Source: Roseimaritima multifibrata
GTDB lineage: Bacteria > Planctomycetota > Planctomycetia > Pirellulales > Pirellulaceae
Direction: 5' to 3'
DNA length: 64,000 nucleotides
Assembly (NCBI RefSeq): GCF_007741495.1
Contig: NZ_CP036262.1
Span: 5,084,001 to 5,148,000, forward strand
Part shown: in pieces, positions 1 to 64,000 of the stretch
How the letters are laid out: each line of letters opens with the position of its first letter
Position numbering within the stretch: position 1 is the stretch's first letter
The notes under the pieces: model-generated
Database searches by the model: none
Seen by the model: only the letters and a program-made list of their open reading frames with translations
Told to the model about the DNA's origin: nothing
Position numbers and translations under genes: made by a program

Positions 1-1
1 C

Positions 2-2605
2 CCTGCCGATTGGCAAGGGTCGATGGTGACCTGTGACTTCCGAGCCAACCGAGTCACCCGGTTCGACATCGCCTCACAAGATGCCGGTTTTGTGACTTCG
101 CAGGCCCCCGACCTGTTGCGCACCTCGGCCAGCACGTTCCGTCCGATCGACATCAAACAAGGTCCAGACGGGGCTTTGTATATCGCTGACTGGTCCAATC
201 CGATCATCAATCATGGCGAAGTCGATTTCCGCGACCCACGCCGTGACCGTTGGCATGGACGCATTTGGCGTATGCGATGGAAAGGGGCTCCTGAGGCAAA
301 ACCTCGCGTCGACCTTGCTCAACTGTCGACCCCCGTGCTCCTCGATAACCTTTTATCCGAAGACCGATATGTTCGCGATCAATCTCGACGGGTCCTCAGC
401 GAGCGAGAAACGTCGGATATTTCCGCTGCACTAACGACCTGGCTGACCACCCAGGAAAGTCCTGAAGCGAAACTGCAGGCTCTGTGGCTCCGCCAGACGC
501 ATCGCTCGGTCGATCGCGAATTGCTGGACGAACTACTGGCTGCCGAAGATCCAAGGATCCAAGCCGCTGCGGTTCGCGTCCTCGCCGACTGGTCGCTTCC
601 CTCGGGATCCGACGCTCCTTTGCTGGGTTCGGACGACAATCCGCTTGATCGATTCCGCCCGTTGGTGGCCGCGGCACATCCACGCGTTCGTTTAGAAGCG
701 ATTCGTGGTCTGGCAGGTTTCGAAAGTGCCGCTGCATCGTTGTTGGCCCTCAAAGGCCTTGAACATCCGATGGACCGTTTCCTGCAGTTTGCGTTGGCTC
801 AGTTGGTCGACGACAACTCTCAACCGATCATGAACGCGATTGAATCCCAAGAATGGTCGACCGAAGGATCCCAGGCGGCGGCTCGACTGGAATTTGTTCT
901 GACCAACATCGCTCCCGCTCAAGCAGAGAATTTCCTGCAAAGCTATTTGGCAGCCAATCCAATGCCAAGCGATGGTTCGGGCCCCTGGATCGAACTGATC
1001 GGTTCAGCAGGCGGACCGGCTCAGCTGGACAAATTGCTGACTCAGACGGCCGAAGGCGGCTTCAACAGTGGGGCAACGGTCCGAGCGTTGACTGCACTAA
1101 CGTCGGCTCAGCGATTAAAGAAACGACGTCCAAGCAAGAACCTTGGACGCATCGGCAGTTTGCTGAAATCAAAAGACCCTGTCGTTCAAAAGGCTGCGAT
1201 TTCACTTGCTGGGGCTTGGCGTCTGAAGGGGCAGATCCCTCCGATCGCGGCGTTCGCTGCAGCGGATTCCCAGGAAACCGGACTGCGGCTGGAAGCGATC
1301 GCAGCCCTTCAGTCGATCGGTGAAGGGGAGGGCATCGCCAAACTGGCTGAACTGACGGAATCGACCACCGGCGAAGTCCAAACAGCAGCGATCCTCTCGC
1401 TTGCGGCGCTGGCTCCACAGCAAGCGGCGCCGCTATTTTTCAGTCAATTAAGTGAAACCGAAGACGAAGCGGCCGCAACCGCGCTTTGGCGGCGAGCCCT
1501 CAGCAGTCAGGAAGCGGGCAAAATCCTTGCTCAGGCGATCCCCCAGGACGGCCTTCCCGAACATGCACTGCGAGCCGGCGTCAGAGCGGCGCAGCAAAGC
1601 GGACGCCCGGAGGAAGCATTGCTGGCGGTCCTGGAACCTCGCATTGGTCAAGCAATGACCGCCGCGGAATGGTCCCCCAAGCAAATCGCTGCTTTGATCG
1701 AAAAAGTCCAGACCAAGGGTGACCCTCACCGAGGTGAAGCGATTTACTGGCGCGAGAAACTGCAGTGCGTCAACTGCCACGCGATCGGTGGCGTCGGCGG
1801 CCGAGTCGGCCCCGACATGACCAGCCTGGGTGCCAGTGCACCAGCCGACTACATCGTTGAATCGCTATTTGCTCCGGATGCCAAGATCAAAGAGGGCTTC
1901 CATTCGATCGTCGTCGCCACCGAGGATGGCTTGGTGGTTACCGGCGTCAAAGTCGAAAACACCGGCGAAGAACTGGTCCTCAGGGACGCGACCAATAAAC
2001 TGGTCCGCATCCCGACCGCCGATATCATCGCGAAACAGGCCGGTCGTTCCTTGATGCCTGTCGGCGTTGTCGACCGTCTGTCTGCCGAGGAACAGATCGA
2101 TTTGATTCGTTTTTTAACGGAGCTAGGCAAACCGGGGCGTTTCGATTCCAGCCGTGGCGGCGTCGCTCGGGTAACCGAGGTCCTTGCCGGCACGCACCGA
2201 GTCGAACAGGAGGGGATCCAGCGGATTCTTGACGGAGCCCCTGGATTGAAGTGGCAACCGGTACTGACCCGCGTTGACGGGACCCTCACGGCCGCTCAGT
2301 TAAAAGCCGCGACCGTGCACCCGAGCCGAATGTCCCTGATTCACGCGTATATTCGTACGGAAATGAGCGTTAGCGAGCCTGGGATCGCGAAATTTACGAT
2401 CGCTGGAGCGACGCATGTTACGGCCTGGATCGATGGCGTGGAAATCCCGCAGCTTGCCAATCCAGAAGGTTCAAAAGAAAAAAACATTCAATTCGAAAAA
2501 GATCTTTCGGGGGGAACGCACACTCTTTTGCTCCGTTTGGATGCTCGCGAGCTTCCAGAAACCCTGCAAATTCGTTCATCAGACGTCACATTTGCAGTCG
2601 AATAG
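2..2605 (+). CDS. PVC-type heme-binding HEAT-repeat protein, 3' part
   Basis: The reading frame is open from the first full codon of the window (PADWQGS before the first Met at 23), so the true start lies upstream. About 867 residues are visible. The beginning (GPDGALYIADWSNP, then the DPRRDRWHGRIWRM stretch) is the end of a glucose-dehydrogenase-like beta-propeller as found in planctomycete membrane-bound dehydrogenases. A long alpha-helical HEAT-like middle follows, then a c-type cytochrome domain with heme motif CVNCH at 1766-1780, of the Pirellula/Verrucomicrobium heme-binding type. The tail (about 2260-2600) looks like a beta-sandwich. In this family the proteins are exported and thought to oxidise sugars or related compounds; the substrate cannot be told here. 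It ends about 60 bases before the ribosomal promoter and is not part of that operon. Confidence 0.85.
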   Translation, partial: PADWQGSMVTCDFRANRVTRFDIASQDAGFVTSQAPDLLRTSASTFRPIDIKQGPDGALYIADWSNPIINHGEVDFRDPRRDRWHGRIWRMRWKGAPEAKPRVDLAQLSTPVLLDNLLSEDRYVRDQSRRVLSERETSDISAALTTWLTTQESPEAKLQALWLRQTHRSVDRELLDELLAAEDPRIQAAAVRVLADWSLPSGSDAPLLGSDDNPLDRFRPLVAAAHPRVRLEAIRGLAGFESAAASLLALKGLEHPMDRFLQFALAQLVDDNSQPIMNAIESQEWSTEGSQAAARLEFVLTNIAPAQAENFLQSYLAANPMPSDGSGPWIELIGSAGGPAQLDKLLTQTAEGGFNSGATVRALTALTSAQRLKKRRPSKNLGRIGSLLKSKDPVVQKAAISLAGAWRLKGQIPPIAAFAAADSQETGLRLEAIAALQSIGEGEGIAKLAELTESTTGEVQTAAILSLAALAPQQAAPLFFSQLSETEDEAAATALWRRALSSQEAGKILAQAIPQDGLPEHALRAGVRAAQQSGRPEEALLAVLEPRIGQAMTAAEWSPKQIAALIEKVQTKGDPHRGEAIYWREKLQCVNCHAIGGVGGRVGPDMTSLGASAPADYIVESLFAPDAKIKEGFHSIVVATEDGLVVTGVKVENTGEELVLRDATNKLVRIPTADIIAKQAGRSLMPVGVVDRLSAEEQIDLIRFLTELGKPGRFDSSRGGVARVTEVLAGTHRVEQEGIQRILDGAPGLKWQPVLTRVDGTLTAAQLKAATVHPSRMSLIHAYIRTEMSVSEPGIAKFTIAGATHVTAWIDGVEIPQLANPEGSKEKNIQFEKDLSGGTHTLLLRLDARELPETLQIRSSDVTFAVE

Positions 2606-2666
2606 GGCAAGTCAGGCTCTCTGGCAAAAACTTGCAAAAATCATGTTTTTTTTGGAAGTGTCCCCA

Positions 2667-2696
2667 TTGAGCATTTTGGGTACCAAACACTATATT
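2667..2696 (+). promoter_or_regulatory. Sigma70-type promoter of the rpsM operon
   Basis: TTGAGC at 2667-2672 and TATATT at 2691-2696 are separated by 18 bases. Transcription would start near 2703, leaving a leader of about 80 bases before rpsM. Positioned after the previous stop codon and before the first ribosomal gene, it is the only good match in this gap. Confidence 0.55.
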
Positions 2697-2783
2697 CTTC
2701 GATCTTGCTAGTACGACCCCGGCGGTGGTAAGTGCCTCCGTTCTGTCCCTGGTCGCGAAGAAAACCCTTATGGAGGCTTCGAT

Positions 2784-3167
2784 ATGCCCCGTTTGATGGG
2801 CGTCGACATCCCCAACGACAAACAAATTCAATATTCACTGACTTACTTGTACGGTGTCGGGCTGCATACAGCTCGTGAAGCGTGCGAGAAGTTGGATATT
2901 GATCCAACTCGTCCCGCCCGTGATTTGGGTGAAGACGAAGTAAGTCGATTGGCGGCATTACTGGAACGTGATTATACGGTCGAGGGACCACTGCGTCGCC
3001 AGTTGACCCAAAACATCTCGCGGCTACGCGAAGTCAAATGCTACCGCGGAATCCGACACCGAGTTGGTTTGCCGGTCCGTGGGCAACGCACGAAAACCAA
3101 TGCCCGAACTCGGAAAGGCCCTCGCAAGACGGTCGCCGGGAAAAAGGGCGTCAAAGATTTGCGTTAG
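2784..3167 (+). CDS. rpsM: 30S ribosomal protein S13
   Basis: Uniform S13 protein of 127 residues, starting MPRLMGVDIPNDKQ, with the helix-two-turn-helix middle and the conserved basic tail (GLPVRGQRTKTNARTRKG). S13 sits in the head of the small subunit and contacts the P-site tRNA and S19. ATG at 2784 is preceded by GGAGG (2772-2776). It is the first gene of the rpsM-rpsK-rpoA-rplQ operon; rpmJ and infA, often found upstream in other bacteria, are not present in the gap before it. Confidence 0.97.
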   Translation: MPRLMGVDIPNDKQIQYSLTYLYGVGLHTAREACEKLDIDPTRPARDLGEDEVSRLAALLERDYTVEGPLRRQLTQNISRLREVKCYRGIRHRVGLPVRGQRTKTNARTRKGPRKTVAGKKGVKDLR

Positions 3168-3217
3168 TCCGCTAATCGCCTCGAACCATTCTGCTTTTGC
3201 ATCGGAGAGCCAGTTAG

Positions 3218-3601
3218 GTGGCAAAAACAAACAAAAAGAAACGCGTACGTCGCAATGTCCTTGCCGGCGTAGCTCATATTCACGCAACCTTCAACAACAC
3301 TTCGGTGACCATCACCGATCCCAAAGGGGATACCTTGTGTTGGTCGACGGCTGGGACCTGTGGCTTCAAAGGAAGCCGCAAGAGCACTCCGTTTGCTGGA
3401 CAGTGTGCCGCACAACAAGCTGCCGAAAAGGCACTCAAGTTTGGCATGAAGGATGTAGAAGTACGAGTCAAAGGTCCTGGGTCGGGACGTGAAAGTGCAA
3501 TCACTTCGCTTCAAGCCGCTGGTTTGAACGTCAAGTTGATTGAAGAAGTCACACCGATCCCGCATAACGGCTGCCGACCGCGTAAAAAGCGACGCGTCTA
3601 G
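3218..3601 (+). CDS. rpsK: 30S ribosomal protein S11
   Basis: Protein of 127 residues with the S11 signatures: [19 protein letters not shown] near the start, the [14 protein letters not shown] middle and the C-terminal [16 protein letters not shown]11 lines the platform of the small subunit near the mRNA exit. The start is GTG at 3218, 50 bases after the rpsM stop. The next gene is rpoA directly; rpsD (S4), which lies between rpsK and rpoA in many bacteria, is missing from this position. Confidence 0.97.
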
Positions 3602-3674
3602 GCTCGTTCTTTCCATGGCGACCATCGTGTGGTGGTCGCCTCCATGATCTACTTTTTTGAGGCATAGAACGACC

Positions 3675-4670
3675 ATGCATATTCGATGGCGTGGAATGGA
3701 ATTGCCCAGCACTGTCGAAGCCGACGCCGATACGATGTCGAGCACGTACGGCAAATTCATTGCCGAGCCGTTCGAACGCGGTTTTGGTACAAGTGTTGGA
3801 AATAGCCTACGACGAGTTCTCCTGTCCAGTTTGCAGGGGAGTGCTGTTACCCAGATCAAAATCCGTGGTGCACAGCACGAATTCACGACTATCCCAGGCG
3901 TTTTGGAAGATGTCACCGACATCGTCCTGAATGTGAAAAGCTTGGTCGTTAAGAACAACAGCGAAGCGACCCGCGTCATCACGTTGGAAGCGAACAAAGC
4001 CGGCGTTCTGACCGGTGCCGACGTTCAGGTCGACTCGGATGTGGAAATCATTAACAAGAACCACGTCCTAGCCACCCTGACCGAAGACGTTCCTTTCATG
4101 ATGGAAATGGTCGTCGAGAACGGTCGTGGTTACGTTTCGGCAACGGAACATAGCACCGGCGATCACGAAATTGGCATCATCCCAATCGATGCCGTATACA
4201 GTCCAATCACACGAGTTCGCTACGAAGTCGAAGAGACTCGCGTTGGACAAAAAACCAACTACGATAAACTGACCCTGGAAATTTCGACCGACGGATCCAT
4301 CTCTCCTGAGCTGGCCCTGGTGGAATCTTCCAAAGTCCTTCGCAAGCATCTGAATCCTTTTGTTCAGTATCGCGAGCTTGGACCAAGCATCTTCTCCGCT
4401 TCACGCGGTGGTGCTGGATCAGCCGAAGCTCAACTGGATGCCAAACTGAACATGACACTGGGCGACCTTAAACTGTCGGTCCGTGCCAATAACTGCTTGG
4501 AATCCGAAGATATTCAGACCGTTCGCGATCTGGTTCAACGCAACGAAGACCAATTGCTGGAAGTCCGCAACTTTGGTGAAACGACTTTGAACGAAGTTCG
4601 CGAAAAATTGGCTCAATATGGCCTGCACCTGGGAATGCGAGTTCCCAACAGCAGCGGCGCGATGCCTTAA
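3675..4670 (+). CDS. rpoA: DNA-directed RNA polymerase subunit alpha
   Basis: Protein of 331 residues from ATG at 3675; an in-frame TTG at 3657 would add six residues but the GAGG at 3659-3662 serves the ATG. The N-terminal dimerisation domain carries [20 protein letters not shown] and later the GYVSATEH stretch. The C-terminal DNA- and activator-binding domain (about residues 255-325) has the LTEVRNFG-type helix-hairpin motif as [19 protein letters not shown]. Alpha dimers nucleate RNA polymerase assembly. Length and architecture are normal. Third gene of the ribosomal operon. Confidence 0.98.
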
Positions 4671-4733
4671 GAAGACGCGCAGCATTTCTTTCATCGAACT
4701 ACCGAATCAAGTCACCGTTAAAGAGTTTCCGTC

Positions 4734-5357
4734 ATGCGTCACAGACGACGAGGCCGGGTTTTGGGCCGTAGCCCAAGCCACCGCAAGGCACTGTTCAAGA
4801 ACATGGCCAGCGCGCTGTTCCTGACCGAACGCGATGCCGAATTGGACGATAACGCTCCCAAGGTTAAAGGCCGGATCATCACGACCGTCCATAAAGCCAA
4901 GGAAGTTCGTCCGTTGGTTGAAAAATGTATCACCATCGCGAAAAAATCGCTTACCGCACAATCCGAATCGGAACAGTTTGGCACGACCGCCGAACGCGGT
5001 AGTGACGAGTACAAGCAATGGCGGAAAAGCGAAAATTGGAAAAAATGGGCGGATACCCGCGCTCCAATGATCACCGCTCGCCGCCGCTGCCTCCAATTGC
5101 TTGGCGACAAGCAAGCGGTCAGCATCCTGTTTGACACCATCGCCGAACGTTATACCGATCGCCCGGGTGGATACACCCGAGTCGTTCGCCTTGCCAAACC
5201 CCGTTTGGGTGACGCAGGTCAACGAGCCATCCTTGAATTGGTTGGTGTGAGCGATAACTCAAACAGCGAACGCCCAACTTTTGACGATGACGAAGCGGGT
5301 TCGGAAGAAACCGTCGCCGCCGGAGCCAGCGAAGGTTCGGAAGACTCGAAAGAGTAG
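4734..5357 (+). CDS. rplQ: 50S ribosomal protein L17, enlarged form
   Basis: The start MRHRRRGRVLGRSPSHRKAL and the later AVSILFDTIAERYTDRPGGY plus RAILELVG segments identify L17. At 207 residues it is much longer than the usual 115-130. The additions are an insertion of roughly 35 residues between the two halves (charged, rich in W and K, about residues 78-112) and an acidic tail of about 35 residues (EERPTFDDDE-like composition ending GSEDSKE). L17 lies near the peptide exit tunnel. Last gene of the operon, followed by a terminator. Confidence 0.95.
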   Translation: MRHRRRGRVLGRSPSHRKALFKNMASALFLTERDAELDDNAPKVKGRIITTVHKAKEVRPLVEKCITIAKKSLTAQSESEQFGTTAERGSDEYKQWRKSENWKKWADTRAPMITARRRCLQLLGDKQAVSILFDTIAERYTDRPGGYTRVVRLAKPRLGDAGQRAILELVGVSDNSNSERPTFDDDEAGSEETVAAGASEGSEDSKE

Positions 5358-5386
5358 TCGCGACAAACCTTCTTAGCAGAAAACGA

Positions 5387-5425
5387 ACAGCCCCATTCGG
5401 TCTCGTACCGCTTGGGGCTGTTTTC
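5387..5425 (+). terminator. Rho-independent terminator after rplQ
   Basis: AACAGCCCC at 5387-5395 pairs with GGGGCTGTT at 5415-5423, followed by a T-rich stretch. It lies 30 bases after the rplQ stop and closes the ribosomal operon. Confidence 0.8.
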
Positions 5426-5508
5426 GTTAGAATGACTTAGGTTCTCATCCATCGCAACAATCGACTCTTTTGTGGGCGATCTGCAACCGCCCCCGCTGGC
5501 AAGGAAAT

Positions 5509-6210
5509 ATGAGCGAAGATTCAAACCCCGAAAATCCTTCACCGGAACCGACCCCCGATGGATCCCACCTGCGGGCCAGGATTCCTGACCACATCGCCGG
5601 AGGCACGTTCAGCTCCGGTGCGATCGTGATGACCGGGCCTAGCGAGTTCGTCATCGATTTCCTGCAAACGATCGGTCGCCCCCATCGGGTTGCTTGCCGT
5701 GTCGTGCTGCCGCATCCGGTTCTGCCGCAGTTCATCACCGCGCTGAAAACGAATATCGAACTGTACGAAAAACGCTTCGGGCCGGCTCCGAAACCGTTGA
5801 CGCCCCCCAATGATGGGCGCCGACCAACGCCGCAAGAGATCTACGACGACCTGAAACTCCCTGATGAAGTCCTCAGTGGATCTTATTCAAACGGAGTGAT
5901 GATCGGACACGGTGCAAATGAGTTCAGCCTCGATTTCCTAACCAGCTTCTTCCCTCAATCGGCAGTCAGCGCCAGAATCTATTTGGCTGCGGGACAGGTT
6001 CCTCGCTTCCTCGATTCACTCGAGAACGCTGCAAAACAACTCCAGCAACGACAGCAGCAACAAAACATCGATCCAAGCCCACCATTTTTACCTTCTCAGG
6101 ATGACGATTCATCCCCTGAGGATCCTACCGATACGGACAATCCACCACAGGACCCACCGCCTGAAGATCCGCCAGCGGGGAGCGGGGGAAGTGGAGGGAT
6201 CTGGGTGTGA
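5509..6210 (+). CDS. Tandem DUF3467 protein
   Basis: Protein of 233 residues from ATG at 5509, chosen because AAGGA lies at 5501-5505; an in-frame upstream start at 5470 has no such site. It holds two copies of the DUF3467 fold. The first has GGTFSSGAIVMTGPSEFVID, then a helix ending NIELYEKRFG. The second has SGSYSNGVMIGHGANEFSLD, then ARIYLAAGQVPRFLDSLENA. The C-terminus is a Gln-rich then Pro/Asp-rich tail ending in Gly. DUF3467 proteins normally have a single copy and no known function. The stop codon overlaps the start of maf, so the two are translated together. Confidence 0.8.
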   Translation: MSEDSNPENPSPEPTPDGSHLRARIPDHIAGGTFSSGAIVMTGPSEFVIDFLQTIGRPHRVACRVVLPHPVLPQFITALKTNIELYEKRFGPAPKPLTPPNDGRRPTPQEIYDDLKLPDEVLSGSYSNGVMIGHGANEFSLDFLTSFFPQSAVSARIYLAAGQVPRFLDSLENAAKQLQQRQQQQNIDPSPPFLPSQDDDSSPEDPTDTDNPPQDPPPEDPPAGSGGSGGIWV

Positions 6211-6848
6211 GCGATACCAATTTGTTTGCCGATTTGCCGCGTGGAACGGTCGCTTCGGGACTGAACCTGATCCTTGCCAGCGGTTCCCCACGTCGCGCGG
6301 CACTGCTTCGCGCGGCCGGATATGATTTTGACGTCCAGCCTGCGGACGATGAAGTCGAATGCGGAATATGCAGCCGTGAAACGCCGCCCGAAATGGTCGC
6401 CCGCTTAGCTTTTCGCAAAGCGGCCGACGTTGCCCAACACCACCCATCGGCTTTGATCCTGGCAGCCGACACCGTTGCCAGCTGCCACGGCAAAATTTTG
6501 GGCAAACCAGAAAACCGCAAACACGCCGAGGAAATGTTACGCCTGCTGCGCGGCCGACCTCATGCCGTCTTTACCGGTATCTGCCTTTGGAATACGCAAA
6601 GCAGCCAAGGGGTCGTGGAGGTCTGCCACACCGAATTGACCATGGATGCCGTTAGCGATTCCCAGCTGAACGAATATTTGGACACTCGGCTATGGGAGGG
6701 CAAAGCGGGCGCGTTTGGATACCAAGATGGCGTCGATTGGTTGCGGGTGACCAAGGGGAGCGAAACCAATGTCGTCGGTCTCCCAATGGAACGGTTAGCA
6801 GAGATCCTCGATCAGTTCCAGCAGATTGCTCAGCCGCTAGGGGCGTAG
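6207..6848 (+). CDS. maf: Maf-family nucleoside triphosphate pyrophosphatase
   Basis: Protein of 213 residues with the Maf signatures LILASGSPRRAALLRAAG near the start, ADTV plus ILGKPENRKHAEEML in the middle and GAFGYQDGVDWL near the end. Maf enzymes hydrolyse non-canonical or methylated nucleoside triphosphates, limiting their incorporation; in some bacteria overexpression blocks septation. The start is GTG at 6207, overlapping the TGA of the DUF3467 gene by two bases, a sign of translational coupling. The acidic Asp of ADTV is kept, so it should be active. Confidence 0.92.
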   Translation: MSDTNLFADLPRGTVASGLNLILASGSPRRAALLRAAGYDFDVQPADDEVECGICSRETPPEMVARLAFRKAADVAQHHPSALILAADTVASCHGKILGKPENRKHAEEMLRLLRGRPHAVFTGICLWNTQSSQGVVEVCHTELTMDAVSDSQLNEYLDTRLWEGKAGAFGYQDGVDWLRVTKGSETNVVGLPMERLAEILDQFQQIAQPLGA

Positions 6849-7140
6849 CGACCTGATTGTCGCCTTTCACTCCGCACAAGAACGCCCTCTTCAAGCGACG
6901 TCCTGCGGGGGACGTGAAATCAATAGGTGACGTTTTGCCGGTCGGTCCGCGCACTGGCGAGCGTAGCTACGGGATTAATCGCGTCGCACAACCGCGAACC
7001 GCTGGTTCATCTGGCATAACCGTTCCTGTTTCTCATTATCTGTCAAGCTGTACGGACTCTTTTGGATGTCTTAGCGTTGCAACCGCCAACAGCCGAATGA
7101 CTCGCATATCACGTACATCCTTGATATCGAGAAGAACAGT

Positions 7141-9276
7141 ATGCCCCGCACCGGTCTCCGCTTGAAAATAGTGCTATTCATCGGCATCACTGGCTGCTTT
7201 GGATATGTCCACGCGCAAGACGCAGGGGCTCAACTCCCAAACGCTCCCATCGCCAATGCCGACGATGCCTCCGCGGAGACCGTTCAAGAAGCAGTGAACG
7301 GGGACGCCGATCCGGAAACGTTCGACACGTTGCCAATGGCCCCGGAAACCACGGTGACTCCGCCTCAAAATCGCTCCAGCAACACCGGCTCTGGATCTCC
7401 GCTGGCCAATCCCGGAAGTGCTCCCGTTGCCGTGCCGGCTCAAGTGAGTTCAAACGATACCGGGAATTCGACTTCGGCCAACGGAACCTCAAACGTTCCC
7501 TCGAACTCGGTCGTCACCGATTCACGGTCGCTCCGCCCCGGCAACCAAGTCGGCAGTTCGATGACGGTGATCAGTCGTGAAGCGATCCGCAACACTGGTC
7601 AGGCAAGCGTTGCGGCGGTCCTCCGCAGTGTGCCTGGACTGGATGTGGTTTCGCAGGGAGGCCCAGGCCAACAGACTTCAGTCTTTATGCGTGGAGCGAA
7701 TAGCAACCAAACCAAAGTGATGCTTGACGGGATGCCGATGAACGATCCAGGCAGCCCAGGTCGCGGCTTTGATTTTTCGACCCTCACCGTGGATGAAGTC
7801 GAACGGATTGAAGTTCTTCGGGGCCCCCAAAGCACGCTTTACGGCAGCGATGCCATCGGCGGTGTGATCAATATCATTACTCGCAAAGGTGGTGAACCGA
7901 TCACCGTCGTCAGCAGCGAAGGCGGATCGTTTTCAAGCTCAAGAACAACCGCCCGCACGGCGGGCGGAAATGACCGTCTCTACTATGCGCTGGGAGGCAG
8001 CTACAACGACACAAACGGCTTTTCCGCCGCAGCCTTGCCCCCCGGGAATACGGAAGCCGACTTCTATCGAAACGGGACCATTTCCGGGCGACTTGGATGG
8101 CAGGCAACCGAACAGCTTGCAGTCGATATCGTTGCTCGGCACACCGATTCCGATACAGGAACCGATGGTTTTCCACCGCCAACCTTCACGCTCCAAGACG
8201 ACCTTTCGTCCCTGGAACAGGTTTCCACGGTGATGCGTGCACAGGCGACCTGGACGACGGCCGATGGGATCTGGAGTCATCGGCTGGGTAGCGGGTATTC
8301 CGAATTTGAACGAACTTTCTTCTCCGATTTCGGAGGCACTTTCTACGGACGAACCGGGCGACTGGATTGGCAGAACGACCTCCTCCTGGTCGACCAAGAG
8401 GACGTTCGCTGGCAACTCACCAGCGGGATCGATTTCCTGGAAGAAGTCGCTCGGAACGATACGGTTCCCCAGGCAAGGCAGGGGAACTTAGCTGGATACT
8501 TCCAAACCAATATCGATTTAAATGATCGCTTGTTCCTCGGTGCCGGTGCCCGCTGGGACGATTACAGTCGAGCTGGTTCTGCGTTCACGTACCGGATTAC
8601 CGGCCGGTACAATGCAACCGAAGCAACCGCATTGCACGGAGCAATCGGGACCGGATTCCGAGCTCCAGCACTCGATGAACTGCTCGGTTTAGTTGGCAAC
8701 CCGCTGCTCAATCCGGAACAGAGCAAAGGCTGGGAAGCGGGGGTTCAGCAGCGCCTTCTTGATCAGCAAATCACTTTGGACGCGACTTACTTTCGCAACG
8801 ACTTTAACGATCTGATCCAGTTCGAATTTGATCCACTGGCCCCCGGGCCGTTCGGCGGGACCCTGCAAAACGTCAAACAAGCACTCGCCTCCGGAGTCGA
8901 ATTAACCAGTTTGTGGGCCCTGACCGATGAAACGACCCTGTTCGCCAACTACACCTTCACCGACACTCGAGACCGCTCCACAGGCGATCCGCTGTTGCGT
9001 CGCCCCAAGAATAAGTGGGCGTTTGGATTCAGCCGATACTATCCCAACAACCGAGCCAACGTCACCTTGCAGGCACTGTATGTAGGCGACCGAACGGATG
9101 TTGGCACGGTCCTGGATGACTACTGGTTCGTCAACCTTGCAGCCTGGTACCGGTTCAATGAATCATGGCGAACCTTTGGACGCATCGACAACCTCCTAGC
9201 CCAAGACTACCAACCGGTCGCCGGCTACCAAGGGACACCGTTTTCAGCCTACGCCGGACTGGAACTGAGGTTCTAG
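7141..9276 (+). CDS. TonB-dependent outer-membrane receptor, BtuB-like
   Basis: Protein of 711 residues. A signal peptide (about 1-25, ending VHAQ) is followed by some 110 residues of Pro/Ser/Asn-rich linker. The plug domain (about 135-250) has the SVFMRGANSNQTKVMLDGMP stretch and the VERIEVLRGPQSTLYGSDAI motif. A 22-strand-type beta-barrel ends in Phe, as outer-membrane barrels do. The family imports scarce ligands such as corrinoids or chelated iron with energy from TonB. The closest pattern I recognise is the BtuB/vitamin B12 group, but the ligand is inferred. ATG at 7141 follows a weak GAGAAG. I see no cobalamin riboswitch in the 290 bases upstream; that region holds only part of a dispersed repeat. 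Confidence 0.88.
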   Translation: MPRTGLRLKIVLFIGITGCFGYVHAQDAGAQLPNAPIANADDASAETVQEAVNGDADPETFDTLPMAPETTVTPPQNRSSNTGSGSPLANPGSAPVAVPAQVSSNDTGNSTSANGTSNVPSNSVVTDSRSLRPGNQVGSSMTVISREAIRNTGQASVAAVLRSVPGLDVVSQGGPGQQTSVFMRGANSNQTKVMLDGMPMNDPGSPGRGFDFSTLTVDEVERIEVLRGPQSTLYGSDAIGGVINIITRKGGEPITVVSSEGGSFSSSRTTARTAGGNDRLYYALGGSYNDTNGFSAAALPPGNTEADFYRNGTISGRLGWQATEQLAVDIVARHTDSDTGTDGFPPPTFTLQDDLSSLEQVSTVMRAQATWTTADGIWSHRLGSGYSEFERTFFSDFGGTFYGRTGRLDWQNDLLLVDQEDVRWQLTSGIDFLEEVARNDTVPQARQGNLAGYFQTNIDLNDRLFLGAGARWDDYSRAGSAFTYRITGRYNATEATALHGAIGTGFRAPALDELLGLVGNPLLNPEQSKGWEAGVQQRLLDQQITLDATYFRNDFNDLIQFEFDPLAPGPFGGTLQNVKQALASGVELTSLWALTDETTLFANYTFTDTRDRSTGDPLLRRPKNKWAFGFSRYYPNNRANVTLQALYVGDRTDVGTVLDDYWFVNLAAWYRFNESWRTFGRIDNLLAQDYQPVAGYQGTPFSAYAGLELRF

Positions 9277-9388
9277 CGGCGGAGTGGTAGTAAAAAACCG
9301 AAGCCGCCGAATGACAGCCTGTTTGCTTTCCTTGGGCTCACCCCGGAAAGTGCAACAAACATTGACGAACCAATCGGCCTGGCACAAC

Positions 9389-9570
9389 GTCCCCTTGTCG
9401 GTTTACCCGACAGGAACGAAAGATTTGAAATTAGAAGCGGTCACCCACAGCGTATTGCCCGCGGTTCGGCTTGCCGCTGAAAGCGGCAAGCCGAACCGCG
9501 GGCGGGAGCTATTCAAAACATGTGATCTAACTTCAAATCTTTGCTTCATGCCAGACAAGCTGGCATGGGG
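9389..9570. repeat. Palindromic element PE-1, copy 1
   Basis: Three nested hairpins. An outer pair (AAGATTTGAAATTAG near 9420 and its complement near 9530) encloses a central perfect 22-bp stem (9457-9478 with 9482-9503, loop GAA). Smaller hairpins flank it: GTCGG/CCGAC on the left and CATGCCAG/CTGGCATG on the right. A second copy lies at 38031-38213. The surrounding gap 9277-9737 has no gene I can support; the tail near 9610-9650 carries another short dispersed repeat (GGACGTCCCTCGCGAAAG). Confidence 0.85.
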
Positions 9571-9737
9571 CCAATGCCACGTAGAGACCTGCAAATCGCT
9601 CACTAATAAATCGGACGTCCCTCGCGAAAGTAGCATTGGGCGACGCGACTTTTGGAAATGACCGTTCCCTAGCGGATTGCTGCTGTGCGGGCAATCCATC
9701 AGCCCCCAACTCGCAAGGCAAGCGAAAAGCGTTGCCG

Positions 9738-11651
9738 CTATCGCATTCCAACCGACAACCAACCATCCGTGCTGGTGATATCCCGAGGATAAATCAAAAG
9801 GCTTTCGACTTCTTGCATCGGAATTTCCACGGGGCGATTGAGGATCGCTTTGGGGAATGCTTCGGCGAATGCGGTCTGGATGTTCCCTTTGATGGCTACC
9901 TGTGAAACGCTAAGCGTTCCGCGTCCAGGAAAGTCGACATCGACTCCACCCTTTCGCAACAAGTAAACCTTGTCCTCGAACTTAACAGGCTCGTAGACCG
10001 CGGTGATCTCAATCGGCCTGGCCAACTCGCGTCCGCTCTGGCTGAAACGTGTTCCACGAATCCCAAATCGCAGCTGATTATCACGGGATTCGAAAATGAC
10101 GGGGCGGAACCGAGCAAAATCGATCTCGTAGGGCTCGACAAGTTTCTCTTCGCTGGCATCCGCTGCGTCAGCTTCAGAATCTTCTGGAGGATCGATAAAG
10201 GGGGGCAACTGTTTGGAAGCATCCTCAGGCTGCAAACTTTCCAGCAAGTCGTCCAACTGTTTTTTGGTCATCGTGCGTCCCGCCAAAACTCGCGAGGCGA
10301 CGTTATCGATAACCGATTCATGCAACTGAACCGAAAGGTAATCGTTCGCGACGTAGCTAGGCGGAAGGGTTAGTGCAGCGACTTGACCTTCAGCGGCCTG
10401 GTGGAGATCCAGGTAGACAAAATCGTCTCCTGCATACAACTGCCTATCCGGCGTCGGCAAATCCAGACGCTGCAGAATGACTTGAAGGTCGTTTAACGGC
10501 TGATCCATCCGCCGACCACCGAACTCGGCTGTCTGGCGATCAAATTCGCTCGCAACCTGGCTCTCCAGTTTCCGCACGGCGATCCGTTCGGCCTGCGGTT
10601 TCTGCTCGGCAGCCCGTTTCGAGGCGATTTTGCGAACCAGCTTGAGCGGGTGATTGATCCGCAGGATGTCCGTATGCACGTTGGCACTGGCGGCCACCGG
10701 CTGCAAATGGATTCCCGATTCGTTGATCAGCAACAGCCGAGACGCAGTGACGCTACCACAACCGACCGTATCCACACTGACCGGACCGTTGTAGCCAACA
10801 TTTTGGCTCGAAAAATTAGCCGCCAAAGTCAATCGGAGCTGGATGGTTTCCTGTGATGGAAGCAGGTCGGCTTGGACCGAACCATTCAGGCTTGCGGAAC
10901 CTTTGATACGAGTTCCCAAAATACAATCATTGACCGACTGGCAACGTTGAATGTTTCGAGAGGCGACTCGGTTGATCATATTTTCGCCAACCATGACCCG
11001 TGCGTTAGGCCGACGGGGCAGCGCTTTGGTAATCGCGGTGAGGGCTTCTTCCTGGTCCGACAATTCCAACATCGTCATCACCACCGAAAGGGCAGCGGCG
11101 TCATCGGGTGAGGGGACCGCTTCCATTTCACGCACTCGTGTCGCCAAGCGATCAAGCTGAGTGCTTAACTGGGTGATGGTTTGGTCATGCCGACGAAACC
11201 GGACAGCCGCCTGCATGTGCTCGGCCGCGGTCCGCAAACGCCGCAGGGCGGTCAGATTTAAACCGTCCAAATTGCGGCTCATGCGGTGCTGCAACGCCTG
11301 AGCCATTCGCCCTTGGTCAGCGGGAGACGCCCCGGATTCAATGGCATCGATCACTGTTTCGGGCTGCAAATAAGCGAACCAAGCGTCGCGGTTCGCATCG
11401 CTACTGGTTTGGCTTAGAAATGTATCCAGACTTTCAACCGCCTGGAGAAATTCAGCCTGAGCCGATTCCAGGTCAGGCAGTTGCTCGACATCCAGCAAAT
11501 CGATGGCTGCGGCCAATTGATCAGCGGCCCCACTTCGCTCTTCCTGAGTCCACTCCGCGAGCGCAAAATTCGGTAAAAGAGCAGCGATAGCCAAACAAAC
11601 AACCTTTGGCATCCCAACCGACCAGTGCTTCCTGTTCAACCAATGACGCAT
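9738..11651 (-). CDS. Secreted protein of unknown function
   Basis: Protein of 637 residues from ATG at 11651, supported by AAGGA eight bases upstream; a TTG at 11684 is a weaker alternative. A signal peptide (ending PNFALAEW) is followed by a mainly helical half (about 25-240) with many Gln and Arg, then a mixed region with VMTMLELSDQEEALTAITKA and a long beta-rich second half. There is no catalytic motif I recognise. The pattern is that of large periplasmic planctomycete proteins with no assigned role. It is transcribed convergently to nothing and faces the TonB receptor gene across a repeat-filled gap. Confidence 0.75.
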   Translation of the reverse strand: MRHWLNRKHWSVGMPKVVCLAIAALLPNFALAEWTQEERSGAADQLAAAIDLLDVEQLPDLESAQAEFLQAVESLDTFLSQTSSDANRDAWFAYLQPETVIDAIESGASPADQGRMAQALQHRMSRNLDGLNLTALRRLRTAAEHMQAAVRFRRHDQTITQLSTQLDRLATRVREMEAVPSPDDAAALSVVMTMLELSDQEEALTAITKALPRRPNARVMVGENMINRVASRNIQRCQSVNDCILGTRIKGSASLNGSVQADLLPSQETIQLRLTLAANFSSQNVGYNGPVSVDTVGCGSVTASRLLLINESGIHLQPVAASANVHTDILRINHPLKLVRKIASKRAAEQKPQAERIAVRKLESQVASEFDRQTAEFGGRRMDQPLNDLQVILQRLDLPTPDRQLYAGDDFVYLDLHQAAEGQVAALTLPPSYVANDYLSVQLHESVIDNVASRVLAGRTMTKKQLDDLLESLQPEDASKQLPPFIDPPEDSEADAADASEEKLVEPYEIDFARFRPVIFESRDNQLRFGIRGTRFSQSGRELARPIEITAVYEPVKFEDKVYLLRKGGVDVDFPGRGTLSVSQVAIKGNIQTAFAEAFPKAILNRPVEIPMQEVESLLIYPRDITSTDGWLSVGMR

Positions 11652-11858
11652 AGTTCCCATCCTTTGCCGATAGCAAGTCTTCAACGTTTCCTTAACTAAC
11701 CCTCATTCTCGCCTCAATCGCCCTATATTGTAAACAGGATGGGCTCGCGAAAGAGCCGCATTAATGCGAAATTAGGGGGGTAATGCCAGCTGTTACATGC
11801 TGGTCCCTCATCTGCTGAAATTCCTAGTCCATCCTCTTTCCAACGACAGGTGTATTAA

Positions 11859-12431
11859 ATGTCAAATGATTTCCAAGCTGCTGAAAAGAAACTGAACCAA
11901 CAGTTTTACGCAGATGTGAATGAAGAACTGATGGAGGACCTGCATCGTGACATTGATTCGGTTGAAGAAGCCGAAGCGCTTGCCGCGGTAACGGGGATCT
12001 CCGACCGCAATTTATTGATGGAACTGGTGACGTTGAAGGTTTCGGCAGAGACTTTTGCGGCCTTTCGGATGGCTCCTTTGGTTGCCGTCGCATGGAGCGA
12101 CGGGCAACTACAAAAGCAGGAACGTGAGGTTTTGCTGGATGCCGCCGCCCGCAAGAACATCCAACACGGCTCGCCAGCCTACCGCCTTCTTGATGAATGG
12201 TTGGACCGACGGCCTCCCGAAGAACTGATGCGAGTCTGGTTGGTCTACGTTGAAGAAATCTGCGATGCCCTGTCCAACTCCGCCGTATCGGTGCTACGCG
12301 CCGAAGTGATCGGGCAAGCCGAAATGGTCGCCCAAGCCGCAGGCGGATTCCTTGGAATCGGCGCAACCAATCAAGCAGAAAAGTCTGTGTTGACGACGAT
12401 TCGAAATGCCTTTCCTCGTGAAATGACATAG
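11859..12431 (+). CDS. TerB-like all-helical protein
   Basis: Cytosolic protein of 190 residues from ATG at 11859 (ACAGG upstream). The segment VAVAWSDGQLQKQEREVLLD resembles the acidic, metal-binding helix pair of TerB-type domains, where short helices carry D/E residues about a dozen positions apart. TerB domains are linked to stress and tellurite resistance complexes, but many members have no known role, and none of the usual ter partners is nearby. The assignment rests on this segment only. Confidence 0.7.
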   Translation: MSNDFQAAEKKLNQQFYADVNEELMEDLHRDIDSVEEAEALAAVTGISDRNLLMELVTLKVSAETFAAFRMAPLVAVAWSDGQLQKQEREVLLDAAARKNIQHGSPAYRLLDEWLDRRPPEELMRVWLVYVEEICDALSNSAVSVLRAEVIGQAEMVAQAAGGFLGIGATNQAEKSVLTTIRNAFPREMT

Positions 12432-12463
12432 CCCAAAACAGACGATGCTCTTCACGGCTGCGG

Positions 12464-13564
12464 CTACAGCAAGCGGTGCTGCGAGGCAAACCCTTCGACC
12501 TCGGTAGCCGACTGCAAGACATTTAAGCTCAGACGGTACACAACCGTCCCGCCCGGTTCGAGGCTAACGATTCGTCCGGCGGCTTCCTCTTGGCTGCGTT
12601 GGTTCGGCAAATTGGTCGCCGGTTCCAATCCGACGACATACCCATCCTCAACCGCAGCGGTGTTTTTCCACATCACCAAGTGGGGCAGGGTCGTCGTATC
12701 AAAAGCGACCCCCAGCCCTTGCTGGGAATCGGCCGACTGAAGAAGGGCGGCCGACCAATCGCCGGTGGCCTCTGGGGCGATGAAATAAACCCGTTCGCCA
12801 TATCCAGAAACGGGCGGTCCGACCTGATTCCATTGTTCGATTTCCGCCTGGGATGTGGCGTCTTTTCCGGTCACATCGGTACTGGCGATCCGGACCTTGG
12901 CGCCAGCGGACAACAGCGGGACGCCCACATTGATGTGGTACAACATCTGAGTCTTGGCAGGCTGCGACATCCGGTTGGTCACGCGGTCTTCGACCTGAAC
13001 CTGCGACTGGCCGGCAGTGACCGTCAGGCACGATTCCAGTTGCAGATTTTTGAAAAACAATCGCGATTCATTGACCTGTCCCGAGAGTGTCAAACGTCCG
13101 CTCTCAGCATCGAATTCAACCTTCAGATTTCCGGCTGGCAGGTTGGCGATTCGCCCGTGCAGCGGATAGATCAATTTCCCATCGGCATCCCACTCGGGGG
13201 CTCCGTTACTTTCCAATCCGCAGCGGACCAGCAATTCGTCAAATCCCTCCAACCAGCCAATCCCACTGTCGTCATGGATTGGTACCAGAGCAGGATGGAC
13301 CGGCCCTTCGACAGGCGATTTCCATCCCAAGGTCTGCTCGCCGGCCTGAATCTTCCAGATCCCCATTCCTCGGGTAGGCAAGACCCAAACACAAATGGCG
13401 CCGGTATCGATCTGAATGACTTCAACGCCGTCGGCCGCACCTGAGACAAAACGTCCGCGTCGCAAACTTACGTTCGCATCCGCTGCTCCACTAACTCGCT
13501 GCACAACCTCGCACAACGTTGGCGTTTGCTCCCACTGAATCGCGGAATCACTCGAAATCTGCAT
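12464..13564 (-). CDS. DUF4432 aldose-epimerase-like protein
   Basis: Protein of 366 residues from ATG at 13564, seven bases after AGGTG; an in-frame GTG at 13573 overlaps that ribosome site and is less likely. The VLPTRGMGIWKIQ region, the WLEGFDELLVRCGLES stretch, LHGRIANLPA and MLYHINVGVPLL are typical of DUF4432, a branch of the galactose mutarotase (beta-sandwich) superfamily. Members bind sugars; the substrate is unknown. The catalytic-type His (HGRIAN and YHINVG) residues are present. The gene stands alone, convergent with the TerB-like gene. Confidence 0.85.
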   Translation of the reverse strand: MQISSDSAIQWEQTPTLCEVVQRVSGAADANVSLRRGRFVSGAADGVEVIQIDTGAICVWVLPTRGMGIWKIQAGEQTLGWKSPVEGPVHPALVPIHDDSGIGWLEGFDELLVRCGLESNGAPEWDADGKLIYPLHGRIANLPAGNLKVEFDAESGRLTLSGQVNESRLFFKNLQLESCLTVTAGQSQVQVEDRVTNRMSQPAKTQMLYHINVGVPLLSAGAKVRIASTDVTGKDATSQAEIEQWNQVGPPVSGYGERVYFIAPEATGDWSAALLQSADSQQGLGVAFDTTTLPHLVMWKNTAAVEDGYVVGLEPATNLPNQRSQEEAAGRIVSLEPGGTVVYRLSLNVLQSATEVEGFASQHRLL

Positions 13565-13753
13565 TTTTGACACCTATGGTAAATGGGTCCTCCAATTATC
13601 AATGAAAAGAGTTCCAAGCCCAGCCCACATCAGAAGTGCATCTGAATTCGAGCCAAACATTCGCTTCCTCGGCGTTTTAAGCAGGGCGAAGGAGGCGATG
13701 TTTATAGGTGACGGTTTTTGAAGCCTTTCGCGGAGGGCGTGAAAAGAATAAAT

Positions 13754-14110
13754 GAAGAAAGTCTGGCTCCCCTCGCCCTCAAAACAAGCTCGCCTAAAAC
13801 AGGTTTGATACAAGACCAACGGTTCGCCAGCTAATGCAATTAAGGTCGATTCAAAGGCTTATTTTGGGGGAGAGGGGCTGGGGGAGAGGGGCCGACAGCG
13901 TTGGGCAAGGCCTGGCATAATCGCTTCAAATCCGAGGCGTTCACCACGTCTTCGCTGCAAAATCGCCGCCTGGAAATCTCCCCCTCTCCCCCAGCCCCCA
14001 AGCAAGCTCCACTAAATCAAACAAAGAGGCAGAGATCACGCAATGAGCTAGCAGAGATTTCTTCCGCAACAAAGAGCTCGCTTAGGGGCGAGGGGAGCCA
14101 GACTTTCTTC
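13754..14110. mobile_element. MITE-like element ME-1, copy A
   Basis: A 357-bp element with 25-bp terminal inverted repeats beginning GAAGAAAGTCTGGCTCCCCT (13754-13778 and, reversed, 14086-14110). It has no coding capacity. The interior includes GGGGGAGAGGGGCTGGGGGA-type purine-rich tracts and their complements, so the whole can fold on itself. It is flanked on both sides by the short dispersed repeat with GGGACGT and ATAAAT. Copy B lies at 16544-16879 in opposite orientation, and relatives follow both 5S genes. The gap 13565-14241 holds nothing else I can support. Confidence 0.8.
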
Positions 14111-14241
14111 ATCTATAAATCGCACGTCCCGAGCGAAAGGCGACAATCACATTGCTATGCTCGCCAGTGCGCGGACTGACCGGCAATCGATTGCAGGTCC
14201 CAGCGTTGAATCAATATCTGAACGAGGTTGTCCCGCGACTT

Positions 14242-15996
14242 CTATTCGCTTTCCAGTTCATTACCGTCCCACCACCAATGATCCGATGGAGTTGGCTTGG
14301 AGGCTGCCGGAGATCGCACGCTGGCCAACGTTTGATAGGTTTCCAAATTTGGCTGAAGCGTGTTTGTTGGATCCAAATGGATGCCTCCGCTGGCGACAAT
14401 GATGTGGTGTCGTTTACTGCCGTGACGCACCGATTGCATTACCGCAATCGAATCCACACTGGTCGGCACCGGCAGCGGGCTGATCGTGGTGGTATTTCCA
14501 CGGACCAGAAACGGAGCCTGCATAGGCCGCCGAACCTGGTCGGGAACATGCTGTTTTAGCAACTGGGCAACGGCGGCCATACGGTACAAATTCTGCAGCG
14601 AATGATAGATCGGATACTGTCGAGAAATCGCAGGCAGATGCTGATTGAAATCGCGGACGAAGCGATGACTTCGGGGATCGGTTGCGACCGGCCTACGATT
14701 TCCGTTGACGTCCGGCCGCTGATCTTCGGAAACCAAGCGACAGGGAACGCCTGTCACTTTAAAGACCGTCCGATCCGCGTCCGCCTGGACCGATAACGGC
14801 TGACCGGTGAACCACAATCGCAACAACGTACCACTGGGCACTCCTTGACCGATCATCGCGGTTACTTGATCTAAGTAACTGGGGACACTGTCGGGAAGCG
14901 GGTGCTGCTCCAACGCCAATTGTTTCATGTGCCGATCCGCATCGACCAAAAACCAGGCCAGCATGCTGTCGGGTTCCGTCCCAAAAACCTCCACACGTTG
15001 TCGCCCCAGCGCCTCTCGCATTGCCTCCGCAGCGTCGGCGACCGGGATCTGTTTATTTCCAATCCGTTCAGCCACCTGCAACGACTGAGCAATTCCTTTG
15101 TTGGTCGGATCGATCGTGCAGCCAAAGGACTGCCCCGATTCAACCGCTTGAACCACCGCCAACAGCATCGGTAACTGCCAGGGTACGTTTCCCGTCAGAC
15201 GATCGCGAGGCCAATCATCGGATGTAACGATTCCGCCAACGGGCCCACTCAGCACAACATCTTCATTGACCGAATCGATAAAGACGTAATCGACTTCCGA
15301 TAGCCCAGCTAAGTTATAAAGCGAAGCGGAGGGAGCTTTCCCCAGGGCCTGAATCCGCACCCACTCCGCCCCCAAACGCTTCAGTGAAACGTATCGTCGT
15401 TTCGCGGGCCGCGTCCAATCGGGCAAGAGGCTGTCGTTTGAACGACCTGCATCCGCACTGGGGGCCAATAATAGGTCCGAGGGAAAACCGGAGCGATTCC
15501 GTAGATTTTCCGAGGTCACCAGTTCGGTCACCAAGCCGCTTGAATCGACCACGATCCCGCCATAGTAGGGCGCCATCGTGGAGGGCCCTCCCATCGTTTC
15601 TTCCCATGATTCCGGCGCGACGGTGGTCTGAATCAGATTCATCAAGGAAGAAAAATCCGCAAGGCTACCGGCTCCAAAACGATTGTCGCGGACGGCTCGA
15701 ATCCCTGCAGCCTGATCAGCGGGATCAGCGACATGGGAAAGCGATCGCGATGCCCCCGTCCAAGCCCTCGCAGCGGCTTGCTGTTCAGCTAAGCCAGCCC
15801 ATCCAGGATCACGCTGATTCGCGGGCGCTTGTTCCAACGCCGCTCGAGCAACCGCAAATTCACCGGCAGCCGCCGCGCTGACGACCGCTTGAGCGTGAAC
15901 GATTTCAACGGAGACAAGCGAGCTCAATCCCACGACCAGAACGCCGAAGAGGACGTCTCGCCAAGTTGTCGTTTTCAGTCCACTCACAAATTCCAT
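14242..15996 (-). CDS. DUF1598 secreted protein
   Basis: Protein of 584 residues from ATG at 15996, with GAGAGGG just upstream; the frame extends further but without a comparable site. An N-terminal hydrophobic signal (about 18-35, ending IVHAQA) is followed by a helical region with Ala-rich repeats. The core has YYGGIVVDSSGLVTELV, SLKRLGAEW and VDYVFIDSVNEDVVLSGPVGG, which match DUF1598, a planctomycete-specific family of unknown function. The C-terminus ends in an Asp/Glu tail after TPSDHWWWDG. No enzyme motif is evident. No partner gene adjoins it, since both flanks are repeat-rich gaps. Confidence 0.8.
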   Translation of the reverse strand: MEFVSGLKTTTWRDVLFGVLVVGLSSLVSVEIVHAQAVVSAAAAGEFAVARAALEQAPANQRDPGWAGLAEQQAAARAWTGASRSLSHVADPADQAAGIRAVRDNRFGAGSLADFSSLMNLIQTTVAPESWEETMGGPSTMAPYYGGIVVDSSGLVTELVTSENLRNRSGFPSDLLLAPSADAGRSNDSLLPDWTRPAKRRYVSLKRLGAEWVRIQALGKAPSASLYNLAGLSEVDYVFIDSVNEDVVLSGPVGGIVTSDDWPRDRLTGNVPWQLPMLLAVVQAVESGQSFGCTIDPTNKGIAQSLQVAERIGNKQIPVADAAEAMREALGRQRVEVFGTEPDSMLAWFLVDADRHMKQLALEQHPLPDSVPSYLDQVTAMIGQGVPSGTLLRLWFTGQPLSVQADADRTVFKVTGVPCRLVSEDQRPDVNGNRRPVATDPRSHRFVRDFNQHLPAISRQYPIYHSLQNLYRMAAVAQLLKQHVPDQVRRPMQAPFLVRGNTTTISPLPVPTSVDSIAVMQSVRHGSKRHHIIVASGGIHLDPTNTLQPNLETYQTLASVRSPAASKPTPSDHWWWDGNELESE

Positions 15997-16235
15997 CGCA
16001 GCCCTCTCGGCAAAAATCCGGTTAGCGAAGACAAACGTCCTCTGCAGTAACAAAAGACTGCTTCCCTTCTTTCTACCAGAGACGCAGCGGAAACCGCAAA
16101 TTTTGTATTCAATCAAAACTGGTGACGATCGCGACGCGTCCGTGCTTAGGAACATCGACTACCCCACGGGGTGGGACGTGAAATCATTCAGTGACGGTTT
16201 CCAAGGCGGGTTGCTGAGATGCGACAAGGCATCAA

Positions 16236-16311
16236 AAGATCCCAACCCGCTGCGTTAGCGAAGGATCGTGCCTGGCTATTGCTGTCCCTCGCTTACGCAG
16301 CGGGTTGGGAT
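16236..16311. repeat. Inverted repeat with CAACCCGCTGCG arms
   Basis: ATCCCAACCCGCTGCGTTAG (from about 16238) pairs with CTTACGCAGCGGGTTGGGAT (to about 16311), giving an imperfect stem of about 20 bp with a loop near 35 bases. The gap 15997-17005 around it contains this hairpin, further short repeats (GGGACGT-type near 16165 and 16525), and MITE-like copy B, with no gene I can support. Confidence 0.65.
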
Positions 16312-16543
16312 TTCGACAGCTGAACGGTCCCTGTCTGCTTCCGCCGGGCTAGTCCCGGTCCGGGGCAAGCCCGGAAACGGAACTCTCGATATTTGGAGCT
16401 AAAAAGGTGACGATTTCACGCCAGCCCATCCGAGTCTGAGTGCCGTGCTTTTAGCCCAGCGGGCGGCAGATACTTGCCGTTGGCGCAACGGCTTGCTGAA
16501 TTAGTGATTGTTGCCTTTCGCTCGGGACGTGCGATTTATAAAT

Positions 16544-16879
16544 GAAGAAAGTCTGGCTCCCCTCGCCCCTAAGTGAGCTCTTTGTTGCAGAAGAAATCTC
16601 TGCTAGCTCATTGCGTGATCTCTGCCTCTTTGTTTGATTTAGTGGAGCTCACTTGGGGGAGAGGGGGAGATTTCCAGGCGGCGATTTTGTAGCGAAGACG
16701 CCGTGAAAGCCTCGGATTTCAAGCGATTATGCCACGCCTTGCCCAACGCTGTCGGCCCCTCTCCCCAAAAACAAGCCTTTGAATCGACCTTAATTGCATT
16801 CGCTGGCGAACCGTTGGTCCAGTATCAAACCTGTTTTAAGCGAGCTTGTTTTAAGGGCGAGGGGAGCCGGACTTTCTTC
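16544..16879. mobile_element. MITE-like element ME-1, copy B
   Basis: A 336-bp copy of ME-1 in the orientation opposite to copy A. Its left end is identical over GAAGAAAGTCTGGCTCCCCT; its right end has one change in the 25-bp terminal repeat (GCCGGAC for GCCAGAC). Internally it lacks some of the purine-rich tract of copy A. It lies between the DUF1598 gene and the cobalamin riboswitch, about 130 bases before the latter. Confidence 0.8.
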
Positions 16880-17005
16880 ATTTATAAAACGCACCTCCCC
16901 CGCGAAAGTAACTTCAAGGGACCGTTCTTTCGCCTACACGCGTTACCTAGACAGGAACGCCAACAGGGGGACGTTGACTCGTGCCAATCGCTTGCCTAGG
17001 CTATT

Positions 17006-17222
17006 TGTTGTTCGTGGTGACCTGAGGGTTCGTTAAACCTTCAGGTAAACAGGGAATACCGGTGAAATTCCGGGACGGTCCGGCCGCTGTGTGTCACTGG
17101 CAATTCTCACAGGAGAATTGCTCCCGTTGCTCCTTCTTTGGAAGTGCCATTGCTCGCGTTGCGAGTGAGAAGGCAGTGAGCGATTGGAAAGGTGGCGAGT
17201 CAGAAGACCTACCACGACAAAA
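17006..17222 (+). promoter_or_regulatory. Cobalamin riboswitch (aptamer)
   Basis: The sequence shows the conserved blocks of the B12 aptamer in order: ACAGGGAATACCGGTG near 17049, then ATTCCGGGACGGTCCGGCCG with CTGTG, a variable hairpin region, GAAGGCAGTGAGCGA near 17168 and GGCGAGTCAGAAGACCTACC (the B12 box) near 17193. A closing stem forms between TTGTTCGTGGT (17008-17018) and ACCACGACAA (17211-17220) with one bulge. In known cases, binding of a cobalamin represses the downstream genes. The gap to the next start (17223-17470) includes a TGATCC/GGATCA hairpin near 17290-17312 that could belong to the expression platform; I see no clear terminator there. Confidence 0.93.
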
Positions 17223-17470
17223 CGATTAAGTGCCCTCTCGGATTGGGGCGGTCGTTGCAGTGAGTTTATGTGTCTTCGTACTTGATTCCATAAGCCCACT
17301 GATCCCCGTTTCCACGGATCACCCCCCGGGACTTTCGTTTTCAACAGCTTTGTTCACCCCGCTTTCATTGTTACGTTTTTAAACAAAGACGCTAACAACC
17401 GGCTGAAGGTACGCGCGAACAGAAAGTCTGTTGATCGAAAACGGCTGTCCCGGTTTCCCGGACACCGACA

Positions 17471-18502
17471 ATGCCAGATTTTTCGTTACCCGGACCTCAA
17501 GCCTTTCGGCCTGTGCCGTCCCCGTGCATCAAAATTTGCAAGCTGAACCAAGATCAAATCTGCACCGGCTGCGGAAGGTCTCGAGCCGAAATCGGAAACT
17601 GGTCGAATTGGTCCAATCCAGCGCGTCGGGCATGCCTCCAACGCGCCGAGGATCGACTGAATGCTGCCGACTGGCTGACCGATACCCAACCGGAATCCGA
17701 CGCCCAAACCGACAGCAAACCACCTCGATCCGGCTTCACACTTGTCGAACTGTTGGTGGTGATAGCGATCATTGGAATTTTGGTCGGGCTGCTTCTTCCC
17801 GCGGTGCAAGCGGTCCGCGAAGCGGCAAGGAAAACACAGTGCAAAAACAATCTCCATCAGCTGGGGATCGCTTTGCACATGTACCACGACGTTCATAAAA
17901 GCCTCCCCATGGGCTGCTTGGAATGGCGCAGTTTTTCCTCCCCTCCAACGCACCGGCAGATGGCTTGGTCGGCGATGCTGTTGCCCTTTTTGGAACAGCA
18001 AAACGTTCACGACCAAATCGATTTTGGGCTCGCCTTTGATGCCCCCGAAAACGCTGCCGCAGCCGCTCAACGAATCTCCGCATACGAATGCCCAACGGCC
18101 CCTGAAAAAATCCAAACTCGCGGCCGAACCGACTATGGCGGGCTGTATGGCGAACGGATCAATGACTCGATCCCCGAAGACGGGCTGTTTCTTTATGAGA
18201 CCGCGATTTCTTTCCGCGGCATTCGCGATGGATTGACTCAAACGCTGGCCGTTGCCGAGGACGTTGGCGGCCCGGACAGCGAATGGATCAACGGTCGAAA
18301 CGTGTTCGTCCAAGCCTACGGAATCAACGATCCGGAAGCCTGGGTCGGAGACAACGAAATCCGCTCATTGCACCCCAGCGGAGCGATCGTGTTATTCGCC
18401 GATGGACGAACTCAGTTCATGGCCGAAACCATCGACAAAACGATCCTCGGCAAATTGATCACTCGATCGGGCGGAGAAACCGTGTCGGCATCCGACTTTT
18501 AG
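17471..18502 (+). CDS. DUF1289 Fe-S-like domain fused to a DUF1559 pseudopilin
   Basis: Protein of 343 residues. Residues 17-63 are a DUF1289 domain with Cys 19, 23, 31 and 34 ([10 protein letters not shown], then [16 protein letters not shown]); the family is thought to bind an Fe-S cluster or zinc. A linker leads to a prepilin signal, [18 protein letters not shown], with cleavage expected after Gly 88 and Glu at mature position 5. The rest is DUF1559 with [15 protein letters not shown] and the HX9DG motif (His 301). DUF1559 proteins are abundant planctomycete pseudopilins of unknown role, and usual leaders are short; an 87-residue leader carrying a cysteine domain is unusual. The frame is continuous. 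The gene lies 249 bases after the riboswitch and 77 before the DUF4465 gene. Confidence 0.88.
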
Positions 18503-18579
18503 TCGCCAACGTTTTCAAGCGTCCACTGAACAACCATTTTTCAAACTTTCTTCATTATTCCTCCAGAGAAACCACCACG

Positions 18580-19398
18580 ATGAACGCTTCACGATTCCTT
18601 TTGATTGCCTTGGCGACCACCGTTTTGCCACTGTCAGCTTCCGCAGCAACGATGATCAGCTTTGACGAATTATCGCTCAGCCCCAACAGCTATTTCGATG
18701 GCCATGGCGCCGGTGCGAGCTCTGGAACCTGGACATCGCAGGGAGCCACCTTTAACACAGGGACTTACGGCCCTGGCTGGAGCTATTCCAACGTCTCCGA
18801 CAACACCACCGCCGGCCACACCAACCAGTGGTCTGCCGTCCCGGGGACCGACGCAAGCGGTAGCGGGAACTACGTTATCGGCACCACGTTCAGTCCCAAC
18901 GGCGCCTATTTTAATCTTCCCGGCAGTGAAAAGATCTCTTCGATCGCGGTCACGAACGCCACCTACGCCTACCTCTCCATGCTTAATGGTGACGCGTTCG
19001 CAAAAGAGTTTGGGGGGACGACCGGCGACGACGAAGACTTTTTCCAAGTCACCTTCACAGGATTTGACAGTTCAAACGCTGGAGGTTCGTCTCTTGGTTC
19101 GGTCGACTTCTTTTTGGCCGATTACCGTTTCGCGGACAATGCAGACGACTACATCATCGATAGTTGGCAGACCGTTGACCTATCCTCGCTGGGGAACGCT
19201 CGCTCGATCGGCATCTCATTGGCCAGCAGTGATGTAGGGATGTTTGGGATGAACACACCCGCCTACGTTGCCATCGATAACATTGCATTCCAAGCGGCCG
19301 CCGTCCCTGAACCAACCAGTCTGTTGTGCATAGGAGCGTTGGTATTAGCCACTAGCGCTCGCCGAATCCGCAATCGATTCGCGTCGCTCGCCAGCTGA
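18580..19398 (+). CDS. DUF4465 protein with PEP-CTERM sorting signal
   Basis: Protein of 272 residues from ATG at 18580. It has a signal peptide (to about residue 22, SASA), then a beta-rich DUF4465 domain with FDELSLSPNSYFDG, SNVSDNTTAGHTNQW, NATYAYLSMLNGDAF, DFFLADYRF and GMNTPAYVAIDNI. The end is a PEP-CTERM anchor: VPEP at 242-245, a hydrophobic stretch, then an Arg-rich tail. PEP-CTERM proteins are processed by exosortase and reach the cell surface. DUF4465 genes are, as far as I recall, often near corrinoid-uptake genes in Bacteroidetes; this was not checked. It shares the riboswitch transcript with the fusion gene, so a surface role in corrinoid capture is a reasonable guess. Confidence 0.87.
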   Translation: MNASRFLLIALATTVLPLSASAATMISFDELSLSPNSYFDGHGAGASSGTWTSQGATFNTGTYGPGWSYSNVSDNTTAGHTNQWSAVPGTDASGSGNYVIGTTFSPNGAYFNLPGSEKISSIAVTNATYAYLSMLNGDAFAKEFGGTTGDDEDFFQVTFTGFDSSNAGGSSLGSVDFFLADYRFADNADDYIIDSWQTVDLSSLGNARSIGISLASSDVGMFGMNTPAYVAIDNIAFQAAAVPEPTSLLCIGALVLATSARRIRNRFASLAS

Positions 19399-19555
19399 CG
19401 CCAAGCAATGCCGTCTACTTTCTTAGCGGAACGGCGCGAGCCGTCCGGCCCGGCAACCGCTCCATAAAAAAGGCCGGACGACTTGCCGCATGTCGATTTA
19501 GTCGAAAGCGGAGGGAGGTTGTAGCCTTTCGCGGGGAACGTCGCATCAATAAATG

Positions 19556-19614
19556 GCGTAGTGGACGAGGCAACGAGTCCGGCAATATGGGACTCGTTGC
19601 CTCGTCCACTACGC
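19556..19614. repeat. Perfect 24-bp inverted repeat
   Basis: GCGTAGTGGACGAGGCAACG (19556-19579 in full) pairs perfectly with 19591-19614 across an 11-base loop. The T-run of a terminator is lacking. The rest of the gap 19399-19850 holds the dispersed repeat CTTAGCGGAACGGCGCGAGC (from about 19421) and a GCGGGGAACGTCGC repeat near 19531; I see no gene in it. Confidence 0.8.
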
Positions 19615-19803
19615 TAATGAGAGCGAGGCACCAGAAAACCCCAACCCGACGCGTCACGGGGCGGACGGCTTAGGACCAATGTCCCGAAACTTAGGGTCAA
19701 ACGGTTGCTTTACCGTATTAAATTTCGAATGGCGGCCCTTCAAACATTCGGCGAAAAACGGGCCTGCGGAAAATATCTTTTTTTGTTGCTAAGAAATCGG
19801 TTG

Positions 19804-19878
19804 GTAGGGCGTTGTCTGGAGTGTATTCCTGAAGCGTCTGCTTATCCTTTCGAACGTTGGAATGATCCAACGCCCTAC
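19804..19878 (+). promoter_or_regulatory. Leader hairpin before the ECF sigma gene
   Basis: GTAGGGCGTTG at 19804-19814 is complementary to CAACGCCCTAC at 19868-19878. The right arm ends one base before the AAGGA ribosome site (19880-19884) of the sigma gene. Folding would place a stem next to that site; a role in controlling translation is inferred only from position. Confidence 0.45.
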
Positions 19879-19891
19879 GAAGGAAACCGAA

Positions 19892-20407
19892 TTGTCATCG
19901 AACTCGGCCCCCGATCATCACCAGCAAATCCAAGGCTGGGTGGAGCGTTACGAACGCCCTCTGCTTTCGTACGCGCTGAAGATGAACGGTGGGAATCGCG
20001 AAGCGGCTCAGGATGCGGTGCAAGAGACCTTCTTGCGATTGTGCCGCGAAGATTCCTCTCTGCTTGAGGGGCGGATCGCGGCTTGGCTGTTTACCGTCTG
20101 CCGAACTCGGGTGATTGACATGCAACGTCTCCATACGCCACAGGTTTTAAAACCGGACCAGATGTCTCAGGTGGAAAGCGAGCAGGGAAGTCCCTGTGAT
20201 GCCGCCGAACAAGTTGACGAACAACGGCGACTTGCCACCTTGGTCGCCGACCTGCCGGCTCGCCAAAAAGAAGTCCTCCGGCTGCGACTTCAAGCCGGCC
20301 TCAGCTACCGCGAGATTGCGGAGGTGACGGGCATTACCGTCAGCAACGTCGGCGTCCAATTACACGCCGCCGTCACCACGCTTCGCTCCCGCTTGCGGAC
20401 GAACTGA
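19892..20407 (+). CDS. ECF-type RNA polymerase sigma factor
   Basis: Protein of 171 residues from TTG at 19892, chosen because AAGGA lies seven bases upstream. An ATG at 19862 would add ten residues but is inside the leader region and has no good site. Region 2 has AQDAVQETFLRLCRED and IAAWLFTVCRTRVIDM; region 4 has LPARQKEVLRLRLQAGLSYREIA with a helix-turn-helix ending VSNVGVQLHAAVTTLRSRL. These are the two domains of extracytoplasmic-function sigma factors, which direct polymerase to a small regulon. The next gene, 52 bases on, has an anti-sigma-like N-terminus, so the pair may form a regulatory unit. Confidence 0.9.
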   Translation: MSSNSAPDHHQQIQGWVERYERPLLSYALKMNGGNREAAQDAVQETFLRLCREDSSLLEGRIAAWLFTVCRTRVIDMQRLHTPQVLKPDQMSQVESEQGSPCDAAEQVDEQRRLATLVADLPARQKEVLRLRLQAGLSYREIAEVTGITVSNVGVQLHAAVTTLRSRLRTN

Positions 20408-20459
20408 AGCGAGCTTCCTCTTTTAGACATCTCCTATCCTTCGTTTTAGGGTATCCACA

Positions 20460-23090
20460 ATGACCGATTTAAATCCCAACGATCCCCGCATCACCGAATA
20501 TGTGATGGAAGGGATGACGGCCGCCGAGCGGGCCGAATTCGAGCAACAAATGGCTCAAAATCCGGAACTCCAAGAAGCGGTTCGCGAAGTCACGATGCTT
20601 TCGCAAGACCTGCGCGGACTCTTCGGCAGCGAAGAATCGCCAGCCCTCGATCCAGCACGCCGGCAATCGATCGCACAAGCCTCCGTCGCTCAAGCCTCAC
20701 CTCCCGCTCCGATCCGAACGCATTCCAATAAAACTTGGTTAAGCATTGCGGCGATCGGGATCCCATTGGTCGCATGCCTCGCAGGAGGAAACTATGTCTA
20801 TCGGTCGCTGCAGTCGGGATCGACTGGCGATGTCGCGTTCAATTCGTCAACCGATTTGGGTGGCGACACCGAATTCACTCCGGCAACCGACGCACCAACC
20901 CAGCTAAACGTTCCCGATTCGGCAAGCATCGCTTCCGCGGAACAACCGCTAATTGAAAGCGTTGCCGAAAGTGCGGGTCGCAAAGAGTCAGAGCGTCAAC
21001 AGTCCCAACAAAGCAATGAACTCCATTCGCTCCAAGCAGGAGGAATTCCGGGCGTCCCACCGCGAGCCACCGAATGGGCGCCAAGTGGCTTGCCCGGGAT
21101 GGAAATGGATATGGAGGGCGACATGGGCATGGAAATGGGTAGGGGCGGCATGAACATGGGCATGGCAGGCGGCATGGGCACCGAAGGCGGCATGGGCATG
21201 GCAGGCGGCGGGGACGCCCCCTTCAGTTCTCCCTCGGCGGACGATTCTTCCAAGTCTTCTGACGCCCCTCAACCGTCAGCGCCCCGTTTTGAATCGCAAC
21301 TTCAACCGGGCACCGATTCATTGTCCACCCGCCTGGCAAAATCCCCTAACACTGACGAAAGGGGACGTGGAGTTGCGGGGATGCCAGCGGCCAGCCATCC
21401 CGAACTTGAAACTTACTCCGTCGAATTACGCACCACAAAAGACTCCGCAGAATCCATGATGCAGATGGTCACCCCACGCATCATCATCCAAGAGGAAGAA
21501 GAACTTGCCCAGACCGGTTTTGAAATCGCCGAAGGTTCCTCCGGCGACCGCTTTAAATCGATTACCGACAATCCCTTCATGCCCGTCACCAAGGCACCTC
21601 AAAGTACTTTTTCGATCGACGTCGACACGGCCTCTTACAGCAAAGTCCGCAGCTACATCCGTCAAAATCACCTTCCGCAACCTTCCGCGGTCCGGATCGA
21701 AGAATTAATCAATTACTTTAACTACGACTACAGCCAAGCGACCCAACCCGAGGCGATCGAACGTGGCTCCGCAGAGGGTGGCTCGGCAGAGGGTGCCAAC
21801 GAAAAAATCGAATCCGACGACGCCGATTCAACTCCGCCGGTTCCCTTTGGCGCCTCGGTTGAAATTGCGGCCTGTCCCTGGAAGCCCGAACATCGGCTCG
21901 CTCGCATCGGCATCCAAGGCCGAGAGATCGCCAACGAAGATCGTCCGGCCAGCAACTTGGTCTTTTTGCTGGACGTATCGGGATCGATGAACCAGCCCAA
22001 CAAACTTCCCCTGGCGGTGAAGGGAATGCAGATGCTGCTGAAACAATTGGGTGAAAATGATCGGGTGGCGATAGTCGTCTACGCCTCGGCAACCGGGTTG
22101 GTCCTCGATTCGACTTCGGCCGACCAACACGCCACCATTTTCAAGGCTCTGGAACGGCTATCGGCCGGGGGGAGCACCAACGGCGGGGATGGGATTCGTC
22201 TGGCCTACAACGTCGCTCGCGACCACTTCATTGAAGGGGGCGTCAACCGAGTCCTGCTTTGCACCGACGGCGATTTTAATGTCGGCACGACCAGCACCGA
22301 TGATCTTGTCGAACTGGCCGAGAAAGAATCCAAAGGAGGCATTTTTCTTTCGGTTCTGGCGTTTGGGATGGGAAACCATAACGATTCGATGTTGGAACAG
22401 ATCAGCAACCGCGGCAACGGCAACTACGCTTTCATCGATGCTGCCAACGAAGCCCACAAGGTTTTTGTCCAGCAGACCAACAGCACTTTGGTGACGATCG
22501 CCAAGGACGTAAAAATCCAAGTTGAATTCAATCCCAAGGAAGTCAGCGCCTACCGCCTGATCGGTTACGAAAACCGGATGCTAAAAACAGAAGATTTTAA
22601 TAACGACGCGATCGATGCAGGCGAAATCGGAGCAGGGCACCGCGTCACGGCCCTTTATGAAATCACTCCAGCGGCCAACGATGCCGAAATGGACCAAGTC
22701 CCCGGTCCGGACGTCGACGACTTGCGTTACCAGCAGGAAATCAAACCTTCCAAACGAGCCATGGAACTTTCTAAGCAAGCGAAGAATGGCGAATTGCTGA
22801 CTTTGAAAATTCGGTACAAGGAACCCGAGGGTCAAACCAGCTCCAAACTAACCTTTCCGGTTCGCGACTCCGGTCATTCGTTCACCGAAGCGAGCGAGGA
22901 CTTTCAGTTTGCCAGTGCCGTCGCCGGGTTCGGAATGCAGCTGCGGAATTCACCCTACAAAGGGGATTGGTCTTTAGCGGCGATCGAAGAAACCGCCGAA
23001 AGCGCCTCCAGCCCCGATCCCTACGGCCTGCGAAACGAATTCATAGACATGGTGAAAGCGGTCCGAGCGATCACAGGCGAAGAGGAATAA
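20460..23090 (+). CDS. Membrane-anchored vWA protein with anti-sigma-like N-terminus
   Basis: Protein of 876 residues, ATG at 20460 with AGGG upstream. Residues 1-60 (ITEYVMEGMTAAERAEFEQQ) resemble the anti-sigma/zinc-finger-like domain seen in front of transmembrane anti-sigma factors. A transmembrane helix lies near 93-115. Next is an unstructured region including a Met/Gly-rich stretch (about 214-258). The rest is the YfbK-type arrangement: a vWA N-terminal extension (STFSIDVDTASYSKVRSYIR), the vWA domain with MIDAS motif DVSGSM near 505, and a DUF3520-type C-terminus. vWA domains bind partner proteins through a metal ion. Co-occurrence with the ECF sigma gene suggests that the signal is sensed outside the membrane and passed to sigma. 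Confidence 0.85.
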   Translation: MTDLNPNDPRITEYVMEGMTAAERAEFEQQMAQNPELQEAVREVTMLSQDLRGLFGSEESPALDPARRQSIAQASVAQASPPAPIRTHSNKTWLSIAAIGIPLVACLAGGNYVYRSLQSGSTGDVAFNSSTDLGGDTEFTPATDAPTQLNVPDSASIASAEQPLIESVAESAGRKESERQQSQQSNELHSLQAGGIPGVPPRATEWAPSGLPGMEMDMEGDMGMEMGRGGMNMGMAGGMGTEGGMGMAGGGDAPFSSPSADDSSKSSDAPQPSAPRFESQLQPGTDSLSTRLAKSPNTDERGRGVAGMPAASHPELETYSVELRTTKDSAESMMQMVTPRIIIQEEEELAQTGFEIAEGSSGDRFKSITDNPFMPVTKAPQSTFSIDVDTASYSKVRSYIRQNHLPQPSAVRIEELINYFNYDYSQATQPEAIERGSAEGGSAEGANEKIESDDADSTPPVPFGASVEIAACPWKPEHRLARIGIQGREIANEDRPASNLVFLLDVSGSMNQPNKLPLAVKGMQMLLKQLGENDRVAIVVYASATGLVLDSTSADQHATIFKALERLSAGGSTNGGDGIRLAYNVARDHFIEGGVNRVLLCTDGDFNVGTTSTDDLVELAEKESKGGIFLSVLAFGMGNHNDSMLEQISNRGNGNYAFIDAANEAHKVFVQQTNSTLVTIAKDVKIQVEFNPKEVSAYRLIGYENRMLKTEDFNNDAIDAGEIGAGHRVTALYEITPAANDAEMDQVPGPDVDDLRYQQEIKPSKRAMELSKQAKNGELLTLKIRYKEPEGQTSSKLTFPVRDSGHSFTEASEDFQFASAVAGFGMQLRNSPYKGDWSLAAIEETAESASSPDPYGLRNEFIDMVKAVRAITGEEE

Positions 23091-23309
23091 ATAAGACGGC
23101 AAGGGCCGTGCTTGTTTCAGGGGAAACTGGACCACGCTCTGGCGAGCCGTAGCTACGTGCTCGCCGTAGCTAGTGTCTGCCAGACGGTGGTCCTTGCTCG
23201 GAAACCGTCCCTTATTGATTTCGCGGCTCGAGCGAAAGTAGCTTTAGTCTCCAGAGCGTTCTTTCGCGGCGCGAAAGGCGACAATCCCTAACTCACCACC
23301 CCCGATCTG

Positions 23310-23846
23310 CTACTTCTTGCCCATCGCTCGTTTGCTGGCGAAGAAATCGGTTAACAATTTGCCGCAGCGTTCTTTGAATAAGCCCGCCTGAACTTCGCAG
23401 CGATGATTTAGGCGTGGGTCGTTCAGCATCTGATACAAACTGGTCACGGCTCCGGCCTTAGGATCGGTTGCACCAAACACGACGTTGGGGACTCGGCCCT
23501 GCAGAATCGCTCCGGCACACATCGGACAAGGTTCCAAAGTCACGTACAACGTGCAGCCTTCCAGACGCCAATCGCCAAGGGCCTCGGCCGCCTGCGTGAT
23601 GGCGATCATTTCGGCGTGGGCCGTCGGATCATGCAAAGCCTCTCGCTGGTTGTAAGCGGCTCCGATGGCTCGCTTATTGTGCACAATCACCGCGCCGACG
23701 GGGACTTCGTCTTCCCGAGCCGCTTGCATGGCCAATTCAATCGCCATCGACATCCAGCGGGCATGCACGGCATCGCTATCGGGATCACCCTCAAAGCTGA
23801 AATCCATCCCCGAGAAAGAGGAGGAAAAACCTCCCTCGTCGATCAC
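23310..23846 (-). CDS. tadA: tRNA adenosine(34) deaminase
   Basis: Protein of 178 residues with the zinc-cytidine-deaminase motifs: the catalytic HAE ([10 protein letters not shown]) and the zinc-binding [10 protein letters not shown]. TadA converts A34 to inosine in tRNA-Arg(ACG), letting it read CGN codons. The core begins near [17 protein letters not shown]; the first 30 residues are an N-terminal addition whose start is uncertain. GTG at 23846 overlaps the TGA of the upstream gene, as in coupled pairs; ATG near 23807 is an alternative. Confidence 0.95.
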
Positions 23847-24613
23847 GACTCACTCGCGGGTGACTGACTTGCTTTCTTCGTTGCGTCGGCACTTTTCTTC
23901 GGTTTGGCAGCGGGTTCCAACTTTCGCCAACGAAGATTACGCAGCTCCGACTTCACCTGGAACGCGGCGATTCCAATGGGCAGCGAGGGCTCCATTTCGT
24001 CTCGAATCGTAAACTTATGCCCTTTCCGTTCGACTTCGGCGTAGTTTTTCCCATCGATCCAACAACGGATATGGTCGTCCACGCGAATGCGAACGGTATA
24101 CCACTGCCCATTTTCGAAAGTCATGAACGAAGTCGTTTCATTTTCCGAGGCATCAAAACCGTCGATACTGCTGACCCCAACGACTCCGCCCGACCAACCT
24201 CCCAGCACAAAACTAGCCGCCCCATCTTTGCCGACGGGGAAGGTCAAACCGCAGAAGAAATCAAATCCGTTGACGCGTCGCGCCTGAAGTTCGATCTCAA
24301 AATTCTCGGTCGGGAACCAAGCTTCGTCGTCTTTATCCTTCAACCGGATTCCGGTCAGCGGATCGCCCATCTCCATGACAATCGATTTTGGTGCGAAAAC
24401 GACATCGCCATCCCCACCAAAATTACAAACCTCCCAGACGCCCTCTTTACCCGTAGGCAACGGCAACCATTGAACGGCTTCCGCTTTTGCTTCCGCAGGG
24501 GCGACCACTTTGCCAGTTTCCAGCTGCCCGGACGGCGGCTCCGCTGACATTGCTACACAGCCACAAAAACCGGCGGCGCCAAACAGCACCGTACGCAAGC
24601 TGAAAATATTCAT
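23843..24613 (-). CDS. Secreted DUF1080-like carbohydrate-binding-fold protein
   Basis: Protein of 256 residues with a signal peptide (ending AMSA), a beta-rich core, and a Lys/Ala-rich tail. Segments such as [36 protein letters not shown] and [21 protein letters not shown] match the concanavalin-like sandwich of the DUF1080 (3-keto-disaccharide hydrolase-like) group. In planctomycetes this group is very numerous; a few members hydrolyse 3-keto-sugars, most are unstudied. The stop overlaps the tadA start. Upstream is a 115-base gap to efp. Confidence 0.8.
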
Positions 24614-24727
24614 GGTGGATCATCTCTAAAGATCAAAAGGGCAGGGGATGGCCAGCTCAGACGTATTGCAGGTCAAATACGTTGCCAAGGAATACGGCAA
24701 AGCATTAGGAATTCCCACTATAAACGC

Positions 24728-25297
24728 TTAGCTGTTCACTCGCTCGACATATTCACCCTTGCGAGTATCCACTTTGATCACGTTCCCTTCCTTGATGAAA
24801 CCGGGGACGATGAATTCGGCTCCCGTTTCGCACTTGGCAGGCTTGGTCACATTGGTGGCGGTATCTCCCTTGGCTCCGGGAACACACTCGACGACTTCTA
24901 GTTCGACGTGATTTGGCGGTTCGATCACAATCGGGTTGGAATTGTAAAGCGTCATCGAGCAAACCATGCCGTCCTTGAGAAATTTCCAGATATCTCCGGC
25001 GGTATCGTTACTGACTTCGTACTGTTCAAAAGTCGTCGCATCCATGAAGACATAATCTTCACCTTGACGATACAGGAACTGGACATCGACGGTCTCGACG
25101 TCCGCACTTTCCAGCGAATCGCCCCCTTTGTAGGTTCGATCGAGGATCGTTCCACGAACCAGATTTTTCATCCGGCACTTGTAGAACGCGTTCCCTTTCC
25201 CCGGTTTGACGAAATTCATGTCCGTCATCAGGTAGGGTTCGCCGTCGATCTGGATCTTCAGGCCTTTGCGAAAATCACTAGTATTATAAGTTGCCAT
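24728..25297 (-). CDS. efp: Elongation factor P
   Basis: Protein of 189 residues from MATYNTSDFRKG; the frame extends upstream but the family start is here. KOW-like N-terminal domain and two OB-fold-like domains are present (CSMTLYNSNPIVIEPPNHVELEV and the terminal GEYVERVNS). EF-P prevents ribosome stalling at polyproline. The loop NFVKPGKGNAF has Lys 34, the residue that is beta-lysylated in E. coli. The divergent neighbour is the lysine aminomutase EpmB that prepares this modification, so the pair probably works together. Start region at 25295-25297; the two starts are separated by about 80 bases. Confidence 0.97.
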   Translation of the reverse strand: MATYNTSDFRKGLKIQIDGEPYLMTDMNFVKPGKGNAFYKCRMKNLVRGTILDRTYKGGDSLESADVETVDVQFLYRQGEDYVFMDATTFEQYEVSNDTAGDIWKFLKDGMVCSMTLYNSNPIVIEPPNHVELEVVECVPGAKGDTATNVTKPAKCETGAEFIVPGFIKEGNVIKVDTRKGEYVERVNS

Positions 25298-25376
25298 GTT
25301 TTCATGTCTCCGCGTCGTACGTCGGCCGCGGCATCCGTCGAGCGACGGCACCAGCGAAACCAGAGGAATTGATTTT

Positions 25377-26405
25377 GTGGACGAGATTCTAACGAGCGAT
25401 CGACGGTCTGTCCGCGCCCATTCCGATCCCTCGATTTTTGTCTCGTGGCAGCAGGCGATGAAACAAGCCATTCGAGACGGCCGAGAACTGTGCAATCGGC
25501 TGGACCTCCCCCCCGAATTGGCCTCCGACGCGGCAGGGAATGCCTTTCCCGTCTTTGTCCCGCTGGAATTTCTGGCAAGGATGAAAAAGGGAGACCCCGA
25601 TGACCCTCTCCTCCGCCAAGTCTTGGGTTTGTCGGCGGAAACCGAATCGGCGGCCGGCTTTCAAACCGATCCACTGGCGGAAAAGGACTCCGAACCGCTT
25701 CCGGGACTGCTCCATAAATACCACGGGCGTGCGCTTTTGGTCACAACAGGAGCCTGTGCGATCCACTGCCGATACTGTTTTCGGCGACATTTCCCCTACG
25801 CTCAGGTCCCCAAAGGCAAAGAGGCATGGCAGGGAGCCATTGATTACCTGGCACAGGATCCCTCGATCTCCGAAGTCCTGCTCAGTGGCGGCGACCCGCT
25901 GACGCTTGCCGATTCGATGCTCGGATCGTTGGTCGATTCACTCACGGCGATCCCTCACATCCGGCGATTGCGATTCCACACCCGGCTGCCGATTGCGATT
26001 CCACAGCGGATCACCAGCGACCTGATCACACGCCTCCGCTCCACTTCCGCCACCATCTGGTTTGTCGTCCACTGCAACCATGCAGCCGAACTAGACGAAC
26101 CGACGCTGGCAGCCCTCGAACGTTTAATCGACGCAGGAATACCGGTGCTGAACCAAGCGGTATTGCTGAAGGGGGTCAACGATTCGGTGGCGGCCCTAGC
26201 TGAACTGAGCATGCGATTGGTCGACCATCGCATCCAACCATACTATTTGCATCAACTTGACCGGGTCAGCGGAGCCGCACATTTCGAAGTCCCCGCCGAA
26301 ACCGGAATGGACCTGGTCGAGCAATTGCGAAAGCAACTGCCCGGCTACGCCGTTCCGCAGTATGTCCAAGAAATCGCTGGCGACACTTCCAAACGACCGT
26401 TCTAG
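25377..26405 (+). CDS. epmB: EF-P beta-lysylation lysine 2,3-aminomutase
   Basis: Radical-SAM protein of 342 residues from GTG at 25377, nine bases after AGAGGA; this gives the E. coli EpmB length. The cluster motif CAIHCRYCFRRHFPY (CX3CX2C) lies near 125-140, and VLLSGGDPLTLAD and LHQLDRVSGAAHFEVP match the lysine 2,3-aminomutase family. The PLP-binding Lys region is at the C-terminal half. EpmB converts (S)-alpha-lysine to (R)-beta-lysine, which EpmA attaches to EF-P Lys 34. EpmA is not in this window. Divergent from efp. Confidence 0.93.
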   Translation: MDEILTSDRRSVRAHSDPSIFVSWQQAMKQAIRDGRELCNRLDLPPELASDAAGNAFPVFVPLEFLARMKKGDPDDPLLRQVLGLSAETESAAGFQTDPLAEKDSEPLPGLLHKYHGRALLVTTGACAIHCRYCFRRHFPYAQVPKGKEAWQGAIDYLAQDPSISEVLLSGGDPLTLADSMLGSLVDSLTAIPHIRRLRFHTRLPIAIPQRITSDLITRLRSTSATIWFVVHCNHAAELDEPTLAALERLIDAGIPVLNQAVLLKGVNDSVAALAELSMRLVDHRIQPYYLHQLDRVSGAAHFEVPAETGMDLVEQLRKQLPGYAVPQYVQEIAGDTSKRPF

Positions 26406-26459
26406 TAAGCGTCAATCGCCGCCGCCTTGCTGACAGCGCGATCGGCGTGCTCGCGCTGC

Positions 26460-27158
26460 CTAAACCATCAGAATGACAGGGTTTCCTTCGATACTGGCGG
26501 TAAAACGTTTCGTTTGCGAAATCTCTCCGCTACAGAACACCCAAGCGAAGCCCAATAGTTTGACGACGCAGACGCGACCGACGCGACGCCGACTGAGGGA
26601 ACGATGCACGTGGATCGAAGCCTTATTCCAAGGCTGAATGATGACCGACAGGCGTTGGTATCCCCGCGACTGCAGATCCTCTGCGACAAATCCGAGCAGC
26701 TTTTTATAAAGCCCGCCCCCTCGTGCCTCTCTATCCACAAACGCACAGTACAACCACGCTTGTGAGGGCTGCAGGTCGATCCGGAATCCCAAATCGGCTT
26801 CGCTGAAACTGCCCGTTCCCGCCCAGACTCCGCCGACATAAGAATAGCCCTCGGCTGGGTCTGGGGGCGAATCCACCTCGGACGTTTTTAAGACGGCGTA
26901 TCCAAAATCATCCTGGGTCGATTCCAACGGGACCGAATTCCAGGTGAATTCCCGCAGTGCCAACCGGGCGTTCTCGTCCTCGATGCAGGCCATCGAGCCG
27001 TCGCCGGAGAGTGGACGACCGGCAGATTCTTGCAACAACTGGAAATCCAGATCGAAGACATCCCCGACCGAGAAGCGAAAAAGCCACTTCGGAACCAAAC
27101 GATTAAAAACCGTCTCCGCCGTGTGCAAAATCCCACGGCGCCTTAGTCGTTTAAGCAA
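26460..27158 (-). CDS. GNAT-family acetyltransferase-like protein
   Basis: Protein of 232 residues. The C-terminal half carries the GNAT core: YCAFVDREARGGGLYKKLLG (acetyl-CoA binding R-X-X-G-X-G/A type loop) and VIIQPWNKASIHVHRSLS. The N-terminal 100 residues have no recognised domain. The start is uncertain: TTG at 27158 has no clear ribosome site and internal ATG codons exist (for example near 26990). The substrate is unknown. The upstream gap (27159-27416) has two short hairpins, GTCGCCTTTC/GAAAGGCGAC near 27250-27276 and ACCGAGCGGC/GCCGCTCGGT-like near 27368-27392. Confidence 0.7.
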   Translation of the reverse strand: MLKRLRRRGILHTAETVFNRLVPKWLFRFSVGDVFDLDFQLLQESAGRPLSGDGSMACIEDENARLALREFTWNSVPLESTQDDFGYAVLKTSEVDSPPDPAEGYSYVGGVWAGTGSFSEADLGFRIDLQPSQAWLYCAFVDREARGGGLYKKLLGFVAEDLQSRGYQRLSVIIQPWNKASIHVHRSLSRRRVGRVCVVKLLGFAWVFCSGEISQTKRFTASIEGNPVILMV

Positions 27159-27416
27159 TTTCCAGTCTCACTATCCGATGCGGCGCCGAAAGGTCCTCGG
27201 CGACGAAGGACGTGCCTTAACTTGTTGGCACGATCTGGGCCGCAACCAAGTCGCCTTTCAGAACGCGAAAGGCGACAATCACTCGATCAACAGCCCGCTC
27301 GCGGTGCTAACCGACTGCAGCAACCGGGCAGAGGGCTCGCGTCCTGCCGCTAAGCATTTTCCCTATAACCGAGCGGCTTGTGCCGCTCCGGTATCGTTTT
27401 GGGAATCCTGCGTCTT

Positions 27417-29300
27417 TTAACGCAACCCATCCAGTTCTTCGCCAAGCTGAGCCACCTGCACGTTGTGGCGAACGACTTTGCCCTTTTCGTCGACCAGCAA
27501 CATGGTTGGCAGGGTTTGGACCCCAAGCTCGTTAGCCAAGCGACTCGATTCCAAGCCACCTTCGCTAAACAGTTGTGGCCAAGGGAGCGGGTTGCTCTTC
27601 AGGAAAGCCTCCGCATCTTCGCGGCGTCCATCGACACTGATCCCTACGACCTGCAGCCCAGCCCTCTGATACTGAGCCTGCAACTGACGCAGGCGTCGCA
27701 TGTCCTGTTTGCAAGGTTCGCACCAAGTCGCCCAGTAGTGGATCACAACGGGTTTGCCGCGAAGCCGAGAAAGCTGGAAGTTCTTTCCATCGAGCGTTTC
27801 CCCTTGTAATTCGAGAACCTTACCGACCGATTCCAAGCGACGAACCGCTCCGGCAGCCTTCTCGCCAGCAGGGTTGCCTGAGAATTCTTTGGCAACGCGT
27901 CGGTACCATTTCAACGCTTCGGCTTCGTCCGCTTCGAATTCTTTGCTCAAAGCCAACTGCATCATCGCCTGTCCCGCTTCTGGCGATCCTTCATTTTCGC
28001 TAACAAATTTGTTTAGTTCTTCCAGGTACCATTCCTGAATCTTCGCGAAATCCTCTGGCTTCGAACCTTGCAGTCGAGCCGCATATTCCGCCGAGACGAT
28101 TTGGAAACCGATATAAGAACGCAGGCCAGCGTCTCTGCTACCGACGCCTTTACTAAGCGCGTTCAGGCGATCGATCCCGCCCGGGTAGGTTCCTTCTTGA
28201 ACCGCCGCGGCCACGGTATCGACCAACTGCTGAATCCAGGTTTGGCGTTCTTCGGGACTGCTGGCGGCGGCCGCCAATTTTTCCACGATATCGGCACGGG
28301 TCGCATTGAGTTTCGGTTTGTCTGCGGCACTTGCCGTCGCCAACGACAAATCGATTTTCTCCAGCTGAGCCACCAATTTCTGAGCCTGCTCGCCACCCGC
28401 TCCCGCGGGCATCGCGGCAACGGCGGAAGAGACGGGATTGAAGAAATAGCCACTGCTTCGAGCAATTTGATCTTCGCCAACAATCTGCGGCAGATCGATC
28501 AATCGCCAAGCCTGACCGAGCCGAACCAGAGTCCCTACGACCAATTGCCCTGGTTTATCGGCACTCTCGAACATCGCGACTGCATTTTCGTACACGACCA
28601 AGTCGACCTTCAGGCCTTTATCGCCTGCGGGAACAACGCCAGGCTTAGCGGCAGCGAACTGAACCCATTTCGCGTCGCTCCCAACCACTTTCTGGCGAGC
28701 GGCAAACGGTTTGAACTCTTCGCTCGCCCGCGTGATTCGAGAGCCAAGCTTTTCGGCTTCCGCTTTTTCAAAACCGAGCGACCCCAATTCCTTGGGAGTC
28801 AACAGAAGACGTTGGAAACGGTCTTGGTCTCCCGAAGCCAACGCTGCGATCAATTCCGCGGTCGCTTCTTCTGCCGAAATTTGCTTCCAGGATTCAATTT
28901 CCCCGTCTTCATCGTTATCCATACCCCAGCGGATGCCGGCGGTCCCCAACCAGCGATACTGGTCCGCTTTGCCGTTAAAGTCCGCATCCACGTCGCGGTA
29001 AACTTCAACGCCATCTTTAAAATAAGACCAGAGGTCGACCTTCTTGTCCCCGTTGGTGTCAGCAAAACGACGCAGCGTCGAACCGTCGGAAGCCGAAACC
29101 TCCCAGCCGTTCCAGTCCCCCTCAAGGTCTTTCAACTTGCACGAATCATACTGAGACTCCGGAACCTGCTCGTACTCAACTCCCTCCTGAATTGGCTTTA
29201 GTCCCAGCGCAGCCGAAATCGGAGGCGCGGCGGACAACGAAAGGGGAGCCGCCAAACTGGCGACCAAAGGTAGAACGAACAGCGCAGCCTTGCGTGGCAT
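27417..29300 (-). CDS. Large periplasmic thioredoxin-fold (TlpA-like) protein
   Basis: Protein of 627 residues from ATG at 29300 (GGAG nine bases upstream; a GTG at 29327 is less likely). A signal peptide ends near residue 24. Next are calcium-loop-like Asp repeats (DTNGDKKVD, DADFNGKAD and DNDEDGEIE, about 75-135). The middle is a helical, TPR-like region, which a planctomycete redox family often has. The C-terminus (about 490-627) is a thioredoxin/redoxin domain with WATWCEPCK, the pair Cys 527 and Cys 530, plus LPTMLLVDEKGKVV. Such domains reduce disulfides in the periplasm. The partner is unknown. Divergent from the tRNA genes across a 375-base gap. Confidence 0.85.
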   Translation of the reverse strand: MPRKAALFVLPLVASLAAPLSLSAAPPISAALGLKPIQEGVEYEQVPESQYDSCKLKDLEGDWNGWEVSASDGSTLRRFADTNGDKKVDLWSYFKDGVEVYRDVDADFNGKADQYRWLGTAGIRWGMDNDEDGEIESWKQISAEEATAELIAALASGDQDRFQRLLLTPKELGSLGFEKAEAEKLGSRITRASEEFKPFAARQKVVGSDAKWVQFAAAKPGVVPAGDKGLKVDLVVYENAVAMFESADKPGQLVVGTLVRLGQAWRLIDLPQIVGEDQIARSSGYFFNPVSSAVAAMPAGAGGEQAQKLVAQLEKIDLSLATASAADKPKLNATRADIVEKLAAAASSPEERQTWIQQLVDTVAAAVQEGTYPGGIDRLNALSKGVGSRDAGLRSYIGFQIVSAEYAARLQGSKPEDFAKIQEWYLEELNKFVSENEGSPEAGQAMMQLALSKEFEADEAEALKWYRRVAKEFSGNPAGEKAAGAVRRLESVGKVLELQGETLDGKNFQLSRLRGKPVVIHYWATWCEPCKQDMRRLRQLQAQYQRAGLQVVGISVDGRREDAEAFLKSNPLPWPQLFSEGGLESSRLANELGVQTLPTMLLVDEKGKVVRHNVQVAQLGEELDGLR

Positions 29301-29588
29301 CGAACGGTACTCCGAGTAGTGGTGCACGAGAAACTTTATGAGTCGAGATCACGGTTAGTGAATTACAGATTCGGTTTTGATGGACCTGAAACGACCAAAG
29401 TCGCCTTTTAACCTATTTCGGTTATCCACCGAACCAAACGAGCAAAGAAATGTCGGTATAGAGCAGAATCAACTAAAAAGTCAATAAAACCTTGCCGCAA
29501 CGCGTCGATCGGGAGCCGAAAAGGGCCGCTCGAAACGCTTGCAAAGAAGGAATTTTGAATTTAAACCCCATTTCGGGCCCAAGAGCCT

Positions 29589-29616
29589 TTGACAGGACGG
29601 ATTAGATTCGTAAACT
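29589..29616 (+). promoter_or_regulatory. Promoter of the tRNA-Ile/tRNA-Ala pair
   Basis: A perfect TTGACA at 29589-29594 and TAAACT at 29611-29616 are 16 bases apart. Transcription would begin about 50 bases before tRNA-Ile. Apart from this the gap 29301-29676 shows nothing further I can name. Confidence 0.75.
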
Positions 29617-29676
29617 TCTCCCCTCACCGAGTGTGAAACAGGTGTCAGGGAGTTTCACTCCCACCAGTCGACATTC

Positions 29677-29750
29677 GGGCGTATAGCTCAGTTGGTTAGA
29701 GCGCGTCGCTGATAACGACGAGGTCCCAGATTCGAGTTCTGGTACGCCCA
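29677..29750 (+). tRNA. tRNA-Ile(GAT)
   Basis: 74 bases. Acceptor arms GGGCGTA and TACGCCC pair perfectly, with discriminator A; the D-loop is AGTTGGTTAGA and the T-arm has TTCGAGT. The anticodon loop CTGATAA gives GAT, which reads isoleucine codons ATY. No CCA end is encoded. In most bacteria this tRNA lies in the 16S-23S spacer; here no 16S accompanies it. Confidence 0.97.
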
Positions 29751-30012
29751 CTTGTTTGAAACGCTGGCGACGATTAAAAATCCGACCGCCCCTAGTCGAA
29801 AGACGAACTGCGGTGTATTTTTGAGACTCGAAAAAACAGCGACAACAAAAGTTAAAAAACGCGAATTGAAACTACAGTCCTCGCTCTGATGAGCCGAAGA
29901 CTAGACCTTCAAAGAGACCGACAAGGCATCGCCTTGAAAGTGGAGCGTAAAGAAGTGAACGGCTTGACAAGAGCCGCTCGAAAGAAGAAGACATTGCAGC
30001 GTAGAGAAGTAA

Positions 30013-30085
30013 GGGGGTGTAGCTCAGTTGGGAGAGCATCTGCTTTGCAAGCAGAGGGTCGTCGGTTCAAGTCCGTCCACCTCCA
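30013..30085 (+). tRNA. tRNA-Ala(TGC)
   Basis: 73 bases. Acceptor GGGGGTG pairs with CACCTCC (one G-T), discriminator A. The anticodon loop TTTGCAA gives TGC, reading alanine codons GCN. The T-arm has GTTCAAGTC. CCA is not encoded. It lies 262 bases after tRNA-Ile; the DNA between them shows no gene. Confidence 0.97.
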
Positions 30086-30151
30086 CTTACCATTGTTTTT
30101 TGTTCTTCATTTTGAAAAACACGAAACATTAAAAAAAGCGAAATGGAGCCC

Positions 30152-30179
30152 TTGACCATTTCTGAGAGGCGTGTAAACT
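30152..30179 (+). promoter_or_regulatory. Promoter of 23S-5S unit 1
   Basis: TTGACC at 30152-30157 and TAAACT at 30174-30179, 16 bases apart, lie between tRNA-Ala and the 23S leader. A similar arrangement lies before unit 2, so each unit probably has its own promoter. Confidence 0.6.
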
Positions 30180-30300
30180 CCGCCCCTCACAAAGAAAACA
30201 TCAGTGACCAACCGTTCACTCAGCTAACAAAAGCTGGCTGAGCGGCAGTTCACTGAACTGCGTCCCCTGGCTTGCCAGGGCAATGATTTTTGACAATTAG

Positions 30301-30330
30301 GTTGTTTGGTAGAAGGCATCTAAAGAACAC
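30301..30330 (+). other. 5' arm of the 23S processing stem, unit 1
   Basis: GTTGTTTGGTAGAAGGCATC and the following bases pair with the segment 33606-33635 downstream of the 23S gene (CTACCAAACAAC and TCTTTAGAT blocks), forming a long-range stem typical of RNase III processing of pre-23S RNA. The same arms are at 38966-38995 and 42271-42300 in unit 2. Confidence 0.65.
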
Positions 30331-30649
30331 CACAGTTCTTGAGGCCTTTGATGATCTTTCCGTTCATCAAATGAATCAAGAATACTGTTCTCAGGAGCGT
30401 TCAGCGATGGTCTTTTAGAGACGAAACTTGTTTCGGATCTAAATGACTTGAACTAGCGATCTTGCATAAAATTCTCCATTGGTTGCCGCCAAAAAATGAT
30501 TCGATTCATCGTTTGTTCTTTCACGAGAGCTTTCTTTGAGGACTTCATCTGGAATCGGCTTCTAATGTAAAAAAATGATATCGTTGGTAGAATTCTATCG
30601 GTTGATTGTCGTTGCTTGGCATTTGCTAAGTAGCGAGTTCAAGATTCCG

Positions 30650-33562
<2,913 letters not shown>

Positions 33563-33675
33563 ATCGATATCTTGCACTCGCATAGAACATCAATGATCTT
33601 CTGAGAATCTTTAGATAAAACCTACTACCAAACAACTGGCTACCGGCAAGGTGAAATATTCCTTCCGGTAGTCTT

Positions 33676-33783
33676 TCCGGCGACCATATCAGAAAGGTCA
33701 CACCTGTTCCCATCTCGAACACAGTAGTTAAGCTTTCTGAGCCGATGATAGTGCATACCAGCGTGAAAGTAGGTATTGCCGGA
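33676..33783 (+). rRNA. 5S ribosomal RNA, copy 1
   Basis: 108 bases, with TCCGGC at the 5' end pairing with GCCGGA at the 3' end, and internal CCCATCTCGAACACAG and GAAAGTAGG segments typical of 5S. It lies 113 bases after the 23S gene in the same transcript and is followed by a strong terminator. Identical to copy 2. Confidence 0.95.
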
Positions 33784-33790
33784 TTTTTAA

Positions 33791-33825
33791 AACCTCTTCT
33801 GTCTAACGACAGAAGAGGTTTTTTT
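33791..33825 (+). terminator. Terminator of 23S-5S unit 1
   Basis: AACCTCTTCTGTC (33791-33803) pairs with GACAGAAGAGGTT (33808-33820) around a TAAC loop and is followed by a T-run: a 13-bp Rho-independent terminator, eight bases after the 5S gene. Confidence 0.93.
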
Positions 33826-33910
33826 ATGCGCGAATAGAAACATCGCCGATGCAAAACCCGCTCGCCAAAAGAGAAGCGTCCGTTGTCGCGGCTCGGAAAT
33901 TCCAGGCTAC

Positions 33911-34537
33911 GACGAAAGCCTCGCTCCCCTCGCCCCTAAGCGAGCTCGTTGTTGCGAAAGAAACACTAGCGAGATCATTGCGTCATCTCTCGCTTCTTGT
34001 CTGATTTTGCGGAGCTTGCTTGGGGGAGAGGGGAGCCAGACTTTCTTCACTTATTCTCACCCAAGGCGTGACCAATATCCGCCACTTATAAATCGCACGT
34101 TCTTCGGGCGTATCTCGAGGGAGCCTAAAGGCTCCACTCTTTCCAGGCCCGAAGGGTCGACACAATCTCTGCCGGGGGTGAAGCCCCCGGAACAGGAACA
34201 TTCGATATCGAAAAGGCCCGAAGGGTCGACACAACAAAACTGCGACAGGATCCACCGTCTGCACGGAATTAGCTGGCGAACCGTTGATCCAGTATCAAAC
34301 CTGTTTTAGGTGAGCTTGTTTTGAGGGCGAGGGGAGCCAGACTTTCTTCACTTATTCTCACCCAAGGCGTGACCAATATCCGCCACTTATAAATCGCACG
34401 TTCTTCGGGCGTATCTCGGGGGAGCCCAAAGGCTCCACTCTTTCCAGGCCCGAAGGGTCGACACAATCTCTGCCGGGGGTGAAGCCCCCGGAACAGGAAC
34501 ATTCGTTATCGAAAAGGCCCGAAGGGTCGACACAACA
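33911..34537. mobile_element. Rearranged ME-1 element after unit 1
   Basis: A deletion derivative of ME-1 (33911-34048) keeps the left part (CTCGCTCCCCTCGCCCCTAA) and the right terminal repeat (GGGGAGCCAGACTTTCTTC). A module of about 190 bases follows (CACCCAAGGCGTGACC to CGAAGGGTCGACACAACA), then the missing right half of the element (34268-34349) and a second copy of the module (34350-34537). Compared with unit 2, this is a local duplication. The gap 33826-34780 has no gene I can support; its end (34590-34660) repeats the GCGCGAAAG/CGTCCC short dispersed sequence. Confidence 0.7.
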
Positions 34538-34780
34538 AGACTGCAGCGGCAACCAGCTAGCTACGCTCTAGCGATGTGTCACGAATAAATTCCACGTCCC
34601 GCGCGAAAGAAGCTTGAAAAGAGGGTTCTCTCGCGGCCCCAAAGAAGCCAAAGATTCCGGATTCTGGCTTGAGGAAAGGCCAGCGTTTCTGGCCTCTCTC
34701 GTGCTATGAAAATTGGCACCGGCAGACGGGAGCGAAAGAAGGATCGGCTCCTTCTCTCGACTCCACATCTGAACACTTTT

Positions 34781-35131
34781 CTAAGTCTTAGGCTTCGACG
34801 TATAGGTACCGGTCGGGGTCACCATCTTGATGGGTGTTTTTCCGATACCTTCCATCGCCTCCCAAACTCCCTTCGGACTCAGCCGAACGTTTTGCTCGGG
34901 AATCAGGGTGACGGACTTCTTTTCGATGCTACAAAGCACCTTGGAAATACCTTTGACACCTTCAAAACGTTTGGTGATCTTCTTCACGCAACCGCCGCAC
35001 ATTTCACCAACGGTCATCTCGATATTCGACTTCGCTGGCTCGGCTGCCTGAGCAGGCGAACTGACGAAAAGCGAAACGGCCAACAACATCACCCCAGCCA
35101 CCAAACCAGTACTACGCAATAACTTTGACAT
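34781..35131 (-). CDS. Periplasmic heavy-metal-associated (HMA) domain protein
   Basis: Protein of 116 residues from ATG at 35131, eight bases after AAGGA; a further upstream Met at 35161 lacks a site. The signal peptide ends near SPAQAA. The domain has the MTVGEMCGGCVKKITKRFEG motif, with CGGC as the metal-binding pair, and a GISKVLCSIEKKSVTLIP strand-helix pattern. MerP/CopZ-like proteins bind Cu, Hg or Zn and pass it to transporters. Its metal is unknown. It faces the Cys-rich gene downstream on the same strand. Confidence 0.88.
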   Translation of the reverse strand: MSKLLRSTGLVAGVMLLAVSLFVSSPAQAAEPAKSNIEMTVGEMCGGCVKKITKRFEGVKGISKVLCSIEKKSVTLIPEQNVRLSPKGVWEAMEGIGKTPIKMVTPTGTYTSKPKT

Positions 35132-35300
35132 GCCAATAATCCTTCTTGGGAAAGGCATCACAGAAAACAGGTGCTCAAACGCACGTGACCTTCACATGCC
35201 GATTCAAACAACAAAATATTTAGAAAACATGGCTCGCTGCAACCACCGGTTCACTTGAAAGATTCGCTCACAAGCGATCACAACAAAGCATTCGAGCAGT

Positions 35301-35699
35301 TCAGATCAACCAAGATTGGTGAGCCACACGCACTTCGCGGCCGCCAAGAAATTTCCCGAGAGGGAACGACAATCGACGCAAGAAAATCGCAATCCGATTT
35401 CCCAAAACCTGCTGTTCCGACTTCGAGGGCTCTAGCCAATCGACGGTCTCAACCGCTCGATCGGGCAATTCCACACACGTCTCGACAACCGCGCCTTCGC
35501 AGATACAACCTTGGCAATCACAATCGCCGCCACATGGCTCTGGCACTTCGGAAGGGGAAGCCTCTTGATCGTGCGAGCAGCAAACACAGGTCTGCGCACA
35601 CTCCTCACCCACCGTCCCTTTCGCTTCGCACGAAAGGCAGCGCACCGGACACGCCAACAGGTTGACGATCAACAGCAGGGCAAGGAATGGACTTCGCAT
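35301..35699 (-). CDS. Cys-rich lipoprotein-like small protein
   Basis: Protein of 132 residues from ATG at 35699 (RBS weak; GTG at 35756 would add 19 residues). The start MRSPFLALLLIVNLLAC looks like a signal with a lipobox ending in Cys. The next 70 residues contain a dozen cysteines (GEECAQTCVCCSHD, CGGDCDCQGCICEG) and suggest metal binding. The C-terminal third is basic. No family is recognised. It lies 170 bases upstream of the HMA gene in the same direction, so the two may form a metal-handling pair. Confidence 0.6.
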   Translation of the reverse strand: MRSPFLALLLIVNLLACPVRCLSCEAKGTVGEECAQTCVCCSHDQEASPSEVPEPCGGDCDCQGCICEGAVVETCVELPDRAVETVDWLEPSKSEQQVLGNRIAIFLRRLSFPLGKFLGGREVRVAHQSWLI

Positions 35700-35784
35700 A
35701 ACGCCAAACAGTACTGAAAAGGGAAGGGCGTCGCAACATGTACGACCGGTCCCCACCTGGACATTCGTCCCCGTTGCCTAACGG

Positions 35785-35920
35785 CCAATGCCATTTACTT
35801 TCTTAGCGGAACGGCGTGAGCCGTCCGGCAATCGTATTGAAAACAGAATGAATTTGCCGACCGGCAAGGAAACCGCCCGCGGATGCTAAAGTAAATGACA
35901 TTGGGCTGGCGGGTTCGGTA
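35785..35920. repeat. Palindromic repeat with TTAGCGGAACGGCG arm
   Basis: Outer arms CCAATGCCATTTACTTTCTTAG (about 35786-35806) and GCTAAAGTAAATGACATTGGG (about 35886-35906) pair; an internal GCGGAACGGC/GCCGTCCGG hairpin lies at about 35806-35830. The related core CTTTCTTAGCGGAACGGCG occurs near 19418, and its complement is the unit of the tandem repeat near 56041. The gap 35700-36195 holds nothing else I can support. Confidence 0.6.
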
Positions 35921-36195
35921 TGTTTTTCAATGGCCGGAGCGTCTAGCAGCCCCTGCTGGGAAACTGCATGAAGATGTCTCAGCCTCCGTCGCTTCCACCA
36001 AACAACACCCGGGTTTCCAGCGAAACGACCAGAAAACAACATCGCTTGTCAGCAGAGCCCAGCCGGACCAGCCCCCATTCGGCGAAGGCTTGCCGGCCCG
36101 TTTTTTTTACAAGCTAAGTTCCTTCACGGCGAACTCGCCCACCAGTGACCATGTATGATGAGTCTATCAAAACGCACCGTTAAGGCAGAATTCAC

Positions 36196-36774
36196 ATGCG
36201 AAGTCCCAACATGGATCCCAGCCAAAACCGGACTAGCGTAAGGCTCTCGCTTGCTGCAATTGGACTCGCATTCCTCCTCTTGATGGCGCCGACTTCCATC
36301 GCGGAAGCCGCCTCTCCAGCAGACCCCGCGGTCTCCGACGGAAATAGCGAGGTCGTCGAAAAAGAGAGTCCGCGTAAAGAACGTCGACGAAAACGGGCTG
36401 CTAAGAAACGCAAACAACGTCGCGACCGGCAGTCGCAGGAAACTCCGCCTCCTCCCTTTGGCCAGATCCAATTGCACGGTTCTTTTGAGCTGAATTTTGG
36501 CGGAACCAACGTGGTACAAGGCGAGGGGAAGCTTTCAATCGAACTCGATCGCGAGACCGTGGAAGGTTTAAGCACTCTCTTAAGCGGAGCGGGCACGCTA
36601 CCTGCGTCCGGGCTAGACAATTGGATCCGGGCATTCCAACAGCTTCCCGAAACGCTCAAGACAACAAATGAAATTCTCAATCGCCTAAGCGACCCTCAAA
36701 CGCAAAAACAACTGAAACAGGTGGAACAGCTCCTGCAATTTTTGCCACGCAAGGCGGAAACACCCGCCTCCTGA
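36196..36774 (+). CDS. Secreted basic protein of unknown function
   Basis: Protein of 192 residues from ATG at 36196. A hydrophobic segment about residues 16-36 (AAIGLAFLLLMAPTSIAEAA) is followed by a very basic stretch of Lys/Arg near 60-78 (RRRKRAAKKRKQRRDR). A beta-like section follows (IQLHGSFELNFGGTNV), then helices ending LQFLPRKAETPAS. No family is recognised. The gene sits alone, convergent with the outer-membrane protein gene at 36903-37721. Confidence 0.65.
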   Translation: MRSPNMDPSQNRTSVRLSLAAIGLAFLLLMAPTSIAEAASPADPAVSDGNSEVVEKESPRKERRRKRAAKKRKQRRDRQSQETPPPPFGQIQLHGSFELNFGGTNVVQGEGKLSIELDRETVEGLSTLLSGAGTLPASGLDNWIRAFQQLPETLKTTNEILNRLSDPQTQKQLKQVEQLLQFLPRKAETPAS

Positions 36775-36902
36775 TGGCAAGCGATCCAATCACGACTGGC
36801 TCAGATCCTCTGCCTCCCCAGCGGAGCCGATGCCTACTCCGTAAATGGACTACGAAGACCAAATCGGGATACGTCGACAGAATCAATGCTTGGCGGCAAA
36901 AC

Positions 36903-37721
36903 TTAGAACTGCCATCCAAAGCCGACATTTGAGAAGAAGTTCGCAGACTGTTGATTGAATCCCCATCCCGTTCGAACTCCCACCTCTAGATCAGGCGTCA
37001 GCAGGTAGTGAACTCCGGGACTGAAGTAACTTTTGGCGGTCGCGTTTTCCTGGCCATCGGAGAACAAGCCAAAATACTCTGCGTGAACCTTCGTTCGCTC
37101 TCCCAAAGGGATTTTCAGAACCACCGACGGTGCCCAAATATTGAAATCGTCCTCCTCCAGACTCCCCGTCGCATACCGAAGTGCGGATGCGAGCTCCCAG
37201 CCATCTGAAAATTCCCAGCCCATGGTTGCGGATGTGACCAATTGAGTTGCCGTCGACTCGCCCGCCGTTGGTGTCTGGCCCATCACCGTCACATTACTTT
37301 GCGGCCTCCAACCGTCTTGTTCCTGCAAAAGAAGTTTGAAGCCATAGAGGACTTTCGCTTCCTCCTCCAATCCATTGGCACTTCCGCCTGGTTCAAATTC
37401 GAAGCCCCCACTTCCCGAGGTCGTACTGGATTCGCCACCGATTTCGTAATTGGTTCCGAACCGCAATTCGAAATTCTCGGTCGCTCCGAAACGCAGCAAC
37501 AATTCAGGAAAGCTATGAGTCTCCTTGGCATTCCGATTATCGACGAACGAATACGAAGATTCGACCATCAGTAGGCCTTTATCGACGGTCGACAAAGCGG
37601 GAGTGAAAGAGTCGCGATCGGTCTCTATCTCGCGTTCCTCCTGTCCATTTGCCGCGCAAGCCAAAATGCTCAGACCGACACTCGCTGCCAGCCGCACTAC
37701 AAAACGAAGACGTCGATCCAT
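36903..37721 (-). CDS. Outer-membrane transporter-like barrel protein
   Basis: Protein of 272 residues from ATG at 37721 (AAGGA upstream). It has a signal peptide (ending ACAANGQ), then alternating beta strands, ending in Phe (VGFGWQF). Patterns such as ETDRDSFTPA near the start and APSVVLKIPLGERTKVHAEYF resemble the MetA-pathway (PF13557) transporter-like outer-membrane family. Substrate unknown. The location near metal-binding genes may be accidental. Confidence 0.7.
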   Translation of the reverse strand: MDRRLRFVVRLAASVGLSILACAANGQEEREIETDRDSFTPALSTVDKGLLMVESSYSFVDNRNAKETHSFPELLLRFGATENFELRFGTNYEIGGESSTTSGSGGFEFEPGGSANGLEEEAKVLYGFKLLLQEQDGWRPQSNVTVMGQTPTAGESTATQLVTSATMGWEFSDGWELASALRYATGSLEEDDFNIWAPSVVLKIPLGERTKVHAEYFGLFSDGQENATAKSYFSPGVHYLLTPDLEVGVRTGWGFNQQSANFFSNVGFGWQF

Positions 37722-38030
37722 CTCAAATTCCTTCACTTGCCAGAGCCAATACGGTCCATAGGTTTACATGGGCTGAGCCAATCTCCTAACCAACATCCAT
37801 CGCTGGCCGGCCCCTTCTCCAAAATCGGAACCGACCTGTGGTGCAGGACACAAAACCTGCCGGTGAAGACACAATCGTTTTCACCCTAAATCGCGTCTTC
37901 ATCTAGGTTCCGATCTCCGCCAAGAACCGCCATCTGGTTTGGCGGGCCGTAAAGCTAGCCGCGAGGGATGTGCGATATATAAGTTGACGGTTTGACAGCA
38001 GCTGGCACCTGCCCAGACATCCAAGCGCCA

Positions 38031-38213
38031 CGTCCCCTCGTCGGTTTACCCGACAGGAACGCAAGATTTGAAATTAGAGGTGGTTGTCCCCACGGTTTTC
38101 GCTTCCCGTTCGGATTGCCGCTGAAAGCGGCAATCCGAACGGGAGGCGTTTTTCTAGAGCCATGCGAACTAATTTCAAATCTTGGCTTCATGCCAGGCAA
38201 GCTGGCATGGGGC
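38031..38213. repeat. Palindromic element PE-1, copy 2
   Basis: Second copy of the three-hairpin element. The central stem is CCCGTTCGGATTGCCGCT (38104-38121) with AGCGGCAATCCGAACGGG (38125-38142) and the same GAA loop; relative to copy 1, base changes in the two arms compensate each other. The outer arms AAGATTTGAAATTAG and CTAATTTCAAATCTT are kept. The gap 37722-38792 contains this element and no gene I can support. Confidence 0.85.
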
Positions 38214-38792
38214 CTTTTCTCCCTGCCACACTCACTACTTATTTATCGCACAACCCAAGAGGCTGGGGTTTTGAAACCAAACCGAGCAACGCTGCACGTG
38301 CCGATTTAGAAACAGCTCGCTAACTCGGTTTCGCACAGGCGTTTTATCGAACGGAATGAGCGTCTGGGGGTTTTCACACCTATAGACATAGCGTGATCAG
38401 AACCACAAAAACCGAATGACGCAGGCTATCGACCGGCAAGATCCGCAGGACCGGATTCCACTCATTTCGATTCGTTACGAGAGGCCCCAAAGTCGATAGT
38501 ACCAATCCGGCAGCGAAGGAAGGCCCCACGGGAAAACCAAACCAGAACAGAACCGATCGTTTTACGGGCAATTGGGAGCCAAGAATCGGGAAAATCAGCT
38601 GTCCACCCAGACGTTTTTGACATCGAACCAAAGGTTCGCGGAAAAAAACAAACGGCTAACCGGGCAACGACCCAGTTTAACAATCCAGCGTTTTCCCTAG
38701 CAAAAACGCCCAACAAAGAGCGTGCAAGAGAAGCAAAAGATGAAGCTTTCGAGTGGTTCTCTTTTTATTTTCGCAGAACTGGTCGTAAGCCA

Positions 38793-38821
38793 TTGACGGT
38801 CCCCGGGGAGGGCACTAAGAT
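38793..38821 (+). promoter_or_regulatory. Promoter of 23S-5S unit 2
   Basis: TTGACG at 38793-38798 and TAAGAT at 38816-38821 are separated by 17 bases. It precedes the shared leader (which begins near 38907) and has no tRNA upstream. It is not a copy of the unit 1 promoter. Confidence 0.6.
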
Positions 38822-39314
38822 TCCGCCTCAACAGCAGTGAACCACCTTTCACTCAGACTTAACCGGCCGCTTAACCAAGCGTGCGAAGGGCTAAATAACT
38901 GAGCGAAAGGCAGTTCACTGAACTGCGTCCCCTGGCTTTCCAGGGCAATGATTTTTGACAATTAGGTTGTTTGGTAGAAGGCATCTAAAGAACACCACAG
39001 TTCTTGAGACCTTTGATGATCTTTCCGTTCATCAGATGAATCAAGAATACTGTTCTCAGGAGCGTTCAGCGATGGTCTTTTAGGGACGAAACTTGTTTCG
39101 GATCTAAATGACTTGAACTAGCGATCTTGCATAAAATTCTCCATTGGTTGCCGCCAAAAAATGATTCGATTCATCGCTTGTTCTTTCACGAGAGCTTTCT
39201 TTGAGGACTTCATTTGGAATCGGCTTCTAATGTAAAAAAATGATATCGTTGGTAGAATTCTATCGGTTGATTGTCGTTGCTTAGCATTTGCTAAGTAGCG
39301 AGTTCAAGATTCCG

Positions 39315-42227
<2,913 letters not shown>

Positions 42228-42340
42228 ATCGATATCTTGCACTCGCATAGAACATCAATGATCTTCTGAGAATCTTTAGATAAAACCTACTACCAAACAA
42301 CTGGCTACCGGCAAGGTGAAATATTCCTTCCGGTAGTCTT

Positions 42341-42448
42341 TCCGGCGACCATATCAGAAAGGTCACACCTGTTCCCATCTCGAACACAGTAGTTAAGCTT
42401 TCTGAGCCGATGATAGTGCATACCAGCGTGAAAGTAGGTATTGCCGGA
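42341..42448 (+). rRNA. 5S ribosomal RNA, copy 2
   Basis: Identical to copy 1 across its 108 bases, from TCCGGCGACC at 42341 to GCCGGA at 42448, and 113 bases after the 23S gene. Confidence 0.95.
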
Positions 42449-42455
42449 TTTTTAA

Positions 42456-42490
42456 AACCTCTTCTGTCTAACGACAGAAGAGGTTTTTTT
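42456..42490 (+). terminator. Terminator of 23S-5S unit 2
   Basis: AACCTCTTCTGTC at 42456-42468 and GACAGAAGAGGTT at 42473-42485 with a TAAC loop and following T-run; same structure as unit 1. Confidence 0.93.
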
Positions 42491-42574
42491 TATGCGCTGA
42501 CAGAAACAACCCAAATCCAAAACCCGCTCTCCCAAAGAGAAGCGTCCGTTGTTGCGGCTCGGAGATTCCAGGCT

Positions 42575-43075
42575 ACGACAAAAGCCTCGCTCCCCTCGCC
42601 CCTAAGCGAGCTCGTTGTTGCGAAAGAAACACTAGCGAGATCATTGCGTCATCTCTCGCTTCTTGTCTGATTTTGCGGAGCTTGCTTGGGGGAGAGGGGC
42701 TGGGGGTGAGGGGGAATTTCCAGGCGGCGATTTTGCAGCGAAGACGCGGTGAAAGCCTCGGGTTTCAAGCGGTTATGCCACGTCTTGCCCAACGCTGTCA
42801 GCCCCTCTCCCCCAGCCCCTCTCCCCAAAAACAAGCCTTTGAATCGCACTTAATGGAATTAGCTGGCGAACCGTTGGTCCAGTATCAAACCTGTCTTAGG
42901 CGAGCTTGTTTTGAGGGCGCGGGGAGCCAGACTTTCTTCACTTATTCTCGCTCAAGGCGTGACCAATATCCGTCACCTATAAATCGCACGTCCTTCGGGC
43001 TTATTTCGGGGGAGCCCAAAGGCTCCATTCTTTCCAGGCCCGAAGGGTCGACACAACAAAACTGCTACGACAATC
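42575..43075. mobile_element. ME-1 copy D with attached module
   Basis: A full-length ME-1 relative (about 42575-42939). Its right terminal repeat is intact (GGGGAGCCAGACTTTCTTC), while the left end has diverged to AAAAGCCTCGCTCCCCTCGC. A single copy of the roughly 140-bp module seen twice in the unit 1 region follows (42940-43075). Compared with unit 1, it lacks the CTCTGCCGGGGGTGAAGCCC segment. The gap 42491-43420 holds this, the GCGTGAAAG/CGTCC short repeat near 43115-43165, and no gene I can support. Confidence 0.7.
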
Positions 43076-43420
43076 ACCTAGCGACGCTCCGGCGATGCGT
43101 CACGAATAAATTCCATGTCCCGCGTGAAAGAATCTTGAAAAGAACGTTCTTTCGCGGCCCAAAAGGCGACTCAATTCATTCCATCCCAGTCGGCGCAAAA
43201 ACTGCGGGGAAGAACCAGAACGTCAGCTTTAAAACCCACGACTGAAAGAGAGACAAAAACGGTTCGGATCCGACTCTTTAATACGGGCGCATTTGACTCG
43301 CTTGCCCACTACACATCGGTTCTTCAGAAGCCCACAATGCTCTTCTTTCCGAGACGAAATTTGTCTCCGTTTTTCACTTCGTTGTTTGCCCATTTCCCTT
43401 TCGAAAAATGACTTTTGCTA

Positions 43421-45376
43421 ATGTCTATAGCCACCGGCAGTCGCGCTTGGTCGACCAGTGAATCCTCCGAGCTTTATGATGTTTCGCGTTGGGGAAATGG
43501 CTATTTTTCGATATCCGATTCGAGCGGAAATGTGTTGGTTCATCCCGATCGAGATCCTGCAAAGGGTGTCGATCTGAAGGACATTATCGATCGACTTCAA
43601 CAGCGCGGTTACGAGCTCCCCATCCTGCTGCGATTTAATGGCATCCTGCGTGATCGCTTGCGGGAAATGCGTGATTGCTTCGCAACAGCCATCAAAGAGA
43701 GTGATTTTCAAGGAGACTATCGCTGCATCTTTCCAATCAAAGTCAATCAACAACGGGAAGTGATTGAGAAACTGGTTGAGTACGGTGTTGAAAGCGGGAT
43801 CGGACTGGAAGCAGGTAGCAAACCGGAATTGATGGCGGTCGCTGCATTATGCGATCGAGACATGCCGATTGTTTGCAACGGGTTTAAGGATGACGAATTC
43901 ATTCGCTTGGCAATGATCTGTCAGAAACTTGGGCGGACGGTCATCCCGGTCGTCGAAAAGTTCACCGAGCTCGCCTTGATCTTGAAACATGCAAAACAGT
44001 TAGGGGTCAGACCCAATATCGGAGTCCGAGTCAAACTGGCCTCTCGCGGCCAAGGACGTTGGCAATCTTCCGGTGGCTATCGCTCCAAGTTTGGATTGAC
44101 CGTCAGCGAAGTGATGAAGGTCGTGACGGTGCTGGAAGCGGAGGGAATGGCCGACTGCTTTAAACTGTTGCACTTTCATCTTGGCAGCCAAATCACGAAC
44201 ATCCGTCCAATCAAATCGGCGATTAACGAGGCGGTCCGAATCTACTGCGACCTGCACCGCCGAGGACTCGGCCTGCAATACCTTGACGTTGGTGGCGGGC
44301 TAGGCGTTGACTACGACGGTTCGCAAACCAACTTTGAATCGAGCATGAACTACTCGACGCAGGAGTACGCGAACGATGTGGTCTATCAAGTCAAAACGGT
44401 CTGTGACGAAGCGGAGGTTCCGCATCCAACGATCTTCAGTGAGAGTGGACGCGCGGTGACGGCCCATCACAGCGTGTTGGTGTTTGGAGTTTTAGGCGTG
44501 ACCCGGCAAGGTGCGTCTCAGGAACTTCCCGGCGAGATCTCAACCGATTTCGAACAACCCGTTCAGGATCTGTGGGCGACGTATCAGGAAATCAATCCAC
44601 GCAATGCCGTCGAATCTTTCCACGACGTGCAAAGCAGTTTAGATATGGCGATGAATTTGTTCTCAACGGGCTACCTGCCTCTTGAGCAACGAGTCCTTGC
44701 CGAAAACCTCTTCTTCGCCAGCTGCCAGCGGATCCGCCGCTGTGCCAAGGAAATGGAATACGTACCGGAGGACCTGGCAGGGCTAGACCAGATGTTGTCG
44801 GACATCTACTTCTGCAATTTTTCGCTTTTCCAATCGATCCCCGATAGCTGGGCGATTCATCAACTGTTCCCGATGATGCCGATCCATCGCCTGGAAGAAA
44901 AGCCAGATCGTCACGGAGTCCTAGGGGACATCACCTGCGACAGCGACGGAAAAGTAGATCGATTTACAGATCGCCGGAATGTCAAAACGACTTTGGAACT
45001 TCACGACTTCGATGGTTCGCCTTATTACCTAGGCGCATTTTTGGTGGGAGCCTATCAAGAAATTTTGGGGGATCTCCACAACCTGTTTGGGGACACCCAT
45101 GCAGTCCATATCGATGTTGAGCAGGGGCAAGCTGTCATTCGAGACATCGTCGCCGGGGACACCGTCCGGGAAGTATTAGGATACGTGCAGTATGACGAGC
45201 GTGACCTCGTCCGCCGGATCCAAAGTTTTGTCGAGCAAGCGGTAGGCGAAGGCAAAATCGACAATAGTGAAGCAGGGCAGTTCATCCGCTTCTACGAAAA
45301 AGGCCTATCAGGTTACACCTACCTAACCGGCCCCGAAGAAACAAACGCCCCCCCACCACCAAAAGATCCCTCCTAA
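43421..45376 (+). CDS. speA: Biosynthetic arginine decarboxylase
   Basis: Protein of 651 residues from ATG at 43421 (TTG at 43415 gives two extra residues). The PLP-binding Lys lies in IFPIKVNQQ (about 105-112). HFHLGSQI, VGGGLGVDYDGS and the FSESGRAVTAHHS stretch match the SpeA family; the C-terminal third carries the LHNLFGDTHAVH motif. It converts arginine to agmatine for polyamine synthesis using PLP. The length is normal. Downstream partners speB or aguA are not visible. RBS is weak. Confidence 0.96.
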   Translation: MSIATGSRAWSTSESSELYDVSRWGNGYFSISDSSGNVLVHPDRDPAKGVDLKDIIDRLQQRGYELPILLRFNGILRDRLREMRDCFATAIKESDFQGDYRCIFPIKVNQQREVIEKLVEYGVESGIGLEAGSKPELMAVAALCDRDMPIVCNGFKDDEFIRLAMICQKLGRTVIPVVEKFTELALILKHAKQLGVRPNIGVRVKLASRGQGRWQSSGGYRSKFGLTVSEVMKVVTVLEAEGMADCFKLLHFHLGSQITNIRPIKSAINEAVRIYCDLHRRGLGLQYLDVGGGLGVDYDGSQTNFESSMNYSTQEYANDVVYQVKTVCDEAEVPHPTIFSESGRAVTAHHSVLVFGVLGVTRQGASQELPGEISTDFEQPVQDLWATYQEINPRNAVESFHDVQSSLDMAMNLFSTGYLPLEQRVLAENLFFASCQRIRRCAKEMEYVPEDLAGLDQMLSDIYFCNFSLFQSIPDSWAIHQLFPMMPIHRLEEKPDRHGVLGDITCDSDGKVDRFTDRRNVKTTLELHDFDGSPYYLGAFLVGAYQEILGDLHNLFGDTHAVHIDVEQGQAVIRDIVAGDTVREVLGYVQYDERDLVRRIQSFVEQAVGEGKIDNSEAGQFIRFYEKGLSGYTYLTGPEETNAPPPPKDPS

Positions 45377-45576
45377 GCCAACCAACCGCCCACAGCCATT
45401 TTCGGAGGATTGTTAGGAGCAGCTTTTTTGGGGCAAGAAAATGGGGGCAAGAAAATGAGAGGATTTAACATTTTGCTGTCTTTATCTTTTATCGTGATGG
45501 AGGATATCTGCGTGTTTGACGCCTAAAAATCAGGTGTCACGACGGGGCAATTTTGAGTCAGATAGGAGGCAGAAAA

Positions 45577-46365
45577 ATGCCGGTGAAGTGCGAGTACGTT
45601 ATGGAACGTGCGTCAGCGGAGGCGTTCGCGAAACTGGACTACTTGGTCATGGGGCAGGCCTTTAAGTGCCACAATCAGTTCGGACGATTGGCCGATGAGA
45701 GAATTTATGAAAGGAACCTGGTAGCACGCTTGGTAGAGATTCCGGTGAGTACCGCCCGGCAAGTTCCGGTGGTTGTGTCTCACCGTTCTTTTAGAAAGAT
45801 GTATTTTCTAGATTTGATCGTTTCACGCCTGGGGCTCTATGAGCTTAAGACGGTCACGGGGTTGAACAATGAGCATGTCGCTCAACTGCTGAACTATCTA
45901 TATCTACTGGATTTGCCACGCGGGAAACTTATTAATTTCCGATCCCCAAAGGTGCAGTCAAGATTCGTAAATGCACCGTTGTCGCGTGAGCAACGCACCT
46001 CGTTTTCGATCAAAAAGGATCGGTTTAACGGCGATCCCTATTTGCTCGACATGACATTAGAGATGGTTCGAGACCTCGGCACAGCGTTGACGAGTTCGTT
46101 ATATCAAGAGGTCTTGGTCGCGCTGCTTGGAGGTGAAGACGCTGCCATTGCCATGTTGCCGATGAAGGCGAACGGAATCCCTCTTGGCAAGCAGCGTTTC
46201 CATTTGGCATCGCCCTCTGAAGGGCTTTGCGTGACCTGCTTTCGTCACATCCCTGTTGACTATGAGTATCAGGTTCGCTCGCTCCTTCGACATAGTCCAC
46301 TCACCGCGACTCAGTGGATAAATATTGATTCAGGTTCCGTCACCTTCAAAACAATTCGCGTCTAA
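45577..46365 (+). CDS. GxxExxY (PDDEXK_3) nuclease-fold protein
   Basis: Protein of 262 residues, ATG at 45577, seven bases after a strong AGGAGG. The DERIYERNLVARLVEIPV, YFLDLIVSRLGLYELKTV and LLNYLYLLDLPRGKLINF segments match the GxxExxY family of PDDEXK-like proteins. The Asp (FLDLIV) and Glu-X-Lys (YELKTV) of the nuclease fold are kept. The last 110 residues are an added domain, not recognised. No role is known for the family; some members lie near phage or defence genes. Codon use is more AT-rich than in its neighbours, and short 14-bp repeats bound the gene, so acquisition by transfer is possible. Confidence 0.75.
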   Translation: MPVKCEYVMERASAEAFAKLDYLVMGQAFKCHNQFGRLADERIYERNLVARLVEIPVSTARQVPVVVSHRSFRKMYFLDLIVSRLGLYELKTVTGLNNEHVAQLLNYLYLLDLPRGKLINFRSPKVQSRFVNAPLSREQRTSFSIKKDRFNGDPYLLDMTLEMVRDLGTALTSSLYQEVLVALLGGEDAAIAMLPMKANGIPLGKQRFHLASPSEGLCVTCFRHIPVDYEYQVRSLLRHSPLTATQWINIDSGSVTFKTIRV

Positions 46366-46448
46366 TCCGATTTAGCATGCATAGTGCCGACGTAGCCACT
46401 CCCTTTCGGCACAGCCTATCGCGAGCTCTTCGCAGCAAAATTTTTCAT

Positions 46449-46518
46449 TTTCTTGCCCCCATTTTCTTGCCCCCATTTTCTTGCCCCCATTTTCTTGCCC
46501 CCATTTTCTTGCCCCCCG
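46449..46518. repeat. 14-bp tandem repeat, five copies
   Basis: Five consecutive units of ATTTTCTTGCCCCC, the last one altered. Two units of the opposite orientation (GGGGGCAAGAAAAT-like) occur at about 45430-45460 before the GxxExxY gene, so the gene is bounded by inverted simple repeats. Units are too short and too uniform to be CRISPR. Confidence 0.85.
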
Positions 46519-46629
46519 TTTCCGGGTCAACTGATCGCTGTTTTCTTTGAAACCAGATCGCTAGCCTTTGACAGACTTGGCCTAGTGCGCTCACTCCTAT
46601 TCCTATTCGTGTGACTCTTGGTTCTACCC

Positions 46630-46826
46630 AGAACGCTACAAACAGACAGGAGAAGAATCCACACCATGGTATGAACCGCGGGTCCCGCCAAATTCGCAGC
46701 GATCCCAATGCTGACGAAAGCCCCTGTCCCCAAGATGGAACCGAGCCCCATCATCGTCGCTCCGACGATTCCGACTTGGCGTTGAAGCCGACCGGACTCT
46801 GCCGATTTTTGATTCGCGACTCGCAC
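46630..46826 (-). pseudogene. Relic of an amino-acid permease (APC family)
   Basis: The reverse-strand reading frame shows GIVGATMMGLGSILGTGAFV and then GIAANLAGPAV, which match the first two helices of amino-acid permeases. The match stops after about 50 residues, and the frame runs into an unrelated sequence. A full permease is about 450 residues, so only the N-terminal part remains. The gap 46366-47084 contains nothing else beyond the tandem repeat and parts of two CGCCGGGCTTGCCCCGG repeats. Confidence 0.65.
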
Positions 46827-47084
46827 GACCAGTTAGCTCTCCAGGGGAGCAAAATGAGGCGTGCAATGACGCTGATTTGCTAACCCTACCAAGCTTGGCC
46901 TGCAGCGGAAGTTCGGCACAAACGTCATCCAATCGCCGGGGGATTTTGCCGCCCGCTTCCGCCGGGCTTGCCCCGGTTCGGGGCGTGCAACTGGCAGCTA
47001 CCTCCAAGCTAATCAAGAGGCATTTGCAAAGACCTCCGTTTTCGGGCTTGCCCCGGCGGAGTCAGCGACTCACTTGGCGGTGAT

Positions 47085-47600
47085 TTACTCTTCGCTGGGC
47101 TTTTCGGCGGGGATGATTTTACCGAATAGGTGGCCCCCTTTGTCGCCGTGATCCCATGTCCCGGCATAGCGTCCGTGATGGATAACAACCCTTGATGAAA
47201 AAGTCCCCAGCCCTGGGATCCAGAGATTTTCGAGCGTGATCACGGGGGTTTCTCCCGCCCATTTGACTTCTAAGTCCATTGGGACTTCGGTATCGGTGTC
47301 GCCGTACCGAATCCTTGCGGTAAAACGAAAGCGGTCCAGACCGGGCAGTTTTTCACATTTCGAAATGGTGTACTCTTCTTCGGGCATTTTGCCGTCCGCG
47401 TTATTCATCACCGTGAAGCGGCCAACAAATTTGGCTCCGGTCATGTACTTGGCGAACTTAGCCTCTCGTTCCGTTGGCTGAACATCGGTTTTCTTTGCCT
47501 TGGCTTCGGTTTGCTTGCTGGCGGGTGGCTGTGCCGTCGCTACCATTTGATTTCCGCAGCAGAGCAGGAGAATGAAGGTCAACGAGTGAATGCGTAACAT
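47085..47600 (-). CDS. Secreted protein of unknown function
   Basis: Protein of 171 residues from ATG at 47600 with GAGGA six bases upstream. The signal peptide ends about MVATAQ, then a Lys/Glu-rich linker leads to a beta-rich domain (FVGRFTVMNNADGKMPEEEY, ARIRYGDTDTEVPMDLEVKW). The HGRYAGTWDHGDKGGHLFG segment near the end is distinctive and recurs in planctomycete secreted proteins of unknown role, as far as I recall. It starts 44 bases downstream of the beta-CASP gene, so it might be the last gene of that operon. Confidence 0.7.
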   Translation of the reverse strand: MLRIHSLTFILLLCCGNQMVATAQPPASKQTEAKAKKTDVQPTEREAKFAKYMTGAKFVGRFTVMNNADGKMPEEEYTISKCEKLPGLDRFRFTARIRYGDTDTEVPMDLEVKWAGETPVITLENLWIPGLGTFSSRVVIHHGRYAGTWDHGDKGGHLFGKIIPAEKPSEE

Positions 47601-47644
47601 GGGAGTCCTCGCAATGAATGGAATTGAGTCAGGTCAGCGACGGG

Positions 47645-48979
47645 TTAATCGACGTTGTAACCCCGCTTCGTTAATTCTTCAGCCAGCACCTTCTTGGCAT
47701 GGTACTCGCCATGCACCAAGCGAATCTTCTTGGGACGAGTTTCAAATTGCTCGACAAAATCAATCAATTCATTTTTGTCGGCATGCGCAGAATACCCGGA
47801 AAGCTGGTGAACTTTTGCACGGATCGGAAACTTACGACCGTCCAGCCGCACGAATTCTGATTTTCGCTGAATGAATCGTCCCGGCGTTCCGTGGGCTTGA
47901 AAGCCGACAAATACGATATCGGTTTCGGGCTCGCCCAGAAAACGTCTCAGGTAATTTACCACTCGGCCGCCCGTACACATTCCGCTTCCCGCCACCACGA
48001 TGGCAGGGAGCTTATGTTGGGCCAAGTGTGCAAGCGTATCCAGATGCTCGCGATGATCGCCGACGGTCGTCAGGTTTTCAAAGACCAATGGCTGGTCATC
48101 CATTTTCAAAACCTGCTGAGCTTCCTCGCCCCAGTACGGTTGCAATTCTTTAAAGAGCTGTGTGAACCGAGTTGCCAGCGGGGAATCGACAATCACGTCG
48201 ATCGCCTTCATCAGACTACAACCATCTTCTTTTTGGATTCGTTCGAAGATGTTATTCATTTCGAACAGCAAAGCCTGGGTCCGTCCCAGACTAAACGCAG
48301 GAATGATGGTGACGCCCTTATCATCAAGCGTGTTCCGCAAGATCGCCTCGAGATGGTTTTGGCGATTTTCGACCGATTCGTGCAGGCGATCTCCATAGGT
48401 ACTTTCCAGCACCAGTAAATCAGCCTGAGGAGGACTGGTCACGGGATTCAAAAGAGGAGCGTTTCGACTGCCGATATCCCCGGAGAAAACGGCGATTTCA
48501 CCATTGGGTGTTTTGATTTCAAAAACGGTCGACCCGAGCACATGGCCTGCGGGGCGGAGCCGAAGTTCGGCGCCTCCGTCGATCGCATGCCAGTCGCCGT
48601 AATCGAGCGGCCGCAGCCATTTGCCGACATGTTTTAAGAAACTGTCGATCATCCGGCGATTTCGCGTAAACCCGATTCGGATCGCATCTTCCATTACCAA
48701 CGGAAGCAGTTTTGCGGTTGGATGACTGCAGTAGATCGGTTTTTTAAACCCGGCGCTCAGCAGATAAGGGATGCGGCCGCAGTGATCGATATGGACGTGC
48801 GTCAGCAGCAGCGCCGCAATTTTATCAAGCGAAAATTTGATCTCAGGATTCGGATGCCGCTTCGCATCGTCTCCCTGGAACATTCCGCAATCAACTAGAT
48901 AGTCCTGGCCGTTATCCATCTTCAACCGATGGCAGGACCCCGTCACTCCGTTGTGTGCACCGTAGTGAGTTAACTTCAT
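47645..48979 (-). CDS. MBL-fold beta-CASP RNA metallohydrolase
   Basis: Protein of 444 residues. The zinc motif LTHVHIDHCGRIP (HXHXDH) lies near 60-70. The beta-CASP part has VVAGSGMCTGGRVVNYLRRF and DIVFVGFQAHGTPGR, with the final His motif near HQLSGYSAHADKNEL. This matches the CPSF73-like bacterial family of RNA-processing metallohydrolases (exonuclease or endonuclease). Last member of the long reverse-strand run; 23 bases separate it from coaC. Confidence 0.93.
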   Translation of the reverse strand: MKLTHYGAHNGVTGSCHRLKMDNGQDYLVDCGMFQGDDAKRHPNPEIKFSLDKIAALLLTHVHIDHCGRIPYLLSAGFKKPIYCSHPTAKLLPLVMEDAIRIGFTRNRRMIDSFLKHVGKWLRPLDYGDWHAIDGGAELRLRPAGHVLGSTVFEIKTPNGEIAVFSGDIGSRNAPLLNPVTSPPQADLLVLESTYGDRLHESVENRQNHLEAILRNTLDDKGVTIIPAFSLGRTQALLFEMNNIFERIQKEDGCSLMKAIDVIVDSPLATRFTQLFKELQPYWGEEAQQVLKMDDQPLVFENLTTVGDHREHLDTLAHLAQHKLPAIVVAGSGMCTGGRVVNYLRRFLGEPETDIVFVGFQAHGTPGRFIQRKSEFVRLDGRKFPIRAKVHQLSGYSAHADKNELIDFVEQFETRPKKIRLVHGEYHAKKVLAEELTKRGYNVD

Positions 48980-49002
48980 CAGGCTGGCAATCGCGAGGAG
49001 GA

Positions 49003-49539
49003 CTACAGTAGTTTTTTGGCCGCTTCCAGAATCGCTTCGGGTTCAGCCATTCTACCAGGTCCTTTGCGTCGACAGCTAAGCCAACCGTGGTCGGGGCCGA
49101 TCATCTGGATGCCATCTTCACGCAGCTGGGCGACGTTTCGTTGTACGGAAGGTTTCTCCCACATCACATTGCTCATCGCGGGCGCCAGCAGAAGAGGGCA
49201 TTCGGCCTGCAGCCACATCGTTGTCAGCAAGGTGTCGGCGATCCCGTTAGCGAATTTACCCAGCAGGTCGGCGGTTGCCGGTGCAACGATCAGCAGATCG
49301 GCATCCTTGGTCCATTCGATATGGGTACCGAGAGGGTGGTGTGCGGGATCAAAACGATCGCTCGCCACCGGGTGACCACTCAACGCAGCCAGCGTGGCCT
49401 GCCCAATAAATTCTTGGGCTCCAGAAGTCATCACAACGCGAACCGCAAAGTCCTGTTGGACTAAGCGGCTGACAAGCGTTGCCGATTTATAAGCGGCGAT
49501 CCCTGCACCGATCGCCACCACGACATGCCGAGGAGGCAT
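49003..49539 (-). CDS. coaC: Phosphopantothenoylcysteine decarboxylase
   Basis: Flavoprotein of 178 residues from ATG at 49539, one base after the rpoZ stop. FMN-binding segments GAGIAAYKSATLVSRL and the catalytic-type His region HHPLGTHIEW are present, with the PAMSNVMWEKPSVQRN active-site motif. It decarboxylates phosphopantothenoylcysteine in coenzyme A synthesis. Many bacteria have a CoaBC fusion; the ligase half (CoaB) is missing here, so it must be elsewhere. Confidence 0.9.
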   Translation of the reverse strand: MPPRHVVVAIGAGIAAYKSATLVSRLVQQDFAVRVVMTSGAQEFIGQATLAALSGHPVASDRFDPAHHPLGTHIEWTKDADLLIVAPATADLLGKFANGIADTLLTTMWLQAECPLLLAPAMSNVMWEKPSVQRNVAQLREDGIQMIGPDHGWLSCRRKGPGRMAEPEAILEAAKKLL

Positions 49540-49540
49540 G

Positions 49541-49804
49541 TTATAGGTCCATTGAATCGAGATCTGGACCTTCGGAACTAGCGGCCATTTCTTCAAGCGA
49601 AACGACCTTGTTGTCCATGTTCAACATGATCTTATCCTGCATGATTTCTTTCAGCACGATCGACATTTTGTCATGGGTATCCGCGCTTACCAACGCGCGA
49701 CTACCTTGATTCAACTGGACCAATCGTTTTTGAATCAACGTGCTCAATTTGAACCGGCCACCGACCTTTTTGACGATCTCTTCTTCTTTTAGTTCTTCAA
49801 GCAT
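49541..49804 (-). CDS. rpoZ: RNA polymerase subunit omega
   Basis: Small protein of 87 residues in the gmk-rpoZ-coa order common in bacteria. The core (GGRFKLSTLIQKRLVQLNQG and IVLKEIMQDKIML) matches omega. Omega helps fold and assemble the beta-prime subunit. It lies three bases after gmk and one before coaC. Confidence 0.9.
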   Translation of the reverse strand: MLEELKEEEIVKKVGGRFKLSTLIQKRLVQLNQGSRALVSADTHDKMSIVLKEIMQDKIMLNMDNKVVSLEEMAASSEGPDLDSMDL

Positions 49805-49807
49805 GCT

Positions 49808-50389
49808 TTAGGTTCCCTGCGATTGGCGGAGGATGCTGCAGATTTCGTCGACCGCCCGTTCGACGTCATCGTTAATTATTGCGTATTGGTAGTGTGCGAG
49901 GGACTTCATTTCCTCGGCCGCTGTCTTCAAGCGGGCCTGGAGGTCCTGTTCGGTTTCGGTGCCGCGTGCTCGCAAGCGTTTTTCAAGTTCTTCGTGGCTG
50001 CCGGGGTGAATGAACAGAGTAATCGGGTCCAGATCACTCGCCATCACCTCGATCGCCCCTTCAACATCTATCTCTAGAATAACCCACCGCCCCATCTTTA
50101 GGCCAGTAGCAACCTGTTCATGCAGGGTTCCGTACCACCTGCCCAGGGAAAAAACCTCTTTGGATTCCAAAAAGGCTCCCTCTTGCCTCAGTGCTTCAAA
50201 ACGCTCAGGCGAGAGGAAATGATACTCTTTGCCATCGGTTTCGCCTTCCCTTGGAGCCCGCGTGGTCGCCGAAACACTTAATTCGAGAGGCAACTGGCAG
50301 CATTCGATCAACCGCCTGACAACGGTCGATTTACCGGCTCCGCTGGGGCCCGAAACGATAATCAGCCGACCCGGCGGCGGTACAGTCAC
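49808..50389 (-). CDS. gmk: Guanylate kinase
   Basis: Protein of 193 residues with P-loop GPSGAGKST, the GMP-binding TTRAPREGETDGKEYHFLS and the lid-associated RLRARGTETEQDLQARL. It phosphorylates GMP to GDP. The start is GTG at 50389, six bases after the yicC stop. All key residues are kept. Confidence 0.96.
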   Translation of the reverse strand: MTVPPPGRLIIVSGPSGAGKSTVVRRLIECCQLPLELSVSATTRAPREGETDGKEYHFLSPERFEALRQEGAFLESKEVFSLGRWYGTLHEQVATGLKMGRWVILEIDVEGAIEVMASDLDPITLFIHPGSHEELEKRLRARGTETEQDLQARLKTAAEEMKSLAHYQYAIINDDVERAVDEICSILRQSQGT

Positions 50390-50395
50390 TGAAGC

Positions 50396-51283
50396 TTACT
50401 CTATGTTTTGAATCAATTCTCGCATGCGTTCGAGCGCACACTTTATTTCGACAACGTCTGCTGAAATCTGACTATCGGAAGCTTTACTACCGATCGTGTT
50501 GGTTTCTCGCCCCATTTCTTGGATCACGAAATCCAATTTACGGCCGTTGGCCCCGGACGCTTTCAGGTGCTTTTCGAAAGCCTTGCGATGCGCATCCAAG
50601 CGAGTGACCTCTTCACTAATATCACTTCGATCGGCAAACAATTGGATTTCACGCAGGATTTCAACCTGAGCCACCACCAGACCTTTTTCGGCCAGGTAGG
50701 TATCCACTTTTGATTCCAAGCGATCGCGATAAGCCGAAACGACATCCGGACGTCGCGCCGCAATCGACGCCAAATGCGTCTCAATCACCGCCAAATCCTG
50801 AAGAAGTGCCTCTTGCATCGCACTTCCTTCTTCATCCCGCATCCGATTGAGGTTCTCAATCGCCTCACACAGGACGTCTTCAACCGCTTTCCAAACTCCT
50901 TCGTCCTGCTTCCCTTCGTCATCAGCCTCGTTCAGCACTCCAGGGAACTGAGCGATCCGAGCAAGGTCCAGCGGGGCGAGTGAGCCATCGAATTCGCTAC
51001 GCACCTGTTCGAGTTGCCGGCAGTAACTTAGGAGCTGCTGGGAATTGATCGAATAGGCCGAGCCCGAATCACTACGATCCAAGCGAACCTTCAACTGAAC
51101 ACTTCCACGATGGACATGCGATCGCAGAACCGCCTCAACCTGCGGTTCAAAGCAGGCCAGCGTCTCACTCACGCGAGACACGATCTTCAGTCCTCGATTG
51201 TTTACCGTGCGAATTTCCACAGAGAGGAGCCCATTGGGTCCATTCTGTCGAGCCTGCCCTTGGCCGGTCATACTTCGCGTCAT
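50396..51283 (-). CDS. yicC: YicC-family endoribonuclease
   Basis: Protein of 295 residues from ATG at 51283 with AGGAGG six bases upstream. It begins MTRSMTGQGQAR, as in YicC, and ends with the DUF1732 segment DFVIQEMGRETNTIGSKASD. YicC of E. coli was shown to be an endoribonuclease acting on small RNA. It is classically beside gmk, as here. Confidence 0.94.
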   Translation of the reverse strand: MTRSMTGQGQARQNGPNGLLSVEIRTVNNRGLKIVSRVSETLACFEPQVEAVLRSHVHRGSVQLKVRLDRSDSGSAYSINSQQLLSYCRQLEQVRSEFDGSLAPLDLARIAQFPGVLNEADDEGKQDEGVWKAVEDVLCEAIENLNRMRDEEGSAMQEALLQDLAVIETHLASIAARRPDVVSAYRDRLESKVDTYLAEKGLVVAQVEILREIQLFADRSDISEEVTRLDAHRKAFEKHLKASGANGRKLDFVIQEMGRETNTIGSKASDSQISADVVEIKCALERMRELIQNIE

Positions 51284-51316
51284 GTAACTCCCTCCTTACA
51301 CAAGGAATCACTCAAA

Positions 51317-51877
51317 CTACGGAGTTTCATCGGCAGGGGTATCGGCTTTCGCAGGAGTTTCCGTTTCCGCTTTAGCAGGAGCCTCGGCTTCGGTTTCTGG
51401 AGCAGCAGGAGCTTCGGTTTCTGCTGGAGCAGGCGTTTCCGCTGGAGCTTCGGTTTCCGCTGGGGCTTCCATCTTGGGTTCTGCGTCGGCTGGTGTCAGT
51501 TCGACATCACCTTCGACAGTTTCTTCAGATTCGATCTCCGAAAGGCCTGGGAAAGACAGATTGCCGAGGTCTTCGTCCCCTTTGCCTTCGATGACTGCAA
51601 TTTCATCGTCAGGTTCTTCAGCAAGCGGTTTGACTCCCATCGATGCGGTTGCGATCGCACAGAGGCCAATCCACAGCAACGCGGTAACACTTGTAATTTT
51701 CGTGAACATGTCCCCGGCTTTGCTACCGAAAGCGCTTTGCCCACCAGGACCACCCAAGGCTCCTGTCAGACCGCCGCCTCGCCCCCTCTGGACCAATACC
51801 AGAAGAATCAAAAAGACGGACAACAAGGACATGGTCCAACCCAAAAAGAAGCCAACGAGGCCGAACAAAGGGGTCAT
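51317..51877 (-). CDS. secG: Preprotein translocase subunit SecG, extended
   Basis: Protein of 186 residues. The first 95 residues are SecG: two hydrophobic helices (SLLSVFLILLVLVQRGRGGGL; ITSVTALLWIGLCAIATASM) around GGGLTGALGGPGGQSAFG. The remaining 90 residues are an added Glu/Ala/Pro-rich tail with PAETEAPAETPAPAE-type repeats, absent from ordinary SecG (about 75-110 residues). SecG assists SecYEA. Fifty-two bases downstream of tpiA. Confidence 0.93.
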   Translation of the reverse strand: MTPLFGLVGFFLGWTMSLLSVFLILLVLVQRGRGGGLTGALGGPGGQSAFGSKAGDMFTKITSVTALLWIGLCAIATASMGVKPLAEEPDDEIAVIEGKGDEDLGNLSFPGLSEIESEETVEGDVELTPADAEPKMEAPAETEAPAETPAPAETEAPAAPETEAEAPAKAETETPAKADTPADETP

Positions 51878-51929
51878 CGTGAAAATCTCTTAACGAAAGT
51901 ATGGGTAAAGGAAGGAGAGGACTACCGAA

Positions 51930-52685
51930 CTAGACGGCGTTGATAATACCGAGGAAGTCTTCTGCCTTTAGACTAGCGCCTCCAACGAGGGCACCATCAA
52001 TATTTTTCTGTCCGAGCAATTCAGCCGCGTTACCCGGTTTGACGCTTCCGCCGTACTGTAACCGGATTTGGCCTGCGACGTCTTCGCCAAAATCATCCGT
52101 CAGGATACCACGGATAAAGGCGTGTACCGCTTCAGCCTGATCAGGAGAGGCTGTCAGCCCGGTTCCGATCGCCCAGACAGGTTCGTAGGCGATCACAATC
52201 CCAGCAGCCCGAGCTTCATCAAGGCCGGCCAAGGAGCCTTTCAGCTGGTCGCTGACGACCTGTTCGGTTTCGTTATTTTCGCGCTGTTCTTGGGTTTCGC
52301 CGACACAAACGATCGGAATCAAATTACCCGCGAGGGCCGCGTGCAGTTTTTTGCTGACGTCCGCATCGGTTTCGCCCATCAGCTGACGGCGTTCGCTGTG
52401 GCCAAGGATGACATAGCTGCAACCGATATCGGTCAGCATGCCCGCATTCACTTCGCCGGTGAAGGCTCCGTCTGCCGCGGCGTAAAGGTTCTGGCCGCCC
52501 AGACCGACAGGCGAACCGACCACACACTCCGAAACGGTCCCCAAATAGACCGAGGGAGGACAAAGGGCGATTTCGACGGCGCATTCCTTGGGAATGCCAT
52601 CGACAACGCCTTTGGCCAAAGCCGCCGCATCGCGACGACGGGTATTCATTTTCCAGTTACCAGCAATCAGAATACGTCGAGTCAC
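51930..52685 (-). CDS. tpiA: Triosephosphate isomerase
   Basis: Protein of 251 residues with the catalytic residues in place: Lys in NWKMN, His in ILGHSERR, Glu in [11 protein letters not shown], and the phosphate loop [10 protein letters not shown]. It interconverts dihydroxyacetone phosphate and glyceraldehyde 3-phosphate. The start is GTG at 52685, overlapping the TGA of aroF. Confidence 0.97.
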
Positions 52686-53722
52686 GCTGCAACCTCAGGG
52701 TTCGGTGGGGAGATAGTCTTACCTAGCAGTTCGGCCATTTTTCGCATCCGGCCCGCTAATTCTTGATATTGTTCGGGTAGCAACGCCTGGGGGCCATCGC
52801 TCTTGGCAACTTCAGGCTCGTCGTGGATCTCGATATGGACCCCGTCGGCTCCGGCAGCCAGCCCGGCGAGGGCACAGGCGGGGATCAGATCAGGACGACC
52901 GGTCGCATGACTGGGGTCGACGATCACGGGCAAATGGGTCAAGCCAGCCAAAACGGGGACCGCAGCCACATCAAACAGATTCCGTGTGGAGGGATCAAAA
53001 CTCTTGATCCCTCGCTCGCAAAGCACCACATTTGGGTTCCCCTGCGAGAGAATGTATTCGGCACTCATCAGCAGATCTTGGATCGTGGCGCTCATCCCGC
53101 GTTTCAGCAGGACCGGGCGGGACGATTTACCAACTTCGGTCAGGAGGACGAAATTCTGCATATTCCGTGCTCCCACCTGAAGCATATCGGCATATTCACT
53201 GACGATTTCAACGTTTCGAGGGTCGGTCACTTCGGTGACCACGGGCAAACCGTACCGGTGACCAGCCTCTTTCAAAATTTTTAAACCTTCGACGCCCAAT
53301 CCCTGAAACGCATAAGGGCTGGTGCGTGGCTTGTAAGCCCCCCCACGAAACAGGTTGGCCCCCGATTCGCGAGCCGACTTTGCTAGCCGATCCATCCGCT
53401 CAGGTTCTTCAACCGAGCATGGGCCAGCGATCATGCCCAAATTGCCTCCACCCACCAAAACGCCACTTACATCGACAACCGATCGCTGCGGATGGGCTTC
53501 CAATGAAGCGAGTTTGTAGGGAGGCAAAACGGGAATCACTTGGGCAATACCTGGAATTGATCGCAGCGAATCTTCAGAAACCTTGCTCTCATCACCAATC
53601 ACCCCGACGATCGTCCGGAAAGTCCCCCGGCTCAGATGGGCCTGCAAACCCAACGCTTCAATGCGTTCGATCACATGATCAATTTGCTGATCACTTGCAC
53701 CCGATTTGAGAATGACAATCAC
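52682..53722 (-). CDS. aroF: DAHP synthase (3-deoxy-7-phosphoheptulonate synthase)
   Basis: Protein of 346 residues from GTG at 53722. An N-terminal ferredoxin-like regulatory domain ([20 protein letters not shown]) precedes the type I-beta core with [49 protein letters not shown] and [10 protein letters not shown]. It condenses phosphoenolpyruvate and erythrose 4-phosphate, first step of the shikimate pathway. It heads the reverse-strand run. The gap 53723-54175 upstream shows nothing I can name. Confidence 0.95.
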
Positions 53723-54175
53723 GGCAGATTTAACGGTTCAGAAGGCAAAATGGAATAAAATGTTTCGGATTTAGGTGCGTAATGTAACAACTGACGGGGA
53801 TCTCCCACAGCCCACCCTTATCGAGGCCCCAAAACGGTGCAGAAGCCTACTATTTCAAGTGATAAACAGCGGCGGAGGCTTCCAACGGCCGCGGAAACAG
53901 CGGCGGACGGCAAACACTGGCGGAGAGACGTCTGAATGAATCGTGATGGATTTCAAATCGCCGCTGGATCGGGCATGGTGATCCGATCGCGGAAAGAGCG
54001 ATCCGCCTTCACTTTGCCGGTTACTTTCAGGGGTCCAGACGGAATCGACAACCAACCCGCGTGACCTTGGGTTCCCGCTGGCGTAGAATAGAAGGTGATG
54101 ATCATTTCAAAGATTAGCGACTCCTAAAAAAGCCGCTATCCGCAATACTATCCCACCTCCCTGGAGACCTCTCCC

Positions 54176-54574
54176 ATGCGATTCCTTTCTTACGCTGTCG
54201 CCGTTCTCGTTGCTGCTGGTTTGATTTATTACGTCGGACAGAACCCTAATACCGACACCGAAGCAGCTACAGAGACCACCGAAGTGGCAGTCGCCGCAGA
54301 AGCGACCACGACCACCGACTCGGCAGAACTTGAAGGCCAACTGGTCACGCTGCATGTCCCCAAAATGCATTGCCCCTTCGCCTGCTACCCCGCTGTGAAG
54401 GAAACTTTGGAAAAGACACCTGGCGTCGTCACGGTTGTATTGGCAGAGCAGAAGGACAAAAACGCGATCGATAACCCCGAAGTCAAAATTCAAGTGAGCG
54501 AAGACTTTGACACGGAAGCCGCGATTGAAGCCTTAGCATCCGCTGGGTTCAGCGAAACGACCAAAGTGCAGTAG
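54176..54574 (+). CDS. Secreted metal-binding protein with MHCPFAC motif
   Basis: Protein of 132 residues, ATG at 54176 with GGAG upstream. The N-terminal hydrophobic segment (LSYAVAVLVAAGLIYYV) anchors or exports it; a Thr/Ala/Glu linker follows. The C-terminal domain has LVTLHVPKMHCPFACYPAVK, where C-X3-C replaces the CXXC of ordinary HMA domains, and VLAEQKDKN plus IEALASAGFSE strands and helices. It resembles a heavy-metal-associated fold. The stop is followed after three bases by the CbiX-like gene, so they share a transcript. Confidence 0.8.
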   Translation: MRFLSYAVAVLVAAGLIYYVGQNPNTDTEAATETTEVAVAAEATTTTDSAELEGQLVTLHVPKMHCPFACYPAVKETLEKTPGVVTVVLAEQKDKNAIDNPEVKIQVSEDFDTEAAIEALASAGFSETTKVQ

Positions 54575-54577
54575 TTC

Positions 54578-55354
54578 GTGAGCAAAACGGGGTTATTACT
54601 CGTCGGTCATGGCACACGCAACGACCAGGGCGCCGAACAATTCCAAGTTTTAACCGCAGTCCTCAAAAAACAATTGCCCCACTTTGTTGTGGCAGGCTGT
54701 TTTCTGGAACTGCGGCCTCCAACGATGGAACAGGCTTGGCAGACCTTGATCGAGGCAGGTGTTACGGAGGTTGCGGTGCAGCCTCTGCTGCTTTTTTCCG
54801 CTGGGCATGCCAAGCAAGACATTCCCGACGCGGTCGATAAATTGGCCACCCCCGACATTCCGGTCCGCTATGGCCGGCCGCTCTCTCGTGAACGCAACCT
54901 GGTCACACTCGTTTGCCGAACGGCAGCGAACCTACTTGCCGAATTGTCGCCTCCGCAGGGGTCGGTATCGCGGACCGCATTGGTCATGGTCGGTCGCGGA
55001 AGTTTCGATCCATGTGCTCAAGCCGACATGCGATTGCTTGCGGAAACGGTTTGGCGAACGGTCAACGAACAACTGCCTAGCGGTTCGGCTGGATTCTTAT
55101 CGGTCGACACCGCCTTCTACGCGATGGCTCAGCCTCGCCTGCCCGAAGTCTTGCGTGAAGTCTGCAGTCGTGGGAATGTCCAAGACGTTATCGTTCAGCC
55201 TCATTTGCTTTTCGCCGGTCAGTTGCACTACGCTATCGAAGCTCAAGTTCAGGAAGTCGCCGACCAGTTTCCCAGCAAACGGATCCTTGTGGGACAGCCC
55301 CTGGGCCCCGACCCATTAATCGCAGCCTCCGTCTGCAATCGCATCCAAGAATAA
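54578..55354 (+). CDS. CbiX/SirB-like sirohydrochlorin chelatase
   Basis: Protein of 258 residues from GTG at 54578. Two similar halves: the first has LLLVGHGTRNDQG with His 11 and LFSAGHAKQDIPDAV with His 77, the metal/substrate residues of the family. The second half has ALVMVGRGSFDPC, where the first His is replaced by Arg. In the family these enzymes insert Co or Fe (or Ni) into sirohydrochlorin, an early step of cobalamin or siroheme synthesis. The metal is not predictable from sequence. Upstream is the metal-binding protein, downstream the DJ-1 protein. Confidence 0.87.
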   Translation: MSKTGLLLVGHGTRNDQGAEQFQVLTAVLKKQLPHFVVAGCFLELRPPTMEQAWQTLIEAGVTEVAVQPLLLFSAGHAKQDIPDAVDKLATPDIPVRYGRPLSRERNLVTLVCRTAANLLAELSPPQGSVSRTALVMVGRGSFDPCAQADMRLLAETVWRTVNEQLPSGSAGFLSVDTAFYAMAQPRLPEVLREVCSRGNVQDVIVQPHLLFAGQLHYAIEAQVQEVADQFPSKRILVGQPLGPDPLIAASVCNRIQE

Positions 55355-55363
55355 AGACCAACC

Positions 55364-55924
55364 ATGCCCGCCCCCAAAGTACTGATTGTCATTGGTGACG
55401 CCTCGGAAACGCTGGATACGATGTATCCGTTCTACCGACTACAAGAAGCGGGTTTTCAACCGGTCGTGATCGCTCCGGAAAAACGTCTGTACCAGATGGT
55501 GATGCACGAAGTAAAACCGGGCTGGACCATCACCAAGGAGTGGGAGGGATACACCCTTCAAGCCGACCTAGCCTTCGCCGATGTCGATCCCGAAGCGTAC
55601 GCGGGGATCATGTTCTCCGGTGGAAGAGCTCCCGAGTACATTCGCTACGACGAGAATCTGGTTCGCATCACCAAACACTTTTTCGCCACCGACAAACCGA
55701 TCGCAAGCGTCTGCCACGGAGTCGAGATTCCTGCCTACGCCGATTGTGTCCGTGGACGAAAAATGGCGACCGTTCCCAAATGCAAATTCGATTTGGAAGT
55801 CTGCGGTGGTGAATTCGTCGACGCCCCATGTGTGATCGACGGGAACTTAGTCAGCGGACGAACGTTCCACGATAACGGGCACTACATCGGCCCCTGGATT
55901 GAACTGTTGCAAGCGGCGGTTTAG
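55364..55924 (+). CDS. DJ-1/PfpI-family protein
   Basis: Protein of 186 residues with the flavodoxin-like DJ-1/PfpI fold: KVLIVIGDASETLDTMYPFY, GIMFSGGRAPEYIR and ASVCHGVEIPA with the nucleophilic Cys at the elbow, plus a downstream CEVCGG-like Cys pair. Members are proteases, deglycases or chaperones; this one cannot be assigned. It follows the chelatase gene by nine bases. Confidence 0.88.
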   Translation: MPAPKVLIVIGDASETLDTMYPFYRLQEAGFQPVVIAPEKRLYQMVMHEVKPGWTITKEWEGYTLQADLAFADVDPEAYAGIMFSGGRAPEYIRYDENLVRITKHFFATDKPIASVCHGVEIPAYADCVRGRKMATVPKCKFDLEVCGGEFVDAPCVIDGNLVSGRTFHDNGHYIGPWIELLQAAV

Positions 55925-56040
55925 TCGAGCGATGGCGAAAGACGGGTCGCGATAAACCGGCATGCGTCGAGGGGAATCCTTTTTGTTAGCGGATCGGCGC
56001 GAACCGACCGGCAAAGACGTGTGGGTTTCCAGGGCGACGG

Positions 56041-56229
56041 CCGGACGGCTTGCGCCGTTCCGCTAAGAAATGCGAAAGCGCGAGCCGTCCGGCCTGTGCG
56101 CATCGTTTTCAGGACAGTGGCCGGACGGCTTGCGCCGTTCCGCTAAGAAATGCGAAAGCGCGAATCGTCCGGCCTGTGCGCATCGTTTCCAGGACAGTGG
56201 CCGGACGGCTTGCGCCGTTCCGCTAAGAA
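56041..56229. repeat. 80-bp tandem repeat, 2.4 copies
   Basis: Units starting CCGGACGGCTTGCGCCGTTC at 56041, 56121 and 56201, with the third truncated. Two changes distinguish the units (CGAGCCGT/CGAATCGT and TTTTC/TTTCC). Each contains a GCCGGACGG/CCGTCCGGC-type palindrome related to the repeats near 19430 and 35806. It fills the gap between the convergent DJ-1 and acyl-CoA dehydrogenase genes. Confidence 0.85.
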
Positions 56230-56236
56230 GGGTGTG

Positions 56237-57310
56237 CTAGGACAATCCGGCTAGCTCGCACAGGTGAGATTGCGCGACCGGTTGCGGGCAGCTCCAGACC
56301 AAAAAGAAGAGCGCCTCCTGACACCAGCGGCCGACTGGATGTCCGGCGACGTATCCGGCTCCTTTCGCTGACATGAGTGCCGCTTGGGTGGCTCGCAGCA
56401 CCAAGCGGTTTGCTTCGCCACGCAGTTCGGCAAGATCGCATGCGGGATTCCCCGCGGCAGCCGACAACAGCGTTGCTTCGACTTGCTGAACATCTTCAAG
56501 CATGCGGCCGGCAATGTCCTGCAAATCTTCTCGCCGCTCCGATTCAACACTTAGAAATTCGATAGCCGCCTTCGCCAAACCGATCGCAAGTGCCGAGGTT
56601 TGAATGCCTCCAGTCATTCCACCGGTCCCTCCTTGCATGACGTTTTCGATCGGTCCGGCTAAAACCTGTTCGCCCTGGGCGAAGACATTGTCAAAATCGA
56701 CTCGTGCGGTACAGCTTGCAGACAACGCCACCAAGGATGTTCCTGGCGAAGGTTTTACCCCTTCGGCATCCGCTGGAATCGCGGCCAATAATTGTTCGCC
56801 GCTGCGCAGGGTAGCTCCGACGACAAACAAATCCGCGTACGGTGCTGCCGTCACCCAAGGTGAAAAACCGCTCACGCGGAATCCGCTTCCGCTTGCCTCG
56901 GCGCGCAAAACCGGTTCCCGCAAATGCTGCCGACTGGTCGTTAAGTGACTGATTCCCACGGTTGGATGTGCCGTCCCCTGCAGCAAACGCGGCAGCCACT
57001 GTTCGGCAACGCTGGAGTTCGGACTCCCCGCAATCCGGCGACAAGCTCCGATCGCCTGCGTGATGACAAACGTGGTCGTCAGATCGGCTGCGGCCAAGCG
57101 GAGGAAACCGCGGGTTTGATCTTCGACATCCCATTCCAATCCGCCGACAGATTTCGGGAGAAACCAGCGATAGACACCGGCATCCGCACACCACTGCAAG
57201 GCTTCCGCCGGCCAGTCCGAAACGGTTTGTCGATCGTTGGCTGACCGGGCAAGACGCTCACACAAATGGTCCAGAGCCGCCGACTGAGGGGACAAAACAA
57301 GCGCAGACAT
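56237..57310 (-). CDS. Acyl-CoA dehydrogenase-family protein
   Basis: Protein of 357 residues. An N-terminal helical domain (LAAADLTTTFVITQAIGAC) is followed by a beta middle (THPTVGISHLTTSR, GFRVSGFSPWVTAAPYADLFVVG) and C-terminal helices, as in flavin acyl-CoA dehydrogenases. The usual catalytic Glu region is not obvious, so the substrate and activity are open. It is downstream of nnrD by 33 bases. Confidence 0.85.
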   Translation of the reverse strand: MSALVLSPQSAALDHLCERLARSANDRQTVSDWPAEALQWCADAGVYRWFLPKSVGGLEWDVEDQTRGFLRLAAADLTTTFVITQAIGACRRIAGSPNSSVAEQWLPRLLQGTAHPTVGISHLTTSRQHLREPVLRAEASGSGFRVSGFSPWVTAAPYADLFVVGATLRSGEQLLAAIPADAEGVKPSPGTSLVALSASCTARVDFDNVFAQGEQVLAGPIENVMQGGTGGMTGGIQTSALAIGLAKAAIEFLSVESERREDLQDIAGRMLEDVQQVEATLLSAAAGNPACDLAELRGEANRLVLRATQAALMSAKGAGYVAGHPVGRWCQEALFFLVWSCPQPVAQSHLCELAGLS

Positions 57311-57343
57311 CAGGGTTCGTTTCGAAAGGGTTTGTTCAAAAAA

Positions 57344-58216
57344 TCAACTTGCCAGAATTCTCTTCCAGGCGGCAGGAAACGCATCGATCAATTCGGTCAC
57401 CAGCATCGCCTGTGCGGTTTTCTCCGTCGCGACGATATCCGCCGCTAAACCATGGAAGTGAGCCGCAAACTGAGCCGCTGAAAACGCTTCCATGCCCTGA
57501 GCCAGCAACGCTCCGATCAATCCGGTCAGCACGTCGCCCGCCCCGCCACGAGCAAGACCGCTGTTGCCGGTTCCATTGACGGCCAGTCGGTCGCCATCGG
57601 TGATGACCGTTTGAGCCCCTTTCAACAAGACGACCGCGCCGGTTTGCCGGGCAAATTTTACCGCGACGTTCTCTCGGTCACGCTGCAGTTCTCGCACTTC
57701 GATTCCCAGCAACCTTGCCAGCTCACCGGGGTGAGGCGTCAAAACGCGAGGTGCCTCAAGTGCACAGGCCAACTGGTCCACATGGCCAACAAAAGCGTTA
57801 AGTCCATCGGCATCCAAAACCAGCGGCAACGGACAACGCGAATAACAGACTTTTACCAGATCCGCGACCTCGGGCGTTTGCCCCAGCCCAGGACCAACGG
57901 CCAACGCGGTTTTGCGTTCCCACGCCGACTCGATCACTGACAGCGATTGCAAACGGCAGCAGCCATCTTGCTCGGCAAGTGGCAGCGTCATCCAGGCAGG
58001 GTTTTCGGCGGCAACGATTCCCCAAACCGATTCGGCAGTGGCGACCGTTAGCAGACCGACGCCTCCTCGGAGTGCCGACAATGCGGACAGCCGCGCGGCC
58101 CCGCTCATCGTTTTGCTTCCCGCGACCAACAACAGATGTCCGAAGGATCCCTTATGAGATTCCGAATTCCGCGCCGGCGGAGCGGGTAGCGTGGCGACAC
58201 GTTCAATGGCGTTCAA
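57344..58216 (-). CDS. nnrD: ADP-dependent NAD(P)H-hydrate dehydratase
   Basis: Protein of 290 residues matching the C-terminal (YjeF-type) domain alone: KGSFGHLLLVAGSKTMSGAA, AVGPGLGQTP, LVLDADGLNAFVG, LTPHPGELARLLG and GTGNSGLARGGAGDVLTGLI, the last with the catalytic Asp and ADP-binding Gly region. It repairs hydrated NAD(P)H. The epimerase (YjeF N-terminal) domain is not fused here. TTG at 58216 overlaps the TGA of the kinase gene, indicating coupling. Confidence 0.94.
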   Translation of the reverse strand: MNAIERVATLPAPPARNSESHKGSFGHLLLVAGSKTMSGAARLSALSALRGGVGLLTVATAESVWGIVAAENPAWMTLPLAEQDGCCRLQSLSVIESAWERKTALAVGPGLGQTPEVADLVKVCYSRCPLPLVLDADGLNAFVGHVDQLACALEAPRVLTPHPGELARLLGIEVRELQRDRENVAVKFARQTGAVVLLKGAQTVITDGDRLAVNGTGNSGLARGGAGDVLTGLIGALLAQGMEAFSAAQFAAHFHGLAADIVATEKTAQAMLVTELIDAFPAAWKRILAS

Positions 58217-60009
58217 GATTCATCGCTTTCCAGTAAAGGATGCAAAGTCGGCATCGGCGGGGAAGCGGTAAAGATCAACGGCAGACGGACATAAAACGTA
58301 CTACCGCGTCCTAACTGACTTTCGAAACTAACTTCGCCGCCAAGTAATTTGCTCAGTTCTTTCACGATCGAAAGGCCCAGTCCGGTTCCCGAAAACTCAC
58401 GCGTCAGCCCTTCGCCATCCAGCACTTTACGACTCTGACGAAATTTCTCGAAAATGATTTTCTGGTCTTCGCTAGCGATCCCAACTCCGGTGTCGGAGAC
58501 CGACAATTCGAAACGGTCTTCGTCGCAGAGTGCCAGCCGAACGTTGATCATCCCTCCTTCGGGCGTGAACTTAATCGCGTTACTAAGGAGGTTGGTTAGG
58601 ATCTGGCCAAACTTATTTTGGTCTTGTTTGGCTTGAGGGAGGTCGTCATCCGCTGAAACCGTCAGTTGAATATTCTTGTCCTCCGACAAACTTCGGACCA
58701 TATCGGCCTGAGCTCGGACAAGCATTTCCAGATCGAACGGGACAGGTCGAACCTCCATCTTGCCAGCTTCAACCTTCGCCAGGTCCAGAATGTCGTTGAT
58801 CATTTCCAGCAACACACGACCACTTTTTTGAATATTGGTCGCATAACGCCGCTGCTTGTCATCCAGCGAATCGATCCCACTAAGGACTTCGGAAAAACCG
58901 ATGATACTGTTCAGCGGAGTCCGTAGTTCGTGGCTCATGTTGGCAAGGAAATCGCTCTTTAATCGATTGGCCTCATACAGCTGCAGGTTTAATTGTGCCA
59001 ACTGATCGACGCGTTGATCCAGTTCATTGTTGACCAACTGAATCTGTTCGCGCGTTTCGACAAGGTACCGGAGCATTCGGTTAAACGCGTTCGCCAATTC
59101 GCGGAATTCGTCTTCGGTGTCGATCGATGCGCGTAGGTTTGTATCGCCGTGGGTAATCGCATCGCTGACGTCTCGCAGATGGTACAGCGGATGCAGAACC
59201 AGATATCGCATGATCCGATGCAACACGACCACCGTGATCGCGATGATCAACATTGCCACGGCGATCACCACCGCTCGGATCCAATTATTCGCTTCCTGGG
59301 TCGCGTTGTAGGGCATGCTGACCCGAATCACACGAAACGGGTACTGCTGAGCCAATAATTTGGGATCGGCATCGGGAGCAAACGAGACGGGCACTTTGGG
59401 GCTGTGGCAGCTAACCAAGCATTCCGGTTCACTAAAGACCGGCGTGTAGTGGATGTAGCGTCCATCGATGGGGCCGCGTTCCAGGGACAGCGGTTGGCGG
59501 CCTGGCGCGATTTGCGTGAAGGCTTCGTTTTCCTCCAGCAGCATTGGACGCTGGACCAAATCGGGGCGATCCTTGGCCAGATATTGTTCCAACCGGAGAT
59601 AAAATTTGTCTCGCAGCTGTTCCAGCAGCTCCCGTTCGGTCTCGTCATCCGGCTGCGTTGCGTCGGTCAAATTGTCGTAGGTCGTTTCTTCTCCGAGGCT
59701 GAGGACCGCGTACTCATACTCGGGACGAAGCAGTTTCAGTTCGAGGTCATTCAGCACTTCCAGGCTGGTCTTCCTCACATCGGGGCTCAGCTCGACCCCG
59801 TAGATAGCGTCGCAGTGGACCCGCATTAACTTGGCAGCTCCGAAGTCCCTCGCCACCTGTCGCGTCCGGTCGATCACCAATTTTCCAGCCAAAAGCTGCA
59901 CGACCCAAAATGCGGCCAGCATCAGCGGGACCAACGCTGACACGAACAACAAGACCGATTTCCGTTCCAGGCTCATCGACGCAAAAGCGTTCTGCAGCAG
60001 CCGAATCAT
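58213..60009 (-). CDS. Sensor histidine kinase with CX3CH motif
   Basis: Protein of 598 residues from ATG at 60009 (AAGGG upstream; frame extends further without a better start). Domains in order: transmembrane helix (about 18-45), extracytoplasmic sensor region with ECLVSCH (Cys 197, Cys 201, His 202) of the DUF3365/c-type-heme sensor kind, second helix (about 245-270), HAMP (PLYHLRDVSDAITHGDTNLR), HisKA with catalytic His 360 in NMSHELRTPLNS, and an ATPase domain (NLLSNAIKFTPEGG, DTGVGIAS). It should autophosphorylate and pass phosphate to a partner regulator not visible here. Heme motifs are CXXCH; here one extra residue separates the cysteines. Confidence 0.92.
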   Translation of the reverse strand: MIRLLQNAFASMSLERKSVLLFVSALVPLMLAAFWVVQLLAGKLVIDRTRQVARDFGAAKLMRVHCDAIYGVELSPDVRKTSLEVLNDLELKLLRPEYEYAVLSLGEETTYDNLTDATQPDDETERELLEQLRDKFYLRLEQYLAKDRPDLVQRPMLLEENEAFTQIAPGRQPLSLERGPIDGRYIHYTPVFSEPECLVSCHSPKVPVSFAPDADPKLLAQQYPFRVIRVSMPYNATQEANNWIRAVVIAVAMLIIAITVVVLHRIMRYLVLHPLYHLRDVSDAITHGDTNLRASIDTEDEFRELANAFNRMLRYLVETREQIQLVNNELDQRVDQLAQLNLQLYEANRLKSDFLANMSHELRTPLNSIIGFSEVLSGIDSLDDKQRRYATNIQKSGRVLLEMINDILDLAKVEAGKMEVRPVPFDLEMLVRAQADMVRSLSEDKNIQLTVSADDDLPQAKQDQNKFGQILTNLLSNAIKFTPEGGMINVRLALCDEDRFELSVSDTGVGIASEDQKIIFEKFRQSRKVLDGEGLTREFSGTGLGLSIVKELSKLLGGEVSFESQLGRGSTFYVRLPLIFTASPPMPTLHPLLESDES

Positions 60010-60287
60010 TGAGTGGCGACCCTTCGAATTCACAGTAAAGAGGGCAAAAAAACGCGATTTGAAGGATTCCGCCACAATCCTTGCAAAGCAAAACATCCCC
60101 CGAATCACTTCCCACGTCAAAATTCCGGGTAAACTACCTTGAACGTATCGCTTGCCGCTCGCTAGTGGCACAACTAGCATAGCGGTAACAGCTTTGCCTT
60201 CCAACTTCAGATTTTTCAGCGAAAATCCTCGCCAGTACCACCGACTCCGATGGAGTCCACCCGCAATAGCGGAGGAGTAATTTAGTG

Positions 60288-61967
60288 ATGAGCCGTAAGT
60301 CCCGTCGTTTCCTGCAAGCCTCAATCGTCGGCCCGTTGGTATTGGTCCTGAGCGTCAGCCCCGCGTCCGCTGGCTGGCTGAAGAAACATTTGCACTGCGC
60401 CCCACCTCCTTGCCCGCCGGTTAATTGCGTTCCTGTCTGCCCACCAGCACCTGTCTGCTGCGACCCAGTGCCAGTGGAATGCGTACCAGTAGTCCCTGAT
60501 TGTTGTGGTTCGGTACCGGTTTACGCAGAGCCGATGCACCTCGAACCGACTCCGCTAGAGCACCACCCATCCGAAGAGTCCCTGAAGCCAGCGACCGACG
60601 AAACCGCTCCGGCCCCTTCCGACGAAGTCTTTGACGCAGCTCCACCTTCGCTTCCTGCAGAAGAAAAGGCACCGGCCGAAGAGGTCACTGCCCCAGCTCC
60701 GAAGGAAGCTGCTCCTGCTCCCGCTCCTGAACCAAAGGAAGCTGCTCCTGAACCAAAGGAAGCTGCTCCTGAACCGAAGGAAGCTGCTCCCGAGCCAAAG
60801 GAAGCTGCTCCTGCTGTTGAAGAAGCCGCACCTGCTGAAGACATTTTTGGAGCTCCAGTAGAAGAAGCCGCTCCTGCGATGGAAGCTCCCGCTGCAGAAC
60901 CCGCTCCTGCCGGTGACGACATCTTCGGTGCTCCAGCTGAAGAAGCCGCTCCAGCGGGTGACGACATTTTTGGTGCGCCTGTTGAAGAGGCCGCCCCTGC
61001 GATGGAAGCTCCCGCTGCAGAAGCCGCTCCTGCCGGTAACGACATCTTCGGTGCTCCCGCCGAAGAAGCCGCTCCTGCGGGTGACGATATTTTTGGTGCC
61101 CCTGTTGAAGAGGCCGCTCCTGCGATGGAAGCTCCCGCTGAAGAAGCGGCTCCTGCCGGTAACGACATCTTCGGTGCTCCCGCCGAAGAAGCCGCTCCAG
61201 CGGGTGACGATATTTTTGGTGCCCCTGTTGAAGAGGCCGCCCCTGCGATGGAAGCTCCCGCTGCAGAAGCCGCTCCTGCCGGTGACGACATCTTCGGTGC
61301 TCCAGCTGAAGAAGCCGCTCCCGCTGGCGACGATATTTTCGGTGCCCCAGCTGCGGACGCTCCTGCCATGGAAGCCCCTGCCGCTGGCGATGACATTTTT
61401 GGTGCACCAGCCTCTGATGCTCCTGCCGCAGGCGACGACATTTTCGGAGCCCCGCCAGCAGACGCTCCTGCCATGGAAGCTCCCGCCGCTGGCGATGACA
61501 TCTTTGGTGCACCTCCTGCAGGCGACGACATTTTCGGAGCCCCACCAGCAGACGCTCCTGCCATGGAAGCTCCTGCCGCTGGCGATGACATCTTTGGTGC
61601 CCCTCCAGCAGAAGCCGCCGAAGACGACATCTTTGGTGCTCCTTCAGCCGAAGCTCCTGCAGCCGAGCCACTGGACAACGACATCTTTGGTGCGGCCCCT
61701 GCAACGGAACCAGCTGAAGTGGCTGTTCACGCCGCGGTGAATGTTATGGACACCACGGAAATGCGAGTTTGGATTGACAACACCGGAGGGTTTTCCACCA
61801 CGGGACGCCTGATTGAAATCCAAGACGATTTCGTGCGGCTCCAGAAAGAAAACGGCCGGACCTGTACGGTTCCAGCTCGTCGCCTAAGCCCAGCCGACTC
61901 GGCTTATGTGGAATCCATCGCCAATCAATTGCCATCGGAAACGATCGCAATGTTGATCAACAACTAG
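60288..61967 (+). CDS. DIFGAP-repeat protein with SHD1 domain
   Basis: Protein of 559 residues from ATG at 60288 (GTG at 60285 is closer to GGAGGAG; either may be used). A signal peptide ending SAGW is followed by a Pro/Cys-rich part (PPPCPPVNCVPVCPPAPVCC). Residues about 120-190 are EAAPEPK-type repeats, then 16 copies of DIFGA with Ala/Pro/Glu spacers (for example GDDIFGAPAEEAAPA). The end (about 490-545) is an SHD1 domain (RVWIDNTGGFSTTGRLIEIQ). SHD1 is common in planctomycete secreted proteins, with unclear function. The 278-base divergent gap to the kinase gene holds nothing recognised. Confidence 0.85.
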   Translation: MSRKSRRFLQASIVGPLVLVLSVSPASAGWLKKHLHCAPPPCPPVNCVPVCPPAPVCCDPVPVECVPVVPDCCGSVPVYAEPMHLEPTPLEHHPSEESLKPATDETAPAPSDEVFDAAPPSLPAEEKAPAEEVTAPAPKEAAPAPAPEPKEAAPEPKEAAPEPKEAAPEPKEAAPAVEEAAPAEDIFGAPVEEAAPAMEAPAAEPAPAGDDIFGAPAEEAAPAGDDIFGAPVEEAAPAMEAPAAEAAPAGNDIFGAPAEEAAPAGDDIFGAPVEEAAPAMEAPAEEAAPAGNDIFGAPAEEAAPAGDDIFGAPVEEAAPAMEAPAAEAAPAGDDIFGAPAEEAAPAGDDIFGAPAADAPAMEAPAAGDDIFGAPASDAPAAGDDIFGAPPADAPAMEAPAAGDDIFGAPPAGDDIFGAPPADAPAMEAPAAGDDIFGAPPAEAAEDDIFGAPSAEAPAAEPLDNDIFGAAPATEPAEVAVHAAVNVMDTTEMRVWIDNTGGFSTTGRLIEIQDDFVRLQKENGRTCTVPARRLSPADSAYVESIANQLPSETIAMLINN

Positions 61968-61974
61968 GTTCTCT

Positions 61975-62490
61975 ATGAGCCTCCCAGTCCGACTGTCGCA
62001 CTACGACCCCAGCTGGCGTCAAGAATTCGAGCAAACCCGCTCGAGTATCTTGATGTCGTGCTCGGGTTGGGTGCAATCGGTCGAGCACATTGGCGGAACG
62101 GCCATCCCCGGCTTGATCGCTCAGGCGATCGTTGACTGCGTCGCTGGCGTGGTCGCCCCCGAAGGTCTGGAAGCGGCCTCGACAGCTATCGAAGGGCTCA
62201 ATTACCGACGCGAAAAACTTCCCACGTGGGTCGACGATGGGATCCTTTTTACGAAACCGCGTCACGGCCCCACGACCCATCGAATCTTTCTGACTCGTAT
62301 CGACAGCCCGCTTTGGAGCCGAGTCCTACGCGTCCGCGATTGGTTGCGAGAGCATCCTGAGGTCGCTTACCGATTCGAAGATGCCAAGGTCAAACAGTGG
62401 AAGGCGGCCGGTGGAGATCCCTGCCGTTATGCTCACGCCAAGGCAATTTTCTTTGCCCACCTAGAAGACCAAATTCACACGACCGGCTAA
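61975..62490 (+). CDS. GrpB-family (UPF0157) protein
   Basis: Protein of 171 residues. HYDPSWRQEFEQ, VEHIGGTAIPGLIAQAIVDC and the terminal helices match the GrpB/UPF0157 family, a nucleotidyltransferase-fold group. The usual HIGSTAVPGL is HIGGTAIPGL here. Function unknown; a few relatives act as nucleotidyltransferases. It starts seven bases after the previous stop. Confidence 0.88.
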   Translation: MSLPVRLSHYDPSWRQEFEQTRSSILMSCSGWVQSVEHIGGTAIPGLIAQAIVDCVAGVVAPEGLEAASTAIEGLNYRREKLPTWVDDGILFTKPRHGPTTHRIFLTRIDSPLWSRVLRVRDWLREHPEVAYRFEDAKVKQWKAAGGDPCRYAHAKAIFFAHLEDQIHTTG

Positions 62491-62503
62491 AGGTGAGGCA
62501 TCT

Positions 62504-64000
62504 GTGATCAAACGGAAGCAGATGACTGCCGCCGACTACGCGGCGTTAGCGGTTTGCCCAAGCATGATCGTGATCATGCTGACCGCCCTGACTCACTTCT
62601 TCATCCTCTGTGTCTACCGTGGCGAATACTCGTTGCGGATCACTTACATCCTCTTCATGTTCATCATGGGAGCGACCGGGATTGCTCGAATTTCGGTGGA
62701 ATCGGGGAGGCTGTACGCGACCGGTTATGCCAGCGCGCTCGGCCTAGCGACGGTGTTTGTCCTTTCCGGATTTACCAATCCTCTCTTTGCCGTCGTAACC
62801 GTGGCAGCGATTTGGTTTTTAGCCGACCATATCACCCACGACTGCACCGTTCTTCATGACCAAGAAAGCAGCGGAGACGAAGGGTTGCTGGCCCCCAGCA
62901 CACTCTTTCGTACCAGCAGCCCCCAACCAGCGGTCGATGTCAGTCTGGACGGAACGACTCAAATCGACGGCGACGAAAGCGACTCGCGAGCCACCCCATC
63001 CAAGCGAGGAAAACGCAAAGCGAAACCAAAACCAAAAAAACATGGTCGCTCCGTCTTCTTTCTAGCACTCGCCTCCCTTCCGCTTTTTGGATTCGGTCAG
63101 TGGTTGCTGCCAGACAATGACGCGATTCGAAACCGAGCCCTCTGGGCGCTCGGGTTTTACCTCTTTGCAACCCTAATGCTGTTGGTAACCACCAGCTTCT
63201 TAGGCTTGCGGTCCTACCTTCGGAAACGAGGCGCTGACATGCCCGCCGAAGTATCGCTCAGCTGGATCGGCGGTGGTTTTCTGCTGACACTAGCAATCCT
63301 AGCCGTCTGTTTTATCCTCCCCCTTCCAGGACGTACGATTGCTCAACTGGAACTTCCAGCCAGCCTCGATTCACCCGACTGGCTGAAGCCAAGTCGATTC
63401 GGTTGGGGCGAAGAAGGGGTGGAGGGGGAGTTGGGAGAGGGGGAGTCGGGAGAAGGGGAGTCGGGAGCGGCGAGTGGGGAGAAGGGAAAGCAGGGTGGAA
63501 AGCAGGGTGGGGAACAGGGTGGGGAGCAAGGTGGGGAGCAAGGTGGGGAGCAAGGTGGGGAGCAAGGTGGGGAGCAAGGTGGGGAGCAAGGTGGAGAGCA
63601 AGGTGGAGAGCAAGGTGGAGAGCAGGGTGGGGAGCAAGGTGGAGAGCAGGGTGGAGAACAGGGTGGGGAACAGAGTGGGGAGCAAGGTGGAGAGCAGGGT
63701 GGGGAACAGGGTGGAGAACAGGGTGGTGAGCAGGGTGGGGAGCAGGGTGGAGAACAGGGTGGAGAGCAGGGTGGAGAGAAAGGTGGGGAACAGGGTGGTG
63801 AGCAGGGTGAGGGGAAAAGTGATGCTCAGGGTGGTGAAGAACGAGAATCTTCTTCGGGGGCTGAGCAACAGCCTCCTCCGCCTCCTCCTTCCAGTTTTGA
63901 TCCGATGCAATGGCTGCCTGGACTGACCTCGCTCCTGAAAGCGTTTTTGATCCTTGCCTTAGTCGGATTCCTGTTGTGGTTTGTCTATTTCAACCGAGCC
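62504..64000 (+). CDS. Multi-pass membrane protein with GGEQ repeats, 5' part
   Basis: Open reading frame of 499 codons without a stop to the last base, starting GTG at 62504, 13 bases after the GrpB-family gene (AGGTGAGG upstream). Hydrophobic segments lie near residues 15-60 and 75-110, 185-210, 220-245 and 260-280, and one more at the end (about 475-495). A basic Lys-rich stretch (SKRGKRKAKPKPKKHGR) precedes the third helix. Residues about 325-440 are some 27 copies of GGEQ (12-bp unit) with GGK and GGE variants, then Pro-rich EQQPPPPPPSSFD. No family is recognised for the first half; the arrangement resembles planctomycete DUF4129/transglutaminase-associated membrane proteins, only as a guess. 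Confidence 0.75.
   Translation, partial: MIKRKQMTAADYAALAVCPSMIVIMLTALTHFFILCVYRGEYSLRITYILFMFIMGATGIARISVESGRLYATGYASALGLATVFVLSGFTNPLFAVVTVAAIWFLADHITHDCTVLHDQESSGDEGLLAPSTLFRTSSPQPAVDVSLDGTTQIDGDESDSRATPSKRGKRKAKPKPKKHGRSVFFLALASLPLFGFGQWLLPDNDAIRNRALWALGFYLFATLMLLVTTSFLGLRSYLRKRGADMPAEVSLSWIGGGFLLTLAILAVCFILPLPGRTIAQLELPASLDSPDWLKPSRFGWGEEGVEGELGEGESGEGESGAASGEKGKQGGKQGGEQGGEQGGEQGGEQGGEQGGEQGGEQGGEQGGEQGGEQGGEQGGEQGGEQGGEQSGEQGGEQGGEQGGEQGGEQGGEQGGEQGGEQGGEKGGEQGGEQGEGKSDAQGGEERESSSGAEQQPPPPPPSSFDPMQWLPGLTSLLKAFLILALVGFLLWFVYFNRA

Follow-up and report, generated by a model that had tools for sequence, protein, structure and literature searches.

Organization of the locus

The window, i.e., the whole stretch of 64,000 nucleotides of the Roseimaritima multifibrata genome analysed here, holds a cobalamin (B12) riboswitch followed on the same strand by two genes. 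The first one codes for a three-part fusion, with a DUF1289 domain, a prepilin motif and a DUF1559 domain, and the second one for a DUF4465 protein of the BtuJ family. The features considered below, all on the forward strand, are the following.

7141..9276, +, TonB-dependent receptor gene, closest to BtuB (NCBIfam TIGR01779, E. coli BtuB); possible outer-membrane partner
16998..17230, +, full-length cobalamin (B12) riboswitch aptamer (Rfam RF00174, model positions 1-189 of 189, not truncated)
17231..17470, +, leader of 240 bases from the aptamer to gene 1, with a strong fold
17471..18502, +, gene 1, DUF1289::prepilin::DUF1559 fusion of 343 aa (Pfam; the fusion recurs in other units)
17519..17656, +, DUF1289 four-cysteine domain, aa 17-62 (PF06945, 60 bits, above cut-off)
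17726..17797, +, prepilin cleavage/methylation motif GFTLVE, aa 86-109 (PF07963, N_methyl, 34.5 bits, above cut-off)
17807..18295, +, DUF1559/SBP_bac_10 domain, aa 113-275 (PF07596, 165.8 bits, cut-off 23.3)
18131..18157, +, signature DYGGLYGER of the B12-unit clade, aa 221-229 (clade conservation)
18299..18313, +, second clade signature N-x-F-x-Q, aa 277-281 (clade conservation)
18580..19398, +, gene 2, DUF4465 (BtuJ family) protein of 272 aa (PF14717, 170.2 bits, cut-off 25)
18964..18966, +, Tyr129, counterpart of the B12-contacting Tyr146 of BtuJ1 (alignments; role from excerpts of PMC12751083)
19252..19266, +, NTPAY loop, aa 225-229, corresponding to the HI loop through which the family binds B12 (alignments; role from excerpts of PMC13398666)
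19303..19395, +, C-terminal VPEP, hydrophobic stretch and basic tail, PEP-CTERM-like (by eye)

The initial annotation had recognized a B12 aptamer at 17006-17222. A covariance-model search of the whole window confirmed it and extended it slightly, to 16998-17230, with a score of 74.4 bits (gathering score 31.5, E 1.8e-16). It is the only cobalamin aptamer that Rfam detects in the window, and one of two in the genome (a single contig of 7.2 Mb), the other one lying at 4279642-4279894. A chance resemblance is ruled out by the score and by the recurrence described below. The leader is strongly folded (z-score of -3.0 for 17200-17500); no terminator-like site was found between the aptamer and gene 1 (17231-17470), nor did folding and terminator searches of these 240 bases reveal an expression platform. 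OFF is the usual direction of control in this riboswitch class.

The DUF4465 protein, a probable B12-capture protein

The listed open reading frame of gene 2 begins at 18283, within gene 1, and a signal-peptide-like stretch comes after an ATG at 18580, a start that leaves an intergenic gap of 77 bases. Searches against solved structures match its product to PDB entries 9hmu (7.5e-22), 9fct (1e-15) and 9i2l, which correspond to D5EK51, BtuJ1 and BtuJ2, respectively, according to the available excerpts of PMC13398666 and PMC12751083. B12 binding by this family was published in 2025-26 in these two papers: the excerpts of PMC12751083 name BtuJ1 and BtuJ2 of Bacteroides thetaiotaomicron and give the contact residues, and those of PMC13398666 describe binding by eight diverse DUF4465 members, one of them from the planctomycete Mucisphaera calidilacus. 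The BtuJ1 contacts Tyr146, Asn241, Thr242 and Tyr245 align with Tyr129, Asn225, Thr226 and Tyr229 of the gene 2 protein. Both contact tyrosines are invariant in 20 aligned sequences, and the contact asparagine and threonine are kept in at least 90% of them. Since the family binds B12 and the contact residues are kept, the question of gene 2 function is already answered in print, and the earlier statement that neither gene of the pair is a known corrinoid gene is out of date for DUF4465. That this product would capture corrinoid at the cell surface is strongly supported by homology.

More than 70% of the family are predicted lipoproteins (excerpts of PMC13398666), whereas no lipobox cysteine can be read in the signal-peptide region of the gene 2 protein, which differs in this respect from the surface lipoproteins of the B. 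thetaiotaomicron BtuJ type. The initial description as a DUF4465 PEP-CTERM protein 77 bases after gene 1 holds for the domain and the spacing; the PEP-CTERM part is visible by eye, with no Pfam PEP-CTERM match and a weak NCBIfam match under cut-off. The capture role of DUF4465 is largely in print, and the new part is the pseudopilin.

A pseudopilin with an unusual leader

The fusion of DUF1289 and DUF1559 proposed for gene 1 is borne out, both domains scoring above their Pfam cut-offs. The prepilin motif is also matched by TIGR02532 (28.6 bits, cut-off 16.3), and an H-X9-DG motif can be recognized by eye. Like type IV pilin-like proteins, the gene 1 product combines a prepilin motif with a hydrophobic helix. 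In those proteins the cleavage site is preceded by a short leader, whereas the leader is of about 88 residues here and contains the DUF1289 domain, placed upstream of the predicted cleavage site. The prepilin motif, the DUF1559 domain and the H-X9-DG motif are shared with the planctomycete DUF1559/SBP_bac_10 family at large, from which the clade of gene 1 differs by its riboswitch control and its own signature residues.

Recurrence under cobalamin riboswitches

DUF4465 was searched in an even sample of 294 genomes of the phylum (7 positive) and in 199 genomes of the family of the window (95 positive), and DUF1289 in 248 genomes of the class (22 positive). The search for riboswitches covered 71 of the genomes with DUF4465 or DUF1289, a choice that keeps the rates below from representing all planctomycetes. 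From the 145 riboswitches found (84 + 61), 140 units were read, the five others, in giant-gene loci, being excluded. The first 80 loci together with the window contain 67 DUF4465 frames, and for 66 of them a riboswitch lies on the same strand less than 4 kb upstream, at a median distance of 986 bases; the exception is a second gene, 4,058 bases downstream of its riboswitch.

The first same-strand gene is of the DUF1559 type in 60 of the 140 units (52 DUF1559 and 8 DUF1289::DUF1559); it is DUF4465 in 30, FAV in 20, DUF1289 in 9, of the NrdA cluster in 9 and MetE in one, these counts resting on longest-frame picks, which missed DUF4465 in four units, the window included. A profile identifies every one of the 20 first genes in class c0 as FAV; at L093, FAV lies in two pieces and was kept so. 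In a count within 6 kb and with no gene picking, 80 units held DUF4465, 54 of them together with DUF1559, and 73 held DUF1559, 19 of them without DUF4465. The initial annotation had suggested a survey of DUF4465 and DUF1289-DUF1559 genes for riboswitches; the pairing of DUF1559 and DUF4465 under a riboswitch is indeed recurrent. The 26 DUF4465 units without DUF1559 within 6 kb indicate that the pseudopilin is not always needed or that its gene lies elsewhere.

DUF1559 is found less than 2.6 kb from a riboswitch in units of each of the seven family groups surveyed, and 46 of the 58 genomes of the window's own group have such a unit. The order riboswitch-DUF1559-cobQ was observed in six units (cobyric acid synthase cluster; L179 confirmed by profile). 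At L188, DUF1559 and cobQ are followed by cobO (corrinoid adenosyltransferase), cobU, a gene assigned to BtuF by cluster membership and a btuC-like gene. Recurrence, phylogeny (see below) and these cobQ units show that the B12 regulon includes a DUF1559-type pseudopilin as a conserved component. A literature search gave no match for cobalamin riboswitches and planctomycetes together, and B12 is not a topic in the available excerpts of the one paper retrieved that pairs DUF1559 with pilin.

Dedicated DUF1559 clades

The 71 DUF1559 proteins of riboswitch units were compared with 50 other DUF1559 proteins: three far frames and 47 taken from the window's genome, where 50 loci were used, among them the 30 best-scoring ones. 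In a FastTree phylogeny, 57 of the 71 unit proteins gather in one clade with none of the 50 others inside (support 0.987), and two more groups hold 8 and 6. A maximum-likelihood tree splits them into 56, 8, 6 and 1, the clade of 56 out of 71 having an SH-aLRT support of 95, and on this tree the riboswitch-unit label requires 3 changes vs 31-44 in 100 shuffles. In the window numbering, D221, G223, E228 and R229 are conserved in the 57-member clade and rare in the 50 other DUF1559 proteins; N277 is present in 100% of the clade vs 2% of the others, and Q281 in 95% vs 2%. The B12-unit pseudopilins thus form a few clades separate from other DUF1559 proteins, which is a new observation. The DUF1289 fusion requires at least 6 changes on the maximum-likelihood tree, and it was therefore gained or lost several times.

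The link of a clade to a single small ligand whose sensor is known offers a first way into DUF1559 function, since the protein can be monitored while B12 is supplied or withdrawn. DUF1559 is the largest paralogue group of Planctopirus limnophila, with 68 proteins of unknown function (excerpts of PMC10632474), and 74 DUF1559 proteins were counted in Rhodopirellula baltica (excerpts of PMC2754498).

Receptor, B12 users and other associated families

The BtuB-like receptor that the initial annotation placed at 7141 is confirmed as a TonB receptor gene: its product, encoded at 7141-9276, has TIGR01779 as its best model, at 270.3 bits, below the equivalog cut-off of 599.7, and it matches E. coli BtuB with an E value of 6.6e-47. 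The Rfam search of the window found no riboswitch at this gene. The idea that the capture proteins feed it is plausible, with BtuB as its best match but a bit score under the cut-off and no riboswitch. The host likely uses B12, since both MetH and the B12-dependent reductase NrdJ are encoded in the genome. For FecCD (BtuC-type), the genome's top match reaches 27.1 bits for a cut-off of 26.5, over positions 101-292 of 311; being partial and barely (0.6 bit) above cut-off, it was not accepted as BtuC.

One DUF6580 membrane protein is encoded in the genome. In some planctomycete riboswitch units, DUF6580 comes first or after DUF1289 (L077 and L130 scanned), which is only suggestive of an inner-membrane importer; a solved-structure search with the L077 protein and a literature search on DUF6580 gave no match.

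DUF1289 is often but not always tied to B12 units. Among its 24 matches in the class, 18 lie in 16 genomes searched for riboswitches, and comparison by hand places 15 of these 18 within about 1.6 kb of one. The three others (L076, L079 and L081) have no riboswitch nearby, so that DUF1289 as a general B12 marker is unsupported. No title in the DUF1289 literature retrieved mentions B12.

Proposed function

The operon very likely serves B12 capture. The reading that we consider quite probable in its entirety is that of a B12-starvation operon for surface cobalamin capture, including a dedicated pseudopilin whose precise task would be export of the capture protein or some part in uptake. As expected from the riboswitch class, both genes would be made when coenzyme B12 is low and the riboswitch unoccupied. 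By homology with proven B12 binders, the signal peptide of the DUF4465 protein would direct its export, the PEP-CTERM-like tail would retain it at the surface, and its tyrosine and NTPAY loops would bind B12. The pseudopilin would be cut before Phe89, which would free the N-terminal DUF1289 domain in the cytoplasm; it may then join an envelope machine of the type II/IV-pilus kind and export, present or hand on the capture protein. A BtuB-like receptor would finally let B12 into the periplasm, from where it would reach MetH and NrdJ.

The initial annotation had proposed, as an untested idea, that both proteins capture corrinoid. This view is well founded for DUF4465, given the family function, the contact residues and the riboswitch upstream of 66 of 67 frames; for the DUF1289::DUF1559 protein, recurrence places it in the B12 regulon and goes no further. 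The pseudopilin could be a generic export partner for one neighbouring surface protein, its cargo happening to bind B12, with no B12-handling role of its own, a serious contender even if we lean somewhat against it. After 20 of 48 other DUF1559 frames of the genome comes a small same-strand frame with a lipobox-like motif, so that the family seems to be habitually paired with secreted proteins; as the genome has 81 DUF1559 matches, a general role in export, and not B12, could explain some of the pairings. However, DUF1559 also heads the six units where cobQ comes next, 19 of its 73 units have no DUF4465 within 6 kb, and, among the best 80 of 408 stretches compared below, the proteobacterial capture proteins do without a profile-type pseudopilin alongside.

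Pseudopilin or receptor beside DUF4465

A DUF4465 alignment was used to scan named genomes. Of the 408 confirmed stretches, the best 80, judged by their similarity to the gene 2 protein, were kept; they correspond to 79 loci, with phylum labels assigned from record titles. These were scored with profiles for pseudopilin, DUF1289, FAV and BtuB-like receptor, the receptor profile being built from three proteins and the flank searched up to 6 kb. Within these best 80 of 408 stretches, the counts are as follows.

Planctomycetota, 35 loci: pseudopilin 30, receptor 0
Proteobacteria including delta groups, 20 loci: pseudopilin 0, receptor 19
Bacteroidota, 10 loci: pseudopilin 0, receptor 6
Verrucomicrobiota, 6 loci: pseudopilin 3, receptor 3, no overlap
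Myxococcota, 3 loci: pseudopilin 0, receptor 1
Other phyla, 5 loci: pseudopilin 1, receptor 0

The pseudopilin counts are profile-based: in a Pfam check of six loci, five (L265, L272, L319, L326 and L334) show the prepilin motif only and L279 has DUF1559 under cut-off, and the term "pseudopilin" is thus the safe one for comparisons across phyla. Rfam finds a riboswitch in 12 of 12 loci of a mixed set and in 12 of 13 planctomycete loci taken from the 79, L284 being the one missing. The five planctomycete loci without pseudopilin in this sample are L258, L266, L284, L298 and L313; L284 begins near a contig end, and in the four others DUF4465 directly follows the riboswitch.

This near exclusion of pseudopilin and BtuB-like receptor beside a common capture gene is unexpected, open to a gene-removal test, and favours a shared place of receptor and pseudopilin in the pathway. 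At its furthest, it would mean that a pilus-like machine replaces the TonB receptor, its fibre moving the B12-loaded capture protein, or B12 itself, across the outer membrane. The 30/0, 0/19 and 3/3 distributions fit such a replacement, as does the absence of any receptor match within 6 kb in the 73 DUF1559 units and 80 DUF4465 units among the 140 planctomycete units; pili-like fibres on planctomycete crateriform structures were moreover seen binding dextran (excerpts of PMC5394234), which gives the question a bearing on planctomycete uptake. Yet a BtuB-like receptor is present in the genome, 8 kb upstream of the operon, three of the 140 units (L157, L198 and L201) match the receptor profile and have BtuB-like genes under riboswitches, the comparison depends on a three-protein profile and a flank of at most 6 kb, and in the proteobacterial locus L330 a prepilin frame recognized by its motif only, and outside the count, lies 4.7 kb away from DUF4465. 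We regard replacement of the receptor as unlikely. Equally doubtful seems the broader proposal, in which planctomycetes, along with some Verrucomicrobiota, would use a dedicated pseudopilin to import or gather B12: a pilus-like machine of the envelope, produced only when B12 is scarce, would carry BtuJ-type proteins and do what the TonB receptor does beside them in other phyla. If true, the phylum's largest orphan family, DUF1559, would consist of pseudopilins each specific for its cargo.

The alternative put forward initially, a replacement pathway that needs no B12 and would be turned on in its absence, is highly improbable: riboswitch-controlled NrdAB and MetE do occur at other loci (class I NrdA-cluster genes first in nine units, MetE first in one; L205 and L164 scanned), but neither gene of the operon resembles an enzyme by Pfam and DUF4465 is a B12-binding family.

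Comparison with known B12-capture systems and the FAV family

Among the nearest described counterparts of the starvation-induced capture operon proposed here are the cobamide-uptake loci of B. thetaiotaomicron, with btuJ, btuH, btuG and btuB under riboswitches. The likeness lies in a riboswitch-controlled surface DUF4465 protein, which in many relatives is accompanied by another secreted domain family. In contrast, the B. thetaiotaomicron proteins are lipoproteins where the planctomycete units have PEP-CTERM-like or dockerin-bearing ones, the planctomycete DUF4465 units have no TonB gene within 6 kb, and neither pseudopilin nor DUF1289 is mentioned for B. thetaiotaomicron in the available excerpts. 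Operons of Betaproteobacteria (e.g., Aquabacterium L263 and L269; Methyloversatilis L271 and L277) also align an FAV-type gene and DUF4465 in the same direction, with a riboswitch found at L263, L271 and L277, but there a TonB receptor follows DUF4465 and no pseudopilin is detected by profile. Another counterpart is the "Pan" protein of Mucisphaera calidilacus (PMC13398666), a planctomycete DUF4465 protein shown to bind B12; the excerpts of this paper do not mention a pseudopilin partner.

The second riboswitch of the genome (4279642-4279894) precedes a PEP-CTERM protein (L003:8490-9383) of the FAV family, named from its motif FAVFENGF, for which Pfam gives only the PEP-CTERM motif. Within the best 80 of 408 stretches, 25 of 35 planctomycete and 19 of 20 proteobacterial loci have FAV adjacent to DUF4465 proteins or within them. 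A 37-sequence FAV profile retrieves one sensible solved structure, BtuG1 of B. thetaiotaomicron (8blw, E 6.8e-4, partial), through a domain called BtuH-like in the excerpts of PMC10404256. The likeness is weak and covers part of this BtuH domain. A single FAV protein had no match among solved structures, and a seven-sequence profile (A4; Bacteroidota, Verrucomicrobiota and a Spirochaete) gave only matches of the C-terminal sorting-domain type, with no BtuH. As the match is partial and missed by both the single sequence and the smaller profile, the FAV-BtuH link is to be taken as a lead only. FAV is also found together with two to five DUF4465 domains in giant proteins of about 1,000-2,600 aa, and one of the two that were scanned ends with a dockerin.

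The FAV Family and Giant Multi-Domain Proteins

FAV, a secreted family named after its motif FAVFENGF, adjoins DUF4465, the BtuJ-type B12-binding family, in loci of Planctomycetota, Proteobacteria, Verrucomicrobiota and Bacteroidota, and the two are fused in some cases. A Pfam search gave no domain specific to the FAV family, which bears a weak likeness to the BtuH domain. L-numbers designate the loci that were read.

L003:8490-9383 (window's genome, contig C1, at 4.28 Mb); L066, L098, L125, L141 and others: FAV family
L131:5856-11945; L145, L126, L127, L133: giant surface proteins, FAV with two to five DUF4465 domains

These giant proteins are predicted to carry several B12 sites on a single chain, and a dockerin was found in one of the two that were scanned.

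Other Genes Associated with the Riboswitch Units

Genes were assigned by cluster, except where a member was scanned by profile.

L077, L130, L131, L135, L184, L189, L191; window's genome, C1:5753849-5754346: DUF6580-cluster membrane protein
L161:3925-5748 (scanned); cluster-mates in L149, L152, L168, L169, L172, L173: TolC-like outer membrane efflux protein
L069, L072, L068, L071 (L072 scanned, the others by cluster): DUF1289::DUF6925 fusion, immediately under the riboswitch

In other planctomycetes, DUF6580-cluster genes (L077 and L130 scanned) lie under B12 riboswitches or 3' of DUF1289, and their product is a candidate B12 importer. One family group has riboswitch units in which a TolC-like cluster gene lies on the 3' side of DUF1559 or DUF4465; of this cluster, only the L161 member was scanned. 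In L069, the DUF1289::DUF6925 fusion is followed by an ABC-ATPase-cluster gene, read by eye, and a BtuF-like gene. In L098, L119 and L093, the DUF4465 gene is followed on the same strand by genes of the NrdA and NrdB (ribonucleotide reductase) clusters, whose identity is taken from L205.

Other Features of the Window

30652-33784 and 39317-42449: LSU-5S rRNA units
16515-16908, 13725-14150, 42581-42945; also L211, L214, L224: interspersed repeat, roughly 400 bases long

The two rRNA units have equal scores and are offset by 8,665 bases; SSU rRNA had no match anywhere in the 64,000-nt window. The repeat has terminal inverted repeats of 58 bases and several genomic copies, one of which sits shortly 5' of the window's cobalamin riboswitch.
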